Assembly (NCBI RefSeq): GCF_011392125.1 | Contig: NZ_JAAJBU010000007.1 | Span: forward strand, 1-64,000 | DNA length: 64,000 nt | Direction of reading: 5' to 3' | Origin: Flavobacterium lotistagni | Lineage (GTDB): Bacteria; Bacteroidota; Bacteroidia; Flavobacteriales; Flavobacteriaceae | Shown here: piece by piece, positions 1-64,000 of the stretch | Layout: the number at the start of each line of letters is the position of its first letter | Numbering within the stretch: position 1 is the stretch's first letter | Position numbers and translations under genes: made by a program | Notes under the pieces: model-generated | Database searches by the model: none | The model's input: the letters and a program-made list of their open reading frames with translations, nothing else | What the model was told of the DNA's origin: nothing

Positions 1-3000
1 CATCACAGTCATCGTTTGTAGTTGAATAACCTGCCGGTGTAGTCAAACCTGAACAAACTGAAGCAGTAGCTGTACTTCCGTAAGTATCACCATCTGCATC
101 TACATAGAACGTAGCGAATTGGTAAATAGCTGCGTTGGTATCGTCGCAATCAGTATTATCGGCCACAAAGCCTAATGGTTGAACACAAGCCGATTGTGTG
201 ATATTTAAGTTACCAAAATTATCTCCGTCACCGTCTGCATACCAAGTTGTTGGCATACTTACATTCACTATAGCTTCGCCGGAATTACCTGTTCCCACAA
301 GCGCATTGGCATCGGTTACAGAGACTAAAGTATAGGTAGTAGTTGCAACCGGAGTTACAGCGATGTTGCTACCACTTACATAGTTAGTCACAGTGAAATT
401 CGTAGTTCCGTCAGTATAAACTACGGTAAAAGGTGAAGTTCCACCAGTAACTGTAACAGTCAAATTAGCAGTCTCACCATTACAAATGGTTGTGGTGCCA
501 GCCAAAACTGAAGCAGTTGGTGCTGTAGCTAAAGTAAAGCTAGTGGTATTTAAAGTTAAAGTTCCTGCGCCCGAAGCTGTCGTCCAGTTCGCCGGATTAG
601 TCACTAGAGCCTTATAAGCATCGAAAGTAGTTTGATTATTTCTTGAACCAGTATACTGACCTCTAGAAGATAAACTTCCAAAAGCGATATTACCATTAGC
701 TACGTTGAGCTGCGAAGGAAGATAAGAATTGTTAGAAGTAGCAATACCTGCTGTAATCCATGAAGCGGTAGCCGAAGTTCCTTGCGCATATAAACCAAAA
801 AGAACGGTACCGTTGAAAGTGGTTGGGTTACTGTTGGTCGCCCAATCTGGGTTGTTGCCTGAAGTAGCCGCACCTTGATAAGCAAATATGTTATCACCTG
901 ATCCAGACAAGCCACTCAAGTTTCCAGATACAATCGTTCCGTTGTTGGTGATGGCTGCTGTTGTGTTGTCTTGGATGGTAATCACAGAACCGGCAGGAAT
1001 CACGCCGCCATTGTTTCTCCAGATCACGTAGTTCTCTCCGCCTCTACCGTTGTTGATTGCGTTAGCCGAACCAGCACTCAAGAAAGCATTATCGGTAAAC
1101 TTGATATAAGTGTTCGGATTGATATCCACCCAAGTAGCAAAAGCAAACGAATCGGGGGCGTTCAATTGGAATCCGATGATTGAAATATCACCCACAGTCA
1201 AAACCGTTGGAGCCAAAGTAATGTTCGCCGTTAAACCTGTAGGTTGTGTTAGCGTATAATTCGCAGCATCAGCACCAGCCAATGTTGAAGTAGAAGTTAC
1301 TTCAATACCAGTTCCTACCGCCGAAGTAGCGAAAGTTCCGGTTCCGTTGAAAGTCACTACATCAGGAGCAATGATTCCGGTTAAAGTTCCGGTAATAGTA
1401 GCTGCAGTCGTGCCATCAAACGTTTTGTTGGCCGCAGCAGCACCGGTAAGCGTCAAAGCTTTCGGAGTGATGTTCGCCATCAAACCAATGGGTTGTGTTA
1501 AAGTATAATTCGCAACGTTCGCACCAGAAATTGTTGATGCAGAAGTCACAGCAATTCCAGTTCCGGCATTAGCTGTAGCGAAAGTTCCAAGACCGTTGAA
1601 AGTCACCACATCAGCACCTACGATACCATTCAAAGTACCAGAAATAGTGGCAGCAGTAGTACGATCGTATACTTTATCATCAGCAGTAGCCGTCACGGTA
1701 AGCGCTTTTGGAAGCACCGTCAAAGTTTGGTTCACAAGCGGAGCTGCATCGTATACTGAATCACCCGCTTGAGAAGCCGTAATCGTAGTAGTTCCCACTC
1801 CGACAATGGTTACCACATTTCCGGAAACAGTTGCTACAGCCGAATTTGAACTCACGTAGCTCACTGTCAATGAAGAACTGGCAGTAGCGGTCAAGTTGAA
1901 ATCAGTATCACCATAAACCACATCGGTCAACGGATCAAATGTAATGGTTTGTGGAAGCAGTGGCGCAGCTGTAATATTAGCTGTCAAACCTGTTGGTTGT
2001 ACTAAAGTGTAGTTCGCAGCGTCAGCACCAGTCAAAGTGGATGTTGAAGTCACTTCGATATTGGTTCCTACGGCAGCAGAAGCGAAAACTCCGGTTCCGT
2101 TGAAACTTACAACATCCGGAGCAATTACACCAGTTAAAATACCAGTAATGATTGCGTCGGTGTTACCGTCAAATACTTTATTGGCAGCAGCAGCACTAGA
2201 AATTGTAAGCACTTTTGGAGTGATATCAGCGGTTAAACCTGTAGGCTGAATCAAGGTATAACTTGATGCATTGGTTCCGTTCAAGGTTAAGACTGCCGTT
2301 ACTTCAATAGCAGTACCTACATTAGCAGAAGCGAATGTTCCGCCACCAGAAATGGTAATCACATCGCCATTGACCAAACCAACAGCAGTAGCTCCTGAAA
2401 TAGTAGCGGCAGTAGTTCTGTCGTAAACTTTATTGTTCGCTACAGCACCAGAAGTTGTGATAGCAAGCGGGCTTACTGTGCTTGAAACCGTAGCCACATT
2501 TACAGTAACTGCTGGAGCAGACACTAAAGTAATGTCACCTGAATAAGTTCCGGCCACGGTAGTAGCAGCCAAACGTACGTAAACTGTAGTAGCTGCAACA
2601 GTTCCTGAAGCAGGAATCAAAGTTTGTGAAACGCCATAAGCGATACCATCAGTCGATACTTCAAAACCAGTTGGCGCAGTAATCACCAAGTTGTTTTCTA
2701 GATCGTGAGCCGATACAGAGAAAGTAGTTGGAGTTGCAGAAGCGGTTCCGTAAGTAGTATCCACAGCAGCAAGTGGTGTACCTGTTACTTCAATAGCCGC
2801 TGGCGACATCAAGGTAAACACGGTAGTATCTAGCGTCAAAGTACCAGCACCTGAAGCCGAACTCCAGTTGCTTGGATTGGTGACTTGTGCTTTGTATGCG
2901 TTGAAAGTCAGTTGGTTATTTCTTGGTCCGATATATTGACCTCTAGAGGCATTACCTGCAATAGCGATGTTGCTCTCAGTATTGGCCAACAATTCAGCAG

Positions 3001-6000
3001 GCAAATAAGAGCTGGTTGTAGCTCCGGCTCCGGTGGTTTGCCAAGTAGTCAAGGTGTTATTGCCTTGGGCATACAAACCAAACAATACAGTTCCGTTGAA
3101 CGTAGTGGTAGCAGTAACTCCGGCGAAATCAGGATTGGTTCCAGAAGTAGCTGGCCCTTGGTAGGCAAAGATATTGTCTCCTGATGAAGACAAACCGCTC
3201 AAGTTTCCAGAAACAATAGTTCCTAAGCTGGTGATTCCGGCTGAAGTATTGTCTGAAATGGTAATTACCGTTCCCGCAGGAATAGTACCTCCAGTATTGT
3301 TTTTCCAGATGATGAAGTTCTCGCTTCCTCTGGCATTGTTTGCCGCATTGGCTGAAGCGTTAGACAAGAAAGCGTTATCAGTGAATTTGATCAAAGTCCC
3401 TTCAGTGATGTCCAACCAAGTCACGAATGAGAAACTATCAGGAGTATTCAATTGGAAACCAATGATTGACAAATCGCCCACACCAAAAACGGTAGCCGCT
3501 TCAGTAATATTAGCTGTTAAACCGGTCGGTTGTGTTAAGATATAGTTGCTGGCCGCAGCTCCACTCAAAGTCGAAGTCGAAGTCACAGCGATGTTGTTTC
3601 CGATTTCCGCACTGGCGAAATTTCCAGTACCTATCAAGGTCACGACATCAGGAGAAATAATTCCTGAAAGCAAACCGTTGATGACCGCCGCAGTGGTTCC
3701 GTCATAAGGCTTGTTCAAAGCAGAAACTGAAGTAATAGTCAAAGTCGCCGGAGTAATATCGGCAGTAACATCAGCAGGTTGCGTCAAGGTATAATTTGCT
3801 GCATCTGCTCCAGAAATGGAATAACCTGAAATGGTCAATGGCTTGGCAGTTCCCACATTTTTGTCTGCAAAAACCACCGTTGGTGTTCCGTCAAGGCTCA
3901 CTGCGTCTGCACCTTCAACACCTACCAAAGTAGCGGTTCCTGATAAAGTAGCCATTGTTGTACCGTCGTATACTTTGGCAGCGCCAGTCAAACCAGAAAT
4001 GGTCAATACTTTCGGAGTAATATTAGCAGTCAAACCTGTTGGCTGTGTAGCAATGAAATAGTTTCCAGCCTGGGTTCCGCTTAAGGTTAAAGCAGCCGTC
4101 ACCTCGATATTAGTTCCTACATTTTTAGAAGCGAATACGCCAGTTCCGATAACTGATACATCATCAGTTCCTACAATTCCAATCAAAGTAGCACCATTGA
4201 TGGTAGCTGCAGTAGTTCCGTCGTATACTTTGTTGTTGGCCGAAGCTCCGATAACAGTCAACTCTTTTGGAGTAATATTGGCTGTCAAACCAGTTGGTTG
4301 AGTCAAATAATAGTTAGATGCATTGGCTCCTCCCAAAGTTGAAATCGAGAATACGTTGATTCCGTTGGCGACATCCAAAGTTTCAAAACCTCCGATACCG
4401 TTGAAAGTTACTACGTCTGCACCAACAATTCCGTTCAAGGTTCCGGTGATGGTAGCGTCGTAAGTTCCGTCGTACACTTTATTGTTGGCAGTAGCCGTAA
4501 CAGTAAGTTCTTTTGGTGTTACGTTTAAGTTTTGATCTACCGGTGTAGCCGCATCGTAAACTTCATTTCCAGATTGAATTGCTGTAATGGTAGTTGATCC
4601 TACACCAACCACAGTGACTACATTTCCTGAAACCGTGGCCACGGCCGGATTAGAACTTAAGTAAGCAACGGTCAAGCCCGAATCCGAAGTAGCGTTTAAG
4701 GTGAAAGTTCCGCTTCCGTAAACTACATCAGACAAAGCGTCGAAAGTAATGGTCTGTGGCAAAAGTTCAGCCGCAGAAATATTAGCTGTTAAACCTGTAG
4801 GTTGCAATAAAGTATAGTTGGCAATATCACCAACAATAGTTGAAGTTGAAGTAACAGGAATATTTACACCCACCGCAGCCGAAGCGAAAGTTCCGGTTCC
4901 GATTAGGGTAACATCATCAGGAGCAATCACACCTACTAAAGTTCCGGTGATGATGGCATCGGTATTTCCGTCAAACACTTTGTTAAGTGCCGTAGCCGAA
5001 GCTATCGTTAATTGTTTTGGAGTAATATCAGCAGTTAATCCTGTTGATTCTACTAAGTTGTAATTCGCTGCATCCGCACCCGAAAGTGTTGAAGTCGAAG
5101 TCACCGCGATGGCAGTTCCTACTGAAGCACTATCAAAGAAAGCACTCGCGTTCAAACTTACATCGTCTGGTGAAATTACGCCAGTCAACGTTCCAGTTAA
5201 AGTAGCATTGGTGTTTCCGTCGTATACTTTATTGCTGACCGCTGCATCAGGAAGCGTCAAGTCTTTGGCAGTAATATCAGCAGTCAAACCAGTTGGTTGT
5301 GTTAAAGTATAGCTCGATGCATTGGTTCCGCTTAGCGTTAAAGCAGCAATTACATTTTTAGCGACACCTACATTGAAATCCTCAAATGAACCACCACCTG
5401 AAATAGTAATTACATCGCCATTAACTGTTCCTACAGCAGTAGCTCCGCTGATAATGGCTGCAGTAGTTCTGTCGTAGATTTTGTTTTCAGCCACAGCTCC
5501 AGTTACGGTAAGTTCTTTTGGTGCCACAAGACTGCTAGCAAGAGCTACATTCACAGTAGTAGCTGGCGAAGAAACGCAAGTGATGTTTCCTGAATAAGTT
5601 CCGGCTAAAGTAGTTTCTGCCAAACGTACATAAATTGTAGTGGCAGCCACAGCACCTGAAACTTGAGTTAAAGTTTGTGTTGATGCATATCCGCTAGCAC
5701 CTCCGGCAGTTTGCGAAATTTCGAAACCAGCTGGTGCAGTCAGTACAATATCGTTGCTCAGGTTGTTTCCTGAAACCGTGAAAGTAGTGGTTGCTGAAGC
5801 CGTTCCGTAAGTAGTATTCAAAACCGCTGGCGAACCTGAAGCCACAATCAAAGGTGCCGTAGCAGAGATTGGCGCAAAAGCAATTCCTCTGAAAGCTGTA
5901 TTGGCTGGTGCAGTTACAATCGTTGAAGTCGTTCCTGAAATGGTCGCATTGAACGCAGTAGCATCTGTTAATTTGATAATCGCAGAGGTACCTGAAACCG

Positions 6001-9000
6001 TAGTGGTTGCATACAAATCTATCGATGAACCGTTGTTGGCTGCTGCCAAACCATAAGCGTTGGCTGTAATTACACTTCCACGAGCAGTCCAAGTAGCACC
6101 ATCATCAGTCGAAGACCATTTGTAAATTCCCGGTGAAGTGGCATAAACGCCGTAGCAGTTCCAGTTGCTTCCTCCGCGATTCACGATTTGGTAAGCATAA
6201 ATATCCGCTGCTGGAACGTTGATAACGCTAGTTTGACCCGTTGTAGTTGGAAGACCAGTTCCTACTTTGTAGATTCCGGTAGTTCCTGAACCAGTACTAG
6301 CGTACAATTGATTATTGAAGATCGAAACCGTTCTGAGGTTGGTAATGTTCGAAGCAATCGTTGTTGGAGTAGTTGGAGTTGTACTGCCTTGGTGTAACAA
6401 TGAGGTAACTCCTACTCCATTTCCGGCTGTCCAGTAGCGCGAACCATCATTGGTCACTACCGATCTGAAACCAGAACTGTGGATAGAATTCGGCATTACG
6501 GTTGTGGAAACACTTCCTAAACTATTTACGCGCGCAATCACACGAGCAATTCCCGCAGTACTGTTTACAGAAGCTTGCCCTAGCACGGCATCATAACCAC
6601 CTAAAGTTAAGTATTGTCCGTCGGCAGATAAATTCAATTGGCCTTCAGAAGTAGCCGTTCCGCTAGAAAGAAAACGGTTGATGCTACCACTAGTTGTGGT
6701 TGGTAAAGCCACACTGATTCCTGCTGTACCTGTAGTGGTATATTCATTCAAGAAAGTAGCCGTAGCCGCATTGGTCAAAGCCGCAGCACCGGTTCCAATT
6801 TTAGTTACTACTAAATTTCCGTAGGTAAATGTTGGTACCGCAGTAATATCTGCTGTTAAACCTGTTGGCTGTGTCAAAGTATAATTACCTGCATCAGCAC
6901 CGCTCAAAGTAGCCGTAGAAGTTACTGCAATTCCAGTTCCTACTGCTGAACTAGCGAAAGTTCCGGTTCCGTTGAAAGTCACTACATCTGGTGCAATCAC
7001 TCCGGTTAAAGTTCCGGTGATGGAAGCCGCATTGGTCGTATCGTAAGCTTTGTTCTGAGCCGCAGCGCTTTCAATAGTCAAAGCTTTTGCTGTAATGTCA
7101 GCCGTTAAACCTGATGGTAAAGTTACTGTGTATTTATCCGCATCAGCTCCGCTCAAAGTTTGTGTAGAAGTAACCGCAACAGCAGCTCCTACCGCAATAG
7201 AAGCAAATGTTCCCGTATTTGAAATCGTAACATCGTCAGCACCCACTACGCCTACTAAAGTAGCACCAGAAATGGTGGCCGCGTCGGTTCTGTCGTATAC
7301 TTTATTATCCGCTATAGCACCCGTAACAGTAAGTCCTTTTGGAGCCACAGTATAAGACAAACTAGCGCTTCCTGAACCGTTAGCATTGGTCGCTGAAATC
7401 GTAACATTGAAAGTTCCCACGACTGTAGGAGTTCCGGTAATTTCACCTGTTAAAGTATTGATGTTCAATCCGACAGGTAAGCCAGTGGCATTATAAGAAA
7501 GGATTGGTCCTTCGGTTGCTGTGATGGTATAAAGGTCAGCTGCTACGCCATAAATAGCATTAGCAGTCAAAGCACTAGTAATAGAAGGTAATGAAGCCGC
7601 TGTAATCGAAGCCGTCAGACCAGTAGGTTGCTGTAAAATATAATTACCCGAGGCCGAACCTGAAATGGTATAACCCGTAACAGTTACCGGCCAAGTGCCT
7701 ACCTCAGCGCTTGAAAAATTCGCCACTGGAGTACCGCCTAAAACAACGTTCAATTCGTCGCCAGGAACAATTCCAGACAAAACCGGTGTTCCGCTGAGTG
7801 TGGCTGTAGTAGTTCCATCGTATACTTTATTGTTAGCAGTGAGGCTAGTAACCGGAAGATTTACTGCAGAGACAGTGCTGGAAGCAGTTGCGATATTGAC
7901 CGAAGTCGCGCCGCTAGACAAAACGATGTTGCCTGAATAAGTTCCTACCGGAGTGGTGGCAGCTAAACGTACATATATAGGAGTTGATGCAATAGTTCCT
8001 GTTCCGCTTACAGTAACGGTGTTAGCATAACCTGAACCTGAAGCCAAAGAAACCTGAAAACCGCTCGGTGGCGTTACTAGAATACCACTAACGATATTGG
8101 TTCCAGAAACATTAAATGACGTTGGTGTTGGCGAAGCTGTGCCATAGGTAGTATCAACAGCAGCTAAAGTTCCGCTGGTTGTAATTGAAGGAACCGGAGC
8201 TGTAGCCGAAAACGTCAAATCGTCAACAGCCAAGTTATCATCGTTACCCGCATCATTAGTATCGGTCCAACGAATGTATAAAGTTTGTCCGGCAGCCCAA
8301 GAAATTCCAGTAACTGTATAATTAATAGCAGTTCTTCTATTGGCCGCATTTCCGTCAGTAGCTACATCGGCAGTATTGTTATTGACCAAAGCCGTAAAAT
8401 CAAGATTGGTCACATTGACATAAGTTCCACTGGTTAAAGAAGTGGGATTAATAGCATAAGCGAAAGTGAGTTTGTTCAAAACTGAAGACCCGCTTCCTCC
8501 ATCTTTCCATTGCTCACCAGTGTAAGAAAGAGTGAACTGGGTTAAAGTTGTACCTGTATTATTGGTAAATACAGCTCCGAATTGAGACGTCAAACTTCCT
8601 GAAGCAAAAGCCCCTAAAGCCCGTTCATTGGAACTGGTAGCGCCGTCGAAAAAAGTATCTCCTGTACTTGAAGAACCATTATCGACTCTCAGTGTAGTAT
8701 TGGCGTTGGCACCGGCTTCAACGAAACTCCAACCGGTAGGCAGATTGCTTGCCGCGATAGTCGTGTTGTTTGCAGGTACTGTGCCGAGCAAATTGTTGAA
8801 ATCCTGAGTGTAATTCGATCCGGCAGTCGCATAAGAAATTTGAGCTGAAGCTGATAGGTTTGCTCCGAAGAACAACACTAGGGTTAGCAAGCCCATGGCA
8901 TTTAACCTATACAAAGATTTGCTGCTGAGCCGTTCCAATCCGAATAGGGACGCGCATTTTTTTTGGATAAATCCAAATAAGGAGTACGTAAAAGTGGCTA

Positions 9001-9148
9001 GATAGGCTTGCAGGAAGCCGACACCTTTGACTTTTACCAATGAACCCGGAACAGAAAATCCCGGACCATTTTCAGTAACGGTCTTCGTTTCTTTTTTGAG
9101 AAACATATCAGACAGTTTACTGACCAATTGGTGTAAAACTGATTTCAT
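1..9148 (-). CDS. Giant secreted YDG/MBG-repeat surface protein (C-terminus beyond left edge)
   Basis: Open frame from ATG at 9148 to the window edge with no stop (at least 3,049 codons), so the gene is 3'-truncated by the window. Residues 1-84 precede a hydrophobic core (about 85-102) ending ASAQ, a signal peptide with a very long n-region; an in-frame ATG at 8896 would remove that extension. Then come: a beta-sandwich-like region (about 8830-8220); three copies of a module with a TTYGTAS motif (about 8190-7870, 5850-5530, 2790-2470); about 14 YDG modules recognisable by NKVYDGTT / NKVYDRTT; two MBG-type modules (VVYGD / VVYGS, about 4760-4520 and 1970-1720); one He_PIG-like Ig domain (about 7600-7350); a propeller-like stretch (about 6830-5860); two copies of a 210-residue module starting IIGFQLN; an Ig-like domain (about 540-310); and at the left edge two MopE-type Cys/Asp motifs (DADGD...NDDCD). 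Role inferred: extracellular adhesin or matrix protein. The T9SS signal, if present, lies outside the window. Confidence 0.9.
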   Translation of the reverse strand, partial: MKSVLHQLVSKLSDMFLKKETKTVTENGPGFSVPGSLVKVKGVGFLQAYLATFTYSLFGFIQKKCASLFGLERLSSKSLYRLNAMGLLTLVLFFGANLSASAQISYATAGSNYTQDFNNLLGTVPANNTTIAASNLPTGWSFVEAGANANTTLRVDNGSSSTGDTFFDGATSSNERALGAFASGSLTSQFGAVFTNNTGTTLTQFTLSYTGEQWKDGGSGSSVLNKLTFAYAINPTSLTSGTYVNVTNLDFTALVNNNTADVATDGNAANRRTAINYTVTGISWAAGQTLYIRWTDTNDAGNDDNLAVDDLTFSATAPVPSITTSGTLAAVDTTYGTASPTPTSFNVSGTNIVSGILVTPPSGFQVSLASGSGYANTVTVSGTGTIASTPIYVRLAATTPVGTYSGNIVLSSGATSVNIATASSTVSAVNLPVTSLTANNKVYDGTTTATLSGTPVLSGIVPGDELNVVLGGTPVANFSSAEVGTWPVTVTGYTISGSASGNYILQQPTGLTASITAASLPSITSALTANAIYGVAADLYTITATEGPILSYNATGLPVGLNINTLTGEITGTPTVVGTFNVTISATNANGSGSASLSYTVAPKGLTVTGAIADNKVYDRTDAATISGATLVGVVGADDVTISNTGTFASIAVGAAVAVTSTQTLSGADADKYTVTLPSGLTADITAKALTIESAAAQNKAYDTTNAASITGTLTGVIAPDVVTFNGTGTFASSAVGTGIAVTSTATLSGADAGNYTLTQPTGLTADITAVPTFTYGNLVVTKIGTGAAALTNAATATFLNEYTTTGTAGISVALPTTTSGSINRFLSSGTATSEGQLNLSADGQYLTLGGYDAVLGQASVNSTAGIARVIARVNSLGSVSTTVMPNSIHSSGFRSVVTNDGSRYWTAGNGVGVTSLLHQGSTTPTTPTTIASNITNLRTVSIFNNQLYASTGSGTTGIYKVGTGLPTTTGQTSVINVPAADIYAYQIVNRGGSNWNCYGVYATSPGIYKWSSTDDGATWTARGSVITANAYGLAAANNGSSIDLYATTTVSGTSAIIKLTDATAFNATISGTTSTIVTAPANTAFRGIAFAPISATAPLIVASGSPAVLNTTYGTASATTTFTVSGNNLSNDIVLTAPAGFEISQTAGGASGYASTQTLTQVSGAVAATTIYVRLAETTLAGTYSGNITCVSSPATTVNVALASSLVAPKELTVTGAVAENKIYDRTTAAIISGATAVGTVNGDVITISGGGSFEDFNVGVAKNVIAALTLSGTNASSYTLTQPTGLTADITAKDLTLPDAAVSNKVYDGNTNATLTGTLTGVISPDDVSLNASAFFDSASVGTAIAVTSTSTLSGADAANYNLVESTGLTADITPKQLTIASATALNKVFDGNTDAIITGTLVGVIAPDDVTLIGTGTFASAAVGVNIPVTSTSTIVGDIANYTLLQPTGLTANISAAELLPQTITFDALSDVVYGSGTFTLNATSDSGLTVAYLSSNPAVATVSGNVVTVVGVGSTTITAIQSGNEVYDAATPVDQNLNVTPKELTVTATANNKVYDGTYDATITGTLNGIVGADVVTFNGIGGFETLDVANGINVFSISTLGGANASNYYLTQPTGLTANITPKELTVIGASANNKVYDGTTAATINGATLIGIVGTDDVSVIGTGVFASKNVGTNIEVTAALTLSGTQAGNYFIATQPTGLTANITPKVLTISGLTGAAKVYDGTTMATLSGTATLVGVEGADAVSLDGTPTVVFADKNVGTAKPLTISGYSISGADAANYTLTQPADVTADITPATLTITSVSALNKPYDGTTAAVINGLLSGIISPDVVTLIGTGNFASAEIGNNIAVTSTSTLSGAAASNYILTQPTGLTANITEAATVFGVGDLSIIGFQLNTPDSFSFVTWLDITEGTLIKFTDNAFLSNASANAANNARGSENFIIWKNNTGGTIPAGTVITISDNTSAGITSLGTIVSGNLSGLSSSGDNIFAYQGPATSGTNPDFAGVTATTTFNGTVLFGLYAQGNNTLTTWQTTGAGATTSSYLPAELLANTESNIAIAGNASRGQYIGPRNNQLTFNAYKAQVTNPSNWSSASGAGTLTLDTTVFTLMSPAAIEVTGTPLAAVDTTYGTASATPTTFSVSAHDLENNLVITAPTGFEVSTDGIAYGVSQTLIPASGTVAATTVYVRLAATTVAGTYSGDITLVSAPAVTVNVATVSSTVSPLAITTSGAVANNKVYDRTTAATISGATAVGLVNGDVITISGGGTFASANVGTAIEVTAVLTLNGTNASSYTLIQPTGLTADITPKVLTISSAAAANKVFDGNTDAIITGILTGVIAPDVVSFNGTGVFASAAVGTNIEVTSTSTLTGADAANYTLVQPTGLTANITAAPLLPQTITFDPLTDVVYGDTDFNLTATASSSLTVSYVSSNSAVATVSGNVVTIVGVGTTTITASQAGDSVYDAAPLVNQTLTVLPKALTVTATADDKVYDRTTAATISGTLNGIVGADVVTFNGLGTFATANAGTGIAVTSASTISGANVANYTLTQPIGLMANITPKALTLTGAAAANKTFDGTTAATITGTLTGIIAPDVVTFNGTGTFATSAVGTGIEVTSTSTLAGADAANYTLTQPTGLTANITLAPTVLTVGDISIIGFQLNAPDSFAFATWVDINPNTYIKFTDNAFLSAGSANAINNGRGGENYVIWRNNGGVIPAGSVITIQDNTTAAITNNGTIVSGNLSGLSGSGDNIFAYQGAATSGNNPDWATNSNPTTFNGTVLFGLYAQGTSATASWITAGIATSNNSYLPSQLNVANGNIAFGSLSSRGQYTGSRNNQTTFDAYKALVTNPANWTTASGAGTLTLNTTSFTLATAPTASVLAGTTTICNGETANLTVTVTGGTSPFTVVYTDGTTNFTVTNYVSGSNIAVTPVATTTYTLVSVTDANALVGTGNSGEAIVNVSMPTTWYADGDGDNFGNLNITQSACVQPLGFVADNTDCDDTNAAIYQFATFYVDADGDTYGSTATASVCSGLTTPAGYSTTNDDCD

Positions 9149-9235
9149 AGTTAATAATTAATTTTTAGGGTTTTGTAGGGTAAAAGTATCGCCTCGATTG
9201 CCGAAAGCATTAAACTAAAAGTTATGAATTGGTTA

Positions 9236-9264
9236 ATAAAAAACGACCAATCGCTTGGCCGTTT
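9236..9264 (-). terminator. Rho-independent terminator after the 9321-12689 gene
   Basis: Arms AAACG-CCAA and TTGG-CGTTT (9241-9250 and 9255-9264) pair around a TCGC loop with one mismatch. Read on the minus strand the hairpin is followed by six T. It separates the two giant genes transcriptionally. Confidence 0.75.
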
Positions 9265-9320
9265 ATTTGTAGTATTTCGTCGATATTTTCGCGAATACCA
9301 CCAATAGTAATCCCTCAATT

Positions 9321-12300
9321 TTAATTACTATATTTCTTACTAATTATTTGATTGTCATTTAGTTCTATAAAAAATAAAAACAATTCGTTTACATTTTTAC
9401 TCCAAACAAAATAATTAGAATTAATATTTTTTTCATCGAGTAAAAGCCTGCCGAGGGTGTCGAAAATTTTGATATTTTTCATTTTCTTAACACCGGAATT
9501 CAAAACGACTTGCTTAGCCAAATTTTTGTAAATAATTACTTCATTTTCCAGCTTAATAGCTTCGGAATTTCCTAACAATGAATTCGAGAACCGCAGCACA
9601 AAACGTGAATCAAAAACGCCGGATTCAGTGACGAAACTGTATGCACTTTCCTTTAAGTTGTGAACAACACCCAAAAGTCGGTCTTCCAAATAAACGTCTT
9701 GGGTTTCAAAAAATCCGTCAAAATCAGAAAGGTCGATTTCAAAATCTCCGGCGATTGAGGTCTTGAAGCCCAATGGAATTTGATCCTGCTCACTAAACTC
9801 AAGCGATCTTCCTTGAATCGCCAATTTCTTATTGTCTAAAATCGAATAGAAACTCGCGGAATTTCCGGCTTCTAAAGTTTCGCCATCAAAAGCGTTGTCT
9901 AAACCATCGGTTGCATTTTCAATATAACCGACCAAGATTTGTTTGTATGCGCCTTGACTGTTTTTCAATTCCAACCAGATGCGGTTGCGTTGCAAGTCGT
10001 TCTGCGTCCTGAAAAATTGCGAATTGTTGCCTACTTCGCGCATCGCATTGGTAAATGTGGCAGTAGTAGTTCCCTCGATGACGCCTTTGATCATGAAGGC
10101 TTGGCCCGCTGCAATCATTCCGTTGGGAACGGCATTGTTCAACCCTGCCGCTGAAGCACCGGTGCCCGCACCGCCAGTAAAATTGTAGGTAGCATAATCA
10201 TCAAAAGTGTATAGATTATTGGTAATCGCTGTATTGTGTGTCCAGAAATATAAGGTCGTCCCCGGATTGACTAGACCAAATGCAGCCGTATTGCCTTCAA
10301 TAAATTTTTTTGCGCTAATCGCTGACGGATAAGGATTTCCGATACAATTCAAATCGTTGCTTCCGCTTTTGACAATGCTAACCGAATAATCTCCGTTGTT
10401 GGGCTGACCGACGAAAGTACCATTAAAAACAGCGGTGGTCACTGGATCAAAATTCTGCGGCGCTCTGATGATATACCCTTTGCCAATATCCATCGGCGTT
10501 AATGCCGGAGCGGTGACTGCTTCCCAATTATAGAAAGTAGTGTTGAACCAAAAATACTTGTCTGATAATGTAAACGGTGACAAATTCGCGAGAATCTGAT
10601 AATCAACCGGAGAGGACCAGTAAGTATAATCATATTTCCGCATCGGTGTTGTATCCCTTTTATAGGTGATGTTTCCTGTGTTAGTGCCGTTATTAATTTG
10701 CACCAAACTGGCATTGTTTTCAAAAGTGACCGATCCGCCCAAAATATCCAATTGGTTCTCGATACGCAATGTGTGTCCGGAATTGATTGTGATGTTTCCA
10801 GAATTCACCTTGACCGAGCAAGCATCGACATCGCTGGCAGAACTATAGTCGCCATTGAAGACTACAGCCGTACTGCTGCTTGGAACTCCGTTAGACCAAG
10901 CCGACCCGTTCCAAGTTGTAGCGTTATAGGAAACTGTGACAACATTGCTGTAGGCGTTACAACTTCCGTTGGCTACGACTGCCCGGTAATAGCGGGTCGA
11001 GGTTAAAGTACCCATCTGAGCCGAAGTTAAGGTCGCTGAATTACTCGAAGGAATATCTACCGGAGTTGAAAAAGCGAAGTCGGACGCATATTGCCATTTG
11101 GTAACGCTATTGGTGAAACCACTCAAATTTAAATCTGTAGGAGCGCCATTACATATCGACTGATTGGGCGAAGCGGTTCCGCCCACTGCTGCCGGAGTAA
11201 CCACGTATGGACCTACAGCAGTAATTCCAGCAGTTCCACTTTTCACGGTAGAGCAAGTATTGGCGACAGTGACATAATAGTAGTAGGTTCCTACTGTGTT
11301 TGAAAGCGGAGTAAAGGTTGCGGTTTTCGAACCGTTAGCCACCTCAGCCGCAAAAGCAGCTCCTGTCAGCGCTGTTCCTCCGGTAGTAGAATTGGTGGTG
11401 TTTCGGTACCATTGGTAGACCAAAGAAGTTCCTGTAGCAGTAACAGTTACCAGACTAAAAGGCGTATTCTGACATACAGTTTCCGACCCAGACGGTTGCG
11501 GGGAAATCACTGGCGCCACATTGCGGGTAAAAGTAAAAGTAGCACTAGATTTCGGACACCCGCTGGCATCGGTATAAGAATAGGTAAAAGTGGTTGTTCC
11601 GCCCGAATAGGGGCTTCCGATACTGTAAGTTCCGCCAACCGGTGAGCCGCCTGACATGGTAAAAGCTCCTGTGGCACAAGTCGATAAATTGGTAGCGGTA
11701 ACTGTAGCCGTATTATTTTTTACAGTCACTACGGCAGCACCACTATTTCCGGTTCCTGCTACTCCATTAGCATTGGTTACCGAAACTATAGTATAAGTTC
11801 GTGTAACCGTTGGTGTAATCGAAATGTTTGCACCACTGGTATAATTATTCACAGTAAAATTGCTGACTCCATTAGTATATACAACCGTGAATGGTCCTGT
11901 TCCCCCAGTTATCGTAACGACAAGATTGGTGGACAATCCGTTGCAAATTGCCGTGGTTCCTGAAATGACCGAAGCCGTTGGTCCGGGCAAAAGCGTTCCG
12001 TTGAAGGAAACGTTGTCGAAACGCCATGTTCCCAAAGGATTGGCGACAGCCGCCGGAGTTGAAACCTGGCGAAACTGCCCCGTAGATTGATAATGCGCCG
12101 CCAAAAGCCTGATACCAAAATTGGGATTGTTATTTGCCGTTGGGATTGCACTAAAATTTACAATCGTTCTTCGGTACTCGTCACCAGTAGAGTTGGCTTC
12201 AAAACACCCATTCCCATTGATACTTCCGTTGCAGAAAGTCGTGTTTCCGGCCGTCATGTTGAATGAATTCCAAGTGGAGCCATTTGTAGTATATTGCAAT

Positions 12301-12689
12301 CGAACGGTATTGGCTGCCGTATTAGACCAACGCTGGTCCCAAGTAAAAGTGATATTCTGGTAACCGACTGTGGAGGCATTGAATTGAACGCCATTGGACT
12401 CATTAGTACTTCCTGCATCGAATGGGTTCAGAGCCCAAGCCGTAACTCCACTTTGTGGGCCACAACCGGTTCCGGCCATTCCGGTAGCAGTTCCGGTAGT
12501 AATTGTTCCTCCTCCTAGATTAATCAAGGCAGAAGTTCCTGTCCCGACATTCGCCGTCGGATTGTCTAAAGTACCTTGTAAGGGTTCGTATGTCCAAGAC
12601 GCGATTTGGGCATTTGCTGCCACACCAACGAGCCAACAAACAAATAAATACAGTGCTTTTTTCGAAGAAAAGTATAGAAATTTTTTCAC
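9321..12689 (-). CDS. Large T9SS-secreted multidomain surface protein, type C sorting domain
   Basis: 1,122 residues starting at GTG (12689); an in-frame stop lies just upstream and no ATG intervenes. Signal peptide about 1-28 ending AANAQ. The N-terminal 200 residues form a beta-sandwich-like module with NNPNFGIRLL and WRFDNVSFNG motifs. It is followed by an Ig-like domain (CNGLSTNL...GGTGPFTVVY) also found in the giant neighbour, further Cys-containing Ig/SprB-like repeats (CPKSSATF, ETVCQNTPFSLV), and a parallel-beta-like stretch (NSGNITINSGHTLRI). The last 250 residues (GYIENATDGLDNAFDGE ... FDTLGRLL ... ISKKYSN) match the Flavobacterium T9SS type C C-terminal pattern. So it is exported by Sec and then T9SS to the cell surface. 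Ligand unknown. A terminator separates it from the next giant gene. Confidence 0.88.
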   Translation of the reverse strand: MKKFLYFSSKKALYLFVCWLVGVAANAQIASWTYEPLQGTLDNPTANVGTGTSALINLGGGTITTGTATGMAGTGCGPQSGVTAWALNPFDAGSTNESNGVQFNASTVGYQNITFTWDQRWSNTAANTVRLQYTTNGSTWNSFNMTAGNTTFCNGSINGNGCFEANSTGDEYRRTIVNFSAIPTANNNPNFGIRLLAAHYQSTGQFRQVSTPAAVANPLGTWRFDNVSFNGTLLPGPTASVISGTTAICNGLSTNLVVTITGGTGPFTVVYTNGVSNFTVNNYTSGANISITPTVTRTYTIVSVTNANGVAGTGNSGAAVVTVKNNTATVTATNLSTCATGAFTMSGGSPVGGTYSIGSPYSGGTTTFTYSYTDASGCPKSSATFTFTRNVAPVISPQPSGSETVCQNTPFSLVTVTATGTSLVYQWYRNTTNSTTGGTALTGAAFAAEVANGSKTATFTPLSNTVGTYYYYVTVANTCSTVKSGTAGITAVGPYVVTPAAVGGTASPNQSICNGAPTDLNLSGFTNSVTKWQYASDFAFSTPVDIPSSNSATLTSAQMGTLTSTRYYRAVVANGSCNAYSNVVTVSYNATTWNGSAWSNGVPSSSTAVVFNGDYSSASDVDACSVKVNSGNITINSGHTLRIENQLDILGGSVTFENNASLVQINNGTNTGNITYKRDTTPMRKYDYTYWSSPVDYQILANLSPFTLSDKYFWFNTTFYNWEAVTAPALTPMDIGKGYIIRAPQNFDPVTTAVFNGTFVGQPNNGDYSVSIVKSGSNDLNCIGNPYPSAISAKKFIEGNTAAFGLVNPGTTLYFWTHNTAITNNLYTFDDYATYNFTGGAGTGASAAGLNNAVPNGMIAAGQAFMIKGVIEGTTTATFTNAMREVGNNSQFFRTQNDLQRNRIWLELKNSQGAYKQILVGYIENATDGLDNAFDGETLEAGNSASFYSILDNKKLAIQGRSLEFSEQDQIPLGFKTSIAGDFEIDLSDFDGFFETQDVYLEDRLLGVVHNLKESAYSFVTESGVFDSRFVLRFSNSLLGNSEAIKLENEVIIYKNLAKQVVLNSGVKKMKNIKIFDTLGRLLLDEKNINSNYFVWSKNVNELFLFFIELNDNQIISKKYSN

Positions 12690-12727
12690 AGAAAATCTTT
12701 TATGATGGAATTATCTATTTATCGGAA

Positions 12728-12735
12728 CAAAGTTA
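12728..12735 (-). promoter_or_regulatory. Bacteroidota -7 element for the 9321-12689 gene
   Basis: TAACTTTG on the minus strand, 38 nt before the GTG start; matches TAnnTTTG. No clear -33 TTTG at 19 nt. Confidence 0.5.
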
Positions 12736-12880
12736 AAACCACCCTTATCCTCAGCAGGTTACCTCAGCGTAAAATATAGATTCACGCATTTTAAATTATC
12801 ATTATTTAAAAGTTAAGCAGTGCTTCGAGAATTCACAATTTTATAATACGACACTAACGTTTCCAAAACAGTCTGTAGGC

Positions 12881-12888
12881 TATTTTTG
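12881..12888 (+). promoter_or_regulatory. -7 element for the lipoprotein/porin operon
   Basis: TATTTTTG ends 19 nt before the ATG at 12908 and matches TAnnTTTG; a TTT tract lies 18 nt upstream at 12860-12862. Confidence 0.5.
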
Positions 12889-12907
12889 GAGTTCAATCAT
12901 TCCTGTT

Positions 12908-13555
12908 ATGAGAAACGCTTTACTGGCAAGTTTGCTGCTTTTTGCTTTCATTTCTTGCACCGAAGATCGTGACATTCCCGCTGCCGAAATCATCAAGGTA
13001 AACCCAGAAAGTCAATTGATCTATTATTGGAATTTCAATAATTTATCGGGAACTACCACACGGATTATTCCTGACTATTCTTTAGTAGCCACAACTGCCT
13101 CCATCACCTACGACGGAACCGGGCCCGGCTACATGGACGGCGATACCGGCGGATATCTCCTCAATGCCAGAAACAATGACTTAGGCGAGAATCTACTGAA
13201 AGTACGCAATCCGTCACATACTAGAAGTCTGCTACTGAGCTTGCCGACCAACGGCTTTCAGAAAGTAATTCTTCAATTCGCTTTGTCAAGAAGTAACAAC
13301 GGCGCTACTACTCAAAATTATACCTATACCATTGACGGTTTACATTATACAAATGTTGGATTGAACAAAATCGCGCACAATCCTGCTGCCGACCCTACTG
13401 TAGATTTGGTAGCCATTGATTTTTCGAATATTCCAGAGGTGAGCAATAACCCCGATTTCAAATTCAAAATCGATTTCAGTGGCGACGCGGCGGCGGGCGC
13501 TTCAGGTAACAACCGTTTTGATAACATCACTCTCGAAGGGCTCGCTTCGCAATAA
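12908..13555 (+). CDS. Small lipoprotein with one beta-sandwich module
   Basis: 215 residues. The signal peptide has lipobox FISC with the lipidated Cys at 17. The body is a single beta-sandwich-like module: YYWNFNNL near 36-43, an NGFQKVILQFAL strand, and the closing pair DFSNIPEVSNNPDFKFKI and NNRFDNITLEG. The same closing pair occurs in the N-terminal module of the divergent T9SS protein (9321-12689), so the two probably share a fold. It is the first gene of a tight three-gene run (4-nt gap to the next start). Function unknown; probably outer-membrane anchored. I know of no name for this family. Confidence 0.8.
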   Translation: MRNALLASLLLFAFISCTEDRDIPAAEIIKVNPESQLIYYWNFNNLSGTTTRIIPDYSLVATTASITYDGTGPGYMDGDTGGYLLNARNNDLGENLLKVRNPSHTRSLLLSLPTNGFQKVILQFALSRSNNGATTQNYTYTIDGLHYTNVGLNKIAHNPAADPTVDLVAIDFSNIPEVSNNPDFKFKIDFSGDAAAGASGNNRFDNITLEGLASQ

Positions 13556-13559
13556 TAAT

Positions 13560-14288
13560 ATGAAATACAAATTACTTTTTCTTGGTGTCTGTTTCAGCAT
13601 TTCGCTCAGCGGACAAACTCAAAAAACGGTTAGAATCAAACCGTTCAAGTCAATCGCTACCGCAATTCCAGAACCTTCTGACAGTTGTTTTGACAAGAAA
13701 ACCAATCATTTCTTTGTGGTTAGTGACAACGGTGTTTTATTCGAAACCGACCACGATGGGATAATCTTGCGACAAAAAGCCGAAACCAACTGCGACTATG
13801 AGGCCGTTTACGTTAACGATGATTTTGTTTATGCAGTTGACGAAACACACCGCAACATCCATATTTATGACCGAAACACGTTAGAATGTTCTAAAATCAT
13901 CAATGTGCCCTATTCCGGTGGACGCAATTCAGGCTATGAAGCCCTTACCTTCAATCCGGTCAAACAAAGTTGGTTGCTTTTCACCGAGAAAAATCCGGTT
14001 ACGCTTTTTGAACTCGATGCGCAATTTGTTATTACCAATCAAATAGCACTTTCTGCTTTAGCGCGCGATATTTCAGCCGCTACGTTCAATGAGGGTTTTC
14101 TTTGGTTGTTGAGCGATGAAGACCGAACTGTTTTTAAACTCGACCCAAAGACGTATCAATGTATCGCCCGATGGGAATTGCCTTTGATTAATCCGGAAGG
14201 GTTAGCGTTCGATGCCGAAGGAAAATTACTGATCAGTTGCGATGATATGCAGCGGATGTACTATTTCAATAATCCCGAGAAACCCTAA
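13560..14288 (+). CDS. SdiA-regulated / phytase-like beta-propeller protein, secreted
   Basis: 242 residues from the ATG at 13560, which gives a clean signal peptide (MKYKLLFLGVCFSISLSGQ); the frame stays open upstream but only into the previous gene. Repeated blades are seen: DSCFDKKTNHFFVVSDNG, CDYEAVYVNDDFVYAVDE, NSGYEALTFNPVKQSWLL, NPEGLAFDAEGKLLISCD. This is the SdiA-regulated / esterase-like-phytase propeller pattern, with conserved YEA and PEG turns. Role: periplasmic or surface six-bladed propeller, perhaps phosphoester or ligand binding. The gene starts 4 nt after the lipoprotein stop and ends 2 nt before the porin start, so co-transcription is near certain. Enzymatic activity is unproven. 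Confidence 0.82.
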   Translation: MKYKLLFLGVCFSISLSGQTQKTVRIKPFKSIATAIPEPSDSCFDKKTNHFFVVSDNGVLFETDHDGIILRQKAETNCDYEAVYVNDDFVYAVDETHRNIHIYDRNTLECSKIINVPYSGGRNSGYEALTFNPVKQSWLLFTEKNPVTLFELDAQFVITNQIALSALARDISAATFNEGFLWLLSDEDRTVFKLDPKTYQCIARWELPLINPEGLAFDAEGKLLISCDDMQRMYYFNNPEKP

Positions 14289-14290
14289 AA

Positions 14291-15466
14291 ATGAAACACT
14301 TTTTACTCAGCAGTGCGGCGCTTTTCTTGTTTAAAACGATGGGCGCTCAAGTGACTCTCTCCAACGGCAAACACGTTTTGGAAATTTCCGGTAGTATTTC
14401 CACTTATTATAACGACCGACAACTTAAAGCAGGCGAAGAAGACCAATCTAAAAACCGGTTCAAACTGCGCGATGCCGAACTCAATCTCGAAGGGCGCGTC
14501 GGTAGCGATTATGAATACGAACTCAAAGCAGATTTTGCCGATATGGCCGCCAATAACTCCGGACAAGAAATTGATCCCGAAAACCCAGGACTGATGCAAG
14601 CTACCGTAAAATATAAAGGCTTTCGATTTTTGGAAGTGGAAATGGGTTACGGCAAGGTGTATTATTCGAGAAGTTCAATGCACCCGTTTAGTTTCTCGCC
14701 TTATTGGCAAAGGGCAGAACTCGTGCGTGGTTCGATTTTCTCCAGAAGGGATGTCGGGGTAACTTTGATGAAAAATTTCTGGAAACAACGCGCCAATATT
14801 TACTTGGGAGCATACACCGGTTTGGGCGAACTTTCTCTTGCCGGAGACAACGATCCGAGCGGTCAGTTAGAATACATCGGACGATTCGATATGGCATATC
14901 CTTCTCGTTACCGTTATCGCGATATTGACGACCGCATCACACCTATTCCTATGTTTGCTATTGGTTTGAACGCACGCTATATGAATAAACAATTGCCCGC
15001 GGGTGAATTTTTTCCCGACAATGCGGCTGGTGAATATGGTTTGAAGGTCATCGATGGCAAAAGATATGTGTACGGAATGGATGCTTCGTTTCAATACATG
15101 GGATTTTCCGGACAGTTCGAAATCCATCAAATGAAAATCGAACCGCAAAACGACAACGACCCTTTGTTCGTAAACCTGACACCCAAACAGACAAAAGGAT
15201 ATGTACTATCTGGCGGTTACATCGCCCAAGCCAATTATTTTATCAAAAACTGGAAAACGATCGTCTCTGCACGCTACGAAGAACTTGATTTGAATGATTT
15301 GGTGCCCGGAAACTCGCAACGTTTCTCTTCGGCACTGGCCTATCAGCTTAGCGGTTACAATGCGATGATCAAATTCCAATACTTCAATATCTTGAAAGAA
15401 GAAAGCCTCGATCCGCTCAAGTGGGACGAGCAATTCCGGATCGGGATGCAGTTTCTTTTCAAATAA
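14291..15466 (+). CDS. Phosphate-selective porin O/P family outer-membrane protein
   Basis: 391 residues, signal peptide to GAQ (about 20). Alternating barrel strands with OprP/OprO-family signatures: FKLRDAELNLEGRVGSDYEYELKADF (about 53-78), a long YKGFRFLEVEMGYGKV strand, and C-terminal strands ending FRIGMQFLFK with terminal aromatics as in trimeric porins. It forms a channel for phosphate, polyphosphate or other anions in the outer membrane. Last gene of the operon; a 14-bp perfect hairpin follows 12 nt after the stop. With a phytase-like propeller directly upstream the operon may serve phosphate scavenging, which is inference; no Pho-box could be identified by eye. Confidence 0.87.
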   Translation: MKHFLLSSAALFLFKTMGAQVTLSNGKHVLEISGSISTYYNDRQLKAGEEDQSKNRFKLRDAELNLEGRVGSDYEYELKADFADMAANNSGQEIDPENPGLMQATVKYKGFRFLEVEMGYGKVYYSRSSMHPFSFSPYWQRAELVRGSIFSRRDVGVTLMKNFWKQRANIYLGAYTGLGELSLAGDNDPSGQLEYIGRFDMAYPSRYRYRDIDDRITPIPMFAIGLNARYMNKQLPAGEFFPDNAAGEYGLKVIDGKRYVYGMDASFQYMGFSGQFEIHQMKIEPQNDNDPLFVNLTPKQTKGYVLSGGYIAQANYFIKNWKTIVSARYEELDLNDLVPGNSQRFSSALAYQLSGYNAMIKFQYFNILKEESLDPLKWDEQFRIGMQFLFK

Positions 15467-15478
15467 TTTGACAACTTC

Positions 15479-15517
15479 CAATGTTAAGTTTTCATCCCAA
15501 AGCAAAACTTAACATTG
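15479..15517 (+). terminator. Perfect 14-bp hairpin after the porin gene
   Basis: Arm CAATGTTAAGTTTT (15479-15492) pairs perfectly with 15504-15517 around an 11-nt loop. No strong T-tract follows on the plus strand. Its last three bases (TTG) double as the -33 element of the next promoter. Confidence 0.6.
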
Positions 15518-15544
15518 CAGAGCGTTCGTGTTGCTTTACATTTG
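15515..15544 (+). promoter_or_regulatory. Full Bacteroidota-type promoter (-33 TTG, N19, -7 TACATTTG)
   Basis: TTG at 15515-15517, 19-nt spacer, TACATTTG at 15537-15544. Transcription would start around 15550, so the coding start must be at or after 15557. Confidence 0.75.
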
Positions 15545-15556
15545 CTTAACAATAAA

Positions 15557-15982
15557 ATGCAACATTTTAAATTGAACGAAATGGAAGAAAACAAACCCAC
15601 TGAAGATTTGAACCCTGAAATATCGTCGTCGGATGCTCAACCTATCGAGGAAATGGCGGAGAAGAAACCTATAGCGCGAAAATCTAATGTAAAATCCGTC
15701 GAGGATGTGAGAGCCGATGCTTCAGCCGCAGCAGAAAATGATGCCGCCAGCGAGGAATCTGTCTCAAACGAAGAAGGCATGGATTTGAACGAGCCTACTC
15801 TGGAAAAAAATCCTAAAAAGGAAAAGCAGAAAAAGGAGAAAAAAGACAAAGACAAAAAGAAAGAAAAGGAGAAAAAGGCAAAGAAGAAGAAAAAAGAAAA
15901 AGCCAAAAAAGAGAAAGCGAAGAAAAAACTCAAAGAAAAAAAGTCTAAAAAGAAAGCTTCTAAAAAGAAGTCGAAAAAATAA
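15557..15982 (+). CDS. Small protein with acidic N-half and lysine-rich C-terminal tail
   Basis: 141 residues from ATG 15557; ATG 15581 is an alternative. The promoter just upstream excludes the longer frame beginning at 15515. Residues 1-83 are polar and acidic (Glu, Asp, Ala, Ser), probably disordered. Residues 84-141 are almost only Lys with Glu, Asp, Ala and Ser (KKEK, AKKKKK, KKSKKK), like the basic tails of bacterial histone-H1-like or RNA-binding proteins. No fold, signal or membrane segment. A nucleic-acid condensing or ribosome-associated role is plausible but unproven. Single-gene transcript. Confidence 0.72.
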   Translation: MQHFKLNEMEENKPTEDLNPEISSSDAQPIEEMAEKKPIARKSNVKSVEDVRADASAAAENDAASEESVSNEEGMDLNEPTLEKNPKKEKQKKEKKDKDKKKEKEKKAKKKKKEKAKKEKAKKKLKEKKSKKKASKKKSKK

Positions 15983-16051
15983 AGGCTAAAGTCGAAATTC
16001 AACCAATCTCTCTATTCCAACCCATTTTGTTGACTGATCAATTTGATTCCC

Positions 16052-16441
16052 ATGCGAATATTAAATTTCTTAAAACCCAAACAAAATAAACGATTTGTCT
16101 CTGAAATCGATTTCATTAAAAACCGCGACCAACAATCTCATTTGGCAGTAGAAACATTGGTTGGTTTGCGCGAATTGAATGTAGAAGAAGGCGATGCCTA
16201 CAGCATTGAATTTTGGTTTAGCGTTGGTTCGACTGACCGAAAATTTGAACTCACTAAACGCTTAGAAAAGCTAGGTTATTCGGTCAACGCCGAGAACAAT
16301 AGTAAAAATCAATGGGTAGTTTCGGGTCGGACATCGCCCATGAAAATGATGCATGAAGTGTTAAAGAAATGGGCAACTGATATGTGTGTATTGGGCTATG
16401 AACACGATTGTAATTTTGAAAGATGGCGAGTTAGCATCTGA
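16052..16441 (+). CDS. RraB-like protein (regulator of RNase E activity B family)
   Basis: 129 residues from ATG 16052; a TTG three codons earlier is possible. Central GDAYSIEFWFSVGSTDRKFELTKRLEKLGYSV and NQWVVSGRTSPMK resemble the RraB fold (ferredoxin-like). In proteobacteria RraB binds and inhibits RNase E; here a role in RNA turnover is only inferred. Residues 1-30 (KPKQNKRFVSEIDFIKNRDQQS) are basic and polar. Stands alone between the lysine-tail gene and a gene-poor 400-bp gap. Confidence 0.65.
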   Translation: MRILNFLKPKQNKRFVSEIDFIKNRDQQSHLAVETLVGLRELNVEEGDAYSIEFWFSVGSTDRKFELTKRLEKLGYSVNAENNSKNQWVVSGRTSPMKMMHEVLKKWATDMCVLGYEHDCNFERWRVSI

Positions 16442-16621
16442 TTTCGTAGACTAAAATAAGCTTTTTTAATTAAAACACTCAATCGAATCACTTAGGGATT
16501 TCAAGAACTTTTGATAATACAGAGCGTATTTCCTCGGTTAATTAACGTCAAACAAATCCATATCCTCGACACGAAAGTTTAAGAACTATATCAAACTCCG
16601 AACCAGGCGCAATGCTAAGTA

Positions 16622-16655
16622 AAAAGTCCATCACTTTGATTTGATGGATTTTTTT
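16622..16655. terminator. Hairpin with T-tract in the 16442-16840 gap
   Basis: TCCATCA (16627-16633) pairs with TGATGGA (16642-16648), followed by TTTTTTT on plus and preceded by AAAAA, so it could work in both directions. It lies 185 nt past the RraB-like stop. The rest of the 400-bp gap shows no convincing gene. Confidence 0.6.
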
Positions 16656-16840
16656 ATTTCTAGCTTTGAATTTACAAAAGCATTATTTAGCGAAGCAACT
16701 TCCCTTACTTCAATTAAGTGTTGTTTCCTGATTTGAAAAATAAGTAAATTTACCTTTTTTGTAACAGCAGCAGGGTTTTGATACTTATTGCGTGAGATTT
16801 TTTGGATAAAAAGTAGCATTACCTTACTCTTAACTAGAAA

Positions 16841-17701
16841 ATGAACAAAACGATTTTAACCGATTCTAAAGGAAGCGAAATTCGATTCTCTAAAGTGCAT
16901 CACTTTAATGGAGAAGTTTGCTTCAAAGACTTTTCTATAAAGTATGTTGTTGCGGGTGCTGAAGCCTACAAAATGGGCAAAAAGGAATATACCCTCAAAC
17001 CGAACGAATATTTAGTAGGTTCAAAAACTTTTTCAAACGTTAAAATAGATAACCCAACTCCGGTTTACGGCATTTGTATCGATCTTTCGGAAGAAATCAT
17101 TCATGAGGTTATAACCTACAACTACCGTGACTTTCCTACTTTTAAAAATTACTTGTTTGATCAGGATACTATCAAAACCAGATTCAAGCTATCGAACAAT
17201 TTACTCGGTGGTGCTTTAAAAAATATTGGAAATGAGTTTGAATCTATCATAAAAAACAATGATTTATTGAATAGTGAAATCTTTTATTTGTTGTCGGAAA
17301 GCTTGTTGGCCGAGCAATACCATTTATTCGGTCAGTACAAAAATCTCGACGCTTTAAAGACAACCACCAACAAAAGAACCTTCAACTTATTGCTGGATTC
17401 GCGAGAATATATCGACCAGCATTACCTCGAAAAAATAGACCTTCAAAACATTGCCGAAAACAACAACGTATCGGAATATCACTTTCTCAGATTGTTTAAA
17501 AAGGCTTTTTCGGTAACACCGCACCAATACATTATTCAAAAACGATTGGAATTTTCGAAAACACTTCTTTCAGAAAATTATGATTTAAACGATGTCGCTT
17601 TTTTGAGCGGATTTGCAGACCAGCCGTCGTTCACGAAATGCTTCAAGAAAAAATACGCGATTACGCCAAACAACTTCAAGAAGAATATTAGCAATTTTTG
17701 A
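16841..17701 (+). CDS. AraC-family transcriptional regulator
   Basis: 286 residues. N-terminal 170 residues form a cupin-like sensor region (YTLKPNEYLVGS, PVYGICIDLSEE). The C-terminal 100 residues are the double helix-turn-helix AraC domain: first helix pair KIDLQNIAENNNVSEYHFLRLFKKAF, then TPHQYIIQKRLEFSKTLL, second HTH LNDVAFLSGFADQPSFTKCFKKKY, ending ITPNNFKK. Cytoplasmic DNA-binding regulator. It sits 54 nt upstream of a PDZ-hydrolase gene in the same direction and probably controls that run of genes. No promoter matching TAnnTTTG was found in front of it. Confidence 0.9.
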   Translation: MNKTILTDSKGSEIRFSKVHHFNGEVCFKDFSIKYVVAGAEAYKMGKKEYTLKPNEYLVGSKTFSNVKIDNPTPVYGICIDLSEEIIHEVITYNYRDFPTFKNYLFDQDTIKTRFKLSNNLLGGALKNIGNEFESIIKNNDLLNSEIFYLLSESLLAEQYHLFGQYKNLDALKTTTNKRTFNLLLDSREYIDQHYLEKIDLQNIAENNNVSEYHFLRLFKKAFSVTPHQYIIQKRLEFSKTLLSENYDLNDVAFLSGFADQPSFTKCFKKKYAITPNNFKKNISNF

Positions 17702-17726
17702 CAATACAATTGATATAGGCAGAATT

Positions 17727-17734
17727 ATTTTTGT
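17727..17734 (+). promoter_or_regulatory. -7 element before the PDZ-hydrolase gene
   Basis: TATTTTTG, 21 nt before ATG 17756, in the 54-bp gap after the AraC gene. Confidence 0.45.
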
Positions 17735-17755
17735 TTAAAAATCAAACAAACAATA

Positions 17756-19135
17756 ATGAGAAACCTAATCATTTTTTTATTTAATCTACTGCTAATATGT
17801 GCGTTACAGAAAATATTTGCACAACAATTACCCCGAAAAGGTTGGCTTGGCGCAAAACTAGAAACCGTCAGTACTGAAAACTATCAAGCACTGGCCTTGA
17901 AAGAGCCAAAAGGAATTAAAATCGTTCAGGTTGTGGGCGGAACTTCCAAAAAACTTGAAATGCTTCCCGATGATGTCATTCTTTCTGTAGATCAGAACTA
18001 CTTTGCTAAACCTCTTTTACTAAGTAAATATATCAATTCCAAAACTGAAGGAACTTCTATTGAAATCGAAATCGCTAGAAAAGGAAAAACAATAAAAATC
18101 AAAGGAAAAGTCACTGGCCGTGATCGAGAAACGGATAAAAATGCCGCGATTATATACGAAAGCGTGCCTTACAAAGAAGGCTTATTGAGTGTCATCATCA
18201 ACAAACCCAAAAAAGAAAGCAAATCTCCGGCGGTACTTTTTATTCCGGGTTATACTTGTTCCTCTGTAGATAATTTATCAGAAAATCATCCTTATGGAAG
18301 AATCGTTAGGGCCTTTAGCGATGCCGGATACGTGGTTCTTCGCGTTGAAAAAAGCGGATTGGGCGACAGTCAAAATACACCTGATTGTGAGTCAACCAAT
18401 CTTTACGACGAGATTGAAAGCTTTACTGCCGGCTTAAACAAACTAAAATCGCTGCCTTATGTTGACACAGACAACGTCTTTCTATTTGGGCATTCCATGG
18501 GCGGTATCGTGGCTCCGGCTATTGGTGCAAAAAACGCTGTAAAAGGTACTATCGTTTACGGAACAACCACCAAAAGTTTCTTCGAATACCAGCTCGAAAT
18601 GAACCGCTTACAACTCATGCTGGCCAAACCAGATCCGATGGAATTTGAAAGAACCTGCCGATTACAAACTCAAATTGCTTACGAGTACTACATCGAAAAA
18701 AAGGACTTGAAAGCAATTGCTTCCTCTGCCGAACGCCTTGAAGCGCTTAAGAAAGACTGGCAATACGATGGAGAAAATAGAATTTTTGATCGCAATCAAG
18801 AATATTGGCGGCAAATTATGGAGATTCCGTTACTCGACTATTGGAAAGATACCACAGCAAGAGTTTTAGTGCTTTACGGTGGTGCCGATTATCAAGCATT
18901 TTCAAAACCCGATCACGAGCAGATTGTCTACACCGTAAATTACTATCATCCGAACCATGCTGAGTTACTAGTTTTCCCTGAAACAGATCATTATTTAGCG
19001 AAAACCTTGACTAGAGAAAATGCTTATGAGCTTTTTAATACAGGAAAAATTCAGAAGCTGTTCGACCTTTTCGATTTTGATGTCACTCAGAAAAGTGTTG
19101 AATGGGCCAATAAACAATTGTTGATTAAAAACTAA
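17756..19135 (+). CDS. Exported PDZ-domain alpha/beta hydrolase
   Basis: 459 residues. Signal peptide about 1-22 (ending FAQ). A PDZ domain at about 28-118 (RKGWLGAKLE, GGTSKKLEMLPDDVILSVD) precedes an alpha/beta-hydrolase domain at about 140-440 with oxyanion region LFIPGYTCSS, nucleophile motif GHSMGG (Ser247), acid YGGAD (Asp378) and His412 in ETDHY, a complete triad. Probably a periplasmic esterase or peptidase whose PDZ binds peptide ends. Followed after 12 nt by a small membrane protein and then a T9SS propeller protein; preceded by an AraC regulator. Substrate cannot be read from the sequence. Confidence 0.87.
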   Translation: MRNLIIFLFNLLLICALQKIFAQQLPRKGWLGAKLETVSTENYQALALKEPKGIKIVQVVGGTSKKLEMLPDDVILSVDQNYFAKPLLLSKYINSKTEGTSIEIEIARKGKTIKIKGKVTGRDRETDKNAAIIYESVPYKEGLLSVIINKPKKESKSPAVLFIPGYTCSSVDNLSENHPYGRIVRAFSDAGYVVLRVEKSGLGDSQNTPDCESTNLYDEIESFTAGLNKLKSLPYVDTDNVFLFGHSMGGIVAPAIGAKNAVKGTIVYGTTTKSFFEYQLEMNRLQLMLAKPDPMEFERTCRLQTQIAYEYYIEKKDLKAIASSAERLEALKKDWQYDGENRIFDRNQEYWRQIMEIPLLDYWKDTTARVLVLYGGADYQAFSKPDHEQIVYTVNYYHPNHAELLVFPETDHYLAKTLTRENAYELFNTGKIQKLFDLFDFDVTQKSVEWANKQLLIKN

Positions 19136-19147
19136 ACCTTTCCCTAT

Positions 19148-19405
19148 ATGGAAACAAAAACCACCAACTACTTCACTAGATTTCTTTATGTCGGATTTGT
19201 GTTGTTTGGCTTTTACGAAATTATAGCGAGACAATCCTACTTGAGTGCTTGTTCTTCCCTCGGAATTGCATTGGCCTTTGATCCGTTTGATCAGCTTCAA
19301 CCTTGGAAAGAAAGACCACTTTGGCAAAAAACATGGCTCATAGTTCATTTGGGCTTGGTAGGCTCACTTTTCGGATATGTTATTGGTGTCAACGACAAAA
19401 ATTAA
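19148..19405 (+). CDS. Small two-helix membrane protein, unknown
   Basis: 85 residues with hydrophobic segments at about 11-27 (FLYVGFVLFGFYEII) and 61-79 (WLIVHLGLVGSLFGYVIG), joined by an acidic/aromatic loop (DPFDQLQPWKERPLW). No recognised family. It starts 12 nt after the PDZ-hydrolase stop and ends 24 nt before the next start, so it belongs to the same operon. The proline/tryptophan loop suggests a defined interaction surface, but no function can be assigned. Confidence 0.75.
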   Translation: METKTTNYFTRFLYVGFVLFGFYEIIARQSYLSACSSLGIALAFDPFDQLQPWKERPLWQKTWLIVHLGLVGSLFGYVIGVNDKN

Positions 19406-19429
19406 TTCCATTAACAATACTATACAAAC

Positions 19430-20764
19430 ATGAAAAAAGCTTTACTTACTGTTGTTCTACTGAGTATTTTCGCTTTAACTCAGGCACAACCTTACAATTG
19501 GTCAAATCTTCCCAATGCGCCTTACAATACTAGCAAACAAGATGGCATATTTTTCTTAAATCAAAATCTCGGATGGGCTGTCAACGGCTCAGGTAAAATT
19601 TTTAAAACCCAAGACGGAGGAAACACATGGATACAACAAAAAAATGCGCCGGGCACTTACTTCCGAAGTATTGCTTTTGTTAACGATCAAATAGGCTTTG
19701 CAGGCAACATCGGAACCAATTATTTTCCTGGGGTTACTGATACCAATCCGCTCTATAAAACCATAGATGGCGGCAATAGTTGGGCACCCGTCACCGCATC
19801 GATTACCGGCGTTGTTCCGGCAGGAATTTGTGCCATCGAAGTAGTAAACGAAAACGTAATCTATGCCGCAGGTCGGGTCGGAACACCACAAGTAATTCTC
19901 AAAAGCACCGATGGCGGGAATACTTGGGTGGGAAGCGATGTCTCAAACCAATGCAAAATGATTCTAGATTTGCACTTTCAGACACCTGAAATCGGTTATG
20001 CTTTTACCGGTACCAATGCCAACATTGCCTCGTCTAAGGCGCGCGTGATCAGAACCACTGATGGCGGCGCGACTTGGTCGGTTGTGTATACCTCAACAAG
20101 AAACTACGAAATTATGTGGAAAGCTTCATTCCCAACTGAAAATGTAGGTTATGCCAGCATTCAAAGTTATAATACTGCCACAACACAACGCTACATTATT
20201 AAAACTACTGATGGCGGACTAACATGGAGCGAATTGCCTTTGACCAATTCTGGCGCGAGGGAATTCGGCATCGGGTTCATCAACGAGTCCGTGGGTTGGG
20301 TTGGCGCAGAAAACACCGGATATGAAACGCTAGATGGAGGCTTAACTTGGACAGAGAAAAATATTGGTCAATACGCTAATAAATTCAGCATTACTGAAAA
20401 TCTTGACGGAAGTAAAACTGTGTATGCTATTGGTTTGAATGTATTTAAAATGACCGATAACGGCACTTTAGGGATTTCCTCGTACCAACCATCGAAAAAT
20501 GATTTGTTGGTTTCGCCTAATCCGGCTTTTTCAGGTCAGTATATTGCTATTAGTTTGGATAAAATCAAAACCAAGATTGTCAAATCTGAACTGGTAAGCA
20601 CAGACGGAAAAGTAACAACCGTTTTATTTGACACGTTTTATACCGGAACAAAAGAAGCTCCTTTTATGTTCAAGCTACCTAATGTGGCCACGGGAAATTA
20701 CCTCTTAAAATTTACCGATGAAAAGGGCAAAATATTCAAAGAAAAAATAGCTATAACCAATTAA
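19430..20764 (+). CDS. T9SS-secreted YCF48/BNR-type beta-propeller protein
   Basis: 444 residues; signal peptide 1-19 (ALTQAQ). At least five blades carry the Asp-box-like pattern: KIFKTQDGGNTWIQQ, LYKTIDGGNSWAPV, ILKSTDGGNTWVGS, VIRTTDGGATWSVV, IIKTTDGGLTWSEL, YETLDGGLTWTEK. This is the YCF48/photosynthesis-stability/BNR propeller family. Residues from about 360 (LLVSPNPAFSGQYIAISL ... GNYLLKFTDEKGKIFKEKI) form a T9SS type A sorting domain, so the protein is delivered to the surface or medium. Last gene of the AraC-adjacent run. Confidence 0.88.
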   Translation: MKKALLTVVLLSIFALTQAQPYNWSNLPNAPYNTSKQDGIFFLNQNLGWAVNGSGKIFKTQDGGNTWIQQKNAPGTYFRSIAFVNDQIGFAGNIGTNYFPGVTDTNPLYKTIDGGNSWAPVTASITGVVPAGICAIEVVNENVIYAAGRVGTPQVILKSTDGGNTWVGSDVSNQCKMILDLHFQTPEIGYAFTGTNANIASSKARVIRTTDGGATWSVVYTSTRNYEIMWKASFPTENVGYASIQSYNTATTQRYIIKTTDGGLTWSELPLTNSGAREFGIGFINESVGWVGAENTGYETLDGGLTWTEKNIGQYANKFSITENLDGSKTVYAIGLNVFKMTDNGTLGISSYQPSKNDLLVSPNPAFSGQYIAISLDKIKTKIVKSELVSTDGKVTTVLFDTFYTGTKEAPFMFKLPNVATGNYLLKFTDEKGKIFKEKIAITN

Positions 20765-20995
20765 ATCTAGTTTATACAAAATCAACGATTTCACCGAGAT
20801 AATAAAATAAACATTTAAGAGATAAATAAATTGAAACCATTGTCTAAAAAACGTTGGGTAATGACTGTAAGTAACCTGAAAGACGTGCAAGAAAAAGAAA
20901 CAACAGCTTGAGCATCAAAACCAAAGTGCTCTTTTGGCTTAAATTAACTGAAATTCCTGCCTTTTAAAAAAACTTCTTCGTTGCCATTTTGCTTC

Positions 20996-21091
20996 TCACA
21001 ACTCCAATTCAAGTTTTCGTAAATTATCTAGCTGGGCAACGGTCTTAGCTCTTTCAGCAAAGCGACCTCCACGAAGAGTATCTAAAAACAT
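20996..21091 (-). other. Possible decayed coding fragment in the 20765-21191 gap
   Basis: A 31-codon frame reads MFLDTLRGGRFAERAKTVAQ and continues through an amphipathic Leu/Lys/Glu helix to TGA; past that stop the same frame still reads EAKWQRRSFFKR. Stops sit closely on both sides, so if real it is a remnant. The rest of this 427-bp gap is AT-rich with no gene I can support. Confidence 0.25.
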
Positions 21092-21162
21092 CCTGACTTA
21101 CCTTCAAAAAATCAATGAGTCATTTTTTTATAGGGTACATACAAATAAAAAATAGTTTTATT

Positions 21163-21170
21163 TACATTTG
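21163..21170 (+). promoter_or_regulatory. -7 element for the GNAT gene
   Basis: TACATTTG, 21 nt before ATG 21192; exact TAnnTTTG. Confidence 0.5.
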
Positions 21171-21191
21171 ACCCATTAAAAAACACCCTTA

Positions 21192-21644
21192 ATGATTAAA
21201 ATAACACACACAAATTCCGAAAACAGTGATTTTAAAGAATTGGTAACCGCTCTTGATGCTGACCTAGCCATTCGCGACGGTGAAGAACACGGTTTTTACG
21301 CGCAGTTCAATTCAATCGCCCATTTGCAATATGTCGTTGTGGCGTATGACGAAAATCAGGCTGTAGGCTGCGGTGCCATCAAACCTTATGATGCAAAAAC
21401 GATGGAAGTCAAACGCATGTTCGTCGTGCCGGAACTTCGTGGAAAAGGAATTGCATCGCTGGTTTTAAAAGCGCTGGAAGATTGGGCTATAACCTTAGGC
21501 TACAAAAACTGTATTCTAGAAACCGGCCTCAAACAACCAGAGGCTATTGCTTTGTATCACAAAAACCAGTACCATGTGATTCCGAATTACGGCCAATATG
21601 CCGGTGTGGAGAACAGTGTTTGCTTCGAAAAAAAACTCGGTTAA
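21192..21644 (+). CDS. GNAT-family N-acetyltransferase
   Basis: 150 residues. Acetyl-CoA binding motif A is clear: MFVVPELRGKGIASLVLKALEDW (about 77-98, with the R-G-K-G-I-A pyrophosphate loop), after the beta-4 strand AVGCGAIKPYD. The end PEAIALYHKNQYHVIPNYGQY is motif B. Cytoplasmic acyltransferase; acceptor unknown. Monocistronic: a TonB-receptor gene with its own promoter follows after 109 nt. Confidence 0.9.
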   Translation: MIKITHTNSENSDFKELVTALDADLAIRDGEEHGFYAQFNSIAHLQYVVVAYDENQAVGCGAIKPYDAKTMEVKRMFVVPELRGKGIASLVLKALEDWAITLGYKNCILETGLKQPEAIALYHKNQYHVIPNYGQYAGVENSVCFEKKLG

Positions 21645-21710
21645 ATTCTCTTTCTACTGTAACAAGCGGTTCAATGTATTGACCAAGTAACAACTTGCGT
21701 AAAAATTAGC

Positions 21711-21718
21711 TAGTTTTG
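21711..21718 (+). promoter_or_regulatory. -7 element for the outer-membrane receptor gene
   Basis: TAGTTTTG, 35 nt before ATG 21754. Confidence 0.45.
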
Positions 21719-21753
21719 CCGCACTAAACTTCATCAATCATCAATCGCTTTTC

Positions 21754-24159
21754 ATGAAAAAAATCATTACCCTGTTTTTATTAGTTTCTATTTCTATTGT
21801 ATCGGCACAACAAAGCATTTCTGGAACGGTGAAAGCCAATGAAACTACCACCAATTCAGGAATTACTGTACTACTGCACCAAACCGGAAAAACCTCATTT
21901 TATAAATCTACCGTAGCTGATGCTCAGGGTACATTTCGTTTTTTGAATATTCCCGACGGCAGTTATTTCGTGCAAATTTCTGCCTTAGGTTACAAAGATT
22001 TTCGCTCAGAAGTGTTCACCTTAAGCGGAACGCCTGTAGTGCTTCCGCAGATGACACTCAAGGAAAAAGTCAACGAACTTTCTGAGGTGAGCATTAAAGG
22101 AAAAAAACCTATGATTCAGGTTTTGGCCGATAAAACTGTGTTCAATGTGCAAAATACCATCAACTCCACGGGAAGTTCTGGTTTTGAATTGCTTCGAAAA
22201 GCACCCGGTGTGATGATCGACAACAACGACAATTTAATTGTGGAAGGAAAAACCGGCGTACTGATTTACATCGACGGAAAACAATCGTACTTAACTGGCG
22301 CCGACTTGACCAATTTTCTGAAAACCATCCAAGCCAACGATATCGACAGTATTGAAATCATCACACAACCTTCTTCTAAATACGATGCCGCCGGAAATGC
22401 CGGAATTGTCAACATCAAACTCAAGAAAAACAAGAATTTCGGCACCAACGGAACCGCGACTTCGGGCACCAATATGGGAAAGTATGCCACTGCTATCAAT
22501 TCGCTTTCGCTGAACAACCGCAACAAGAAAAACAATATTTACGGAAATTACAGCAACCGTTTTGGCAACAATTACGACTTCATTAATATTTTTCGCGAGC
22601 AAGGCAACACGCTTTTTGATTCGAAATCGAAAACCAAAAACACCGTTAATGCCAACAATCTCAAGCTGGGTTACGACTATTACGCCAATGCTAAAAATAC
22701 TTTCGGAGTGATTCTAACAGGAAACTTCAACAATAGTTTCTCGAATTTGAGTACCCGAACTCCAATTCGTCAAATAGGTGCGCCGGTCAATGACAGTATT
22801 CTTTCGGCCCGCAGCGATTCGCACACGCGCACTTACAATTTATATTCGAATGTGAATTACAAATATGCCGACACTTTGGGTACTTCGCTCAACATTGATA
22901 TTGATTACGGAAAATACGTTCGCAAAAAAGACAATTACCAACCCAATACCTATTTGGCTGCCGATGAATCGACTGTTTTAAACCGCAACAACACATTTCA
23001 AAATACACCGGTAACCATTGACATCGGAACATTCAAAACCGACTACGAAAGAAATTTGTTCAAAGGAAAATTGGGCATTGGTGTAAAAACCTCGTTAGTA
23101 AAAACTGACAATACGCTGGATTTTTTCAATGAAAACGGAAATATTTTGGTGCTGAATCCGAACCGAAGTAACCAGTTTATTTACAAGGAAAATGTCAATG
23201 CGGGTTATTTGAATTACAACTATACCTATAAGAAAATCAATTTCCAATTTGGACTTCGCGTGGAAAATACCAATTCAGATGGAAAACTCAATGCTTTGGT
23301 GCAAAGCAATAATGAGCGTGTCAAACGCAATTACACCGATTTGTTTCCCAGCGGCGGAATTACTTATCAGTTGACACAAAAGCATTCCTTAGCCATGACC
23401 TACAGCCGCCGAATTGAGAGACCGGATTACGAATCATTGAATCCGTTCGAGTATCAGTTGGATGAATTGTCGTTCATGCGCGGCAACCCGTTCTTGAAAC
23501 CTCAATACACTGATAACGTTAAGCTCTCGCACACCTATAATTATACTTTAAATACCAGTATCAGCTATTCGCGTGTAACAGATTTCTTTGCTCAAGTAAT
23601 CGAAGCCGACGGACCGAGCAGAAGTTTTTTATCGTCGAGAAACGTGGCCAATCAACAAATTATTGATCTGGGTATTTCTTATCCGTTTGAAGTGAACAAA
23701 TGGTGGAATGTTTACTTAAGTATGAATGCATTCCAAAGTAAATTCACAGCCACCAACGATTCGTTTATATCGATTGAGCAAGAAACTTTAAGCCTTTACG
23801 GACAAAACAATTTTAGCTTACCTCAAGGAATCAATCTGGAAATTTCAGGTTGGTACAGTTCGCCATCAATTTGGGGCGGAACTTTCAGAACCAGCAGCAT
23901 TGGCTCGTTGGATATGGCAGTACAGAAACAATTCTGGAATAAGAAATTTACTGCTAGAGTTGCAGTTTCAGATATCTTTTACACTTCTCCTTGGCAAGGA
24001 AGAACCGAATATGCTTTTGTAAAAATCAACGGAAACGGCGGACAAGACAGCCGTCAATTGCGATTTAGCTTGAGCTACAAATTCGGTAACGATGCTGTGA
24101 AAAAATCCAGACAGCGCGAAACCGGACTTGAAGATGAAAAGAACAGAATCGGGAAATAA
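21754..24159 (+). CDS. Outer-membrane beta-barrel receptor, TonB-dependent-receptor-like
   Basis: 801 residues. Signal peptide 1-19 (VSAQ). Residues 20-105 are a carboxypeptidase-regulatory-like beta domain (SISGTVKANETTTNSGITVLL, DGSYFVQISALGYKDF). A plug domain follows at about 115-225 (VFNVQNTINSTGSSGFELLRK, GVLIYIDGKQSYLTGADL, IDSIEIITQPSSKYDAAGNAG), then a 22-strand-type barrel ending LRFSLSYKFG. This matches the outer-membrane beta-barrel (OMP_b-brl_3) subgroup of TonB-dependent receptors. No SusD partner is adjacent, so the cargo is more likely a metal chelate, peptide or small nutrient than a glycan. The C-terminal 25 residues after the barrel are charged. Confidence 0.87.
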   Translation: MKKIITLFLLVSISIVSAQQSISGTVKANETTTNSGITVLLHQTGKTSFYKSTVADAQGTFRFLNIPDGSYFVQISALGYKDFRSEVFTLSGTPVVLPQMTLKEKVNELSEVSIKGKKPMIQVLADKTVFNVQNTINSTGSSGFELLRKAPGVMIDNNDNLIVEGKTGVLIYIDGKQSYLTGADLTNFLKTIQANDIDSIEIITQPSSKYDAAGNAGIVNIKLKKNKNFGTNGTATSGTNMGKYATAINSLSLNNRNKKNNIYGNYSNRFGNNYDFINIFREQGNTLFDSKSKTKNTVNANNLKLGYDYYANAKNTFGVILTGNFNNSFSNLSTRTPIRQIGAPVNDSILSARSDSHTRTYNLYSNVNYKYADTLGTSLNIDIDYGKYVRKKDNYQPNTYLAADESTVLNRNNTFQNTPVTIDIGTFKTDYERNLFKGKLGIGVKTSLVKTDNTLDFFNENGNILVLNPNRSNQFIYKENVNAGYLNYNYTYKKINFQFGLRVENTNSDGKLNALVQSNNERVKRNYTDLFPSGGITYQLTQKHSLAMTYSRRIERPDYESLNPFEYQLDELSFMRGNPFLKPQYTDNVKLSHTYNYTLNTSISYSRVTDFFAQVIEADGPSRSFLSSRNVANQQIIDLGISYPFEVNKWWNVYLSMNAFQSKFTATNDSFISIEQETLSLYGQNNFSLPQGINLEISGWYSSPSIWGGTFRTSSIGSLDMAVQKQFWNKKFTARVAVSDIFYTSPWQGRTEYAFVKINGNGGQDSRQLRFSLSYKFGNDAVKKSRQRETGLEDEKNRIGK

Positions 24160-24168
24160 TTTGTTTAT

Positions 24169-24258
24169 CTGTAAGATTTTGAGACTATAGGATTTTAAGA
24201 TTATAGGACTATAGGATTATATCCAATTTTAAAATCTTACAGTCTTACAGTCTTACAG
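24169..24258. repeat. Short direct and inverted repeats between convergent genes
   Basis: CTGTAAGATTTT (24169-24180) is the exact inverse of AAAATCTTACAG (24231-24242). TCTTACAG then occurs three times in tandem (24235-24258), and GACTATAGGATT occurs twice between the arms. It probably acts as a bidirectional terminator region. Confidence 0.7.
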
Positions 24259-24272
24259 TCGTAAAGTCCATT

Positions 24273-24587
24273 TCACTCAAGCGCAACTACTTCCCCATTC
24301 CACTGCATCATACCGCCAATGAGGTTGTATGTTTTCTCAAAACCGAGTTGGTTCATGATACTACAAGCTTGTGCACTTCGGCCACCGGCTTTACAATACA
24401 CATAATAATTCTTGGTTTTGTCTAGTTCATCCAGTTTGTAAATGAAGCCTTGACCTTCGTATATATTCATTGTGATTGCTTTGGGAATAATGCCTTCTGC
24501 CCATTCTTCTGGCGTTCTGACATCGAGTATAGCGGCGTTAGTATCGTTTTTTAATTGTTCAGCCCAATCGGTTTGGTTTAAATCCAT
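24273..24587 (-). CDS. Single-domain rhodanese-like protein
   Basis: 104 residues forming one rhodanese domain: AAILDVRTPEEWAEGIIPKA (about 18-37), active-site loop YVYCKAGGRSA (Cys near 65), and C-terminal YNLIGGMMQWNG. No signal peptide, so cytoplasmic sulfurtransferase. Compact length is normal for the GlpE/PspE-type group. Divergent from the MarR gene; both promoters lie in a 161-bp shared region. Confidence 0.88.
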   Translation of the reverse strand: MDLNQTDWAEQLKNDTNAAILDVRTPEEWAEGIIPKAITMNIYEGQGFIYKLDELDKTKNYYVYCKAGGRSAQACSIMNQLGFEKTYNLIGGMMQWNGEVVALE

Positions 24588-24601
24588 GATATTCTTTTCG
24601 G

Positions 24602-24609
24602 CAAAAGTA
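24602..24609 (-). promoter_or_regulatory. -7 element for the rhodanese gene
   Basis: TACTTTTG on the minus strand, 14 nt before the ATG at 24587. Confidence 0.5.
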
Positions 24610-24689
24610 AAAAACTGTTTGGGTTTGAAACCTTTTCAAAAGTCGAACTTTTTAAAATCATCTTTTTTTTAACAGAAAAATAACAACAC

Positions 24690-24705
24690 ATTTGTATATA
24701 CAAAT
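24690..24705. promoter_or_regulatory. Perfect 16-bp palindrome, probable MarR operator
   Basis: ATTTGTATATACAAAT reads the same on both strands. It ends 11 nt upstream of the MarR -7 element, exactly where an autorepressor would block the -33 region, and also lies in the divergent region shared with the rhodanese gene. MarR dimers are known to bind AT-rich palindromes of this size. Confidence 0.6.
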
Positions 24706-24716
24706 ATTAAACTGCT

Positions 24717-24724
24717 TACATTTG
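24717..24724 (+). promoter_or_regulatory. -7 element for the marR-yceI operon
   Basis: TACATTTG, 24 nt before ATG 24749; exact TAnnTTTG. Its position makes 24749, not the upstream ATG at 24692, the true start. Confidence 0.6.
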
Positions 24725-24748
24725 CCTCGTTCAATTCACAAAAAGAAA

Positions 24749-25210
24749 ATGAAAATCGAAGAAATCATCAAATCGAATGTAATCTTAGACGACGCCAAGA
24801 AAGCCTTGCTGAGTTTGATGTACACGCAAAATGTACTCTCGGACAAATTCAACGAGATGATCAAACCTTACGATTTATCGTCAGAGCAATACAACGTACT
24901 TCGAATTCTTCGCGGTCAAAAAGGCACACCTGCCAACATGAGCGTAATTCAGGAACGCATGATTGCCAAAAACAGCAACACCACACGGCTCATCGACAAA
25001 CTATTACTAAAAGAGCTTGTTACTCGAAAAGTTTGTCCAGAGAATCGTCGGAAAATGGAAATTCTTATCACTGCTAAAGGTCTAGATTTGCTCACAGAAC
25101 TCGACCCAAAAGTCACTGCCTTAGAACAATCATTCGCTGCCAACCTGACCAATGATGAACTGCGTGAATTGAATTTATTACTTGAAAAATATCGAACCTT
25201 TAAACTTTAA
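24749..25210 (+). CDS. MarR-family winged-helix transcriptional regulator
   Basis: 153 residues from ATG 24749. The winged helix is in the usual place: LSSEQYNVLRILRGQKGTPANMSVIQERMI (about 43-72), recognition helix SNTTRLIDKLLLKELVTRKVCPENRRKMEILITAKGLDLL, with the wing residues PENRRKME. Flanking helices form the dimer interface. Likely a repressor of itself and of the yceI gene that begins 21 nt after its stop. The palindrome upstream is its probable operator. No Cys in an OhrR-like sensing position was seen; signal unknown. Confidence 0.9.
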   Translation: MKIEEIIKSNVILDDAKKALLSLMYTQNVLSDKFNEMIKPYDLSSEQYNVLRILRGQKGTPANMSVIQERMIAKNSNTTRLIDKLLLKELVTRKVCPENRRKMEILITAKGLDLLTELDPKVTALEQSFAANLTNDELRELNLLLEKYRTFKL

Positions 25211-25231
25211 TAACCTTAAAAAACACTAACA

Positions 25232-25819
25232 ATGAAAAACTTAAAAACCCTTGCAATCATTGCTTTTGCAGCATTATCAACTACAGTAGTTTCTGCTCAG
25301 GCCAAAGCTAAAAACGATGGAAAAAAGATCGACGTCTCTAAAAGTAACATCCACTGGGTTGGTAAAAAAGTAACCGGACAACACGAAGGCGACATCAACT
25401 TCAAAGAAGGAACACTTTTATTCCAAGACGGAAAATTGACCAAAGGAAAATTCACTGTAGATATGACTTCAATTGTTGTTACTGATTTGAAAGCCGGCGA
25501 AGGAAAAGAAAAATTGGAAGGCCACTTGAAAGCAGATGATTTCTTCGGAACTGATAAATATACTACTGCTACTTTGAATTTTACTAAAGTAACTCCAAAA
25601 GCTAACGGCGTTTATGCAGTAACCGGAAACATGAAAATCAAAGAAAAAACGAATCCTGTAACTTTTGATTTGACTGTAAAAGGCAATACAGCAACTGCCA
25701 AAGTAACTATTGACAGAACTAAATATGACATCAAATATGGTTCTGGAAGCTTCTTCGATAACTTAGGTGATAAAGCCATCAACGATAATTTCGATTTAAC
25801 TGTTTCCCTACAGTTCTAA
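25232..25819 (+). CDS. YceI-family periplasmic lipocalin-like protein (copy 1)
   Basis: 195 residues, signal peptide to VVSAQ (about 23). YceI fold signatures: NIHWVGKKVTGQHEGDINFKEG, GKFTVDMTSI, LEGHLKADDFFGTDKYTTATL, KTNPVTFDLTVKG, FFDNLGDKAINDNFDLTVSL. YceI proteins bind isoprenoid-type lipids in a long beta-barrel cavity. Cotranscribed with marR (21-nt gap) and closed by a strong terminator, so its expression should follow the MarR signal. Paralogue of the next gene. Confidence 0.92.
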   Translation: MKNLKTLAIIAFAALSTTVVSAQAKAKNDGKKIDVSKSNIHWVGKKVTGQHEGDINFKEGTLLFQDGKLTKGKFTVDMTSIVVTDLKAGEGKEKLEGHLKADDFFGTDKYTTATLNFTKVTPKANGVYAVTGNMKIKEKTNPVTFDLTVKGNTATAKVTIDRTKYDIKYGSGSFFDNLGDKAINDNFDLTVSLQF

Positions 25820-25841
25820 AAATTGGGAAAAATTGCTAGAG

Positions 25842-25875
25842 AAAAACCTTGATCATTGCGGTCAAGGTTTTTTTT
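25842..25875 (+). terminator. Rho-independent terminator after yceI copy 1
   Basis: AAAAACCTTGA / TCAAGGTTTTT (25842-25852 and 25862-25872), 9-nt loop, T-run to 25875. Perfect 11-bp stem. Confidence 0.9.
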
Positions 25876-25905
25876 GTGCGCAGGTTTTCGGTAAAGATGT
25901 TTTCG

Positions 25906-25913
25906 TAACTTTG
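25906..25913 (+). promoter_or_regulatory. -7 element for yceI copy 2
   Basis: TAACTTTG, 35 nt before ATG 25949. TTTT lies 17 nt upstream as a weak -33. Confidence 0.5.
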
Positions 25914-25948
25914 AAAGCAACACAGTATCAACTCTTTAAATTCAAAAT

Positions 25949-26506
25949 ATGAAAAAGACAATCCTTATTTTACTCACCATCTGTTTTGCTAATTTATTAG
26001 AGGCTCAGGTGCGCAGGATCAATCTAAAAACGAGTTCCATTACTTGGATTGGAAAAAAAATCACCGGCGAACACCAAGGCACTTTGGCTTTCAAACAAGG
26101 TTTTCTCAAATTTAAAAACAAGACTTTGGTGGCTGGAAATTTCACTGTAGACATGACCACGCTCAATAACACTGACCAAACCGGGCAAGGCAAAGCCAAA
26201 CTCGAAGGACATTTGAAATCTGCCGACTTTTTTGCCACTGACGAATTCAAAACCGCGACCATGGTTTTCAAAACAATCAAAGGGAAAAGCAAAGGAGTTT
26301 ATAGCATTCTGGCCGATTTGACCATTAAAGGCAAAACCAATCCAGTTAGTTTTGATTTGATCATTAAAGGTAAAACAGCCAATGCAGATTTAGTGATTGA
26401 CCGCACCAAATTCGGCATCCAATATGGCTCGGGTAGTTTCTTCGACGATTTGGGAGACAGAACCATTTATGATGAATTCGAACTGCATGTCAAACTCAGC
26501 TATTAA
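25949..26506 (+). CDS. YceI-family periplasmic protein (copy 2)
   Basis: 185 residues; signal peptide to LLEAQ (about 20). It aligns along its whole length with copy 1: SSITWIGKKITGEHQGTLAFKQG, GNFTVDMTTL, LEGHLKSADFFATDEFKTATM, KGKTNPVSFDLIIKG, FFDDLGDRTIYDEFELHV. It has its own promoter and is separated from copy 1 by a terminator, so the duplicates are controlled separately. Lipid carrier role inferred from the family. Confidence 0.9.
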   Translation: MKKTILILLTICFANLLEAQVRRINLKTSSITWIGKKITGEHQGTLAFKQGFLKFKNKTLVAGNFTVDMTTLNNTDQTGQGKAKLEGHLKSADFFATDEFKTATMVFKTIKGKSKGVYSILADLTIKGKTNPVSFDLIIKGKTANADLVIDRTKFGIQYGSGSFFDDLGDRTIYDEFELHVKLSY

Positions 26507-26510
26507 TTAT

Positions 26511-26518
26511 TACATTTG
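26511..26518 (+). promoter_or_regulatory. -7 element for the pabA/trpG gene
   Basis: TACATTTG directly after the yceI stop. The leader to ATG 26585 holds a small hairpin (AAACC/GGTTT at 26524-26542) and a T-run (26564-26572) that could act as terminator or attenuator. Confidence 0.5.
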
Positions 26519-26584
26519 CAGCAAAACCATAACTGAAGGTTTGTCCGAAGCGGCAGGCCTTTGTTTTTTTTTAAGATTACCGGA

Positions 26585-27163
26585 ATGAAAAAAATCGCCA
26601 TTATTGACAATTATGACAGCTTCACCTACAATCTGGTCCATTATTTTGAAGATTTAGATGGTGAAGTAACTGTTTTTCGTAATGACGAATTTGAACTGGA
26701 AGAATTGATCCCGTTTGACAAAATAGTACTTTCTCCCGGCCCGGGAATTCCTGAAAATGCAGGTTTGCTAAAAAAAGTGATTGAAACTTTCTCGCCCACT
26801 AAAAGCATCTTGGGCGTTTGCTTAGGACAGCAAGCTATTGGCGAAGTTTTCGGCGCAAATTTGGTCAATCTTGAGCAAGTATATCACGGCGTATCGACTC
26901 AAATTCAAATTACAGTAGCAGATGAACCTCTGTTTAATGGTTTAGGTGACCAACTCGAAGTCGGACGTTATCATTCTTGGGTGATTGATCCAATGAATTT
27001 TCCAGAAACACTCGAAATTACTTCTGTGGGCAAAAACGGAGAGATCATGTCTTTGCGCCATAGAACCTTTGATGTTAAAGGCGTTCAGTTTCATCCGGAA
27101 AGTGTATTGACCCCACAAGGCAAAACCATTTTAAGCAATTGGCTGAAAAACCAAGGTCAGTAA
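26585..27163 (+). CDS. pabA: Aminodeoxychorismate/anthranilate synthase glutaminase subunit
   Basis: 192 residues from ATG 26585. Class I glutamine amidotransferase: IIDNYDSFTYNLVHYF, LSPGPGIPENAG oxyanion region, nucleophile GVCLGQQAIGE (Cys79), and catalytic FHPESV (His170, Glu172). It supplies ammonia from glutamine to a chorismate-using synthase subunit. The window's synthase subunit of this type (40725-42014) lies 14 kb away; no trp genes surround either. I therefore favour the folate branch (pabA), but trpG cannot be excluded from sequence alone. Confidence 0.88.
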   Translation: MKKIAIIDNYDSFTYNLVHYFEDLDGEVTVFRNDEFELEELIPFDKIVLSPGPGIPENAGLLKKVIETFSPTKSILGVCLGQQAIGEVFGANLVNLEQVYHGVSTQIQITVADEPLFNGLGDQLEVGRYHSWVIDPMNFPETLEITSVGKNGEIMSLRHRTFDVKGVQFHPESVLTPQGKTILSNWLKNQGQ

Positions 27164-27304
27164 AAAATTTGTACAAAAATTACCACTCAACGAAAGAGTT
27201 CAACAACTTGTCGATTTTATCAACAAAGTGAATTGGGGTTTAGAATTTATTTTTATATTAGATTGAAAATAAAGCAATTAACACTCAACCTAAATCGACA
27301 AACC

Positions 27305-27646
27305 ATGGGATTTTTCGGAAACAATACCAAGAAAATGCTAGAGGAAATCAAAGCCAAAAGCGAGTATTACTCTAATGATTTGAGCAAAGATATCTCCGAA
27401 TCGTTTGAAGAACTCAAATCAGAGTTTGACGCACATGAAGAAGTGTACAGCGATTTTTTAAAATTCGTTTCTGAAATCAAAACCAAACTTACGGCTCTCG
27501 AAGCGAAGAAACTTGAAGAATTGTCTAACGGTTTGAAGCATATCAACCATTGTGCGAAAAATGGCGTAGAATCGATGCGCTATTTGTCGTTATACCAAAG
27601 AAAACAAACCCACGACACTTTACGCATTTACGAAGAGTTTGAATAG
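27305..27646 (+). CDS. Conserved-looking helical cytosolic protein, unknown
   Basis: 113 residues from ATG 27305. Almost entirely charged helix with heptad-like spacing (KMLEEIKAKSEYYSNDLSKD, FEELKSEFDAHEEVYSDFLK, IKTKLTALEAKKLEELSNG), ending HCAKNGVESMRYLSLYQRKQ. No signal or membrane segment; probably a small coiled-coil dimer. The N-terminal MGFFGNNTKK resembles starts of small cytosolic proteins of unknown function. Separate transcript ending in a bidirectional terminator. Confidence 0.7.
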   Translation: MGFFGNNTKKMLEEIKAKSEYYSNDLSKDISESFEELKSEFDAHEEVYSDFLKFVSEIKTKLTALEAKKLEELSNGLKHINHCAKNGVESMRYLSLYQRKQTHDTLRIYEEFE

Positions 27647-27678
27647 TCTGACAATACAGCCCTAAACCTAAAAAAAAG

Positions 27679-27706
27679 AAATCCCGACTTTAACAGGCCG
27701 GGATTT
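27679..27706. terminator. Bidirectional terminator between convergent genes
   Basis: AAATCCCG (27679-27686) pairs perfectly with CGGGATTT (27699-27706); A-run before and TTATTTTG after, serving both 27305-27646 and 27729-28904. Confidence 0.85.
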
Positions 27707-27728
27707 TATTTTGTACGATGTGTGTCGT

Positions 27729-28904
27729 TTAAACTTTGATTTTACTTCGAGTGGCTTTTGGAACTCCCGCTTTGTTGAGCAAAATCCCGGTCGACTTTAA
27801 TTGCACAAACGCCTTAGTGACATATAAGTAACCTTTATAATCATTGGTTTCGCCCCAAGAGTTCTTCACTTTATAGTATTCTTTTCCGTTCTGGTCTTTC
27901 GCTAAACCGACAATCTGCATCGCGTGGTCATCGGTAGTGTTCAGCGAATACAACCCTTCTAGACGCAAATCTTCTGTGATTTCTTTTTCTTTAATTGGGC
28001 CGTCGAACATGGTCTTTCTTTGCTCGGGCGTGATGTTGTAAATGTCGGTATCAGGAACTTCCGCCACTCCGTTTTTCCAACTGAAATAAGGTTCAGAAAC
28101 ATCTGACGACCAAGCTACGCTGTATCCTTTAGTGAGCGCAAAGTCAATAATATCGGTGAGTTCTTTCATAGGCACATTATACACTTGGTCATAGCTCCAG
28201 TTGTCCGGCACCGGCAAAACCATTTTCTGGTAGTAAGGGTTGTCTTTGTAGGAAGAGAATTCCACGTAATCATCAGGGTTGATGCCCACCACTTCTTTGG
28301 CAAAAGCTTTTGGTGTGTAAGTTTTACCTGCGTAAGTGAACGTTTCAGGCAATTTGCCCAACTTTTCATCCATGAATTTGTTGATATTATCTACCCAAGC
28401 TGTGCCTTTGTTAGGGTTTTCGTCTTTTAGATAAGCATCGAGGATTTTCTTGAACTCCGCCTGAAATTCATCAGATTTGACTACACCTTTACCATAATCT
28501 TCCATAGTGTATGCTTGCTGTGGCATTGCTCCATATTTACGCAACATATTCATCACATCATGTGTTTCTGCACCATCGCCGAGTCCGAGGTTTCCGTTGA
28601 ACAGAATATAGTTTCTAGCTTTGCCTAAATACACATGGCGGGCCGCGTAAATTTCGGCCAAATCAACCGGCTTTTTACCGTTTTTGATCATTTCTGATTC
28701 AAGGAATGAATTGCCTGAATAACTCCAGCAAGTTCCCGCAGAGCCTTGGCTTTTGACCGAAGTGTTTTCGATATTGATGACTTCATGGAACTCGAATTTC
28801 GAATTCAAAGAAGCGTTGTTGATTACTTTTTTGATTAGTTCGTCCTGAGCGAACAAACTCATCGAACACAATATTCCTGAGAATACCAAACTCTTTTTAA
28901 TCAT
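27729..28904 (-). CDS. C1-family (papain-like) peptidase, bleomycin-hydrolase/PepC-like, exported
   Basis: 391 residues with signal peptide 1-20 (SLFAQ). Active-site motifs of papain clan: SQGSAGTCWSYS with Gln53 and nucleophile Cys59, DDHAMQIVG with His327, and VKNSWGE with Asn348. The long insert between Cys and His (GDGAETHDVMNML, GLGDG) is as in PepC/bleomycin hydrolase. Those enzymes are usually cytosolic; the signal peptide puts this one in the periplasm or outside, common in Bacteroidota. It probably trims peptides. Own promoter; upstream neighbour yaaA is in the same orientation. Confidence 0.9.
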   Translation of the reverse strand: MIKKSLVFSGILCSMSLFAQDELIKKVINNASLNSKFEFHEVINIENTSVKSQGSAGTCWSYSGNSFLESEMIKNGKKPVDLAEIYAARHVYLGKARNYILFNGNLGLGDGAETHDVMNMLRKYGAMPQQAYTMEDYGKGVVKSDEFQAEFKKILDAYLKDENPNKGTAWVDNINKFMDEKLGKLPETFTYAGKTYTPKAFAKEVVGINPDDYVEFSSYKDNPYYQKMVLPVPDNWSYDQVYNVPMKELTDIIDFALTKGYSVAWSSDVSEPYFSWKNGVAEVPDTDIYNITPEQRKTMFDGPIKEKEITEDLRLEGLYSLNTTDDHAMQIVGLAKDQNGKEYYKVKNSWGETNDYKGYLYVTKAFVQLKSTGILLNKAGVPKATRSKIKV

Positions 28905-28925
28905 AATATTTTTTTTAGTCGGTCG

Positions 28926-28956
28926 TAAATGTAATAAAATTCACGCTAACGACAAT
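28926..28956 (-). promoter_or_regulatory. Promoter of the C1 peptidase gene
   Basis: On the minus strand ATTG (28956-28953), a 19-nt spacer, then TACATTTA (28933-28926): one mismatch from TAnnTTTG at exact consensus spacing, 21 nt before ATG. Confidence 0.65.
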
Positions 28957-28970
28957 CGAATTAACATTGC

Positions 28971-29729
28971 CTAGCGTGTAAAAACCAATTGGTTCGGCTT
29001 AGAAAGATTACTATCAAAACGGTAACCTTCGTAGTTAAATCCTTTTAGATCTTCAATAGTTTTGGCATTGGTGTCGATAATATAGCGCACCATCATACCG
29101 CGGGCTTTCTTGGCGAAAAAGCTGATCATCTTGAGCTTTCCGTCTTTCATATCGAGGAAATCGGCAGTAACTACCGGAACTTTAAGTGCTTTAAAATCTA
29201 TCGCCGAGGCGTATTCATTACTAGCCAGATTCAGAAAAAGTTCTCCTTTTTTGAGTTCTTTATTGAGGGCTGCCGTGAGTTTCTTTTTCCAAAATCCGTA
29301 GAGGTTTTTCTCTTCGCCAATGGGCAAATCAGTCCCCATTTCTAAGCGGTAAGGCTGAATCAGATCGAGCGGTTTGAGTAAACCATACAAACCAGAAAGT
29401 ATCCGAAGTTGGTCTTGCAAGACATCTAGTTTTTCTTCTGCAATGGTGTAACTGTCAAGGCCAACATAAACATCACCGGCAAAAGCGTAAAGGGCCGGGC
29501 GGGCGTTCTCTAGCGTAAATGGTGTTTTCCAAGCTTTGTTGCGCTGCCAATTCAAGTCGGCGAGTTTGTCTGAAATCGACATGAGCTCCATGAGTTCTTT
29601 CGGCTTTTTTTTCTTTAAAACTTTGTGCACGGCTCGACTGTCTTTAAGAAACTTCGGCATTGAATGTTGCTGTGTAGGCAACGGCGTTTCGTAATCAAGC
29701 GATTTGGCAGGCGAAATAATGATTTTCAT
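28971..29729 (-). CDS. yaaA: Peroxide stress protein YaaA family
   Basis: 252 residues; full-length family match: MKIIISPAKSLDYE at the start, LRILSGLYGLLKPLDLIQPYRLEMGT (about 107-132), LFLNLASNEYASAID, and ISFFAKKARGMMVRYIIDTNA near the end. In E. coli YaaA is part of the OxyR response, lowers free iron during H2O2 stress and binds DNA. No signal peptide; cytosolic. A 24-bp operator-like inverted repeat overlaps its promoter, consistent with stress control, though the regulator is unknown. Confidence 0.93.
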   Translation of the reverse strand: MKIIISPAKSLDYETPLPTQQHSMPKFLKDSRAVHKVLKKKKPKELMELMSISDKLADLNWQRNKAWKTPFTLENARPALYAFAGDVYVGLDSYTIAEEKLDVLQDQLRILSGLYGLLKPLDLIQPYRLEMGTDLPIGEEKNLYGFWKKKLTAALNKELKKGELFLNLASNEYASAIDFKALKVPVVTADFLDMKDGKLKMISFFAKKARGMMVRYIIDTNAKTIEDLKGFNYEGYRFDSNLSKPNQLVFTR

Positions 29730-29736
29730 AGGCTAA

Positions 29737-29760
29737 AATTTGTATCCAAAAATACAAATT
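29737..29760. promoter_or_regulatory. Inverted repeat overlapping the yaaA -7 element
   Basis: AATTTGTAT-N6-ATACAAATT (29737-29745 and 29752-29760). The minus-strand -7 element TATTTTTG lies at 29754-29747, 17 nt before ATG. The half-site matches the MarR palindrome at 24690-24705. Confidence 0.55.
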
Positions 29761-29802
29761 GAAATCGAAAACGGTTCATCAATTTTTGGATAGAATGCGT
29801 TA

Positions 29803-29932
29803 GCGATGGCAGCGGCATCCTTTATTGGAGCGCAGCGGAGATAAAGATATAGCGGACAGCGCGGCGCGCAGCGCAACGCCCAATCAATAATTATTCACTA
29901 TTAATTATTAATTATTCATTATTAATTATTAA
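29803..29932. repeat. Dispersed repeat, family 1 (short copy) plus AT-rich tandem
   Basis: AGCGGCATCCTTT ... AAAGATATAGCGGA matches the 3' half of the copies at 44711-44950 and 54766-54897, unusually GC-rich for this gap. It is followed by about four units of TTAATTATTAATTATTC-like sequence up to the comM stop. Confidence 0.7.
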
Positions 29933-31468
29933 TTAACCTAGCCATCCTTCCCGATCCAAGCTCCGGTATTGAATGGCTTCGGCTACATGAGCTGCTTCCA
30001 CACTCTTCGAGCCTTCTAAATCGGCAATCGTTCTAGATACTTTTAATATTCTATCGTAAGCGCGGGCGGACAAATTCAAACGTTCCATAGCCATTTTGAG
30101 TAGTTGCAACGCCGTGTGGTCTAAAACGCAATGTTCGCGAATCAGTTGGGTGCTCATTTGGGCATTGTAATTCACGCCATTAACGCCTTCAAAACGTTCG
30201 GACTGAATCAATCTTGCTCGGGTAACGCGTTCGCGGATGCTATGACTGCTCTCGGCCTTGCGATTGTCGGACAATTTTTCGAACGGCACTGGAGTTACTT
30301 CAATATGAATGTCGATACGGTCTAAAAGTGGGCCCGAAATCTTGTTGAGATAGCGTTGCATTTCATTGGCAGACACGGTAGATGACGAATCCGGATCGAT
30401 AAAAAAACCGCCCGGACTTGGGTTCATGCTCGCCACCAACATAAACGACGACGGATAAGTGACCGTAAATTTAGCACGCGATATGGTGACTTCACGATCC
30501 TCAAGTGGTTGTCGCATAACTTCCAAAACTTCGCGTTTGAACTCGGGCAATTCATCCAGAAAAAGAACGCCATTATGCGCCATCGAAATCTCGCCCGGTT
30601 GCGGATAGCTTCCGCCGCCCACCAAAGCCACATTCGAAATCGTATGGTGCGGACTGCGAAACGGCCTTTGCGTCATTAGCCCTACTTCTTTGAGTTTTCC
30701 TGCAACGCTGTGAATCTTAGTGGTTTCGAGCGATTCGGGCAAAGTCATCGGAGGTAAAATACTCGGCAACCGTTTGGCCAACATCGTTTTTCCGGCTCCG
30801 GGCGGACCAATCAGAATAATGTTATGACCACCGGCCGCGGCAATTTCCATACAGCGTTTGATGCTTTCTTGGCCTTTGACATCGCTGAAATCATGTTCGG
30901 GAAACTCCAGACTGTGCGTGAATTCTTTCGCAGTATCAATTCTTGTTGGCGACAAGCTGGCGTTGCCGTCAAAAAAATCAATCACTTCTTTTAGATTTTC
31001 CACTCCGTATACCTCAAGACCGGAAACGATAGCGGCTTCCTTGACGTTCTGTTTCGGCAAAAAGAAACCTTTAAATCCTTCCGCTTCGGCTTTAATGGCA
31101 ATAGGTAACGCTCCTTTTATGGGTTGCAGGCTGCCATCTAAAGAGAGTTCACCCATGATGAGATAATTTGCAACATCATCGGCGGCAATCTGTCCGGAGG
31201 CAGCGAGAATTCCGATGGCCAAAGTTAGGTCATAGGCAGAACCTTCTTTGCGCAAATCGGCCGGAGCCATATTGATGGTGATTTTTTTTCCGGGCAAAGT
31301 GTACCCGTTGTTCTTCAGTGCAGCGGCTATGCGGTAACTACTTTCTTTAATGGCATTATCGGGCAAACCTACCAAGTGGTAACCGATGCCTTTGTCGATG
31401 TTGACTTCGATGGTAATGGTCGTAGCTTCGACCCCAAAAACGGCGCTTCCAAATACTTTTGTTAACAT
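29933..31468 (-). CDS. comM: YifB/ComM-family Mg-chelatase-like AAA+ ATPase
   Basis: 511 residues. N-terminal Lon-protease-like fold (KITINMAPADLRKEGSAYDLTLAIG, about 62-86), then AAA+ core with Walker A GPPGAGKTM (221-229), Walker B HNGVLFLDELPEF, and the Mg-chelatase motifs IHSVAGKL, PFRSPHHTIS, ASMNPSPGGF. The C-terminal helical lid ends RTIADLEGSKSV...AIQYRSLD. ComM is a hexameric branch-migration helicase acting in natural transformation and recombination. Length is standard. Divergent from a PH-domain gene. Confidence 0.93.
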   Translation of the reverse strand: MLTKVFGSAVFGVEATTITIEVNIDKGIGYHLVGLPDNAIKESSYRIAAALKNNGYTLPGKKITINMAPADLRKEGSAYDLTLAIGILAASGQIAADDVANYLIMGELSLDGSLQPIKGALPIAIKAEAEGFKGFFLPKQNVKEAAIVSGLEVYGVENLKEVIDFFDGNASLSPTRIDTAKEFTHSLEFPEHDFSDVKGQESIKRCMEIAAAGGHNIILIGPPGAGKTMLAKRLPSILPPMTLPESLETTKIHSVAGKLKEVGLMTQRPFRSPHHTISNVALVGGGSYPQPGEISMAHNGVLFLDELPEFKREVLEVMRQPLEDREVTISRAKFTVTYPSSFMLVASMNPSPGGFFIDPDSSSTVSANEMQRYLNKISGPLLDRIDIHIEVTPVPFEKLSDNRKAESSHSIRERVTRARLIQSERFEGVNGVNYNAQMSTQLIREHCVLDHTALQLLKMAMERLNLSARAYDRILKVSRTIADLEGSKSVEAAHVAEAIQYRSLDREGWLG

Positions 31469-31530
31469 GGCGTATAAATTAGATGAAGTTAAATTTAATC
31501 AAATTTTCTTCTCGAGCAACCAAATTCAAG

Positions 31531-31538
31531 TAATTTTG
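31531..31538 (+). promoter_or_regulatory. -7 element for the PH-domain gene
   Basis: TAATTTTG, 23 nt before ATG 31562. Confidence 0.45.
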
Positions 31539-31561
31539 GGCATCAATTTAAAAACACTGTT

Positions 31562-31939
31562 ATGGGAATTTTCAACGCCATTATGGGCAATGCTTCTGAA
31601 GTAGATTTATCGCAAGTTGCCAAAGAATTCGAACCGATTTTGATTGACGGCGAGAACATCGAGAAAGCATTTAAGATGGTCAAAGACATGTTTATCTTCA
31701 CCAACAAACGATTGATTTTAGTCGAAAAACAACTCGTCGGCAGCAAAGTAGATTACCTTTCTATTCCATATTCGAACGTCATTAAATTCTCTAAAGAAAG
31801 TGCCGGAATTCTTGACCTAGACGCCGAACTTAAAATCTGGATCAAAGACGAAGCGGCTCCAATTGTCAAACAATTTGGCAAAGGCGGTAACAACATCAAC
31901 GACGTTTACCGTATTCTAAGCACGCATATTTTAAAGTAA
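31562..31939 (+). CDS. Bacterial PH-domain protein (bPH_1 / YvbH-like)
   Basis: 125 residues filling one bacterial pleckstrin-homology domain: LIDGENIEKAFKMVKDMFIFTNKRLILVEKQ (about 28-58), VDYLSIPYSNVIKFSKES, and the C-terminal helix NDVYRILSTHIL. No signal peptide. Structural genomics shows oligomeric rings for this family but no defined ligand. Faces the TonB-receptor gene tail to tail (28-bp gap). Confidence 0.88.
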   Translation: MGIFNAIMGNASEVDLSQVAKEFEPILIDGENIEKAFKMVKDMFIFTNKRLILVEKQLVGSKVDYLSIPYSNVIKFSKESAGILDLDAELKIWIKDEAAPIVKQFGKGGNNINDVYRILSTHILK

Positions 31940-31967
31940 ATCGAATTTCATTGCGGTCTGGGCCATT

Positions 31968-34259
31968 CTATAAGCTGATACGAACAAAAATATTAGGCAT
32001 GACTCCCAGTGAATAATAATCTTGGGTTTTGTAACTTGTATTGACCACACTGCCGATGGAGGAATATTGTCTTTCATACTCACGACTGATTAAAGAACGA
32101 CGGTTATAGAGGTTATAAATGGAAAAACCAACTTTTCCAGACCATGATTTCTGCGTTCTGAACTGATAGATTGCCGATACATCCAACCGGTGATAACTCG
32201 ATAGTCGCTCGGTATTGAAAGCCGCCACTTGATTGCTTTGATTAAGCAAACTATACGGTTTTCCGCTGTGCCAAAACCAACCCGAAGTAACCGAAAAATG
32301 ATTCCATTTTTTATAAAACGAAAGGTTCAGTGCGTGGCGAATGTCTGCATTGATTGGAAAATAATCTCCGTTATTTACGGCATCGAAACGGTTTTTGGAA
32401 TCTTGGAAAGTGTAGGTCAGCCAACTGCGCCAATTAGGGGCGTTCTTCTGAATTAAAATATCAATGCCTTTGGTAAAACCTTTTCCTTGATGGATTTGTG
32501 AATCGAATTGGTTCAAAAATCCAAAAGTGAGCGAAGTAATTCCGTGAGCGATTTTATAATAGGTTTCCAAATCAAAAACCCACGAATTTTTCTTGTAAAT
32601 CAGTCCGGTCGTGAATTGATGCGCTCGCTGGATTGGATAATTTTCCTTATCGGCAAGCACCCAAAGGTAATTCTCCAAACTCAAATCGTTGGCCACACTT
32701 TCGCGCACTTGGCTCATGATTTGGCTCTTGCGTTCGTAGGAAGTTTGCCAAAATAAGCCATTGGTTATGGTTCTTTGCACAAAAACTCTAGGCTCAAAAC
32801 TATCGGCTTTCAAAGCACTAAAATAATTGTAACGCGTGCCGGCTTGAAAGCTCCATTTCTGAGGTTGATACTGCCAAAAAACATAACCAGAATGCGTCAC
32901 ATTGAAGAAATGTTTCAAGTCGAGGGTAATACTCAAATCTTGGCTTTGGCTCACAAAGGAATGCGAAACATCATTACCTGAAAGCACGTAACCCAATTCA
33001 AAATTCATTTGGTCATTGTACTTAAATTTTAAACGGGTTTCCATACCTGAATCGGTCACGCGATTGAGTTTCTGGAACAATTCAAAAGTGTCAGCTGTTT
33101 TGTCGGTTCGGTCTTTATATTCAAAAGTATAACCCGAATAATGCAAAAGTGTTTCTTGTTTTAAACGTTTACCATATTGTTGTTTCCAATGAAAAGCGAA
33201 GCCCTGATTATCAATGCGCATTTTCTGGTTTTGTGTCTGATTGTTAGGAATCGACGTCGAAAAATCAAGGTTATTATCGATCCAAATACTAGTGAAAGAG
33301 AACTCGGTTTTCTCGGCCGCTTTCCATAACAATCTCGCCGAATAATCGGTAAAGCGAAATTTGTTCTGATCATCAAAATCATCAAAGTCGGTATGCTGGA
33401 AAACTTTGTCTGCCAAAGCATCGAAAGTAGCGGTCTGAAGCCATTCAGTAAACGACTTCCTGCCTGAAAGTTCTAGGCTCAACTTACTTTTAATTACTGG
33501 CGCTTTGAGATAAATATCGGCGTTGAGTGCATTGATTCCTGCATCAACTTTCCACTGGCCATCTGCTTTTCCATAGGGCTGAATATCGATGACACTCGAA
33601 ATTCTTTCGCCAAATTTGGGATGTGTGCCTTGGTTCTGATAATTCACTATTTGCGGTACATTAGGATTGAAACCGGAAATCATCCCAAACAAATGCCCCG
33701 GATGATACATGCGAATTCCATCCCACAAAATCAAGTTTTGATCAGATGTTCCTCCACGAATATACAAGCCACTTGCGGTTTCGTTCGGACTTTTCACACC
33801 GGGTAATTGTTGCAAGGAAAGCAGTAAATCGGTATCAGTAACGCCTGGAAGAGCTTCAATTTTCTGCGGCATTAAAGTGATTTGTTGGTCATTTTTATTA
33901 ATGCCTTTAGAGAGTAAAACTTCAATTAAGATTTCCTTGAGTGGTTCGCCTGTAACTGGAGGTTCATCCGGTAGCGAAACCGAAAAATAACGCGAATTGA
34001 TTGGAGTAATTTTTAGCAATGCTTGATTTTCTATAGCATTATTAACAGCTTCTAAAGTATAATTACCTTCCGCCAACGCAATGGTCTTGGGAGCTACTAT
34101 GCTGTCAATATACGAATACTTCACCTCAAATTTAGTTTCAATAACTGCCAAAACTTGGCTTAATGGCGTATTGTTGAAAGTAAAAAACGACCGATGGCTT
34201 TTCTGTGACCAGCCCATCGTAGCGTAGAAAAATAAAATCAACAATACTACAGATCTCAT
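31968..34259 (-). CDS. TonB-dependent receptor with N-terminal STN signalling domain
   Basis: 763 residues. Signal peptide 1-18 (GWSQ). Residues about 20-100 form an STN (secretin/TonB short N-terminal) domain (NNTPLSQVLAVIETKFEVKYSY, NYTLEAVNNAIENQALL), which in FecA-type receptors touches the FecR regulator. Plug domain follows (ALPGVTDTDLLLSLQQLPGV, LYIRGGTSDQNLILWDG, HLFGMISGFNPNVPQ), then the barrel. Its ATG overlaps the FecR stop by 4 nt, the third gene of sigma-FecR-receptor. A transducing receptor; the ligand is unknown. Confidence 0.92.
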   Translation of the reverse strand: MRSVVLLILFFYATMGWSQKSHRSFFTFNNTPLSQVLAVIETKFEVKYSYIDSIVAPKTIALAEGNYTLEAVNNAIENQALLKITPINSRYFSVSLPDEPPVTGEPLKEILIEVLLSKGINKNDQQITLMPQKIEALPGVTDTDLLLSLQQLPGVKSPNETASGLYIRGGTSDQNLILWDGIRMYHPGHLFGMISGFNPNVPQIVNYQNQGTHPKFGERISSVIDIQPYGKADGQWKVDAGINALNADIYLKAPVIKSKLSLELSGRKSFTEWLQTATFDALADKVFQHTDFDDFDDQNKFRFTDYSARLLWKAAEKTEFSFTSIWIDNNLDFSTSIPNNQTQNQKMRIDNQGFAFHWKQQYGKRLKQETLLHYSGYTFEYKDRTDKTADTFELFQKLNRVTDSGMETRLKFKYNDQMNFELGYVLSGNDVSHSFVSQSQDLSITLDLKHFFNVTHSGYVFWQYQPQKWSFQAGTRYNYFSALKADSFEPRVFVQRTITNGLFWQTSYERKSQIMSQVRESVANDLSLENYLWVLADKENYPIQRAHQFTTGLIYKKNSWVFDLETYYKIAHGITSLTFGFLNQFDSQIHQGKGFTKGIDILIQKNAPNWRSWLTYTFQDSKNRFDAVNNGDYFPINADIRHALNLSFYKKWNHFSVTSGWFWHSGKPYSLLNQSNQVAAFNTERLSSYHRLDVSAIYQFRTQKSWSGKVGFSIYNLYNRRSLISREYERQYSSIGSVVNTSYKTQDYYSLGVMPNIFVRISL

Positions 34260-35182
34260 TCTGAAATGTGGATGGTTTCGGAATTGGTTTGTTCAAATTT
34301 TAATTGCAGCGGTAAACAAATTGATTGCAATGCCACTTGCCAATTGTCATTGGTGAAACTTCCGGTAAATCGGACATTGGCTAAAGATTTCGGAAAGCCT
34401 ACTTTGTAATGATATTGGCTTTCGAATTGGGCAATAACAGCTTGCATTGGTGCATTTTTAAAAGAAGTTTCGCCGTCAATCCAACTGGATTTAGTGTGGG
34501 TTAGGTCTTGCCAAGTTTCGGCTGTTTGATTGAAAAATCGAAGTGATTCTCCATGGGTTAAAACCTTTGTTGCGGTAGAAGTAGTGACGCTCACTTTGCC
34601 TTCAAAACAGTGCACTTCGAGGAAATCTTTTTGCACTAAAACGTCGAATTGCGTGCCGAGTACTTGTACTTTTCCTTGAGCGGTTTCTACCGTAAATGTA
34701 CTGCCTTTAGCCACCTTAAAATAAGCTTGCCCACAGAGTTTTAGATTGCGGTTATAACTAAAAAAAGTAGGATAACTGACGCTTGAATTTGCGTTTAAAA
34801 CCACTTCAGAGCCATCGGTCAAAACTAAAGTTTGCTGTTTTCCGTAACTGGTTTGAACAGTATTTGAGAAGGCCAACAAATGATACAAGCCGAAAAGCAC
34901 AAGTAGTGCAGCCGCTAGAGAAGTATACACATAAAGTCTGCGAACTTTCGATTGCTGCTGCGTCTTTAAAGCGATTTTATCTTGAATAGCATTGAAATTT
35001 CGGTCCAAATCGGGTGGGCCCAAATCGATGGATTGCAATGAAAACCGAAGTTTCCGATAAGCATTAAAATCACTTTCAGTCACGAATTGAAGCAACTCTT
35101 CATCGGTGATTTTACCCGAAAGCCAATCAGACAAATAGGTTTCTTGGTGGTTATCTGGTGTCTTTTTCATCATAAATCTCAT
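34256..35182 (-). CDS. FecR-family anti-sigma factor
   Basis: 308 residues; ATG 35182 overlaps the sigma stop as TAATG, with ATGs 3 and 4 codons later as alternatives. Cytoplasmic N-terminus (about 1-78), one membrane segment (LYVYTSLAAALLVLFGLYHLL, about 82-102), periplasmic FecR domain (TLVLTDGSEVVLNANSSVSYP ... GQAYFKVAKGSTFTVETAQGKVQVLGTQFDV) and a C-terminal DUF4974-like domain (FKNAPMQAVIAQFESQYHYKVGF). It passes the receptor signal to the sigma factor. Confidence 0.92.
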   Translation of the reverse strand: MRFMMKKTPDNHQETYLSDWLSGKITDEELLQFVTESDFNAYRKLRFSLQSIDLGPPDLDRNFNAIQDKIALKTQQQSKVRRLYVYTSLAAALLVLFGLYHLLAFSNTVQTSYGKQQTLVLTDGSEVVLNANSSVSYPTFFSYNRNLKLCGQAYFKVAKGSTFTVETAQGKVQVLGTQFDVLVQKDFLEVHCFEGKVSVTTSTATKVLTHGESLRFFNQTAETWQDLTHTKSSWIDGETSFKNAPMQAVIAQFESQYHYKVGFPKSLANVRFTGSFTNDNWQVALQSICLPLQLKFEQTNSETIHISE

Positions 35183-35709
35183 TAAACATTTTTGACCACT
35201 TTTCTTAGTGAAAGCAAGGCCAGATGCATTCTTTTCTCTACAGCTTTAACAGACAAATCAAGCAAAGTAGCAATCTCGGCGTAAGTATGGTTCTCGAATC
35301 GGTTCATTAAAAATACGGTGCGTTGTTTCTCGGGTAATTCGTTGATGGCCTTTTCAAGTTCTTTTTTAAGTTCGGCCTCAACCAGCAAAAATTCGGGCGA
35401 TTCTTCATGCGTTGCTTTGGGTTTGGATTGCTGCTCGAAATTCAGTACTACTTTATCGTGTTTGATGTGATTGAGTGAAAGTCGAATAGCTGTTGTGAAA
35501 AGAAAACTTTTGGCTTGTTCAGGTTGGAGCATACCGCAATTTTCCCATAAAATAACGAAAGCGTTCTGAGCCACATCTTCTGCCCTATCGATGTCTTTGA
35601 ATTTATACGCTAGAAAATTCCGAAGCAATTTGAAATGTGCATCGAATACCGATCGAAAGACGGTTTCAGAACACAAACAAGGCACAGATTTGCTATCGTT
35701 TTGACTCAT
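35182..35709 (-). CDS. ECF-type RNA polymerase sigma factor
   Basis: 175 residues. Region 2 at about 15-85 (HFKLLRNFLAYKFKDIDRAEDVAQNAFVILWEN), region 4 at about 115-172 (AINELPEKQRTVFLMNRFENHTYAEIATLLDLSVKAVEKRMHLAL). FecI-like ECF sigma. First gene of an overlapping three-gene set with FecR and the STN-receptor, so it should direct their transcription and perhaps that of the Kazal lipoprotein just upstream. N-terminal SVPCLC Cys pair is unusual. Confidence 0.92.
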   Translation of the reverse strand: MSQNDSKSVPCLCSETVFRSVFDAHFKLLRNFLAYKFKDIDRAEDVAQNAFVILWENCGMLQPEQAKSFLFTTAIRLSLNHIKHDKVVLNFEQQSKPKATHEESPEFLLVEAELKKELEKAINELPEKQRTVFLMNRFENHTYAEIATLLDLSVKAVEKRMHLALLSLRKVVKNV

Positions 35710-35728
35710 ACTCTTTTAAAAATTGTTA

Positions 35729-35757
35729 CCACATACCCTTGCTTAAAGAATATGTGG
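35729..35757 (-). terminator. Hairpin between the Kazal lipoprotein and sigma genes
   Basis: CCACATA (35729-35735) pairs with TATGTGG (35751-35757), 15-nt loop; on the minus strand TAACAATTTTT follows. Could be a weak terminator or a leader structure of the sigma gene. Confidence 0.5.
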
Positions 35758-35802
35758 CAACAAAAAACTAACTAGCTTCTTTTTCAATAATTATTTAACC
35801 CT

Positions 35803-37254
35803 TTATGGACAAGAAAGTTCAATTTGACTTTGAAAAGCGGCCTGATTGGCAAACGTGTATACCGAATTTCCAAACGTTGCCGTAATCGGATATGACATCG
35901 CTGGCATAATGGGTTGATTCACCGGATTCCAATATTGAAGCAATTCACCGTTATTGTTCACCGTAACCAAAGCACCTTGATATTGCACATTCACTGGATA
36001 AACGATATTGAAGCAATTACCCAACAGCTCACCAAAATTGGGTGCCGGACAAGTCACAAAATCATTTTGGGTAAATCCTTCGCATTGGGCCCAGCAAGCA
36101 TTGTCGAATTGTCTGATACCAACCGGAGTTTGCACACATACTGGGTTATAATCTGTCGGACAAGTACAAATACCGTTGCAATTCGGTTTGATCCAATTGG
36201 CGATGGCTGAGCAATTCGCACCGATTCTGATTTGGCAGTTGTCATTCGGAATTGTTGTAAGCGAATACGGGAAATTCGGGATAGTTACCGGCAGCGAAGC
36301 AATTGAGTATGTACCCAAGAGTTCATTCCCGCTAGTAAATACTTGGAAGTTTGGAGCGGTTGGGTTTACTGAATCAAAGTCAATAGTCAATTCGTAAGTA
36401 CCATTAGCACTACAAGCGCCTGGAGTAGCCACGACATTGGTAATACTACAATCGCCACTTCCGTTGCAAGAAATGAAATCATTCTGAGTGAAACCGGCAC
36501 ACATCGCATAACATGTATTAGCGAATTCCACAATTCCTGTAGGCGTTTGTACGCAAACCGGAACGTACTCTTGAGTACAGATGCAATTATTGTCATTACA
36601 GTCATTTACAGCATTGTAAAAATCATATATGCTATTGAGCACTATGGTTTGATTTTGATTGACAATAGTAATTGGGAACACAATATTGGCTTCGGTAGTG
36701 GCCGGATTGTTCAAATAAGCATTGAGTTCTTCCTGAGAATTAATAGTAACAGATTGCCCGTTAGCTACTGCTGTTATTGGAAAAACAATATCAAAACAAT
36801 AGGTGTGTTGCAAATCATCATCAAAAGTAGGTAGTCCGCATTGGATAATGAGTGCAATCAAATCGGCCTCATCGTTAATGGTTTGCACCGCACCACCGTA
36901 TTGCACCTGAAAAGGAAAAACCACAGCCGTTAAATGCAAAGCCGGAGATTCGTTGTTAAGAATTTCAAGCAAACCCTCTAAACTCGACGCTGTAATAAGT
37001 GTGCCGTTGTTGTAAGCGAAAGTAATCGGAAACACAAACTCGAAACACAGCATCGGATTCGCTGAATCAGCATTGACTTGCGCACTTCTGTTCGGCCCAA
37101 CAGTATTTTCTAATTTTAATTTGTTCAGTACGGTGCGCATGGCTGTACTTTCCACAGCAGCATCTGAACTTACAATCGATTTCTCATCGGAACACGAATA
37201 AAAAGTAACCGCAGAGAAAACAACGAGTAAAAGCAAGGTTTTAATGGTTTTCAT
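35803..37254 (-). CDS. Repeat lipoprotein with two Kazal-like domains
   Basis: 483 residues from ATG 37254; an ATG 8 codons earlier (37278) leaves a poorer signal. Lipobox FYSC, Cys about 21. Layout: four repeats of about 38 residues with the core (C)F-x-IVFPIT...G..VTINS.EEL...L, then Kazal-like domain 1 (CICTQEYVPVC...NTCYAMC), a 100-residue Cys-containing linker, Kazal-like domain 2 (CTCPTDYNPVC...NACWAQC), then two more FPIT repeats (CFNIVYPVNV, MSYPITATFG). Kazal domains are serine-protease inhibitors. The lipoprotein is probably on the outer membrane and may guard against host or competitor proteases. Directly upstream of the sigma/FecR/receptor genes. Confidence 0.82.
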   Translation of the reverse strand: MKTIKTLLLLVVFSAVTFYSCSDEKSIVSSDAAVESTAMRTVLNKLKLENTVGPNRSAQVNADSANPMLCFEFVFPITFAYNNGTLITASSLEGLLEILNNESPALHLTAVVFPFQVQYGGAVQTINDEADLIALIIQCGLPTFDDDLQHTYCFDIVFPITAVANGQSVTINSQEELNAYLNNPATTEANIVFPITIVNQNQTIVLNSIYDFYNAVNDCNDNNCICTQEYVPVCVQTPTGIVEFANTCYAMCAGFTQNDFISCNGSGDCSITNVVATPGACSANGTYELTIDFDSVNPTAPNFQVFTSGNELLGTYSIASLPVTIPNFPYSLTTIPNDNCQIRIGANCSAIANWIKPNCNGICTCPTDYNPVCVQTPVGIRQFDNACWAQCEGFTQNDFVTCPAPNFGELLGNCFNIVYPVNVQYQGALVTVNNNGELLQYWNPVNQPIMPAMSYPITATFGNSVYTFANQAAFQSQIELSCP

Positions 37255-37351
37255 ATCAATTTGATTTTTAAGTTTCATAGTTTAGACAACCCAACTTGAG
37301 GCCACCCTACTTTTTTGAAAAACTTTTTCACTAAGATATTGAAAAACAAAA

Positions 37352-37373
37352 ATCCCAACCTTTCGATTGGGAT
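37352..37373 (-). terminator. Rho-independent terminator of the pabB-tilS-dsbD operon
   Basis: ATCCCAA/TTGGGAT (37352-37358 and 37367-37373), 8-nt loop; on the minus strand TTTTTGTTTTTC follows. Confidence 0.85.
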
Positions 37374-37378
37374 CAAAT

Positions 37379-39388
37379 TTACTTTTTGAAATTCGCTAGT
37401 CCGGCCCTGAGCCAACTTTCGTATTCTTGAAAGCTAGTATAACTCATAGTTGGCGTTTGCGGATTCAGATTATTGCCCTGCAAATCGGTGAGTACATAAA
37501 GCGGTTGTGTATTGGTTTTGTAATTCGTAATCATAAAATCAGTCCATTTATCGCCGACGGTTTCGATTTCAGCACCAGTGGCCTTTGAAACAGTTTGCTC
37601 ATGCTCAGGCAAGGTTCTTTTGTCATCAACATACAAAGAAATCAAAACGACTTCATTTTTAAGAATAGATAAAATCGGTGCTTCTACCCATACGTTGTTT
37701 TCCATTTTGCGGCAATTCACGCAAGCATAACCTGTAAAATCGAGCATGATGGGTTTGTTCACAGATTTCGCGTAGGCCAAACCTTTATCATAATCGTTGA
37801 AGACAGTAATTCCGTGCGGGCCGGATACAGCGCCTTCAGGCAAAGCAGCTTCAGACTTGGCAGCGCTAGAACCACCCACACCAAAAGGGCTTTCGCTATA
37901 TTCCATCGGCGGTGGGAAAGCGTTGATTAATCGCAATGGTGCACCCCAAAGCCCCGGAATCATATAAACCGTAAATGATAAAACTAGTAAACCAGTCAGT
38001 AATCTTCCTACCGAAATGTGCGTCAACGGACTATCGTGCGGTGTAGAGATTTTCCCGAAAAGGTATAACGCCAAGGCTCCAAAAATCGCAATCCATATCG
38101 CAAGGAAAACTTCGCGCTCCAATAAATGTAACTGTAAAACTAAGTCTGCATTAGACAAGAATTTAAACGCCAAAGCCAACTCTAAAAATCCTAGAAACAC
38201 TTTAACGGTATTGAGCCAACCGCCTGATTTTGGCAACGATTGCAACCAACCCGGGAACATAGCAAAAAGCATGAACGGTAAAGCCAAAGCCGTTGAAAAA
38301 CCTAACATCCCGACAATTGGGCCTATTCCTCCGCGAGAAGCCGCTTCAAACAAAAGCGTTCCTACAATCGGGCCGGTGCACGAAAACGAAACAATCGCCA
38401 GGGCCAAAGCCATAAACAAAATTCCGATGATTCCGCCGCGGTCTGCTTGACGATCGACCTTATTGGCCCAAGAATTTGGCAACATAATTTCGAAAGCACC
38501 TAAGAACGAAGCAGCAAAAAACACCAAAAGAAGGAAGAAAATCACATTGAACCAAACGTTGGTAGCTAAGGCATTCAAGGCATCGGCACCAAAAATCGCA
38601 GTGACCAATGAACCTAAAACCACATAAATCACAATAATCGAAATACCGTAAATAATCGCGTTACGAATTCCGGCAGCCTTGGTTTTACTTTGTTTGGTAA
38701 AGAAACTCACGGTCATCGGAATTAGCGGAAACACACAAGGGGTGAGCAATGCTGCAAAACCCGAGAGAAAAGCAATGAAGAAAATTGACCAAAGCCCGAG
38801 AGGCGTTTTCTCTGCGGTGGCGGCGATTTCTGTTTTTGGCGCCGGTGTTTCTTTGACTTCGGCTGCAGTTGCGACTACTTTTGCAGTGTCAATAGTTGTG
38901 GTGTCGACTGCTGTTGGGATTATCGCAGTTTCTTCTGTGGTCATTTCCGGAAGCGTGAACTTGAATTTCTCGACCAAATTCACACACGAAGCCTTACAAG
39001 CTTGATAATCGACAGCCACTTCGATTTTTTTGAGTTTCGGGTTAGTGACTTTGATTTCCTGCTCGAAATGGATTTTGCCCTCGAAGTAGGTTTCGTTCAC
39101 GCCAAAGACTTCATTGAAACCGGTTTTAGTATTTCTTTCCTTGGTTTTTCCGACCAAGCTGTAATTGCCTTGTTGGTCTTTGAAAGTAAGTTCCATTGGG
39201 AGCGAACCGCCTTCATCGGTAAATTGTGAATACACGTGCCATTCTTTTTCAATGGTCGCGTCGAAAATTAAAACAACATTGGTAGCCGATTTTTTCTGGG
39301 TTTTGCTGCTCCATTTGACAGGTTGCAGAATTTGAGCTTGCACAGTTAAGGCGATGAAAACTAAAACAACGGAAAAGATTTTTCTCAT
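37379..39388 (-). CDS. dsbD: DsbD-family thiol:disulfide interchange protein
   Basis: 669 residues. Signal peptide (VQAQ, about 18); periplasmic N-terminal DsbD-alpha-like domain with the paired Cys of [15 protein letters not shown]; about 200-470 eight membrane helices of the DsbD/CcdA core with [12 protein letters not shown] and [11 protein letters not shown] Cys residues; C-terminal thioredoxin domain with [11 protein letters not shown] (Cys556, Cys559). It carries electrons from cytosolic thioredoxin to periplasmic disulfides and c-type cytochrome assembly. Start overlaps the tilS stop by 4 nt; last gene before a terminator. Confidence 0.92.
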
Positions 39389-40698
39389 GGGGTAACTTCT
39401 ATTTTTAATATTTTTTGGGTTTTGGATGTCACTTTAAACCGCTCATCTTGTCGAAACCCTACTATCCATAGGATTTTGCTCGCCGAGCATAGCAACCAAG
39501 CTTTCTCCTTGTCTATTAATGATAATTTTTCGTCTTTGAAAAACTTACTTACCTTTTTTGACTGGCCTTGCATTCCGAGCGGTTGAAAAATATCGCCGGT
39601 TTGCCATTTTCTGAGCACCAGCGGATATTCTAACTGTTCTGCATCGACAAATATAACCGAATTGGATGCTGCAGAAATGTCGGCTACCAGACTAAACGAA
39701 AGATTTAAGGGAAAATTAACGTCTGCTTGTTGGCTGTCAATATAAAATTCCGTGACCGATGCAGCGTTATCAATCGGTGCCACAATCAGTACTTTTCGGT
39801 CTTTAAGCAAACGGTAATGCGTTGAAAATACTTGCTTGCCCGATTGGCCTTTCGATAAAGCATAAATATCATCCCAAGCAGAAAAACCAAATTCCTTGAG
39901 CCATTGGTACAGATAGGAAGTATAATTCGGAAGCTGCAGCAATTTCTTCAAATTAAAATGAATTTCATTGCCTTTGGCTACGGCGACTTGCTGGTAAACC
40001 ATTACGGAGGCGTCGTCAGCCATTGCTTTGGATTGTTGTAAATATGACTGGGTTTTCTCAAACGAATCTAAAAAACTCGGATTCAACGCTTTAAAAACCG
40101 GTATCAAATCGTGGCGGATTTTATTGCGCAAGTATTTGTCTGAAGCGTTGCTGCTATCTTCGCTCCATTGCAGTTTGCTTTCGTTGGCATGCAAAACCAA
40201 ATCGATCCTGCTGAAACCCAACAACGGGCGAATAATTTTGTGGTTGAGCACCGGAATTCCGGTTAAACCGTCCAAGCCTGTGCCGCGAATGAGGTTGATC
40301 AGGAAGGTTTCCAGATTATCGTCGGCGTGGTGGGCAGTGAGTAAATAATCGTAGTTTCCGGTTTCAAGCAATTCGTAAAACCAATTGTAACGCAACTCAC
40401 GAGCAGCCACTTGAACCGACAATTTATAATCTTCGGCAAAAGTCAAAGTATCAAAACGAGTTGTAAAAACAGGAATTTTGTGCTGTTCCGCGAAAGATTT
40501 GACAAAAATTTCATCCTGATCGCTTTCTTCACCTCGCAACTGAAAATTACAGTGCGCCACCGCAATATCGTAGGGCAACTGGCGCATCAAATCGAGCATT
40601 ACCATACTGTCCATGCCGCCGCTGACCGCCAAAAGCAACTTACGGCCTTTGAGAAAAGGGAAATTTTCGTCTAGATGTTCCTGAAGCATTCCAAGCAT
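39385..40698 (-). CDS. tilS: tRNA(Ile)-lysidine synthetase
   Basis: 437 residues from ATG 40698, 27 nt after the pabB stop; ATG 40689 also fits, while the frame reaches back to 40767 inside pabB. PP-loop motif [17 protein letters not shown] near the start, [45 protein letters not shown], and C-terminal TilS substrate-binding domains ([28 protein letters not shown]). It converts C34 of the AUA-decoding tRNA-Ile to lysidine and is essential in most bacteria. Middle gene of the pabB-tilS-dsbD run. Confidence 0.93.
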
Positions 40699-40724
40699 AG
40701 CCAAATGTAGCGAATTGCGCTGAA

Positions 40725-42014
40725 TTATTGTAAAACTTCGTGCATCGCCTTGGCTTTGAGTAAACATTCTTCGTATTCATTTGCTGCAACAGCCAATGAA
40801 GTAATCGCACTGCCCACTGAAAACGAAACGTATTGCTTTTCCTGATTATAAAGAATACTGCGGATGACCACATTGAAATCAAAATCATTATCCGGTGTAA
40901 AATAACCAACTGCTCCGCTGTAAAGCCCGCGTTTGGTTTCTTCTAGATTTTCAATAAGCTGCATGGCGGAAATCTTCGGTGCGCCGGTCATGCTGCCCAT
41001 TGGGAAAGTAGTTTTGATGGCATCGACTGCTGAATATTCGGGATTTAATCTCGAACTGATGGTTGAAATCATTTGATGCACTTGCAAAAACGAATAAATG
41101 CCGCACAATTCCTCCACTTTGACGCTTCCCTTCTGCGCGGTTCTAGACAAATCATTGCGCACTAAATCAGTAATCATGATGTTCTCGGAACGCTCTTTCG
41201 GGTCGGCGGCCAATTGATTTTTGGAAAGCAAATCTTCTTGCGAATCGGAAAATCGTTTGGCGGTGCCTTTGATGGGTTGCGAAATAAGGGTTTCACCTTG
41301 TTTTTTGAGATAACGTTCTGGTGAGGCTGACAATAGAAAATGCTGATGGTTCTTCAAGAAAACAGAAAACGGTGCTTGCGAGATTTCGTTGAGTTTGAAA
41401 AATTTCTCCAGCGGATCAATCGTGGCTTGCTCGGCAAAAAATTCCATACAGAAATTGGCTTCGTAAATATCGCCAAGATGGATGTGCTCAAGCATTCGGT
41501 TGACTTTGCCAATGTATTCGTCTTTGGAAATCCTTTGTCTTATTTGGAGCGCGTTGTGAGTTGTCGATTGCGAATTGCGGGTGGTGAGTTGAATGATCGA
41601 AAAATCGTCATCAAACTCGTCGTCACACATCCTTAAATACTGTACTTCAAGTTGATTTCCTTTCAATAAAAATAGCTTCTTAGGCTGAAAGAAATACAAA
41701 TCCGGGAATTGTAAGCCGTCGTAGTTATCAGACGAAAGTGCTTCCAAATCATTTTTTAAATCGTAAGTCAAATAGCCGAAAAGCCAATCTTGGGTCGTTT
41801 GCTGGTATTGCTTCAAATCTTCAAAGGCGTTCTGCACGTCGGTTCTGATTGAAGTGAAAGCAGCTACCGCTAAAACACAATCGTAACTAGAATATGCAGC
41901 TGCGTGCGAATTACTGTCTAGAAAAACAATTTCACAAAACTGCTGTGCCCAAGCCAGAAGCTGTTGTTTGAATACGTCCGGCTGTGCTATCTGCCGGTGG
42001 AAATAAGTTCTCAA
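40725..42014 (-). CDS. pabB: Aminodeoxychorismate synthase component I
   Basis: 429 residues starting with TTG at 42014; an in-frame stop lies upstream and the only nearby ATG is out of frame. Chorismate-binding core: ISQPIKGTAKRF, SENIMITDLVRNDLSRTAQKGSVKV, TFPMGSMTGAPKISAMQLIENLE, GLYSGAVGYFTPDNDFDFNVVIRSI. The N-terminal region is divergent, as in PabB rather than TrpE. Makes aminodeoxychorismate for folate with a PabA glutaminase (26585-27163 is a candidate). Residues about 142-155 (IQLTTRNSQSTTHNA) form a low-complexity insertion in a linker. Confidence 0.9.
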   Translation of the reverse strand: MRTYFHRQIAQPDVFKQQLLAWAQQFCEIVFLDSNSHAAAYSSYDCVLAVAAFTSIRTDVQNAFEDLKQYQQTTQDWLFGYLTYDLKNDLEALSSDNYDGLQFPDLYFFQPKKLFLLKGNQLEVQYLRMCDDEFDDDFSIIQLTTRNSQSTTHNALQIRQRISKDEYIGKVNRMLEHIHLGDIYEANFCMEFFAEQATIDPLEKFFKLNEISQAPFSVFLKNHQHFLLSASPERYLKKQGETLISQPIKGTAKRFSDSQEDLLSKNQLAADPKERSENIMITDLVRNDLSRTAQKGSVKVEELCGIYSFLQVHQMISTISSRLNPEYSAVDAIKTTFPMGSMTGAPKISAMQLIENLEETKRGLYSGAVGYFTPDNDFDFNVVIRSILYNQEKQYVSFSVGSAITSLAVAANEYEECLLKAKAMHEVLQ

Positions 42015-42033
42015 GAATTCATTTTTTGAGCTT

Positions 42034-42041
42034 CAAAATTA
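42034..42041 (-). promoter_or_regulatory. -7 element for the pabB operon
   Basis: TAATTTTG on the minus strand, 19 nt before the TTG start. Confidence 0.5.
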
Positions 42042-42205
42042 CAACAAAAATGAGTAGAAAATTTGTGGCACGTTTTTTATTGCGAGCGGAAAACTTCCAC
42101 ATAAAATTGACGCTTATCGATTAAAAAATTACTAGAACTCTTTGCCAGACAAGCCCCAAGAATCTAAGCACAGTAATTTATTAATCACCTTAAATAAGCA
42201 ATTTT

Positions 42206-43102
42206 ATGAAGACCAAACCCCGCATTAGTTTGATTGTAGCCGGACTTTTAATTCTGGCTGTAGCCTGTAAACAAAGAGAAGCCGCCGCTGAAGAAGCTGC
42301 TATTTCTAATGAAAAAATGGGCATTTCTGCCGACAGTACTGCATCGCCCAATGCCAACGCTATTCAAATGCCTGAACGGAAATTCATCCGCACCGCAGAG
42401 CTGAAATTCAAAACCAAAAACGTGTCGCAATCCACCGATGCTATAGAAGAAACTGTTCGAATTGCCGGTGGCTTTGTTCAGGATTCTGAATTGGAAAGCA
42501 CCATCAACCAACAATTCTCGACTAAAATCAGTCAAGACAGCACTTTGGAAACCACCAAATACACGGTTGAAAACAATATTGTCTTAAGAGTTCCGAACCG
42601 GCAATTTGATTTCGTCCTGAAATCGATCGCGAAAGAAATCACCTTCCTAGACAGCCGCCACCTTAAAGCCGATGATGTAGCCCTGCAACTTTTAGCCAAC
42701 GAAATGGCATCGCGCCGAAGCAACCAACACCAAAAACGCCTCGAAAAAGCCATCGATACCAAAGGCCAAAAACTCAACCAAATCACCGAGGCAGAAAATG
42801 CCGTAAACCAAACAGGAACAGCCCAAGACGAAAAGAAAATCGAAAATTTGGCGCTACAGGACCAAGTCAATTTTAGCACGATTACGTTGCATCTTTACCA
42901 AAAAGAAACCATCAAACAAGAAGTCGTAGCGCGTGAAAAAGACGCAAGCGATTACCAGCCGCAACTCGGAATACAACTAGTAGACGCGCTAAAATCCGGC
43001 TGGTATGTGCTCGAAAGTGTATTCGTTTTCCTTGTCAGAATCTGGAGTTTGATTTTAATCGTACTTGTTCTATTTCTTGCTATCAGGAAATACAAAAAAT
43101 AA
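42206..43102 (+). CDS. DUF4349-family lipoprotein
   Basis: 298 residues. Signal peptide with lipobox LAVAC (Cys21). Core KFIRTAELKFKTKNVSQSTDAIEETVRIAGGFV (about 59-91) and IVLRVPNRQFDFVLKSIAKEITFLDSRHLKADDV are the DUF4349 pattern; a helical hairpin (about 165-225) and a C-terminal membrane helix (VFVFLVRIWSLILIVLVLFLA, about 273-293) follow, so both ends may be membrane-linked. Cell-envelope function unknown. Single gene. Confidence 0.88.
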   Translation: MKTKPRISLIVAGLLILAVACKQREAAAEEAAISNEKMGISADSTASPNANAIQMPERKFIRTAELKFKTKNVSQSTDAIEETVRIAGGFVQDSELESTINQQFSTKISQDSTLETTKYTVENNIVLRVPNRQFDFVLKSIAKEITFLDSRHLKADDVALQLLANEMASRRSNQHQKRLEKAIDTKGQKLNQITEAENAVNQTGTAQDEKKIENLALQDQVNFSTITLHLYQKETIKQEVVAREKDASDYQPQLGIQLVDALKSGWYVLESVFVFLVRIWSLILIVLVLFLAIRKYKK

Positions 43103-43153
43103 AATATTCAATATTTGAAATCTGTGAAAATCTGTGCCATCTGTGTTTAAAAA

Positions 43154-43175
43154 AAGCCGTTCAATCGAACGGCTT
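43154..43175. terminator. Bidirectional terminator, DUF4349 gene / lpdA
   Basis: AAGCCGTTC (43154-43162) and GAACGGCTT (43167-43175), 4-nt loop; T-rich on both sides. Confidence 0.9.
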
Positions 43176-43198
43176 CCTTATTTATCAAAAACTAAATT

Positions 43199-44602
43199 TT
43201 AAACATGCAACGCCCGGTTATCGGTAGCCGCCAAGGCTGCTTCTTTCACAGCTTCGGCAAAGGTTGGGTGCGCGTGACTCATTCTTGAAATATCTTCTGC
43301 AGATGCTTTATATTCCATAGCAGTGACAGCTTCAGCGATTAAATCTGCGGTTCTCGCGCCAATCATGTGAACGCCCAACACTTCGTCTGTTTTGGCATCA
43401 GCTAGGATTTTCACAAAACCATCAGTATCGCTGCTGGCTCTGGCTCTTCCTAAAGCTTTGAAAGGAAAACTTCCAGATTTATAAGCTACTCCGGCAGCTA
43501 TCAACTGCTCTTCGGTTTGGCCAACAGCTGCAACTTCCGGCCAAGTATAAACTACACCAGGAATCAAATTGTAATCAATATGCGGTTTTTGTCCGGCGAG
43601 AATTTCTGCTACCATGGTGCCTTCTTCCTCGGCTTTGTGGGCTAACATGGCGCCACGAACTACATCGCCAATTGCGTAGATATTCGGAACATTGGTTTGT
43701 AAATGGTCGTTGACCTCTACCATGCCTCTTTCGGTCAGTTTCACGCCTGCTTTATCGGCATTCAAACCGTCAGTGTATGGACGACGGCCCACCGCTACCA
43801 AAGCGTAATCGCCTTCGAGTGAAATGGTTTCTCCTTTTGGTGTTTCGGCTTTTACGGTTACGGCTTTTCCTTTTCTTTCCACAGCTTGTACCTTGTGCGA
43901 AACGTAGAACTTCATACCTTGTTTTTTCAAGACTTTAGTAAGTTCTTTCGAAAGCGAGCTGTCCATGCCCGGAATGATTCGGTCCATAAATTCAACCACG
44001 GAAACCTCAGCGCCGAGACGAAGGTAGACTTGGCCCAACTCAATTCCGATCACGCCGCCACCGATGATGATTAAATGTTTAGGCACTTCTTTGAGTTTCA
44101 AAGCTTCGGTGGATGTGATGGTTCTTTCTTTGTCTAACTTGATAAACGGCAAATTCGACGGTTTAGAACCCGTTGCGATAATCGTGTATTTGGCTTCAAT
44201 GGTTTCGGTTTTGCCATCGGCTTTGGCAATGTTGATATGCGTGGCGTCTTTGAACGAACCTACACCTTCGAAAACGGTAATTTTGTTTTTGTCCATCAGG
44301 AATTTCACCCCGCCCGAAGTTTGATCCACTACGGCTTGTTTGCGCGCGATCATTTTTTCAAGGTTGACTTTCACTTTTCCCGAAACTTCGATTCCGTGCT
44401 CTTCAAAATGCTGCAACTCTTCGTAATGGTGTGAAGAAGCTAGCAATGCTTTCGATGGAATGCAACCCACATTAAGGCAAGTGCCCCCTAAAGTGCTGTA
44501 TTTTTCAATAATAGCGGTTTTAAAACCCAACTGCGCGCAACGAATCGCTGATACATATCCGCCCGGCCCTGAACCTATAATGACTACGTCGAATGAACTC
44601 AT
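43199..44602 (-). CDS. lpdA: Dihydrolipoyl dehydrogenase
   Basis: 467 residues. FAD-binding VVIIGSGPGGYVSAI (about 6-20), redox disulfide GGTCLNVGCIPSK (Cys42 and Cys47), NAD-binding IIIGGGVIGIELGQV, second FAD motif YAIGDVVRGAMLAHKAEEEG, and catalytic base region SHAHPTFAEAVKEAA. E3 component of pyruvate/2-oxoglutarate dehydrogenase complexes and the glycine cleavage system. Isolated gene with no E1/E2 genes beside it, as often in Flavobacterium. Confidence 0.96.
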   Translation of the reverse strand: MSSFDVVIIGSGPGGYVSAIRCAQLGFKTAIIEKYSTLGGTCLNVGCIPSKALLASSHHYEELQHFEEHGIEVSGKVKVNLEKMIARKQAVVDQTSGGVKFLMDKNKITVFEGVGSFKDATHINIAKADGKTETIEAKYTIIATGSKPSNLPFIKLDKERTITSTEALKLKEVPKHLIIIGGGVIGIELGQVYLRLGAEVSVVEFMDRIIPGMDSSLSKELTKVLKKQGMKFYVSHKVQAVERKGKAVTVKAETPKGETISLEGDYALVAVGRRPYTDGLNADKAGVKLTERGMVEVNDHLQTNVPNIYAIGDVVRGAMLAHKAEEEGTMVAEILAGQKPHIDYNLIPGVVYTWPEVAAVGQTEEQLIAAGVAYKSGSFPFKALGRARASSDTDGFVKILADAKTDEVLGVHMIGARTADLIAEAVTAMEYKASAEDISRMSHAHPTFAEAVKEAALAATDNRALHV

Positions 44603-44634
44603 AATTTGCTTTGTTGTTTTTGATTTTGGTGCAG

Positions 44635-44642
44635 CAAATTTA
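44635..44642 (-). promoter_or_regulatory. -7 element for lpdA
   Basis: TAAATTTG on the minus strand, 32 nt before ATG 44602. Confidence 0.45.
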
Positions 44643-44710
44643 GTTCTTTTTATGCTAGGTTGTATGCGGAATTAGTTGATGGTTGTTGGTTGATGGTTTG
44701 ACTTCAAGGA

Positions 44711-44950
44711 ATTTTGGGCGTGACCACAAGGGTCGGGTTTTCCGCACTCGCTTTTTTGCGTTGAAGGTTAAGCTGCCCAAGACATCACAGTGCCGCAAAA
44801 AGAGCTCAGACAATGCTGCAACCCCTCACGCGGAATCAAAACGTTGTACCAGAAGAAAAACGAAAACCGAGCACTACTGCCCTAGCCCCGATAGCAGTGA
44901 AAAGCCCGCAGCGCAGTGAGGACTTGCAACGGATAGCGGGAAACAGCTCC
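44711..44950. repeat. Dispersed intergenic repeat, family 1 (longest copy)
   Basis: Contains GGGCGTG, GGGTCGGGTTTTCCGC, CCCCTCACGCGG, CCCTAGCCCCGATAG and GGATAGCGGGAAACAGCTCC in order. The last two blocks recur at 54766-54897 and, shortened, at 29803-29885. Non-coding and GC-rich against its surroundings; frames across it read as repeat artefacts. Confidence 0.75.
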
Positions 44951-44956
44951 CGAAAA

Positions 44957-45083
44957 GTTTACAGTTGACAGTTGACAGTTCGTTTACGGAAAGTTGGCTT
45001 TTCTAGAGGCACTTCGTGTAGACCGCTGCGCTGCAATATAGTTTACGGAAAGTTGAACTGTAGTTTCTCAATACCATTTTTTT
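44957..45083. repeat. Dispersed repeat, family 2, copy upstream of mnmE
   Basis: Starts with (GTTGACA)n, then GTTTACGGAAAGTTGGC, AGAGGCACTTCGTG, TAGACCGCTGCGCTGCAA and a second GTTTACGGAAAGTTG. Same order as copies at 46651-46793 and 49436-49583. The rest of the gap to mnmE holds an AGCT-rich inverted repeat (45118-45155) and the mnmE promoter. Confidence 0.75.
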
Positions 45084-45191
45084 AGACTGAAGCACTTGCT
45101 GGCCATCAATTCCACAAATGAGCTAAAAGCTAATAGCTGACAGCTTTCGGCTAATTCCACGGGACAAATCCAACCAACAATCAAAAACCAC

Positions 45192-45199
45192 TATCTTTG
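45192..45199 (+). promoter_or_regulatory. -7 element for mnmE
   Basis: TATCTTTG, 17 nt before ATG 45217. Confidence 0.5.
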
Positions 45200-45216
45200 C
45201 CGCTCAAACCAAGACC

Positions 45217-46650
45217 ATGATTCCACAAGATACGATTGTTGCCCTTGCGACGCCTTCGGGTGCCGGTGCCATTGCCATTGTCCGGCTTTCGGGCAGTGAG
45301 GCGATTGCGTTGGCGGCCGGGGTTTTTAAATCGGTGCGTGGGAAAGACTTGCTCAAACAGAAATCGCACACACTGCATTTGGGCCATATTGTGGACGGCG
45401 AGAAAACGCTCGATGAAGTTTTGGTGTCGGTTTTTAAAGGTCCGAATTCGTATACCGGCGAAAACACGGTCGAGATTTCGTGCCACGGTTCTACTTACAT
45501 TCAACAGCAGATTATCCAGCTTTTGTTGCGTAAAGGTGCGCGTATGGCCAACGCTGGCGAATTTACTTTACGCGCTTTTCTGAACGGGAAACTAGATTTG
45601 TCACAAGCCGAAGCGGTAGCCGATTTGATTTCGTCTGACAATGAGGCTTCGCACCAGATTGCGATGCAGCAAATGCGCGGCGGTTTCTCAAACGAAATTG
45701 CGAACCTGCGTACCGAACTGCTCAATTTCGCCTCGCTAATCGAACTTGAACTCGATTTTGCCGAAGAAGATGTAGAATTTGCCGACCGTTCTCAATTCCG
45801 TGAATTGATTGAGCGTATCGAACTGGTTTTGAAAAGATTGATTGATTCTTTCGCCGTTGGAAATGTAATCAAAAACGGCATTCCCGCAGCCATCGTCGGC
45901 GAACCGAACGTAGGAAAATCAACTTTGCTCAATGCGCTTTTGAATGAAGAACGCGCCATCGTTTCTGAAATCGCCGGAACCACGCGCGACACGATTGAAG
46001 ACGAACTCGTGATTGATGGCATTGGTTTCAGATTCATCGATACGGCCGGAATTCGCCAGACGAAAGACGTCGTGGAAAATATTGGTATTCAACGTACTTT
46101 CGAGAAAATGGAACAAGCGCAAGTCGTTATGTTTTTGGTTGACAGTTCCAGATTAGTTGACAGCTCACTGTTGACAGTTGACAGTTTGAAAGTCGAAATC
46201 GAGAAAATCAAAAACCAGTTTCCGCTGAAACAATTGATTGTCGTATTGAACAAAATCGACGCGCTGGCTGCAGAACAATTAGAGAATATCGTTGCCCAAC
46301 TCAATCCTAACAACCATCAACCAACAAGCAACAACCACCAACTAATCCCGATTTCCGCCAAAAACAAAACCGGCATCGACACGCTCAAAAACCAACTGCT
46401 TTCATTGGTAAATACCGGCGCACTCCGAAACAACGAAACCATCGTCACCAATACACGGCATTACGATTCTTTGCTCAAAGCGCTCGAGGAAATCCAGAAA
46501 GTAAAGCATGGTTTGCAAACGAATTTGTCGTCAGACTTGATGGCAATTGACATTCGTGAGGCGTTGTATCAGTTTGGTTTGATTACCGGTCAAGTGACTA
46601 ATGACGAGCTTTTGGGGAATATTTTTGCGAATTTTTGTATCGGGAAATAG
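45217..46650 (+). CDS. mnmE: tRNA U34 5-carboxymethylaminomethyl modification GTPase MnmE
   Basis: 477 residues. N-terminal folate-binding TrmE domain (TIVALATPSGAGAIAIVRLSG; NSYTGENTVEISCHG; AGEFTLRAFLNGKLDLSQAEAV), helical domain, then the G domain inserted at about 220-395: P-loop VGEPNVGKST (227-236), DTAGIR (275-280), NKID (345-348); C-terminal ...ANFCIGK with the conserved Cys474. With MnmG it modifies wobble uridines. Two low-complexity insertions lie in the G domain, residues 308-323 (VDSSRLVDSSLLTVDS) and 363-376 (NPNNHQPTSNNHQL); their DNA resembles the flanking intergenic repeats. Confidence 0.95.
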   Translation: MIPQDTIVALATPSGAGAIAIVRLSGSEAIALAAGVFKSVRGKDLLKQKSHTLHLGHIVDGEKTLDEVLVSVFKGPNSYTGENTVEISCHGSTYIQQQIIQLLLRKGARMANAGEFTLRAFLNGKLDLSQAEAVADLISSDNEASHQIAMQQMRGGFSNEIANLRTELLNFASLIELELDFAEEDVEFADRSQFRELIERIELVLKRLIDSFAVGNVIKNGIPAAIVGEPNVGKSTLLNALLNEERAIVSEIAGTTRDTIEDELVIDGIGFRFIDTAGIRQTKDVVENIGIQRTFEKMEQAQVVMFLVDSSRLVDSSLLTVDSLKVEIEKIKNQFPLKQLIVVLNKIDALAAEQLENIVAQLNPNNHQPTSNNHQLIPISAKNKTGIDTLKNQLLSLVNTGALRNNETIVTNTRHYDSLLKALEEIQKVKHGLQTNLSSDLMAIDIREALYQFGLITGQVTNDELLGNIFANFCIGK

Positions 46651-46793
46651 TTGACAGTTCGTTTACGGAAAGTTGACTTTTTTAGAGGCACTTTGTGCAG
46701 ACCGCTTCGCTTTAAGAGCCAAGACCGCTTCGCTGCTAGATAGTTTTCGGAAAGTTGAGCTGTAGCTTTCTGAATTCAATTTTTTTAGAGTTT
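46651..46793. repeat. Dispersed repeat, family 2, copy downstream of mnmE
   Basis: Begins directly at the mnmE stop: TTGACAGTTCGTTTACGGAAAG, then AGAGGCACTTTGTGCAGACCGC, AGACCGCTTCGCTGCTAG and GTTTTCGGAAAGTTGAGC. Same block order as the copy upstream of the gene. Confidence 0.75.
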
Positions 46794-46811
46794 TTTTTTC
46801 TAATACACAAA

Positions 46812-46835
46812 AAACCTCCCATTGCTGAGAGGCTT
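46812..46835 (-). terminator. Terminator of the endonuclease I gene
   Basis: AAGCCTC / GAGGTTT on the minus strand (46835-46829 and 46818-46812, one G-T pair) followed by TTTTGTG. Confidence 0.65.
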
Positions 46836-46857
46836 CATTTTAAAATATCATTGTCGG

Positions 46858-48819
46858 TTATTGAATCACCAATTTCTTGATTACCGTAGTTTTTTCAGAA
46901 GTGATTTTCATCATGTAAACACCACTAGTCAAGTGCAACGGGATTTTAGTTTCGCTGTTGAAATCAGCATGATACAATTTTGCGCCTGAAATAGAATAAA
47001 TCTCGACTTGGCCCATATCAACACCCGAAATCCAAAGATAATCTTTTGCTGGATTTGGGTATAGTGTTATTTTATTTTCGGTAAATGAATTGTTGCCCAA
47101 AGCGGCAAACCACTGTTGTCCTGCATTCGGACCCCAAATGTAATCGGCCAATAACGGATAATCTATGAAAGGGTTGCGGTTCTGCTGCCAAGTGTAAATA
47201 TAGTTGTTGCGGTTCATTTCAAAATCGTCGCTGCGGTCTTGATGATTCCAAGTGAGCAAAGTAGCCAAATCGCCAATTTGTCCAAAAGTGCCGTCGACCG
47301 GATTGCCATTCACCACATTCAAACCGTTATAGCGAATGGCCATGTAGAATAACGCCCGCGCTACATCGCCTTTCCAAGTACTGGTCGGATTGCTTGATGG
47401 TCCGTTGTAATCTACTCCGTAATTGCGGTTGCCACGAGAAGAATTTTCTTGCCCATCCACAGCCCGCAAATGGTGGGCATCAGACAAACCGGCACCAATA
47501 TCATCCGGCCCACTGGCTGCCCATACATTGATTCCGTCCGGATTGGTGTTATACAAATCGCCATAGTTTCCGCGCGATTGTGAATAAATATGTTCCCGAT
47601 TCCATTTCCCTACAATGCTGCTTCCGATTTGATAATCAAATTTTGACCGCGGTTGTTCGGTATAAATGAGCCAAACCTGATTGCCGTTTTCCGGATTCTG
47701 ATCGGCCGTTTTCAAGATATTGATCACATCGCCATAACTGTGCGCGCGTACTGCCGACGGATTGGCAATAATATCTTGAATGCCCTGTTTTAAAGCAGCT
47801 CCCGATAGCCCTTCAAGCGAACTATAATAGCCCGCCGGTGCCGTACTAGATACCAAACCATAAGTCGGGTTGGCCGGCGTTCCGAAAGGTAAAGTGACGA
47901 AATTCATATCTACCACACGAACAATCACATTGTTGTTTTGCAAGCTATAACCAGTAGGCAAATTACTCGCGGTAATTTTCATTTCCTCATCGCCTTCAAT
48001 ATTGCCATCGTTTAGGGTTTGAATCGTTCGCACCGCAATGGTTTGTCCAGACGGAATGCTTACAGTAGTCGAACCGGTAAAATCATTAGAATTAAAGCTG
48101 CCGTTGTTCAAACTGTAAGTAAAGTTCAAATTGGTAGTTGCTGGCGAAGTCAGCGTAAAAGTAATATCAATCGCATCGCCTTCATTGATTTGCGTAGTGT
48201 GCGCATCGATTTGCAGATAAGTCAAAATTACACCTGAGCCATCATTGTTCATGCCCGGCGTAGGTGCTTTGAGCTCGAAAGTACCATCGGTTTTTCTTTG
48301 AATGGATTCTGATGCCGCTGCACCATTGGCCTGTTCATTAATACATGTTGACAATCCGAAAACCGCCATCAATGCAGTAGGCTGAACTGTGGCATTGTTC
48401 GAATAGGCCAAAGCATCAATTAAGCCAATATTGGTCGCGGGTGTATTGGTCGGAAAATCCGTCGCATTACCTTGATATAAAGCCACAGCATCTGGGCCAT
48501 TCTGAATGGTATTGTTTAAAATAATCGAAGCTGGTGTGGGCGAAACCAGCGCATTTCCGAAATGAATAATCCCATTAACATCCGTTAAATAGCCATCGAG
48601 ATCGAGTGCCAAATAGCTGGCATTTCCTGTTCCGGCAGTAGTGGCATTAAAAAAAACAATCACATAACCATCGAGCGAAAAATTAGGTGCCGCCGATTTA
48701 AGCTCAATAAACTCTGCAGCATCAGTACCCGGTGTGTCAGTGTCTAATTCATTAATAACTACTTGACTTCTAGAGAGCAAGCTGGTTAAAAATAGGAGTA
48801 GGAAGTAGATTTTTTTCAT
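46858..48819 (-). CDS. T9SS-secreted endonuclease I with lamin-tail and Calx-beta domains
   Basis: 653 residues from ATG 48819 (signal peptide MKKIYFLLLFLTSLLSRSQ); the frame is open to 48855 but the promoter fits the later start. Order: lamin-tail domain (VVINELDTDTPGTDAAEFIEL, about 19-165), Calx-beta domain (IDAHTTQINEGDAIDITF...NDGNIEGDEEMKIT, about 205-310), endonuclease I domain (GIQDII, WNREHIYSQS, LSDAHHLRAVDG, YMAIRYNG; about 320-590), T9SS type A tail (ITLYPNPAKDYLWISG ... VIKKLVIQ). Secreted DNase/RNase of the bacterial endonuclease I family, likely for nutrient nucleic acids or biofilm DNA. Confidence 0.93.
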   Translation of the reverse strand: MKKIYFLLLFLTSLLSRSQVVINELDTDTPGTDAAEFIELKSAAPNFSLDGYVIVFFNATTAGTGNASYLALDLDGYLTDVNGIIHFGNALVSPTPASIILNNTIQNGPDAVALYQGNATDFPTNTPATNIGLIDALAYSNNATVQPTALMAVFGLSTCINEQANGAAASESIQRKTDGTFELKAPTPGMNNDGSGVILTYLQIDAHTTQINEGDAIDITFTLTSPATTNLNFTYSLNNGSFNSNDFTGSTTVSIPSGQTIAVRTIQTLNDGNIEGDEEMKITASNLPTGYSLQNNNVIVRVVDMNFVTLPFGTPANPTYGLVSSTAPAGYYSSLEGLSGAALKQGIQDIIANPSAVRAHSYGDVINILKTADQNPENGNQVWLIYTEQPRSKFDYQIGSSIVGKWNREHIYSQSRGNYGDLYNTNPDGINVWAASGPDDIGAGLSDAHHLRAVDGQENSSRGNRNYGVDYNGPSSNPTSTWKGDVARALFYMAIRYNGLNVVNGNPVDGTFGQIGDLATLLTWNHQDRSDDFEMNRNNYIYTWQQNRNPFIDYPLLADYIWGPNAGQQWFAALGNNSFTENKITLYPNPAKDYLWISGVDMGQVEIYSISGAKLYHADFNSETKIPLHLTSGVYMMKITSEKTTVIKKLVIQ

Positions 48820-48842
48820 TATTTCACATGGAATTAACCGGG

Positions 48843-48850
48843 CAAATATA
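48843..48850 (-). promoter_or_regulatory. -7 element for the endonuclease gene
   Basis: TATATTTG on the minus strand, 23 nt before ATG 48819. Confidence 0.5.
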
Positions 48851-48946
48851 GGCAATAATTGACGCTAAAGCAGCAGGCTTACGTTAAAGTCTGCCGCAAT
48901 AACCTAATTTCGAAAACGGAGTACACCGAACTACAACATAAAACTG

Positions 48947-48954
48947 TACTTTTG
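48947..48954 (+). promoter_or_regulatory. -7 element for the J-like/KTSC gene
   Basis: TACTTTTG, 30 nt before ATG 48985. The open frame extends back to 48859, before the promoter, so the later start is right. Confidence 0.55.
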
Positions 48955-48984
48955 CGCGAAATTTTAAAAGCACCCGCGCACCTT

Positions 48985-49425
48985 ATGAAAAAAATTGTCG
49001 AGTACAGAAAACTGCTCAATGTAGAGAAAACGGTAACCTTAAAAGAACTCAAAACCATTTACCGCAATGCCATGAAAGAAAGCCATCCCGACAAATTTCA
49101 GGGTGATGAAGCCGGGCTAAAACAAGCCGAAGAAAACAGCAAAGACATCATCGAAGCTTATCATTTCTTGGTGAGTATCAACGCCGAAACCATCGCACAA
49201 GGTTTGCCTGAATACCGCGAAACCACCGCCAATGCGACAATCGTAGATTATGTTTATGAAAATATCCGCTTGAAAGTTACCTTTTCCAACGGCAGTGTTT
49301 ACGAGTACATCAGTGTTCCCAAAGCCACTTACATTAAAATGGTCAATGCCGATTCTCCCGGGCGATTTGCCAAACGCCATATTTTTAATGAATTTCCTTA
49401 TCGCAAAGTGAGTAATCAGGAGTAA
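48985..49425 (+). CDS. J-domain-like protein with C-terminal KTSC domain
   Basis: 146 residues from ATG 48985. Residues 1-75 resemble a J domain: VTLKELKTIYRNAMKESHPDKFQGDE carries the HPD triplet between helices II and III, then EENSKDIIEAYHFL. Residues about 88-142 are a KTSC-type domain: VDYVYENIRLKVTFSNGSVYEYISVP, then FAKRHIFNEFPYRKV. The pairing suggests an Hsp70 co-chaperone or adaptor with a nucleic-acid or protein-binding module. Cytosolic. Divergent from the endonuclease gene. Confidence 0.8.
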   Translation: MKKIVEYRKLLNVEKTVTLKELKTIYRNAMKESHPDKFQGDEAGLKQAEENSKDIIEAYHFLVSINAETIAQGLPEYRETTANATIVDYVYENIRLKVTFSNGSVYEYISVPKATYIKMVNADSPGRFAKRHIFNEFPYRKVSNQE

Positions 49426-49435
49426 GCGTTGTCGG

Positions 49436-49583
49436 TTGTCGGTTCGTGTAGACCGCTGCGCTTTGAGAGTCGAGACCGCTTCGCTGCAAGATTGTTTACG
49501 GAAAGTTGACTTTTCAGATGCACTTCGGGTAGACCGCTGCGTTTTGAGAGTCGAGACCGCTTCGCTGCAAGCTGGCAGGCAAA
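49436..49583. repeat. Dispersed repeat, family 2, two tandem 81-bp units
   Basis: TAGACCGCTGCG...TGAGAGTCGAGACCGCTTCG occurs at 49449 and again 81 bp later, with GTTTACGGAAAGTTGACTTTT between. Coding-like frames in it only mirror the repeat. The remaining gap (49584-49942) is AT-rich with a near -7 TAATTTCG at 49903-49910 before the LruC gene. Confidence 0.75.
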
Positions 49584-49942
49584 ACTATATTTTACATTTT
49601 TTTATTTCAACTTTCATTTTTTGATCTGTTAAAAGTCAAATTGAGAATTTTTAGTCTTCAATCGAAAATCTCGTTATGACATTGTCCTTGCTTTAGCTTT
49701 GCATTATCTTGAACGCACGTATGCTGAACCACACTAGGTTTTATAGTTTAAGTTTAAAAAATCCAAACAAAATTATTGCACGGAAACGCTGCATCAAGTG
49801 AAATATCATTTACTAAAAACCATTCGACTGTATAAAAGCTATATTCTGTCGACCGTAATAGGACACTCATCTAAATCTTTATTTTCAATCACGCTAAAAA
49901 AATAATTTCGCCCCTTATTACGATAACAATTAATTCTTAACA

Positions 49943-51997
49943 ATGAAAAGAATAAGTAACAAAACTAGTCTCATTTTATTTTCAATTTTCAGCACTTTGT
50001 TATTTTCTTGTGCCAGCGAGGAAGAAAATAGCAGGGATTCAAACTATGTTAATTTCGATTTTAAAACGACTAGGGAAATCAAGGTTTCAGTTTCGACCTT
50101 AAATTCAGAAAACCAACCTATGGCTGGTGTACCGGTGAAAATTTATTCCCAAAACCCGTTAACGCCCGAAGGTTTACTTAAGGAAAACAGCAGTGATTTT
50201 CTGGTATTCACGGGAATTAGCTCAAATGCAGGGAGAATAGACTGCTCGATTGCGCCTCGAACTTCGGTTGATAGCCTAAGTATTTTAGTGAATCATATTG
50301 GTTTCCGTTTGTTAAAGCAGGTAAAAATAGATTCCGAGGAAATGAATGTGGTTGTTGGAGGAACATTTTCTCAAAAAAATAATATGGCTAATGGTCCACT
50401 AAATAGAACAGCCAGTTTACCTAATCCTATACAAAAGAGCGGTTACTATGTGCTTGGCTCATGGGATAGTCAGGGAAAACCAGGTTATATGTTTAGTCCA
50501 AATGACGTAATTTCTGATGCATTTTTAGCAGATGTAAATGCTTCTTTACCTGAATTCGTGAAGCTTCCGGACTCTCACCCGGAATATCTAAGTGCTGCTG
50601 ATGAAGGAAATATTGAACTTATAGAAGATGCAGAAGTTTGGGTTACTTTTGTTCACGAAGGTGCCGGATACAGAAATGCCCTTGGCTACTATACCCATCC
50701 AAATGGCAATCCTCCTGCAAGCCCGAGTGCTATTACGGACCCCACCATTATTTTTCCAAATGCTTCTTATAATGGCTCAGGCGGGTCGTTAAGTTCAGGA
50801 AATAAGGTGCAATTATTATACTTAGATCCAGCGACCAATCAGTACACCACAGTTTTTCCGGCGGGCACCTCAGTAGCGTGGTTTTTTATTGCTAACAGCT
50901 TTAATTCTACTACAAATTCAGTTGGCTCAGGAAACGGAAAATATTATTCAGACAAACGTTTTAATCCTGAAACTAATATCGATAAGAAAAAACACAACGT
51001 AGTTTTAAAAGACACCCAACGTGAACTTTTATTAATTGGTTTTGAAGATATTAACCGTGAAAGTGGTTCTGACGAAGATTTTAATGATGGTATTTTTTAT
51101 TCCACTGTTACACCTTTTACTGCTGTCAAAACGGATAACTTGAGACCAATAGATACTCCAACCGACGTTGATGGCGATGGTGTAGGCGATTCGCTAGATG
51201 AGTATCCTACTGATCCTACCAAAGCATTTAATAATTATTATCCGTCTAAAAATAGTGTCGGAACCGTTGCTTATGAAGATTTATGGCCCTACAAAGCTGA
51301 TTACGATTTCAACGATTTGGTAGTTGATTATAATTTCAATCAAGTAACCAATGCAGACAATAAAGTAGTAGAAGTAAATGCAGCGTTAACCGTTAGAGCC
51401 AGTTCCGCTTCTTTGAAGAATGCATTTTCGTTACAATTCAACACCACTTCAGGTAATGTAAAATCGGTTACCGGACAGAATTTAAACAACAACGTGTTTG
51501 CTTTAAATCCGAATGGAACAGAAGTGAATCAATCAAAGGCAGTTGTCCCTATTTTCGATGATCCTCATAGAATCCTTAGTTTGAGTGGTTCGAACGGCAA
51601 TTCTAGAACAATGAACGTGAAAATAGAGTTTGTAACACCAGTGTCGGCAAGCAATTTTGGAATTGCACCTTACAATCCATTTATTGTGATAGGTGGTAAT
51701 CGCGGAAAGGAAGTACATTTAGCAGGAAGCCCACCAACTGATTTAGTTGACACAAGTATATTTGGCACTGGAGACGACAACTCGAATTTGGGCATTCAAA
51801 AATATTATATGTCTGATAAAAATTTACCCTGGGCAATCCATATTCCGGTAAAATTTGCTTATCCATTAGAAAGACAAGATATTACAAAAGCTTATTTTAA
51901 GTTCAATCAATGGGCTGAAAGTCGGGGAGCTGTCTATAAAGATTGGTATATGGACAATAGCGGATACCGAGATAACACCAAATTATCTACTGAGTAA
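49943..51997 (+). CDS. LruC-domain lipoprotein with DUF4114
   Basis: 684 residues. Lipobox LFSC (Cys23). N-terminal carboxypeptidase-regulatory-like beta domain (IKVSVSTLNSENQPMAGVPVKIYS, about 46-125); DUF4114 around 240-395 with its hallmark LLIGFEDINRESGSDEDFNDGIFY; a short Ca-binding thrombospondin-3-type motif DVDGDGVGDSLDEYPTDPTKA (about 410-430); then the LruC/DUF4842 domain (YPSKNSVGTVAYEDLWPYKADYDFNDLVVDYN ... WAIHIPVKFAYPLE ... YFKFNQWAES). Surface lipoprotein with probable calcium binding; related proteins are outer-surface antigens. Single gene with its own terminator. Confidence 0.9.
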   Translation: MKRISNKTSLILFSIFSTLLFSCASEEENSRDSNYVNFDFKTTREIKVSVSTLNSENQPMAGVPVKIYSQNPLTPEGLLKENSSDFLVFTGISSNAGRIDCSIAPRTSVDSLSILVNHIGFRLLKQVKIDSEEMNVVVGGTFSQKNNMANGPLNRTASLPNPIQKSGYYVLGSWDSQGKPGYMFSPNDVISDAFLADVNASLPEFVKLPDSHPEYLSAADEGNIELIEDAEVWVTFVHEGAGYRNALGYYTHPNGNPPASPSAITDPTIIFPNASYNGSGGSLSSGNKVQLLYLDPATNQYTTVFPAGTSVAWFFIANSFNSTTNSVGSGNGKYYSDKRFNPETNIDKKKHNVVLKDTQRELLLIGFEDINRESGSDEDFNDGIFYSTVTPFTAVKTDNLRPIDTPTDVDGDGVGDSLDEYPTDPTKAFNNYYPSKNSVGTVAYEDLWPYKADYDFNDLVVDYNFNQVTNADNKVVEVNAALTVRASSASLKNAFSLQFNTTSGNVKSVTGQNLNNNVFALNPNGTEVNQSKAVVPIFDDPHRILSLSGSNGNSRTMNVKIEFVTPVSASNFGIAPYNPFIVIGGNRGKEVHLAGSPPTDLVDTSIFGTGDDNSNLGIQKYYMSDKNLPWAIHIPVKFAYPLERQDITKAYFKFNQWAESRGAVYKDWYMDNSGYRDNTKLSTE

Positions 51998-52004
51998 TAA
52001 ATTT

Positions 52005-52038
52005 AAATCCTAATAGGCTTCAAAACCTGTTAGGATTT
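52005..52038 (+). terminator. Rho-independent terminator after the LruC gene
   Basis: AAATCCTAATAGG / CCTGTTAGGATTT (52005-52017 and 52026-52038), one mismatch, 8-nt loop, followed by AATTTTT. Confidence 0.85.
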
Positions 52039-52133
52039 AATTTTTAAATAACTCTGATTCAGAGTAAATATAATTGATTACTTCACTCCTTTTACTTACT
52101 GCTCGAAGCCATCGGAGACAACATATAGCTTAA

Positions 52134-52380
52134 AGCCATTGTCACCGTTAATTCCAGAATTCGAAACCAACAACCATCAACTCTACTAGCCATTACTCCA
52201 CCATTCACGCTTACAGCTTATAGCATATAGCCATTATCACCGTTAATTCCAGAATTCGAAACCAAAAACCAACAACCATCAACTCTACTAGCCATTACTC
52301 CACCATTCACGCTTACAGCTTATAGCATATAGCTTACAGCCATTATCACCGTTAATTCCAGAATTCGAAACCCACAACAT
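52134..52380. repeat. Tandem intergenic repeat, 2.4 units of 95-109 bp
   Basis: Unit begins AGCCATTATCACCGTTAATT at 52134 (one variant base), 52229 and 52338. It contains CAGAATTCGAAACC, CAACCATCAACTCTACTAG and CACGCTTACAGCTTATAGC. Units 1 and 2 are nearly identical. Fills most of the 434-bp gap before the TauE/SafE gene. Confidence 0.85.
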
Positions 52381-52431
52381 ACAACCGTTTGTTCCGAAAA
52401 AACCAATACCTTTACGCTCCAATTCAACTTC

Positions 52432-53217
52432 ATGGAAATTCTAGGGTATTTAGCTTCTGTTCTTATCGGCATCACATTGGGCTTGATTGGCGGTGGCGGC
52501 AGTATTCTGACCGTTCCGATTTTGGTGTATTTGTTTGCTATAGATGCTGAAAATGCCACAAGTTATTCGCTTTTCATTGTGGGCATTACCGCGATGATTG
52601 GGGCTTACCGCCATTACGTTTTGGGAAATCTGAAAATCAAGACGGCGTTTTATTTTGCTTTGCCTTCGATTGCTTCTTTACTCATTGTAAGGAAAATACT
52701 GTTGCCCAGAATTCCTGATTTATTATTCAACATTAATGGTTTTGCAGTAACGAAAAACCTTTTGATCATGATTGTTTTTGCGTTGCTGATGATGGCCGCT
52801 TCAGTATCGATGATTCGAAAAACAACTGAAGTTAAAACCGCTTCAGAGCATTTTCCGCAACTGGCCTTGATTGGTTTTTTGGTCGGTTTCATCACCGGTT
52901 TTCTGGGTGCTGGCGGCGGTTTTCTGATTATTCCTGCCTTACTGTTTTTTGCTAATTTACCAATGAAACAAGCTGTAGGCACTTCACTTTTTATCATTTT
53001 CATCAATTCGCTGATTGGCTTTGGCGGCGATCTGCTCAGCGGAATTCCCATTGATTACTCACTACTACTTACCATTACTGCCATTGCCATTATTGGTATG
53101 CTAATCGGCACACAGCTTTCCAAAAAAATAGACGGCGCGAAACTTAAACCCGCTTTCGGTTGGTTCGTATTGTTGATGGGCATATACATCATCGGTAAAG
53201 AAATTTTCTTGAAATAA
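52432..53217 (+). CDS. TauE/SafE-family membrane permease
   Basis: 261 residues, 8 predicted membrane segments in two related halves: LASVLIGITLGLIGGGGSILTVPILVYL (about 6-33) and LIGFLVGFITGFLGAGGGFLIIPALLFF (about 143-170), each with the glycine-rich G-x-G-G-G loop of the family, and the conserved AVGTSLFIIFINSLIGFGGD. TauE/SafE proteins export or import sulfur oxyanions (sulfite, taurine products). It heads the sulfur cluster; the MBL-rhodanese gene follows after 77 nt with its own promoter. Confidence 0.92.
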   Translation: MEILGYLASVLIGITLGLIGGGGSILTVPILVYLFAIDAENATSYSLFIVGITAMIGAYRHYVLGNLKIKTAFYFALPSIASLLIVRKILLPRIPDLLFNINGFAVTKNLLIMIVFALLMMAASVSMIRKTTEVKTASEHFPQLALIGFLVGFITGFLGAGGGFLIIPALLFFANLPMKQAVGTSLFIIFINSLIGFGGDLLSGIPIDYSLLLTITAIAIIGMLIGTQLSKKIDGAKLKPAFGWFVLLMGIYIIGKEIFLK

Positions 53218-53260
53218 TCCGTAGGTGACAAAAGTCATAGTTTAAAAAATCTGGCCCACA

Positions 53261-53268
53261 TAGTTTTG
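53261..53268 (+). promoter_or_regulatory. -7 element for MBL-rhodanese copy 1
   Basis: TAGTTTTG, 26 nt before ATG 53295; it overlaps the frame's earlier ATG at 53268, ruling that start out. Confidence 0.5.
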
Positions 53269-53294
53269 TGACATCAATCTCAAAATTCATTCAG

Positions 53295-54710
53295 ATGAAA
53301 GTGGAACAAATTTATACCGGATGCATTGCTCACGCAGCTTATTATATTGAAAGTAATGGCGAAGCAGCGATATTCGATCCTTTACGCGAAGTACAACCTT
53401 ATATAGATAGGGCCACTGGTGATGGCGCACAGATTAAATATGTTTTTGAGACGCATTTCCACGCGGATTTTGTTTCGGGCCATCTCGATTTGGCAAAAAA
53501 AACAGGTGCCACGATAGTCTACGGTCCAACTGCCAAGCCTAATTTTGACGCCTTGATTGCCGAAGACCAACAAGAATTCAAAGTGGGCGATTATACCATC
53601 AAAGCACTGCACACGCCCGGTCACACTATGGAAAGTACTTGCTATTTACTGAGCGACGAAACTGCAAAACCACACGGCATTATCACCGGAGACACTTTAT
53701 TTATTGGCGATGTGGGCCGACCCGATTTAGCACAACACGTCATTGCCGATTTAACCCAAGACAAACTGGCCCGTTTGTTATACCATTCGCTTCGAAATAA
53801 AATCATGCCTTTGCCTGATGATTTAATAGTGTATCCAAACCACGGAGCCGGAAGTGCTTGCGGAAAAATGATGAGCAAGGAAACCACTGATTGGCTCGGC
53901 AATCAAAAGAAAACCAATTACGCCTTGAACCTCGATTTGAGTGAAGACCAATTCGTGAAAGCTTTGCTCACCGGACTCACCAATCCGCCCGGTTATTTTC
54001 CGAAAAATGTGTTGATGAATATTCAAGGTTATGAAAGTTTAGACACTGTGATGCTTCGCGCCAGGCAACCACTCACGCCTATTGAATTTGAAAGCATTGC
54101 CAACGAAGCCGATGTTTTGGTTCTAGACACGCGAGCGGCAGCGGATTTTGCGCAAGGTTTCATTCCGAACAGCATTAACATAGGTCTGGACGGCAATTTT
54201 GCGATGTGGGTGGGCGAAATGATTCACGATATAGAGCAACGAATTTTATTGGTTACCGAACCCGGCAAAGAAGAAGAAGCCATGATTCGGTTGTCGCGCG
54301 TGGGATATGACCATACGATTGGTTATCTCAAAGGCGGTTTTGAAGCTTGGAAAAGCACCGGACGCGAAACTGATCAGATCAACAGAATTACTGCCGAAGC
54401 ACTCGAAAAAATCATGACACAAGAAAAAATTACGGTCATTGATGTGCGCAAAAAATCAGAATTTGAATCAGAACATTTGCTCGATGCAGTGAATATTCCA
54501 ATGAACGAAATCAATAGCCGTTTGGCAGAATTCCCGAAAGACAAACCTTTTGTACTGCATTGCGCGGGCGGTTACCGGAGTATCATTGCTGGTTCTATAT
54601 TGAAACAACGCGGCTGGGACAATTTTACCGATGTGATTGGCGGCTACAACGAAATCAAGAAAACCGAACTCGAAAAAACAGCATTTGTTTGCCCAACCAC
54701 ACTTTTGTAA
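53295..54710 (+). CDS. MBL-fold hydrolase fused to two rhodanese domains (copy 1)
   Basis: 471 residues from ATG 53295. Metallo-beta-lactamase fold at about 1-250 with metal site THFHADFVSGH (His54, His56, Asp58, His63), HTPGH and GDTLFIGDVGRPDL, as in persulfide dioxygenase (ETHE1)-type enzymes. First rhodanese (about 265-355) lacks the active Cys: its loop reads VTEPGKEEE. Second rhodanese (about 365-465) keeps Cys in LHCAGGYRS. Likely cytosolic persulfide or polysulfide oxidation with sulfur transfer. A close paralogue lies 2.2 kb on. Confidence 0.9.
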   Translation: MKVEQIYTGCIAHAAYYIESNGEAAIFDPLREVQPYIDRATGDGAQIKYVFETHFHADFVSGHLDLAKKTGATIVYGPTAKPNFDALIAEDQQEFKVGDYTIKALHTPGHTMESTCYLLSDETAKPHGIITGDTLFIGDVGRPDLAQHVIADLTQDKLARLLYHSLRNKIMPLPDDLIVYPNHGAGSACGKMMSKETTDWLGNQKKTNYALNLDLSEDQFVKALLTGLTNPPGYFPKNVLMNIQGYESLDTVMLRARQPLTPIEFESIANEADVLVLDTRAAADFAQGFIPNSINIGLDGNFAMWVGEMIHDIEQRILLVTEPGKEEEAMIRLSRVGYDHTIGYLKGGFEAWKSTGRETDQINRITAEALEKIMTQEKITVIDVRKKSEFESEHLLDAVNIPMNEINSRLAEFPKDKPFVLHCAGGYRSIIAGSILKQRGWDNFTDVIGGYNEIKKTELEKTAFVCPTTLL

Positions 54711-54765
54711 AAAACCGTTGGCTAAAGCTGGTTTGTGGAAGCTAGATTTGATGCGGAATCCTCGA

Positions 54766-54897
54766 CCCTAGCCCCGATTGAAGCGGCATCCTTTTGCGTT
54801 TGGCAGTATGTGACAGGAAGCCTATTTTGAAACGCGAGCATTTATCAACGGTCATTTTAAAAAGCAAAAGATATAGCGAAAAGCGGGAAACAGCTAC
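54766..54897. repeat. Dispersed repeat, family 1, copy in the sulfur cluster
   Basis: CCCTAGCCCCGATTGAAGCG GCATCC... to AAGATATAGCGAAAAGCGGG AAACAGCTAC, matching both ends of the 44711-44950 copy with a different middle. Confidence 0.75.
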
Positions 54898-54929
54898 TAA
54901 AAAAACTGTAAACCAAAAACTAAAAACGT

Positions 54930-55142
54930 ATGAAAAAAAACATGGGAAAAGCCGACAAAATGCTGCGAATGGTTGTGGCGCTGGTCATCGGAATGTTGTA
55001 TATCAATAAAACCATTTCCGGATTTCTGGGCGATATCTTGGTTTTGTTGGCGATTGTCTTTGTGATTACGAGCCTAATTGGGTTTTGTCCGCTGTATATC
55101 CCCTTTGGGATGAATACTACTGAAAATCAAGACCAAATTTAA
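54930..55142 (+). CDS. DUF2892-family small membrane protein
   Basis: 70 residues (ATG 54942 is an alternative start). Two membrane helices (MLRMVVALVIGMLYINKTISGF, ILVLLAIVFVITSLIGFCPLY) with the GFCPLYIPFG end characteristic of DUF2892, the membrane tail often fused to rhodanese domains (YgaP-like). Here it stands alone but between two MBL-rhodanese genes, so a sulfur-linked role is likely. The Cys in GFCP is conserved in the family. Confidence 0.88.
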   Translation: MKKNMGKADKMLRMVVALVIGMLYINKTISGFLGDILVLLAIVFVITSLIGFCPLYIPFGMNTTENQDQI

Positions 55143-55167
55143 AAATCAAAAATCGTGTTAAAAACAA

Positions 55168-55196
55168 TTTGCCTTTGAAAATAATGGCTACTTTTG
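55168..55196 (+). promoter_or_regulatory. Promoter of the Cys/Lys-rich peptide gene
   Basis: TTTG (55168-55171), 17-nt spacer, TACTTTTG (55189-55196), 28 nt before ATG 55225. Confidence 0.6.
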
Positions 55197-55224
55197 GGAG
55201 GCAATTAATCAAAAACAACTCAAA

Positions 55225-55407
55225 ATGAAAAAATTAGTTTCTGTAATGGCATTGGCGGCTTTCTTACTTTCATTGAACGTAACGGCTCAAGAAAAACAAA
55301 AAGAAAAGGAAACCGCAAAAAAAGAATGCTCGATGAAAGAAAAACAATCGTGCAGCAAAGAGAAAAAAGCCGGTTGTTGTGCTAAAAAAGCAGACAAAAA
55401 AGCCTAA
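55225..55407 (+). CDS. Secreted Cys/Lys-rich small protein
   Basis: 60 residues: signal peptide 1-22 (MALAAFLLSLNVTAQ) and a 38-residue mature part made of Lys, Glu and Ala with Cys residues in KECS, QSCS and GCCAKK. No known family. Composition suggests a metal- or thiol-binding periplasmic peptide. Own promoter and a strong terminator, so it is expressed as a separate short mRNA inside the sulfur cluster. Confidence 0.75.
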   Translation: MKKLVSVMALAAFLLSLNVTAQEKQKEKETAKKECSMKEKQSCSKEKKAGCCAKKADKKA

Positions 55408-55427
55408 GTTTTCAAACGAATTTAAAG

Positions 55428-55457
55428 AGTGCTTGAGTTTTCAGGCACTTTTTTTTT
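55428..55457 (+). terminator. Rho-independent terminator of the Cys/Lys-rich gene
   Basis: AGTGCTTGA/TCAGGCACT (55428-55436, 55441-55449; one G-T pair), loop GTTT, T-run to 55457. Confidence 0.92.
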
Positions 55458-55496
55458 ACCTTGCCCCTACTAAATTTTACGCTAAATTTTATATTG

Positions 55497-56906
55497 ATGA
55501 AAATCGAACAAATCTATACCGGATGCATTGCCCAAGCGGCATATTACCTAGAGAGTAATGGCGAGGCAGCTATTTTTGACCCACTTCGTGAAGTGCAGCC
55601 TTATCTGGATCGAGCGGCGAAAGATCAGGCTAAAATCAAATATATTTTCGAGACACATTTCCATGCTGATTTTGTATCGGGTCATCTCGATTTGGCCAAA
55701 AAATCTGGAGGAAAAATCGTTTACGGCCCAACGGCAAAACCTGAATTTGATGCCCTCATTGCCGAAGACAACCAAGAATTCAAAGTCGGGAATTACACCA
55801 TCAAAGCCATCCACACGCCGGGGCACACGCTGGAAAGTACGTGCTATTTGCTAAGTGACGAAAATGGAAAACCGCACGGCATTATCACCGGAGATACTTT
55901 GTTTATAGGCGATGTCGGACGACCCGATTTAGCACAAGCCTTAGTAGACGATTTAACTCAGGATAAACTCGCTTCTTATTTATTCGATTCGTTGCGCAAC
56001 AAAATCATGACCTTGCCCGATGAGCTGATTGTTTACCCAAGCCACGGAGCCGGAAGCGCTTGCGGAAAAAACATGAGCAAAGAAACCACTGACACGCTCG
56101 GCAACCAGAAAAAAACCAATTATGCGTTGCGCGCCGATATGACCCAAGAAGAATTTACCAAAGAACTGCTTGATGGCTTGGGCGCTCCGCCGGCGTATTT
56201 CCCACAAAATGTGTTATTGAATATTCAAGGTTATGAAAGCTTAGACCATATTCTAGAAAAATCAAATAAGGCTTTCTCGCCAGAGCAATTTGAAGCAATT
56301 GCCAACCAATCTGAAGCCGTTATTCTCGACGTTCGCCACGAAGATGATTTCGTAAAAAGTCATATTCCGGGTTCGATTTTTATCGGTATTCAAGGGAATT
56401 TTGCGCCTTGGGTTGGAGCTTTGTTGGGTAACGTAAATCAAGAATTGCTATTGGTGACGCCCGCTGGCAAAGAAGAAGAAACCATTACCCGTTTGTCGCG
56501 CGTAGGTTTTGATCGTGTTTTGGGTTATTTACAAGGAGGTATTGACACGTGGAAAACAGCCGGTTATCCAACGGATTCGATTGTATCGATTTCACCGGAA
56601 CAATTTGCTCAGGAAATGACTGCCGATAGCCTTGTAGTCGATGCCCGAAAACCGGGTGAATTTGAAGCAGAACACATTGAGAAAGCTATTAATATTCCGT
56701 TAGATTCGGTGAACGCTAATTTTTCAATGGTGCCTAAAAACGATTTCTACCTGCACTGCGCCGGAGGATATCGTTCGGTGATTATGGCTTCAATTTTAAA
56801 AGCTAGAGGTTATCACAACTTGATTAACGTGGAGAAAGGCATTAGTGGGATTCGAAAAACCAATGTAAAACTGACCCATTTTGTTTGTCCTTCAACGCTG
56901 AAATAG
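55497..56906 (+). CDS. MBL-fold hydrolase fused to two rhodanese domains (copy 2)
   Basis: 469 residues from ATG 55497; the frame opens at 55461, inside the run-out of the preceding terminator. Same plan as copy 1: THFHADFVSGH metal site, GHTLESTCYLLSDENGKPHGI, then a first rhodanese without Cys (LLVTPAGKEEE) and a second with LHCAGGYRSV. The first 250 residues are nearly identical in register to copy 1, with most changes in the rhodanese part (DADSLVVDARKPGEFEAEH). The duplicate may serve another substrate or condition. No clear -7 element directly before it. Confidence 0.9.
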   Translation: MKIEQIYTGCIAQAAYYLESNGEAAIFDPLREVQPYLDRAAKDQAKIKYIFETHFHADFVSGHLDLAKKSGGKIVYGPTAKPEFDALIAEDNQEFKVGNYTIKAIHTPGHTLESTCYLLSDENGKPHGIITGDTLFIGDVGRPDLAQALVDDLTQDKLASYLFDSLRNKIMTLPDELIVYPSHGAGSACGKNMSKETTDTLGNQKKTNYALRADMTQEEFTKELLDGLGAPPAYFPQNVLLNIQGYESLDHILEKSNKAFSPEQFEAIANQSEAVILDVRHEDDFVKSHIPGSIFIGIQGNFAPWVGALLGNVNQELLLVTPAGKEEETITRLSRVGFDRVLGYLQGGIDTWKTAGYPTDSIVSISPEQFAQEMTADSLVVDARKPGEFEAEHIEKAINIPLDSVNANFSMVPKNDFYLHCAGGYRSVIMASILKARGYHNLINVEKGISGIRKTNVKLTHFVCPSTLK

Positions 56907-56962
56907 CCGGATTTATAAGAAAAAAATAAGATTTGAAAATAGTTCAGGTCTTTAATTTTGAA

Positions 56963-56970
56963 TACTTTTG
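56963..56970 (+). promoter_or_regulatory. -7 element for the TlpA-like gene
   Basis: TACTTTTG, 29 nt before ATG 57000. Confidence 0.5.
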
Positions 56971-56999
56971 CCCACTCAATTTAAAACTCTTACATCAGA

Positions 57000-58142
57000 A
57001 TGAAAAAATTTCTCTTAGGAATGGCTGCACTTGCTGCAATGGCTTCTTGTAACAAGGCTGCTGAAAATGAATACATCGTCACAGGAAACATCAAAGGAAT
57101 TGCAGACGGAAAATCAGTGATTTTGGAAGTTCAAGACGACAACGGTGGCTTAAAACCAGTAGATACCGTGAAAATGAAAGACGGCAAATTCACCTTTACC
57201 GGATCGGCCAAAGAACCCGAAATCTATTTGGTGAGCATTGAGTCAGTCAATGGCAAGGTACCTTTCATCCTTGAAAATGGTGAAATCGAAATGACTATCG
57301 ACAAAGACAGCCTCAGTCTAGCAAAAGTTACTGGAACCTATAATAACGAGGAACTAGACAATTACAAGCAGAAAGGTATTGCGGTGCAGAAAAAGATGAT
57401 CAAATTCCAGAAAGACAATAACACCAAAATGATGCAAGCCAATAAAACCAATGATACGGTTTTAATGAATAGTTTAAAGAAAGAATACAGCAAGTTTCAA
57501 GAAGAATTTGTAAAGCAGTCTGATGCCTATGTTGCTTCACACCCAAAAGCGTATATTTCAATTTTGATTATCGAAGGCATGTTCAACCAAATGGCTCCTG
57601 ATTTCAATAAGATCACCAAAATGTACAACGGTTTGGATGAATCAATCAAAAAAACAAAGCATGGCAAGAAAGTCAAAGAAAATCTTGATAAAATCAACAA
57701 ACCCACAGCGCCTGTAGCCGAGATTAAAATTGGTGCCACAGCTCCTGATTTTACAGCACCAACACCTGATGGAAAAAAAACATCACTAAAGCAAAACCTA
57801 GGCAAAGTAACTATCGTTGATTTTTGGGCTTCATGGTGCAAACCGTGCCGTGCCGAAAACCCAAATATGGTGGCGCTCTACAAAGAATTCCATGCAAAAG
57901 GTTTGAATATCGTTGGTGTTTCGCTAGACGATGAAGCCTCTAAATGGAAAGAAGCTATTGCCAAGGATGGGCTAACCTGGACACACGTTTCTAACTTAAA
58001 AAACTTCGAAGATCCGATTGCTAATACTTATGGCATTCAATTGATACCATCGACATATATTCTTGACGGTTCCGGAAAAGTAATCGCCAAAGATTTACGG
58101 GGCGCTGAACTCAAAGCCAAAGTAGCTTCTTTGTTGAAATAA
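57000..58142 (+). CDS. TlpA-like thioredoxin lipoprotein with DUF4369
   Basis: 380 residues. Lipobox AMASC (Cys17). N-terminal DUF4369 beta domain (YIVTGNIKGIADGKSVILE, VDTVKMKDGKFTFTGSAKEPEIYLV), a helical middle (about 115-230), then AhpC/TSA-thioredoxin domain (IKIGATAPDFTAPTPDG, DFWASWCKPCRAENPN with Cys280/Cys283, LIPSTYILDGSGKVI with cis-Pro). Membrane-tethered periplasmic disulfide reductase, the arrangement common in Bacteroidota. It may work with the DsbD at 37379-39388. Ends in a terminator before tRNA-Tyr. Confidence 0.93.
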   Translation: MKKFLLGMAALAAMASCNKAAENEYIVTGNIKGIADGKSVILEVQDDNGGLKPVDTVKMKDGKFTFTGSAKEPEIYLVSIESVNGKVPFILENGEIEMTIDKDSLSLAKVTGTYNNEELDNYKQKGIAVQKKMIKFQKDNNTKMMQANKTNDTVLMNSLKKEYSKFQEEFVKQSDAYVASHPKAYISILIIEGMFNQMAPDFNKITKMYNGLDESIKKTKHGKKVKENLDKINKPTAPVAEIKIGATAPDFTAPTPDGKKTSLKQNLGKVTIVDFWASWCKPCRAENPNMVALYKEFHAKGLNIVGVSLDDEASKWKEAIAKDGLTWTHVSNLKNFEDPIANTYGIQLIPSTYILDGSGKVIAKDLRGAELKAKVASLLK

Positions 58143-58169
58143 TTAGAACTAGCTTTATCATTAATAGAG

Positions 58170-58193
58170 AAATCTCCAAGCGGGGATTTTTTT
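58170..58193 (+). terminator. Rho-independent terminator after the TlpA-like gene
   Basis: AAATCTCC/GGGGATTT (58170-58177, 58182-58189), loop AAGC, T-run to 58193. Confidence 0.85.
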
Positions 58194-58248
58194 ATGCTCT
58201 TCAATCTCAACTCATTAAAAATTAGTTTAGATTTAAGTGAAAGATTAA

Positions 58249-58279
58249 TTTGCAAACACCAAAACAGTTTCTATATTTG
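58249..58279 (+). promoter_or_regulatory. Consensus Bacteroidota promoter of tRNA-Tyr
   Basis: TTTG (58249-58252), exactly 19 nt, TATATTTG (58272-58279), 18 nt before the tRNA. The best promoter in the window. Confidence 0.85.
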
Positions 58280-58297
58280 CAAGCGCTTTTTAAGCAA

Positions 58298-58378
58298 GGG
58301 GAGATACTCAAGCGGCCAACGAGGGCAGACTGTAAATCTGCTGGGAGACCTTCGCAGGTTCGAATCCTGCTCTCCCCA
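58298..58378 (+). tRNA. tRNA-Tyr (anticodon GTA)
   Basis: Class II tRNA. Acceptor GGGGAGA (58298-58304) pairs with TCTCCCC (58371-58377). Anticodon stem GCAGA/TCTGC with loop CTGTAAA, anticodon GTA at 58332-58334. A long variable arm follows, as tRNA-Tyr has, and a T arm GCAGG-TTCGAAT-CCTGC. Discriminator A at 58378; the terminal CCA is not encoded. Confidence 0.95.
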
Positions 58379-58394
58379 CAAGTATTTAAAAAAG

Positions 58395-58427
58395 AAAAAA
58401 CCACAAACTCGCTTGATGGTTTTTTTT
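58395..58427 (+). terminator. Rho-independent terminator of tRNA-Tyr
   Basis: AAAAAACCA (58395-58403) pairs with TGGTTTTTT (58417-58425), 13-nt loop, T-run to 58427. Confidence 0.8.
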
Positions 58428-58870
58428 GTTTTAAATGCTTGAGTAAGGGGCCACCCTTACGGATCATGAAATAATCCTGCTACTGAATTTTTGTAAAAAC
58501 CCGCTTGATGTTTTTTTTGTTTTAAATGCTTGAGTAAGGGGCCACCCTTACGGATCATGAAATAATCCTGCTACTGAATTTTTGTAAAAACCCGCTTGAT
58601 GTTTTTTTTGTTTTAAATGCTTGAGTAAGGAGCCACCCTTAAAAAAGGATCATTTGAAAAATAATCCTGCATACTAGAATAAATCTTCAACAAAAACCAA
58701 TTAGGAAACCTTGTAAAATTTCAGCAAACCTAGGCTTGATGGTTTTTTGTTTTAAATGCTTGTACAAGGTTTCCCTTAAAAAGGATCATTTGAAAAATAA
58801 TCCTGCATACTAAAATAAATCTTCAACAAAAACCAATTAGGAAATCTACCAGAATTTCAGCCTAAAACTA
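58411..58870 (+). repeat. Tandem repeat array behind tRNA-Tyr
   Basis: GCTTGATG...TTTTGTTTTAAATGCTTG starts at 58411, 58503, 58594 and 58734 (periods 92, 91 and 140). Units also hold GTAAGGG-GCCA-CCCTTAC, a perfect 7-bp hairpin, in the first two copies, weaker forms later, and GGATCAT...AATAATCCTGC. Units 3 and 4 share an extra block CAACAAAAACCAATTAGGAA. Fills most of the 640-bp gap; the rest (58871-58984) has no gene I can support. Confidence 0.88.
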
Positions 58871-58984
58871 GCTTAACGCATATCTTAAATTTATATCAAT
58901 TCAAGAATGCAAATCGAATCACAATCTGTCTAAAATCAAATGTTAAAGTCAAATTAAATCCTGAAGTCCACTATATTTAATTGT

Positions 58985-58992
58985 TACTTTTG
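58985..58992 (+). promoter_or_regulatory. -7 element for the PIG-L/symporter operon
   Basis: TACTTTTG, 26 nt before ATG 59019. Confidence 0.5.
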
Positions 58993-59018
58993 GAGCTATT
59001 GCCAATACAGGATTTTCT

Positions 59019-61514
59019 ATGCAAAAGCTTTACTTTACGACACTTGTTTCCTTTCTTTTATTCGGTGCTAAAACCTTAGCACAACAACCATCCAAACCCG
59101 ATGCAGTAGCGATTCACCAACAAATCCAGAAATTGAATTTTTTGGGTTCGGTGCTTTATATTGCGGCACATCCTGACGACGAAAACACAAGACTTATTTC
59201 TTATTTATCTAATGAGAAAAAAGCCAGAACCGGTTATTTGTCATTAACTCGAGGCGATGGCGGACAAAACCTTATCGGCCCAGAACTTCGCGAATTGCTT
59301 GGAGTCATTCGCACGCAAGAACTCATTGAAGCCAGAAAAATAGACGGCGGTTTGCAATTTTTTTCACGCGCCAACGACTTTGGCTTTTCTAAAAACCCGG
59401 ATGAAACCTTATCGATTTGGAATAAAGATGAAGTGCTTAGCGATGTGGTTTACGTGATTCGAAAATTCCGCCCAGATGTAATCATCAATCGTTTTGATGC
59501 GCGTTCTCCGGGAACTACGCACGGACACCACACTTCTTCGGCCATGCTGAGTTTAGAAGCTTTTGAGAAAACCAACGACCGTAGTGTTTATCCTAGCCAA
59601 CTTTCTTTAGTAGAGCCTTGGCAACCCAAACGGATTTACTTCAATACATCTTGGTGGTTCTACGGCAGCAAAGAAAAATTTGAAAAAGCCGACAAATCCA
59701 ACTTGACTGAATTGAGCATTGGGGTTTATTATCCATCTTTAGGAAAATCCAACCAAGAAATTGCTGCACTCTCCAGAAGCCGTCACCAATCGCAAGGCTT
59801 TGGCAGCACCGGCACGCGCGGAGAAGAAATGGAATACCTAGAATTTCTCAAAGGCGACGCTCCGAAAGACAAAACCAACTTATTTGAAGGCATTGATACC
59901 AGCTGGAATCGGGTGAATGGAGGAAAACCAATTGGCGAACTACTTGCCTTAGTAGAGAGAAATTTCGACTTCAAAAACCCATCAGCGAGTATTCCCGATT
60001 TGGTTAGGGCTTATGCAATGATTATGAAACTTGATGATGCGTACTGGAAAAACATCAAATCCGAAGAAATCAAGAAAATTATTGCCCATTGCGCCGGATT
60101 GTACCTCGAAGCCGTGGCCAAAGATCAGGAAATAACTATAGGCAACAAACTCTCTTTGAAAATCGAAGCTATTAATCGCAGCCCAATTCCGATGCAACTG
60201 CTTAGTTTCAGTACATTTCCGGAAAGCCAAACTGAACAAAAATCCATTAACTTAAAACCAAATATTTCACAAAGTTTGACCACTGAAATTCCTTTGGGTG
60301 CGAATCTCAATTATACGCAACCGTATTGGCTCATCGAGAATGGAACTGTTGGCATGTACCGTGTGAACGATCAGAACAAGATTGGCCTTGCTGATATTAT
60401 TCGTGAGGTTAAAGTGATTTTCAACATTCAAATCGGCGAAGTGGTGATTCCGTTTGAGCGCGAAGTAATTTATAAGATGAATGACGACGTGAGGGGCGAA
60501 GTATATCAACCGCTCGATATTGTGCCCGATGTTACTACTTCGATCAGCAATAAAGTAGTTTTGTTCAACGACGGCAAAACCAAAACTATAGCAATAAAAA
60601 TCAAGGCTGGAAAAGACAAAGTCAAAGGCGAAGTACAACTCGAAATGCCTGACAACTGGAAACATTCCCCAGCATCCATTCCGTTTGAATTGGCATTGAA
60701 AGGCGAAGAAAAGACCGTTACTTTTGAAGTTGGTGTGCCCAAAAATGCAGACGAAATTTCAGTCAAATGTATTGCCACCGTTGACGGAAAACGCTTTGAC
60801 AAAGAACAATTCAGCATCGGTTACGAGCATATTGCCAAACAGCAAGTACTGAAAACTTCCGAGGCGAAATTCCTCAAACTCGACATCAAAACCGGAAAGG
60901 AAAAAATCGCATACATCATGGGCGCCGGCGACGAAATTCCGAAATTCCTAAGTGAGATGGGTTACGAAGTATCGATCATCAAACCTGAAGAAATCACGGC
61001 CGAAAAATTACAGAATTTCAATGTGGTCATGACAGGAATCCGTGCCTATAACACCATTCAAGCGTTGGCTTTCAAACAGCAAATTTTGTTCGATTTCGTT
61101 AAGGCAGGACACACAATGATTGCACAATACAACACCTTAGACGATTTCGTTACACCGAACATAGCGCCTTACCCGATGAAAATTTCGCGCGACAGGGTCA
61201 CCGAGGAGAACGCCCCAGTGACTTTTTTAGCGCCGGAACATGCTGTGTTGAACATCCCAAATAAAATCACGTCCAAAGATTTTGAAGGCTGGAAACAAGA
61301 GCAAGGTTTGTATTATCCGAGCGAATGGGACGCAGCTTTCACCCCAATAATTGCTGCCAATGACAAAGGTGAAACGCCCAAAAAAGGCGCTATCTTGATC
61401 GCTAAACACGGAAAAGGCCATTATATTTACACCGGTTTGAGCTTTTTTAGGGAATTGCCCGAAGGCGTTTCTGGCGCTTACCGTTTGATGGCCAATCTGA
61501 TTTCATTAAAATAA
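59019..61514 (+). CDS. Long exported PIG-L-family deacetylase
   Basis: 831 residues. Signal peptide 1-21 (TLAQ). PIG-L deacetylase domain at about 40-310 with zinc/catalytic AAHPDDENTR (His51, Asp53, Asp54) and second metal His in THGHHTSS; these enzymes remove N-acetyl from sugars. Then about 380-640 two beta regions (ITIGNKLSLKIEAINRSPIPMQ; NEW3-like VQLEMPDNWKHSPASIPFELALKGEEKTV), and a C-terminal Rossmann/GATase-like domain (KIAYIMGAGDEIPKFLSEMGYEVSII ... IRAYNTIQALA ... KHGKGHYIYTGLSFFRELPEGVSGAYRLMANLI). Far longer than the ~230-residue BshB type. Probably periplasmic. First gene of a run with a microprotein and a symporter. Confidence 0.9.
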   Translation: MQKLYFTTLVSFLLFGAKTLAQQPSKPDAVAIHQQIQKLNFLGSVLYIAAHPDDENTRLISYLSNEKKARTGYLSLTRGDGGQNLIGPELRELLGVIRTQELIEARKIDGGLQFFSRANDFGFSKNPDETLSIWNKDEVLSDVVYVIRKFRPDVIINRFDARSPGTTHGHHTSSAMLSLEAFEKTNDRSVYPSQLSLVEPWQPKRIYFNTSWWFYGSKEKFEKADKSNLTELSIGVYYPSLGKSNQEIAALSRSRHQSQGFGSTGTRGEEMEYLEFLKGDAPKDKTNLFEGIDTSWNRVNGGKPIGELLALVERNFDFKNPSASIPDLVRAYAMIMKLDDAYWKNIKSEEIKKIIAHCAGLYLEAVAKDQEITIGNKLSLKIEAINRSPIPMQLLSFSTFPESQTEQKSINLKPNISQSLTTEIPLGANLNYTQPYWLIENGTVGMYRVNDQNKIGLADIIREVKVIFNIQIGEVVIPFEREVIYKMNDDVRGEVYQPLDIVPDVTTSISNKVVLFNDGKTKTIAIKIKAGKDKVKGEVQLEMPDNWKHSPASIPFELALKGEEKTVTFEVGVPKNADEISVKCIATVDGKRFDKEQFSIGYEHIAKQQVLKTSEAKFLKLDIKTGKEKIAYIMGAGDEIPKFLSEMGYEVSIIKPEEITAEKLQNFNVVMTGIRAYNTIQALAFKQQILFDFVKAGHTMIAQYNTLDDFVTPNIAPYPMKISRDRVTEENAPVTFLAPEHAVLNIPNKITSKDFEGWKQEQGLYYPSEWDAAFTPIIAANDKGETPKKGAILIAKHGKGHYIYTGLSFFRELPEGVSGAYRLMANLISLK

Positions 61515-61519
61515 CCGTT

Positions 61520-61621
61520 ATGAACACACGCAGCAGTTGGAAAAAAAGTTACACTTGGGTTTTGGTTGCCAACGCCATCTACATCCTGCTTTTTTGTTTA
61601 ATCATGCTTATTTTCTCTTAG
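61520..61621 (+). CDS. 33-residue single-pass membrane microprotein
   Basis: ATG 61520 to TAG 61619-61621, 5 nt after the PIG-L stop and 1 nt before the symporter ATG (61623). N-terminus MNTRSSWKKSYTW is polar and positive; the rest (VLVANAIYILLFCLIMLIFS) is one membrane helix, positive-inside orientation. The tight spacing on both sides suggests translational coupling with the transporter. Too short for usual gene calling. I do not recognise a named family; small accessory subunits are known for some symporters, so a helper of the next gene is the best guess. Confidence 0.72.
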   Translation: MNTRSSWKKSYTWVLVANAIYILLFCLIMLIFS

Positions 61622-61622
61622 T

Positions 61623-63314
61623 ATGCAACAGTTAGATTGGATTGTACTTTCGGCCACCTTACTCTTTATCGTGTTCTACGGCGTCTGGAAAACCAAAGGC
61701 AGCCAGAATGTAGAAGATTATATTTTGGGCAACAACCAAACGCCTTGGTATGTGGTTGGGCTTTCGGTGATGGCAACACAAGCCAGCGCGATTACTTTTT
61801 TGTCTACACCCGGACAAGCTTATCACGACGGTATGGGTTTCGTGCAATTTTACTTCGGTTTGCCACTGGCGATGGTCGTGATTTCTTTTACGTTCATTCC
61901 GATTTATCACAGGCTCAAAGTTTTTACGGCTTATGAGTATTTGGAGGAACGTTTTGACTTAAAAACCAGATCGTTGGCTTCTATTTTATTTCTGATTCAG
62001 CGCGGCCTCGGAACTGGTCTGACCATTTACGCCCCTGCCATTATTTTATCTGCTTTATTGGGTTGGAACCTGACTATCATGAACATCGTCATCGGTGTAC
62101 TGGTGATTATTTACACTTTTGCCGGCGGAACTAAAGCCGTGAACGTGACGCAGAAACAGCAGATGTTCGTTATCATGACCGGAATGTTTGCGACATTTTT
62201 TCTGATTTTGCACTTGTTGCCCAACGACATGACTTTTAGTAACGCCTTGCACATAGCAGGTGCCAACCATAAAATGGATATTGTAGATTTCTCGATCGAC
62301 CCGGAAACACGTTACACCTTCTGGAGCGGAATCACCGGAGGTTTCTTTTTGGCGCTTTCGTATTTCGGAACCGATCAATCTCAAGTAGGGCGGTATCTTT
62401 CGGGCAAATCGATTCGGGAAAGCCAAATGGGCTTAATCATGAACGGATTCTTGAAAGTGCCGATGCAGTTTTTTATCCTGCTCATTGGCGTGATGGTTTT
62501 TGTGTTTTTTCAGTTCAATCCGGTGCCGCTGAATTTCAATCCGAACAATCGCATCGTCGTTGAAAATTCTCCTTACAAAGCCGAGTACGAAGCCATTGAA
62601 AACAAACTCAGCAAATTATCGGAAGAGAAAAAAGAAATCAACCTGATTTACATCGATCACTTAAACCAAAACTACGACAACCCGATTTTACGCAAAGAAC
62701 TCGTCGCGATTTCAAGCAAAGAAAACGATTTAAGAGACCAAGCGCGTGAAGTCATTGCCAAGGCCGACCCAAAGGCCGAAACCAACGACAAAGATTATGT
62801 GTTTATCCATTTCATCTTGAATTATCTGCCCAAAGGTTTGATCGGATTGTTGCTCGCGGTGATTTTATCGGCAGCGATGTCATCAACAGCTTCAGGGCTT
62901 AACGCCTTAGCTTCGACCACAGCAATTGATATTTACAAACGCAATGTCGGCCCAGGAAAAACCGAAAAACACTTCGTCAACGCGACACAATTCTTCACTT
63001 TACTTTGGGGTGTGATTGCAATTTTGTTTGCTTGTGTCGGAACACTTTTTGAAAACCTGATCCAACTCGTGAATATCGTCGGTTCTATTTTTTATGGCAC
63101 TGTGCTCGGGATTTTCTTGGTTGGTTTTTACATCAAATTTGTGCAAGCCAAAGCTATTTTTTGGGGTGCGGTCGTGAGCCAATTGTTGATTTTTTATATC
63201 TATTATCTGGATATTGTGAGTTTTCTCTGGCTCAATTTCATCGGCGCACTGCTCACGGTTTGTCTTTCGATGATTTTACAAATCAGTTTTGGTAAGAAAG
63301 AAATTCAGGAATAA
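61623..63314 (+). CDS. Sodium:solute symporter (SSS family)
   Basis: 563 residues, about 13 membrane segments, LeuT-type SSS fold: start LDWIVLSATLLFIVFYGVW, WYVVGLSVMATQASAITFLSTPGQAYHDG (helix 1-2 with sodium-site Ser/Thr), VFTAYEYLEERFDLKTRSLASILFLIQR family signature, SYFGTDQSQVGRYLSGKS, and LLAVILSAAMSSTASGLNALASTTAIDIYK. A soluble insertion of about 80 residues (about 315-395, KLSEEKKEINLIYIDHLNQN) extends between helices. Imports a sugar-like solute or amine with Na+. Next to the PIG-L gene it probably takes up the deacetylated product (inference). Confidence 0.93.
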   Translation: MQQLDWIVLSATLLFIVFYGVWKTKGSQNVEDYILGNNQTPWYVVGLSVMATQASAITFLSTPGQAYHDGMGFVQFYFGLPLAMVVISFTFIPIYHRLKVFTAYEYLEERFDLKTRSLASILFLIQRGLGTGLTIYAPAIILSALLGWNLTIMNIVIGVLVIIYTFAGGTKAVNVTQKQQMFVIMTGMFATFFLILHLLPNDMTFSNALHIAGANHKMDIVDFSIDPETRYTFWSGITGGFFLALSYFGTDQSQVGRYLSGKSIRESQMGLIMNGFLKVPMQFFILLIGVMVFVFFQFNPVPLNFNPNNRIVVENSPYKAEYEAIENKLSKLSEEKKEINLIYIDHLNQNYDNPILRKELVAISSKENDLRDQAREVIAKADPKAETNDKDYVFIHFILNYLPKGLIGLLLAVILSAAMSSTASGLNALASTTAIDIYKRNVGPGKTEKHFVNATQFFTLLWGVIAILFACVGTLFENLIQLVNIVGSIFYGTVLGIFLVGFYIKFVQAKAIFWGAVVSQLLIFYIYYLDIVSFLWLNFIGALLTVCLSMILQISFGKKEIQE

Positions 63315-63317
63315 AAA

Positions 63318-63343
63318 AATCCGCTTCGGTTAGGAAACGGATT
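63318..63343. terminator. Hairpin between convergent symporter and DUF2911 genes
   Basis: AATCCG/CGGATT (63318-63323, 63338-63343), with TTC/GAA inside the loop; T-run on the minus strand (63313-63319), so it mainly serves the DUF2911 gene. Confidence 0.7.
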
Positions 63344-63365
63344 CTTAAGAGTTCAAAATGATGGA

Positions 63366-64000
63366 TTATTTCTTGCTCCACTCGGCAATACTGTCGTTAT
63401 TCATTTTTACGTAATCGTCGTTTTTGGCAGCAGTAGCAGCGGCTAAGGAAATTTTTGCGGTTTCTATAGCACCTTTTTTATCTCCTAATTTAGCTTGTAT
63501 CAAAGACTTTTGGCGCGTGTACCAAAACGGTTTGTCTTTGTTCATGTCAATGGCTTTGTTGACATATTCCAAAGCTTTGTTCAAATCGCCGTTTGACTGA
63601 TAGAAATACTGGGCTGAAGCAAAATAATCCCCTGAAGTCGGACCGGCCATTACTTTTTCAATACTGGCCATGGCCGTTTTCTGTGTTGGCACTTCAAACT
63701 TGAGCGATACAAGGGTTTTATCCCAAGACAATTCTAAATAACCGAAATTATTGTCTAATCCGTTCACTCCGATGGTTAGTGTTTCAACAACGTTGTTCAA
63801 CATTTTGGCATCAACATTTGTAGAAAGTGCTACTTTGTTGACATTCCAATTCTCTGGTGTTCCCCAGTTGTCGGTGTCGGTGTAGAAGATCACTTCCCAC
63901 ATATCGACTTTGGGTGTAGTAAACAAGGCGTATTTTCCTTTTTTGAGCGTTTGCCCGTTAATTACTACGTCATCAGAAAAAGTGACCATGGTGTTTTGGT
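63366..64000 (-). CDS. DUF2911 protein with TPR-like tail (5' end beyond right edge)
   Basis: The frame stays open to the right edge; upstream of the ATG at 63989 it reads QNT, and the DUF2911 domain normally has about 40 more residues (a W-R-T-G-A-N-type stretch) before this point, so that Met is internal and the gene is 5'-truncated. Visible: VTFSDDVVINGQTLKKGKYALFTTPKVDMWEVIFYTD, NWNVNKVALSTNVDAK, TLTIGVNGLDNNFGYLELSWDKTLVSLKFEV (DUF2911). A TPR-like pair of helices follows (SAQYFYQSNGDLNKALEYVNKAIDMNKDKPFWYTRQKSLIQAKLGDKKGAIETAKISL). Probably a periplasmic protein of unknown function. Confidence 0.88.
   Translation of the reverse strand, partial: QNTMVTFSDDVVINGQTLKKGKYALFTTPKVDMWEVIFYTDTDNWGTPENWNVNKVALSTNVDAKMLNNVVETLTIGVNGLDNNFGYLELSWDKTLVSLKFEVPTQKTAMASIEKVMAGPTSGDYFASAQYFYQSNGDLNKALEYVNKAIDMNKDKPFWYTRQKSLIQAKLGDKKGAIETAKISLAAATAAKNDDYVKMNNDSIAEWSKK

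Follow-up and report, generated by a model that had tools for sequence, protein, structure and literature searches.

The FP-repeat/Kazal lipoprotein encoded at positions 35803 to 37254 (minus strand, 483 aa) of the window, by which we mean the whole 64,000-nucleotide stretch of DNA analyzed here, appears on balance to be a dedicated surface partner of a cell-surface-signaling system and a main target of the sigma factor belonging to it. Because its FP module is usually encoded beside a receptor/anti-sigma/sigma set, the lipoprotein is probably a working part of this set. As judged from sequence comparisons, the conserved core of the lipoprotein is the FP-repeat module and not the Kazal domains.

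As the preliminary description had proposed, a complete cell-surface-signaling set adjoins the lipoprotein gene, and its sigma factor, FecR protein and TonB receptor were all identified. In the window and in the Kazal clade, the order on one strand is promoter, lipoprotein, sigma, FecR and receptor, with a hairpin before the sigma gene. The ECF sigma factor (35182 to 35709, minus strand) matches Sigma70_r4_2 (E = 2.2e−18) and Sigma70_r2, both above cut-offs, and is TIGR02985-like, falling slightly below the cut-off of that family (E = 8.9e−36; 123.5 bits, cut-off 126.4). The FecR-type anti-sigma factor (34256 to 35182, minus strand) matches both FecR (E = 1.8e−18) and FecR_C (E = 2.9e−10). In the TonB-dependent receptor/transducer (31968 to 34259, minus strand), the Plug domain scores 25.3 bits, over its cut-off, while the TonB barrel is matched in homologue L036 (E = 9e−16) and is unmatched in the window copy; a profile of 13 receptors retrieved no PDB sequence at E 0.001. 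The N-terminal segment of the receptor is weakly FecR_C/STN-like. FecR_C matches 10 of 17 receptor N-termini (best E = 5.3e−5; window receptor, 0.0044); STN itself gave no match on the receptor N-terminus, and no STN protein emerged from the PDB profile search. In PupR, an anti-sigma factor, the C-terminal subdomain resembles STN (PMC11637429). We take that subdomain to be equivalent to FecR_C.

The lipoprotein had been assigned to positions 35182 to 37254, a span that does contain it but also takes in the sigma gene. Its start at 37254 is favored over one at 37278 because the latter lies only 3 bases from the predicted −10 element. The layout claimed for the protein is present, with a lipobox, four FP repeats, a Kazal domain, a linker, a second Kazal domain and two further FP repeats. 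Positions 37192 to 37254 (minus strand, like all features of this gene) encode the signal peptide with its lipobox, FYS-C. SDEKS comes next and is similar to the Bacteroidota lipoprotein export signal (LES), with a polar residue ahead of acidic ones in the +2 to +6 interval after the lipobox cysteine. The published LES consensus is QKDDE and SDDFE (PMC5080379). At least two acidic residues are found at +2 to +6 in 92 of 110 relatives, a count that has no control set. Between the two Kazal domains lies a beta-strand-rich linker (36172 to 36456, residues 267 to 361), earlier called a Cys-rich linker, for which the predicted model gives seven strands with five cysteines; it probably folds as a sandwich and is missing from 10 of 17 aligned homologues. 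The arrangement of the domains in the whole-protein model is not reliable, given a pTM of 0.43, and a fold search with that model gave no match reaching E 0.001; diffuse or beta-sandwich proteins headed its results. Searched as a whole, the lipoprotein matched no Pfam family at E 1, and a scan of named genomes with it alone as the query gave 11 stretches, none of which was confirmed.

FP repeats 1 to 4 form the conserved module (36598 to 37047, within residues 70 to 219), and repeats 5 and 6 close the protein (35806 to 36012, within residues 415 to 483; A2 profile E = 2.2e−9). Each of the first four, at a repeat length of about 32 residues, has a beta-beta-beta-alpha pattern, and AlphaFold models these four alone with a pLDDT of 84 and a pTM of 0.73. 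The module is present in 284 of 397 genomes of Flavobacteriaceae and has no family match in Pfam or NCBIfam. Structure searches with it gave a best Foldseek E of 0.88 and a VIA Z of at most 3.1, which does not in itself establish a new fold. Its profile matched mainly tau fragments in the PDB, over a short stretch (best E = 7.1e−5), and we took these matches as chance. The C-terminal modules differ among FP lipoproteins, with Kazal domains and the linker here and LamG or others elsewhere. Several relatives had C-terminal parts that looked lipocalin-like by eye, a candidate identity for which Pfam gave no support in L049 and L053.

The identity of the Kazal domains, also claimed in the preliminary description, is borne out by profile comparison. 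With an E limit of 0.1, a profile of 19 copies, in which all six cysteines in Kazal order are invariant, retrieves 13 PDB sequences (best, 1y1c, E = 1.5e−5), all Kazal-type inhibitors by name, some of which we presume to belong to the Kazal family. The spacing here is C-x-C-x7-C-x13-C-x3-C-x10-C. Pfam Kazal models did not match within the whole window protein at E 1; Kazal_1 reached E 1.4 against the first domain with flanks and 0.34 against the domain alone, both under the curated cut-off. Homologue L043 scored E 2.9e−4 as a whole protein against Kazal_2 (21.3 bits, cut-off 22.8), and the best single domain among the 19 reached a Pfam E of 1.1e−5. Domain 1 (36466 to 36585, residues 224 to 263) has the reactive loop CTQEYVPVC with Gln at P1, and domain 2 (36049 to 36168, residues 363 to 402) has CPTDYNPVC with Thr at P1. 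Lys or Arg occupies P1 in none of 24 and none of 43 reactive sites in two sets whose genomes are partly shared; the P1 residues encountered in sites read in register are Q, T, A, E, D, L, P and Y. Given that P1 is never Lys or Arg, trypsin-type inhibition by these domains is unlikely. They are possibly inhibitors of non-trypsin proteases, with elastase-, subtilisin- and Glu-type enzymes as candidates. A literature search for Kazal domains in Flavobacterium lipoproteins returned no papers; the present protein adds a well-supported bacterial case.

The pairing of lipoprotein and signaling set is conserved in other genomes. A set of ECF sigma, FecR and TonB receptor accompanies the FP gene at 59 of 60 sampled loci, which are related and, as in our other linkage counts, not independent; the figure takes in L085, where other ORFs intervene, and L089, where an overlapping start makes the locus look convergent. 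The 60 loci were hand-picked from the best-scoring matches listed, at about one per genus plus the second locus of the window's own genome, and the sample therefore leans to full-length proteins. Linkage was also found at 18 of 20 further loci, including four in other families of Bacteroidia and one in another family of Flavobacteriales. As a less selected check, 40 relatives chosen without regard to FP match were examined, with coordinates compared by hand; of their 15 full-length FP genes, 14 have a FecR gene no more than 3 kb away. Starting from Kazal-clade receptors, we found an FP gene upstream at 29 of 33 loci; of the four exceptions, three are truncated where the contig ends. The sigma gene of L203 and the sigma and FecR genes of L207 were not detected in the interval from FP gene to receptor, a reverse ORF occupying that place in simple ORF picking. 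Flavobacterium aquatile (L197) also carries the system. The host genome encodes two full-length FP lipoproteins, and each has one of the genome's two FecR genes beside it. The FP gene is found next to sigma and not next to the receptor, most often in divergent orientation, and either strand occurs. Other observations count against our explanation. Only 14 of 77 FecR genes in the 40 relatives are near a full-length FP gene, which implies that such sets often work without one; FP genes without a signaling set occur at L173 (whose genome had no match in a FecR search), L158 and L048; and at L208 the set stands alone, with no FP gene. Among the titles and opening abstract lines of the papers listed, we recognized no lipoprotein of the FP kind beside FecR.

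The link between lipoprotein and signaling had tentatively been ascribed to the Kazal domains. That the two belong together is upheld by linkage in varied contexts, a shared promoter element and matching trees, but the Kazal domains are not supported as the reason. The Kazal motif is found in none of 83 FP genes opposite in strand to their sigma gene, and these retain the linkage, as do FP-only proteins of 218 to 233 aa in another family of Bacteroidia; the same-strand FP protein of L199 also has no Kazal domain.

An ECF-type promoter, GTAGGGT-N15-TGTCTAA (37282 to 37310, minus strand), precedes the lipoprotein gene. Of 89 regions upstream of FP genes, 60 contain its core, TAGGG-N16-TGTY, against a mean of 0.15 after shuffling, and none has it at spacings of 14, 15 or 17 to 20; the 29 regions in which the exact core is missing count against our explanation. 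In the 3.34-Mb host genome there are exactly two copies of the full consensus, one before each of its two FP genes. The core also precedes 47 of 81 FecR genes, a count that has no control. We infer that this promoter is read by the set's own sigma factor.

Between the lipoprotein and sigma genes lies an 18-bp hairpin followed by a short U run (35723 to 35763, minus strand; −22.8 kcal/mol, z = −6.5), which we infer to be an attenuator or processing site. A scan of same-strand lipoprotein-sigma gaps detected a hairpin in 14 of 14, with L038 and L085 left out as having no adjacent sigma ORF; because the scan chose the best 60-base stretch per gap, whereas the divergent control was one fixed stretch, the z-scores are somewhat flattered. 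A test at fixed distance detected it at 9 of 15 same-strand loci, a shortfall explained by five sigma starts called too far upstream and by the different arrangement of L169. RNAalifold on a MAFFT alignment gave a weak consensus, with four rows shifted. In each of the four protein trees the Kazal-type systems group as a single clade, and their lipoprotein gene is upstream of sigma, on the same strand. The correlation of FP and receptor distances (0.85) is the best of the three FP pairings tested, although such correlations in part reflect species history.

The lipoprotein could instead be an output only, that is, a regulated coat, scavenger or adhesin outside sensing, made while the receptor senses a separate solute. 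The promoter data make it a likely sigma target and nothing further, variable C-terminal modules would fit an effector, and most FecR genes of the relatives have no FP gene near them. Yet the gene adjoins the set at nearly all sampled loci, on either strand, and the FP tree agrees best with that of the receptor, so that we regard this explanation as rather doubtful. We consider it distinctly improbable that the protein is a protease trap and sensor, with an external serine protease captured by the Kazal domains and its capture signaled by the receptor. The fold and cysteines are intact, and the domain 1 loop (P2 Thr, P2′ Tyr) is nearest to that of a solved elastase inhibitor; however, all 83 opposite-strand systems and the L199 protein do without Kazal domains, and P1 is never K or R.

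A TonB receptor with a surface lipoprotein is a usual import architecture of Bacteroidota, and the lipoprotein might accordingly serve as a lid in the manner of SusD, loading the receptor with substrate, with signaling secondary. This is very improbable, because the absence of any Pfam match at E 1 leaves the window lipoprotein without a SusD match and because the gene adjoins sigma, in most cases divergently, and not the receptor. Hardly credible is a neighborhood without function, due to chance or ancestral gene order: ffh- and folD-like neighbors, named by eye, do recur in several divergent loci, but the linkage persists through differing contexts, strand changes and within-genome paralogy, and the promoter is fixed.

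We propose that, as a surface partner of the signaling set, the lipoprotein would be flipped across the outer membrane to its outward-facing side, where its FP module would contact the receptor and its C-terminal module (Kazal and sandwich here, LamG or others elsewhere) would present a ligand-binding surface, the Kazal domains acting as disulfide-stabilized binding heads. Ligand binding would alter the N-terminal signaling domain of the receptor, FecR would be degraded and the freed sigma factor would transcribe the lipoprotein operon in a positive feedback, with the hairpin reducing sigma output relative to the lipoprotein. More tentatively, FP lipoproteins in general may serve as interchangeable sensor subunits on the outer surface, in which a constant module plugs into the TonB-dependent transducer and each lineage, by exchanging the head (Kazal, LamG, other beta domains or none), resets the signal to which the sigma factor responds. 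In that case, surface signaling would be gated by a cell-anchored protein and not by a diffusible siderophore. Iron carriers and glycans are the most familiar subjects of TonB-dependent signaling. Here linkage and promoter tie to it a lipoprotein family that is widespread yet has no model in Pfam or NCBIfam, and through one gene the ligand and logic of a whole ECF/FecR group in Flavobacteriaceae become testable. An ECF-type promoter is also defined.

Among known systems, non-classical Kazal inhibitors (the 1y1c elastase inhibitor, leech tryptase inhibitor and infestin) share with these domains the cysteine order, the PVC and N-x-C core and the reactive-loop register; in alignments, however, the window-type domains have 3 extra residues between C3 and C4, and they have no Lys or Arg at P1 and are embedded in a bacterial lipoprotein. 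The SusC-SusD pairs of Bacteroidota are similar in combining a TonB receptor with a lipoprotein bearing an export-like signal, and ECF/FecR regulation is found in some of them, but the lipoprotein here has no Pfam SusD match, is built of repeats of about 32 residues with exchangeable C-terminal modules, and is encoded on the sigma side. FecI-FecR-FecA and FoxA-type signaling comprise the same three proteins (ECF sigma, FecR anti-sigma and TonB-dependent transducer) from adjacent genes, with FecR and FecR_C domains in the anti-sigma factor of both, and autoregulation is suggested here by the promoter motif. In contrast to those systems, siderophore or heme genes were not noticed among the neighbors looked at, and the lipoprotein family is a near-constant extra gene and the best-supported target of the sigma factor.

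The FP-repeat/Kazal lipoprotein gene (35803-37254) of the 3.34-Mb, 51-contig host genome is followed consecutively on the minus strand by genes for an ECF sigma factor (35182-35709), FecR (34256-35182), and a TonB receptor (31968-34259), which bears out the complete signalling set of the preliminary description. The proposed protein layout also held: a lipobox and the residues SDEKS precede four FP repeats (beta-beta-beta-alpha units of ~32 residues), then Kazal 1 and Kazal 2 on either side of a strand-rich linker, then two further repeats. A papain-like C1 peptidase gene (27729-28904; named by eye) lies a few genes from the locus, and its homologues are likewise a few genes distant in the loci L031 and L055.

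We show that genes for lipoproteins with FP repeats (FP genes) are associated with the sigma-FecR-receptor set, which adjoins 83 of 90 FP genes (85 loci). Sixty-nine of the linked genes are divergent, 13 are on the same strand, and one, at the host's second FP locus (L089), is divergent, its convergent call being due to a start that overlaps. The seven FP genes without the full set alongside are those of L032 (contig end, sigma alone present), L038 (no sigma ORF picked up beside FecR and receptor), L041 (its second FP copy), L045 (contig end), L046 (masked bases next), L048, and L129. Conservation of the pair in other genomes, put forward earlier as a check, was confirmed for FP genes: the set is present in 59 of 60 loci sampled across genera (the FP gene of the exception, L129, is ~0.8 kb from a contig end) and in 18 of 20 additional loci (all but L158 and L169). 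The additional loci include L153-L156 from other families of the class, with FP-only proteins of 218-233 aa in L154-L156.

In a set of 40 relatives picked independently of FP matches, 15 FP genes are full-length (E below 1e-30), 14 of them no more than 3 kb from a FecR gene (coordinates compared by hand), and 63 of the 77 FecR genes have no full-length FP gene within 3 kb. The exception is an FP lipoprotein without the set (L173:5683-6777) in genome G001, where no FecR match was found; here the set may have been lost and the lipoprotein retained. In genomes G011 and G008, partial FP matches precede a weakly similar sigma gene. The regions L174:6507-9949 and L175:5940-9332 encode partial FP-repeat proteins (432-439 aa), then a weakly similar sigma, then a protein of 489-531 aa; this may be a sigma system of another kind. 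A search with a receptor profile of the Kazal-bearing systems, which recovered many Flavobacterium receptors among named records, placed an FP gene upstream in 29 of 33 named loci (genomes partly shared with the other sets); of the other four, three (L195, L198, and L202) are truncated where the contig stops, and L208 has no FP gene. The host genome carries two FecR genes and two full-length FP lipoproteins, paired. At its second locus (L089:5658-10784) an FP lipoprotein without Kazal domains, preceded by the promoter consensus, is divergent from its own set.

This promoter element, GTAGGGT, 15 bases, and TGTYTWA, lies upstream of FP genes. Its core (TAGGG-N16-TGTY) occurs in 60 of 89 FP upstream regions, versus a mean of 0.15 (maximum 2) in 100 first-order shuffles, and in one region on the other strand. 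Among spacings of 10-25, 16 gave these 60 regions, 13 gave 8, 21 gave 6, 12 gave 2, and the others none; many of the 29 remaining regions have weaker variants by eye. The host genome has two exact matches to the full consensus, each preceding an FP lipoprotein. Single-mismatch sites are hardly informative because, with one mismatch allowed, there are 11 sites versus 6 in a backwards control; a single-mismatch site precedes a run of small genes (L089:1108-4671, by eye resembling ankyrin and YceI genes), which may be another sigma target. For a shorter form there are four exact sites versus 0 in the control: one at each of the two FP genes, one at ~5 kb from the second locus, and one preceding an efflux-type operon. 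The core also lies ahead of 47 of 81 FecR genes, a count without a control. A short-pattern match ahead of a large efflux gene of RND type (L134:10932-10958, minus strand; named by eye) is missing the nearly invariant A in the -10 element and probably arose by chance. We infer that the promoter is read by the neighbouring sigma factor.

Among 110 FP genes, the 14 Kazal-bearing genes with a nearby sigma gene are all on the sigma's strand, and none of the 83 opposite-strand FP genes has a Kazal motif. One same-strand gene of the 110 (L169, with a different arrangement) lacks Kazal, and for 12, four of them Kazal-bearing, no sigma gene lies nearer than 1.5 kb. The same-strand FP gene of L199 likewise lacks Kazal. 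In trees of the FP, sigma, FecR, and receptor proteins (95 sets, 14 Kazal-type), the Kazal-type systems group as a single clade (support 1.0, 0.80, 0.99, and 1.0, respectively). A carboxypeptidase-regulatory-like match, below cut-off, was found in the three divergent-type receptors scanned (840-844 residues) and in neither of two Kazal-type receptors. A hairpin occurs in all 14 lipoprotein-sigma gaps tested (z −3.7 to −6.1), that of the window having 18 pairs (−22.8 kcal/mol, z −6.5); none of 59 divergent sigma leaders reaches z −3. The hairpin would act as an attenuator holding sigma below the lipoprotein. In L041, a second, shorter Kazal lipoprotein gene (10399-11217) without the promoter motif lies directly 3′ of the receptor gene.

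The whole window protein has no Pfam Kazal match at E 1. With homologues included, sequence comparison makes the Kazal identity firm, because Kazal_1 is matched by 8 and Kazal_2 by 2 of 19 Kazal copies (E 1 or better; best 1.1e-5) and a search of the PDB with a Kazal profile retrieves 13 sequences (E 0.1 or better) which, by their names or what is known of them, are all Kazal-type inhibitors. The reactive loop, CTQEYVPVC, resembles that of 1y1c (CTMQYDPVC), an elastase inhibitor of solved structure from a sea anemone. At P1, the second residue after C2, no Lys or Arg occurs in 24 Kazal copies or in 43 of a partly overlapping set, the pattern-based reading being out of register for one and three copies, respectively.

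The repeat module is the conserved part of the lipoprotein. Repeats 1-4 and Kazal 1 are kept in all 17 close homologues aligned, and each of the other parts (linker, Kazal 2, repeats 5-6) is absent from some. With a profile of repeats 1-4, built from members with and without Kazal, matches were obtained in 284 of 397 genomes of the host's family, probably Flavobacteriaceae, and in 183 of 237 genera; an order-wide draw gave 22 of 148 and a phylum-wide draw 30 of 296, with 26 of these 30 from the host's family. At E 0.01, no Pfam family was matched by more than one of 20 profile members (PB1, Rad1), and the sole common NCBIfam match was PG1828 (three members, signal-peptide region). The module has a well-predicted fold (pLDDT 84, pTM 0.73), for which structure searches gave no convincing match. 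A protein mostly of FP-like repeats (L170:6155-7153), adjoining a sigma-FecR-receptor set, suggests that repeat number varies, and in L047:5396-6763 a LamG-like domain is fused to the module (Laminin_G_3, E 1.2e-19).

We propose that the lipoprotein would be exposed at the cell surface, because of its export-signal-like residues, and would contact the receptor, with the signal passing via FecR. In Pseudomonas, according to recent work, the transducer's signalling domain shields the anti-sigma factor until the signal comes, and the PupR C-terminal subdomain resembles STN (PMC11637429). Given this resemblance, and because 10 of 17 members give a FecR_C match at the receptor N-terminus (E 5.3e-5 at best), a signalling domain on that N-terminus is likely. 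The lipoprotein could be a mere output of the system; we favour a co-receptor with feedback because the FP gene remains next to the set even where strands change and because, among FP pairings tested, agreement is closest between FP and receptor trees (r = 0.85 versus 0.74 for FecR and 0.60 for sigma), although species history contributes to this agreement. No FP family model was found in Pfam or NCBIfam, and no paper recognised as describing such an FP lipoprotein was found in openly licensed literature at the level of titles and abstracts. Signalling sets of the sigma-FecR-receptor kind are already known, and we file the FP lipoprotein with its set as a variant form of cell-surface signalling.
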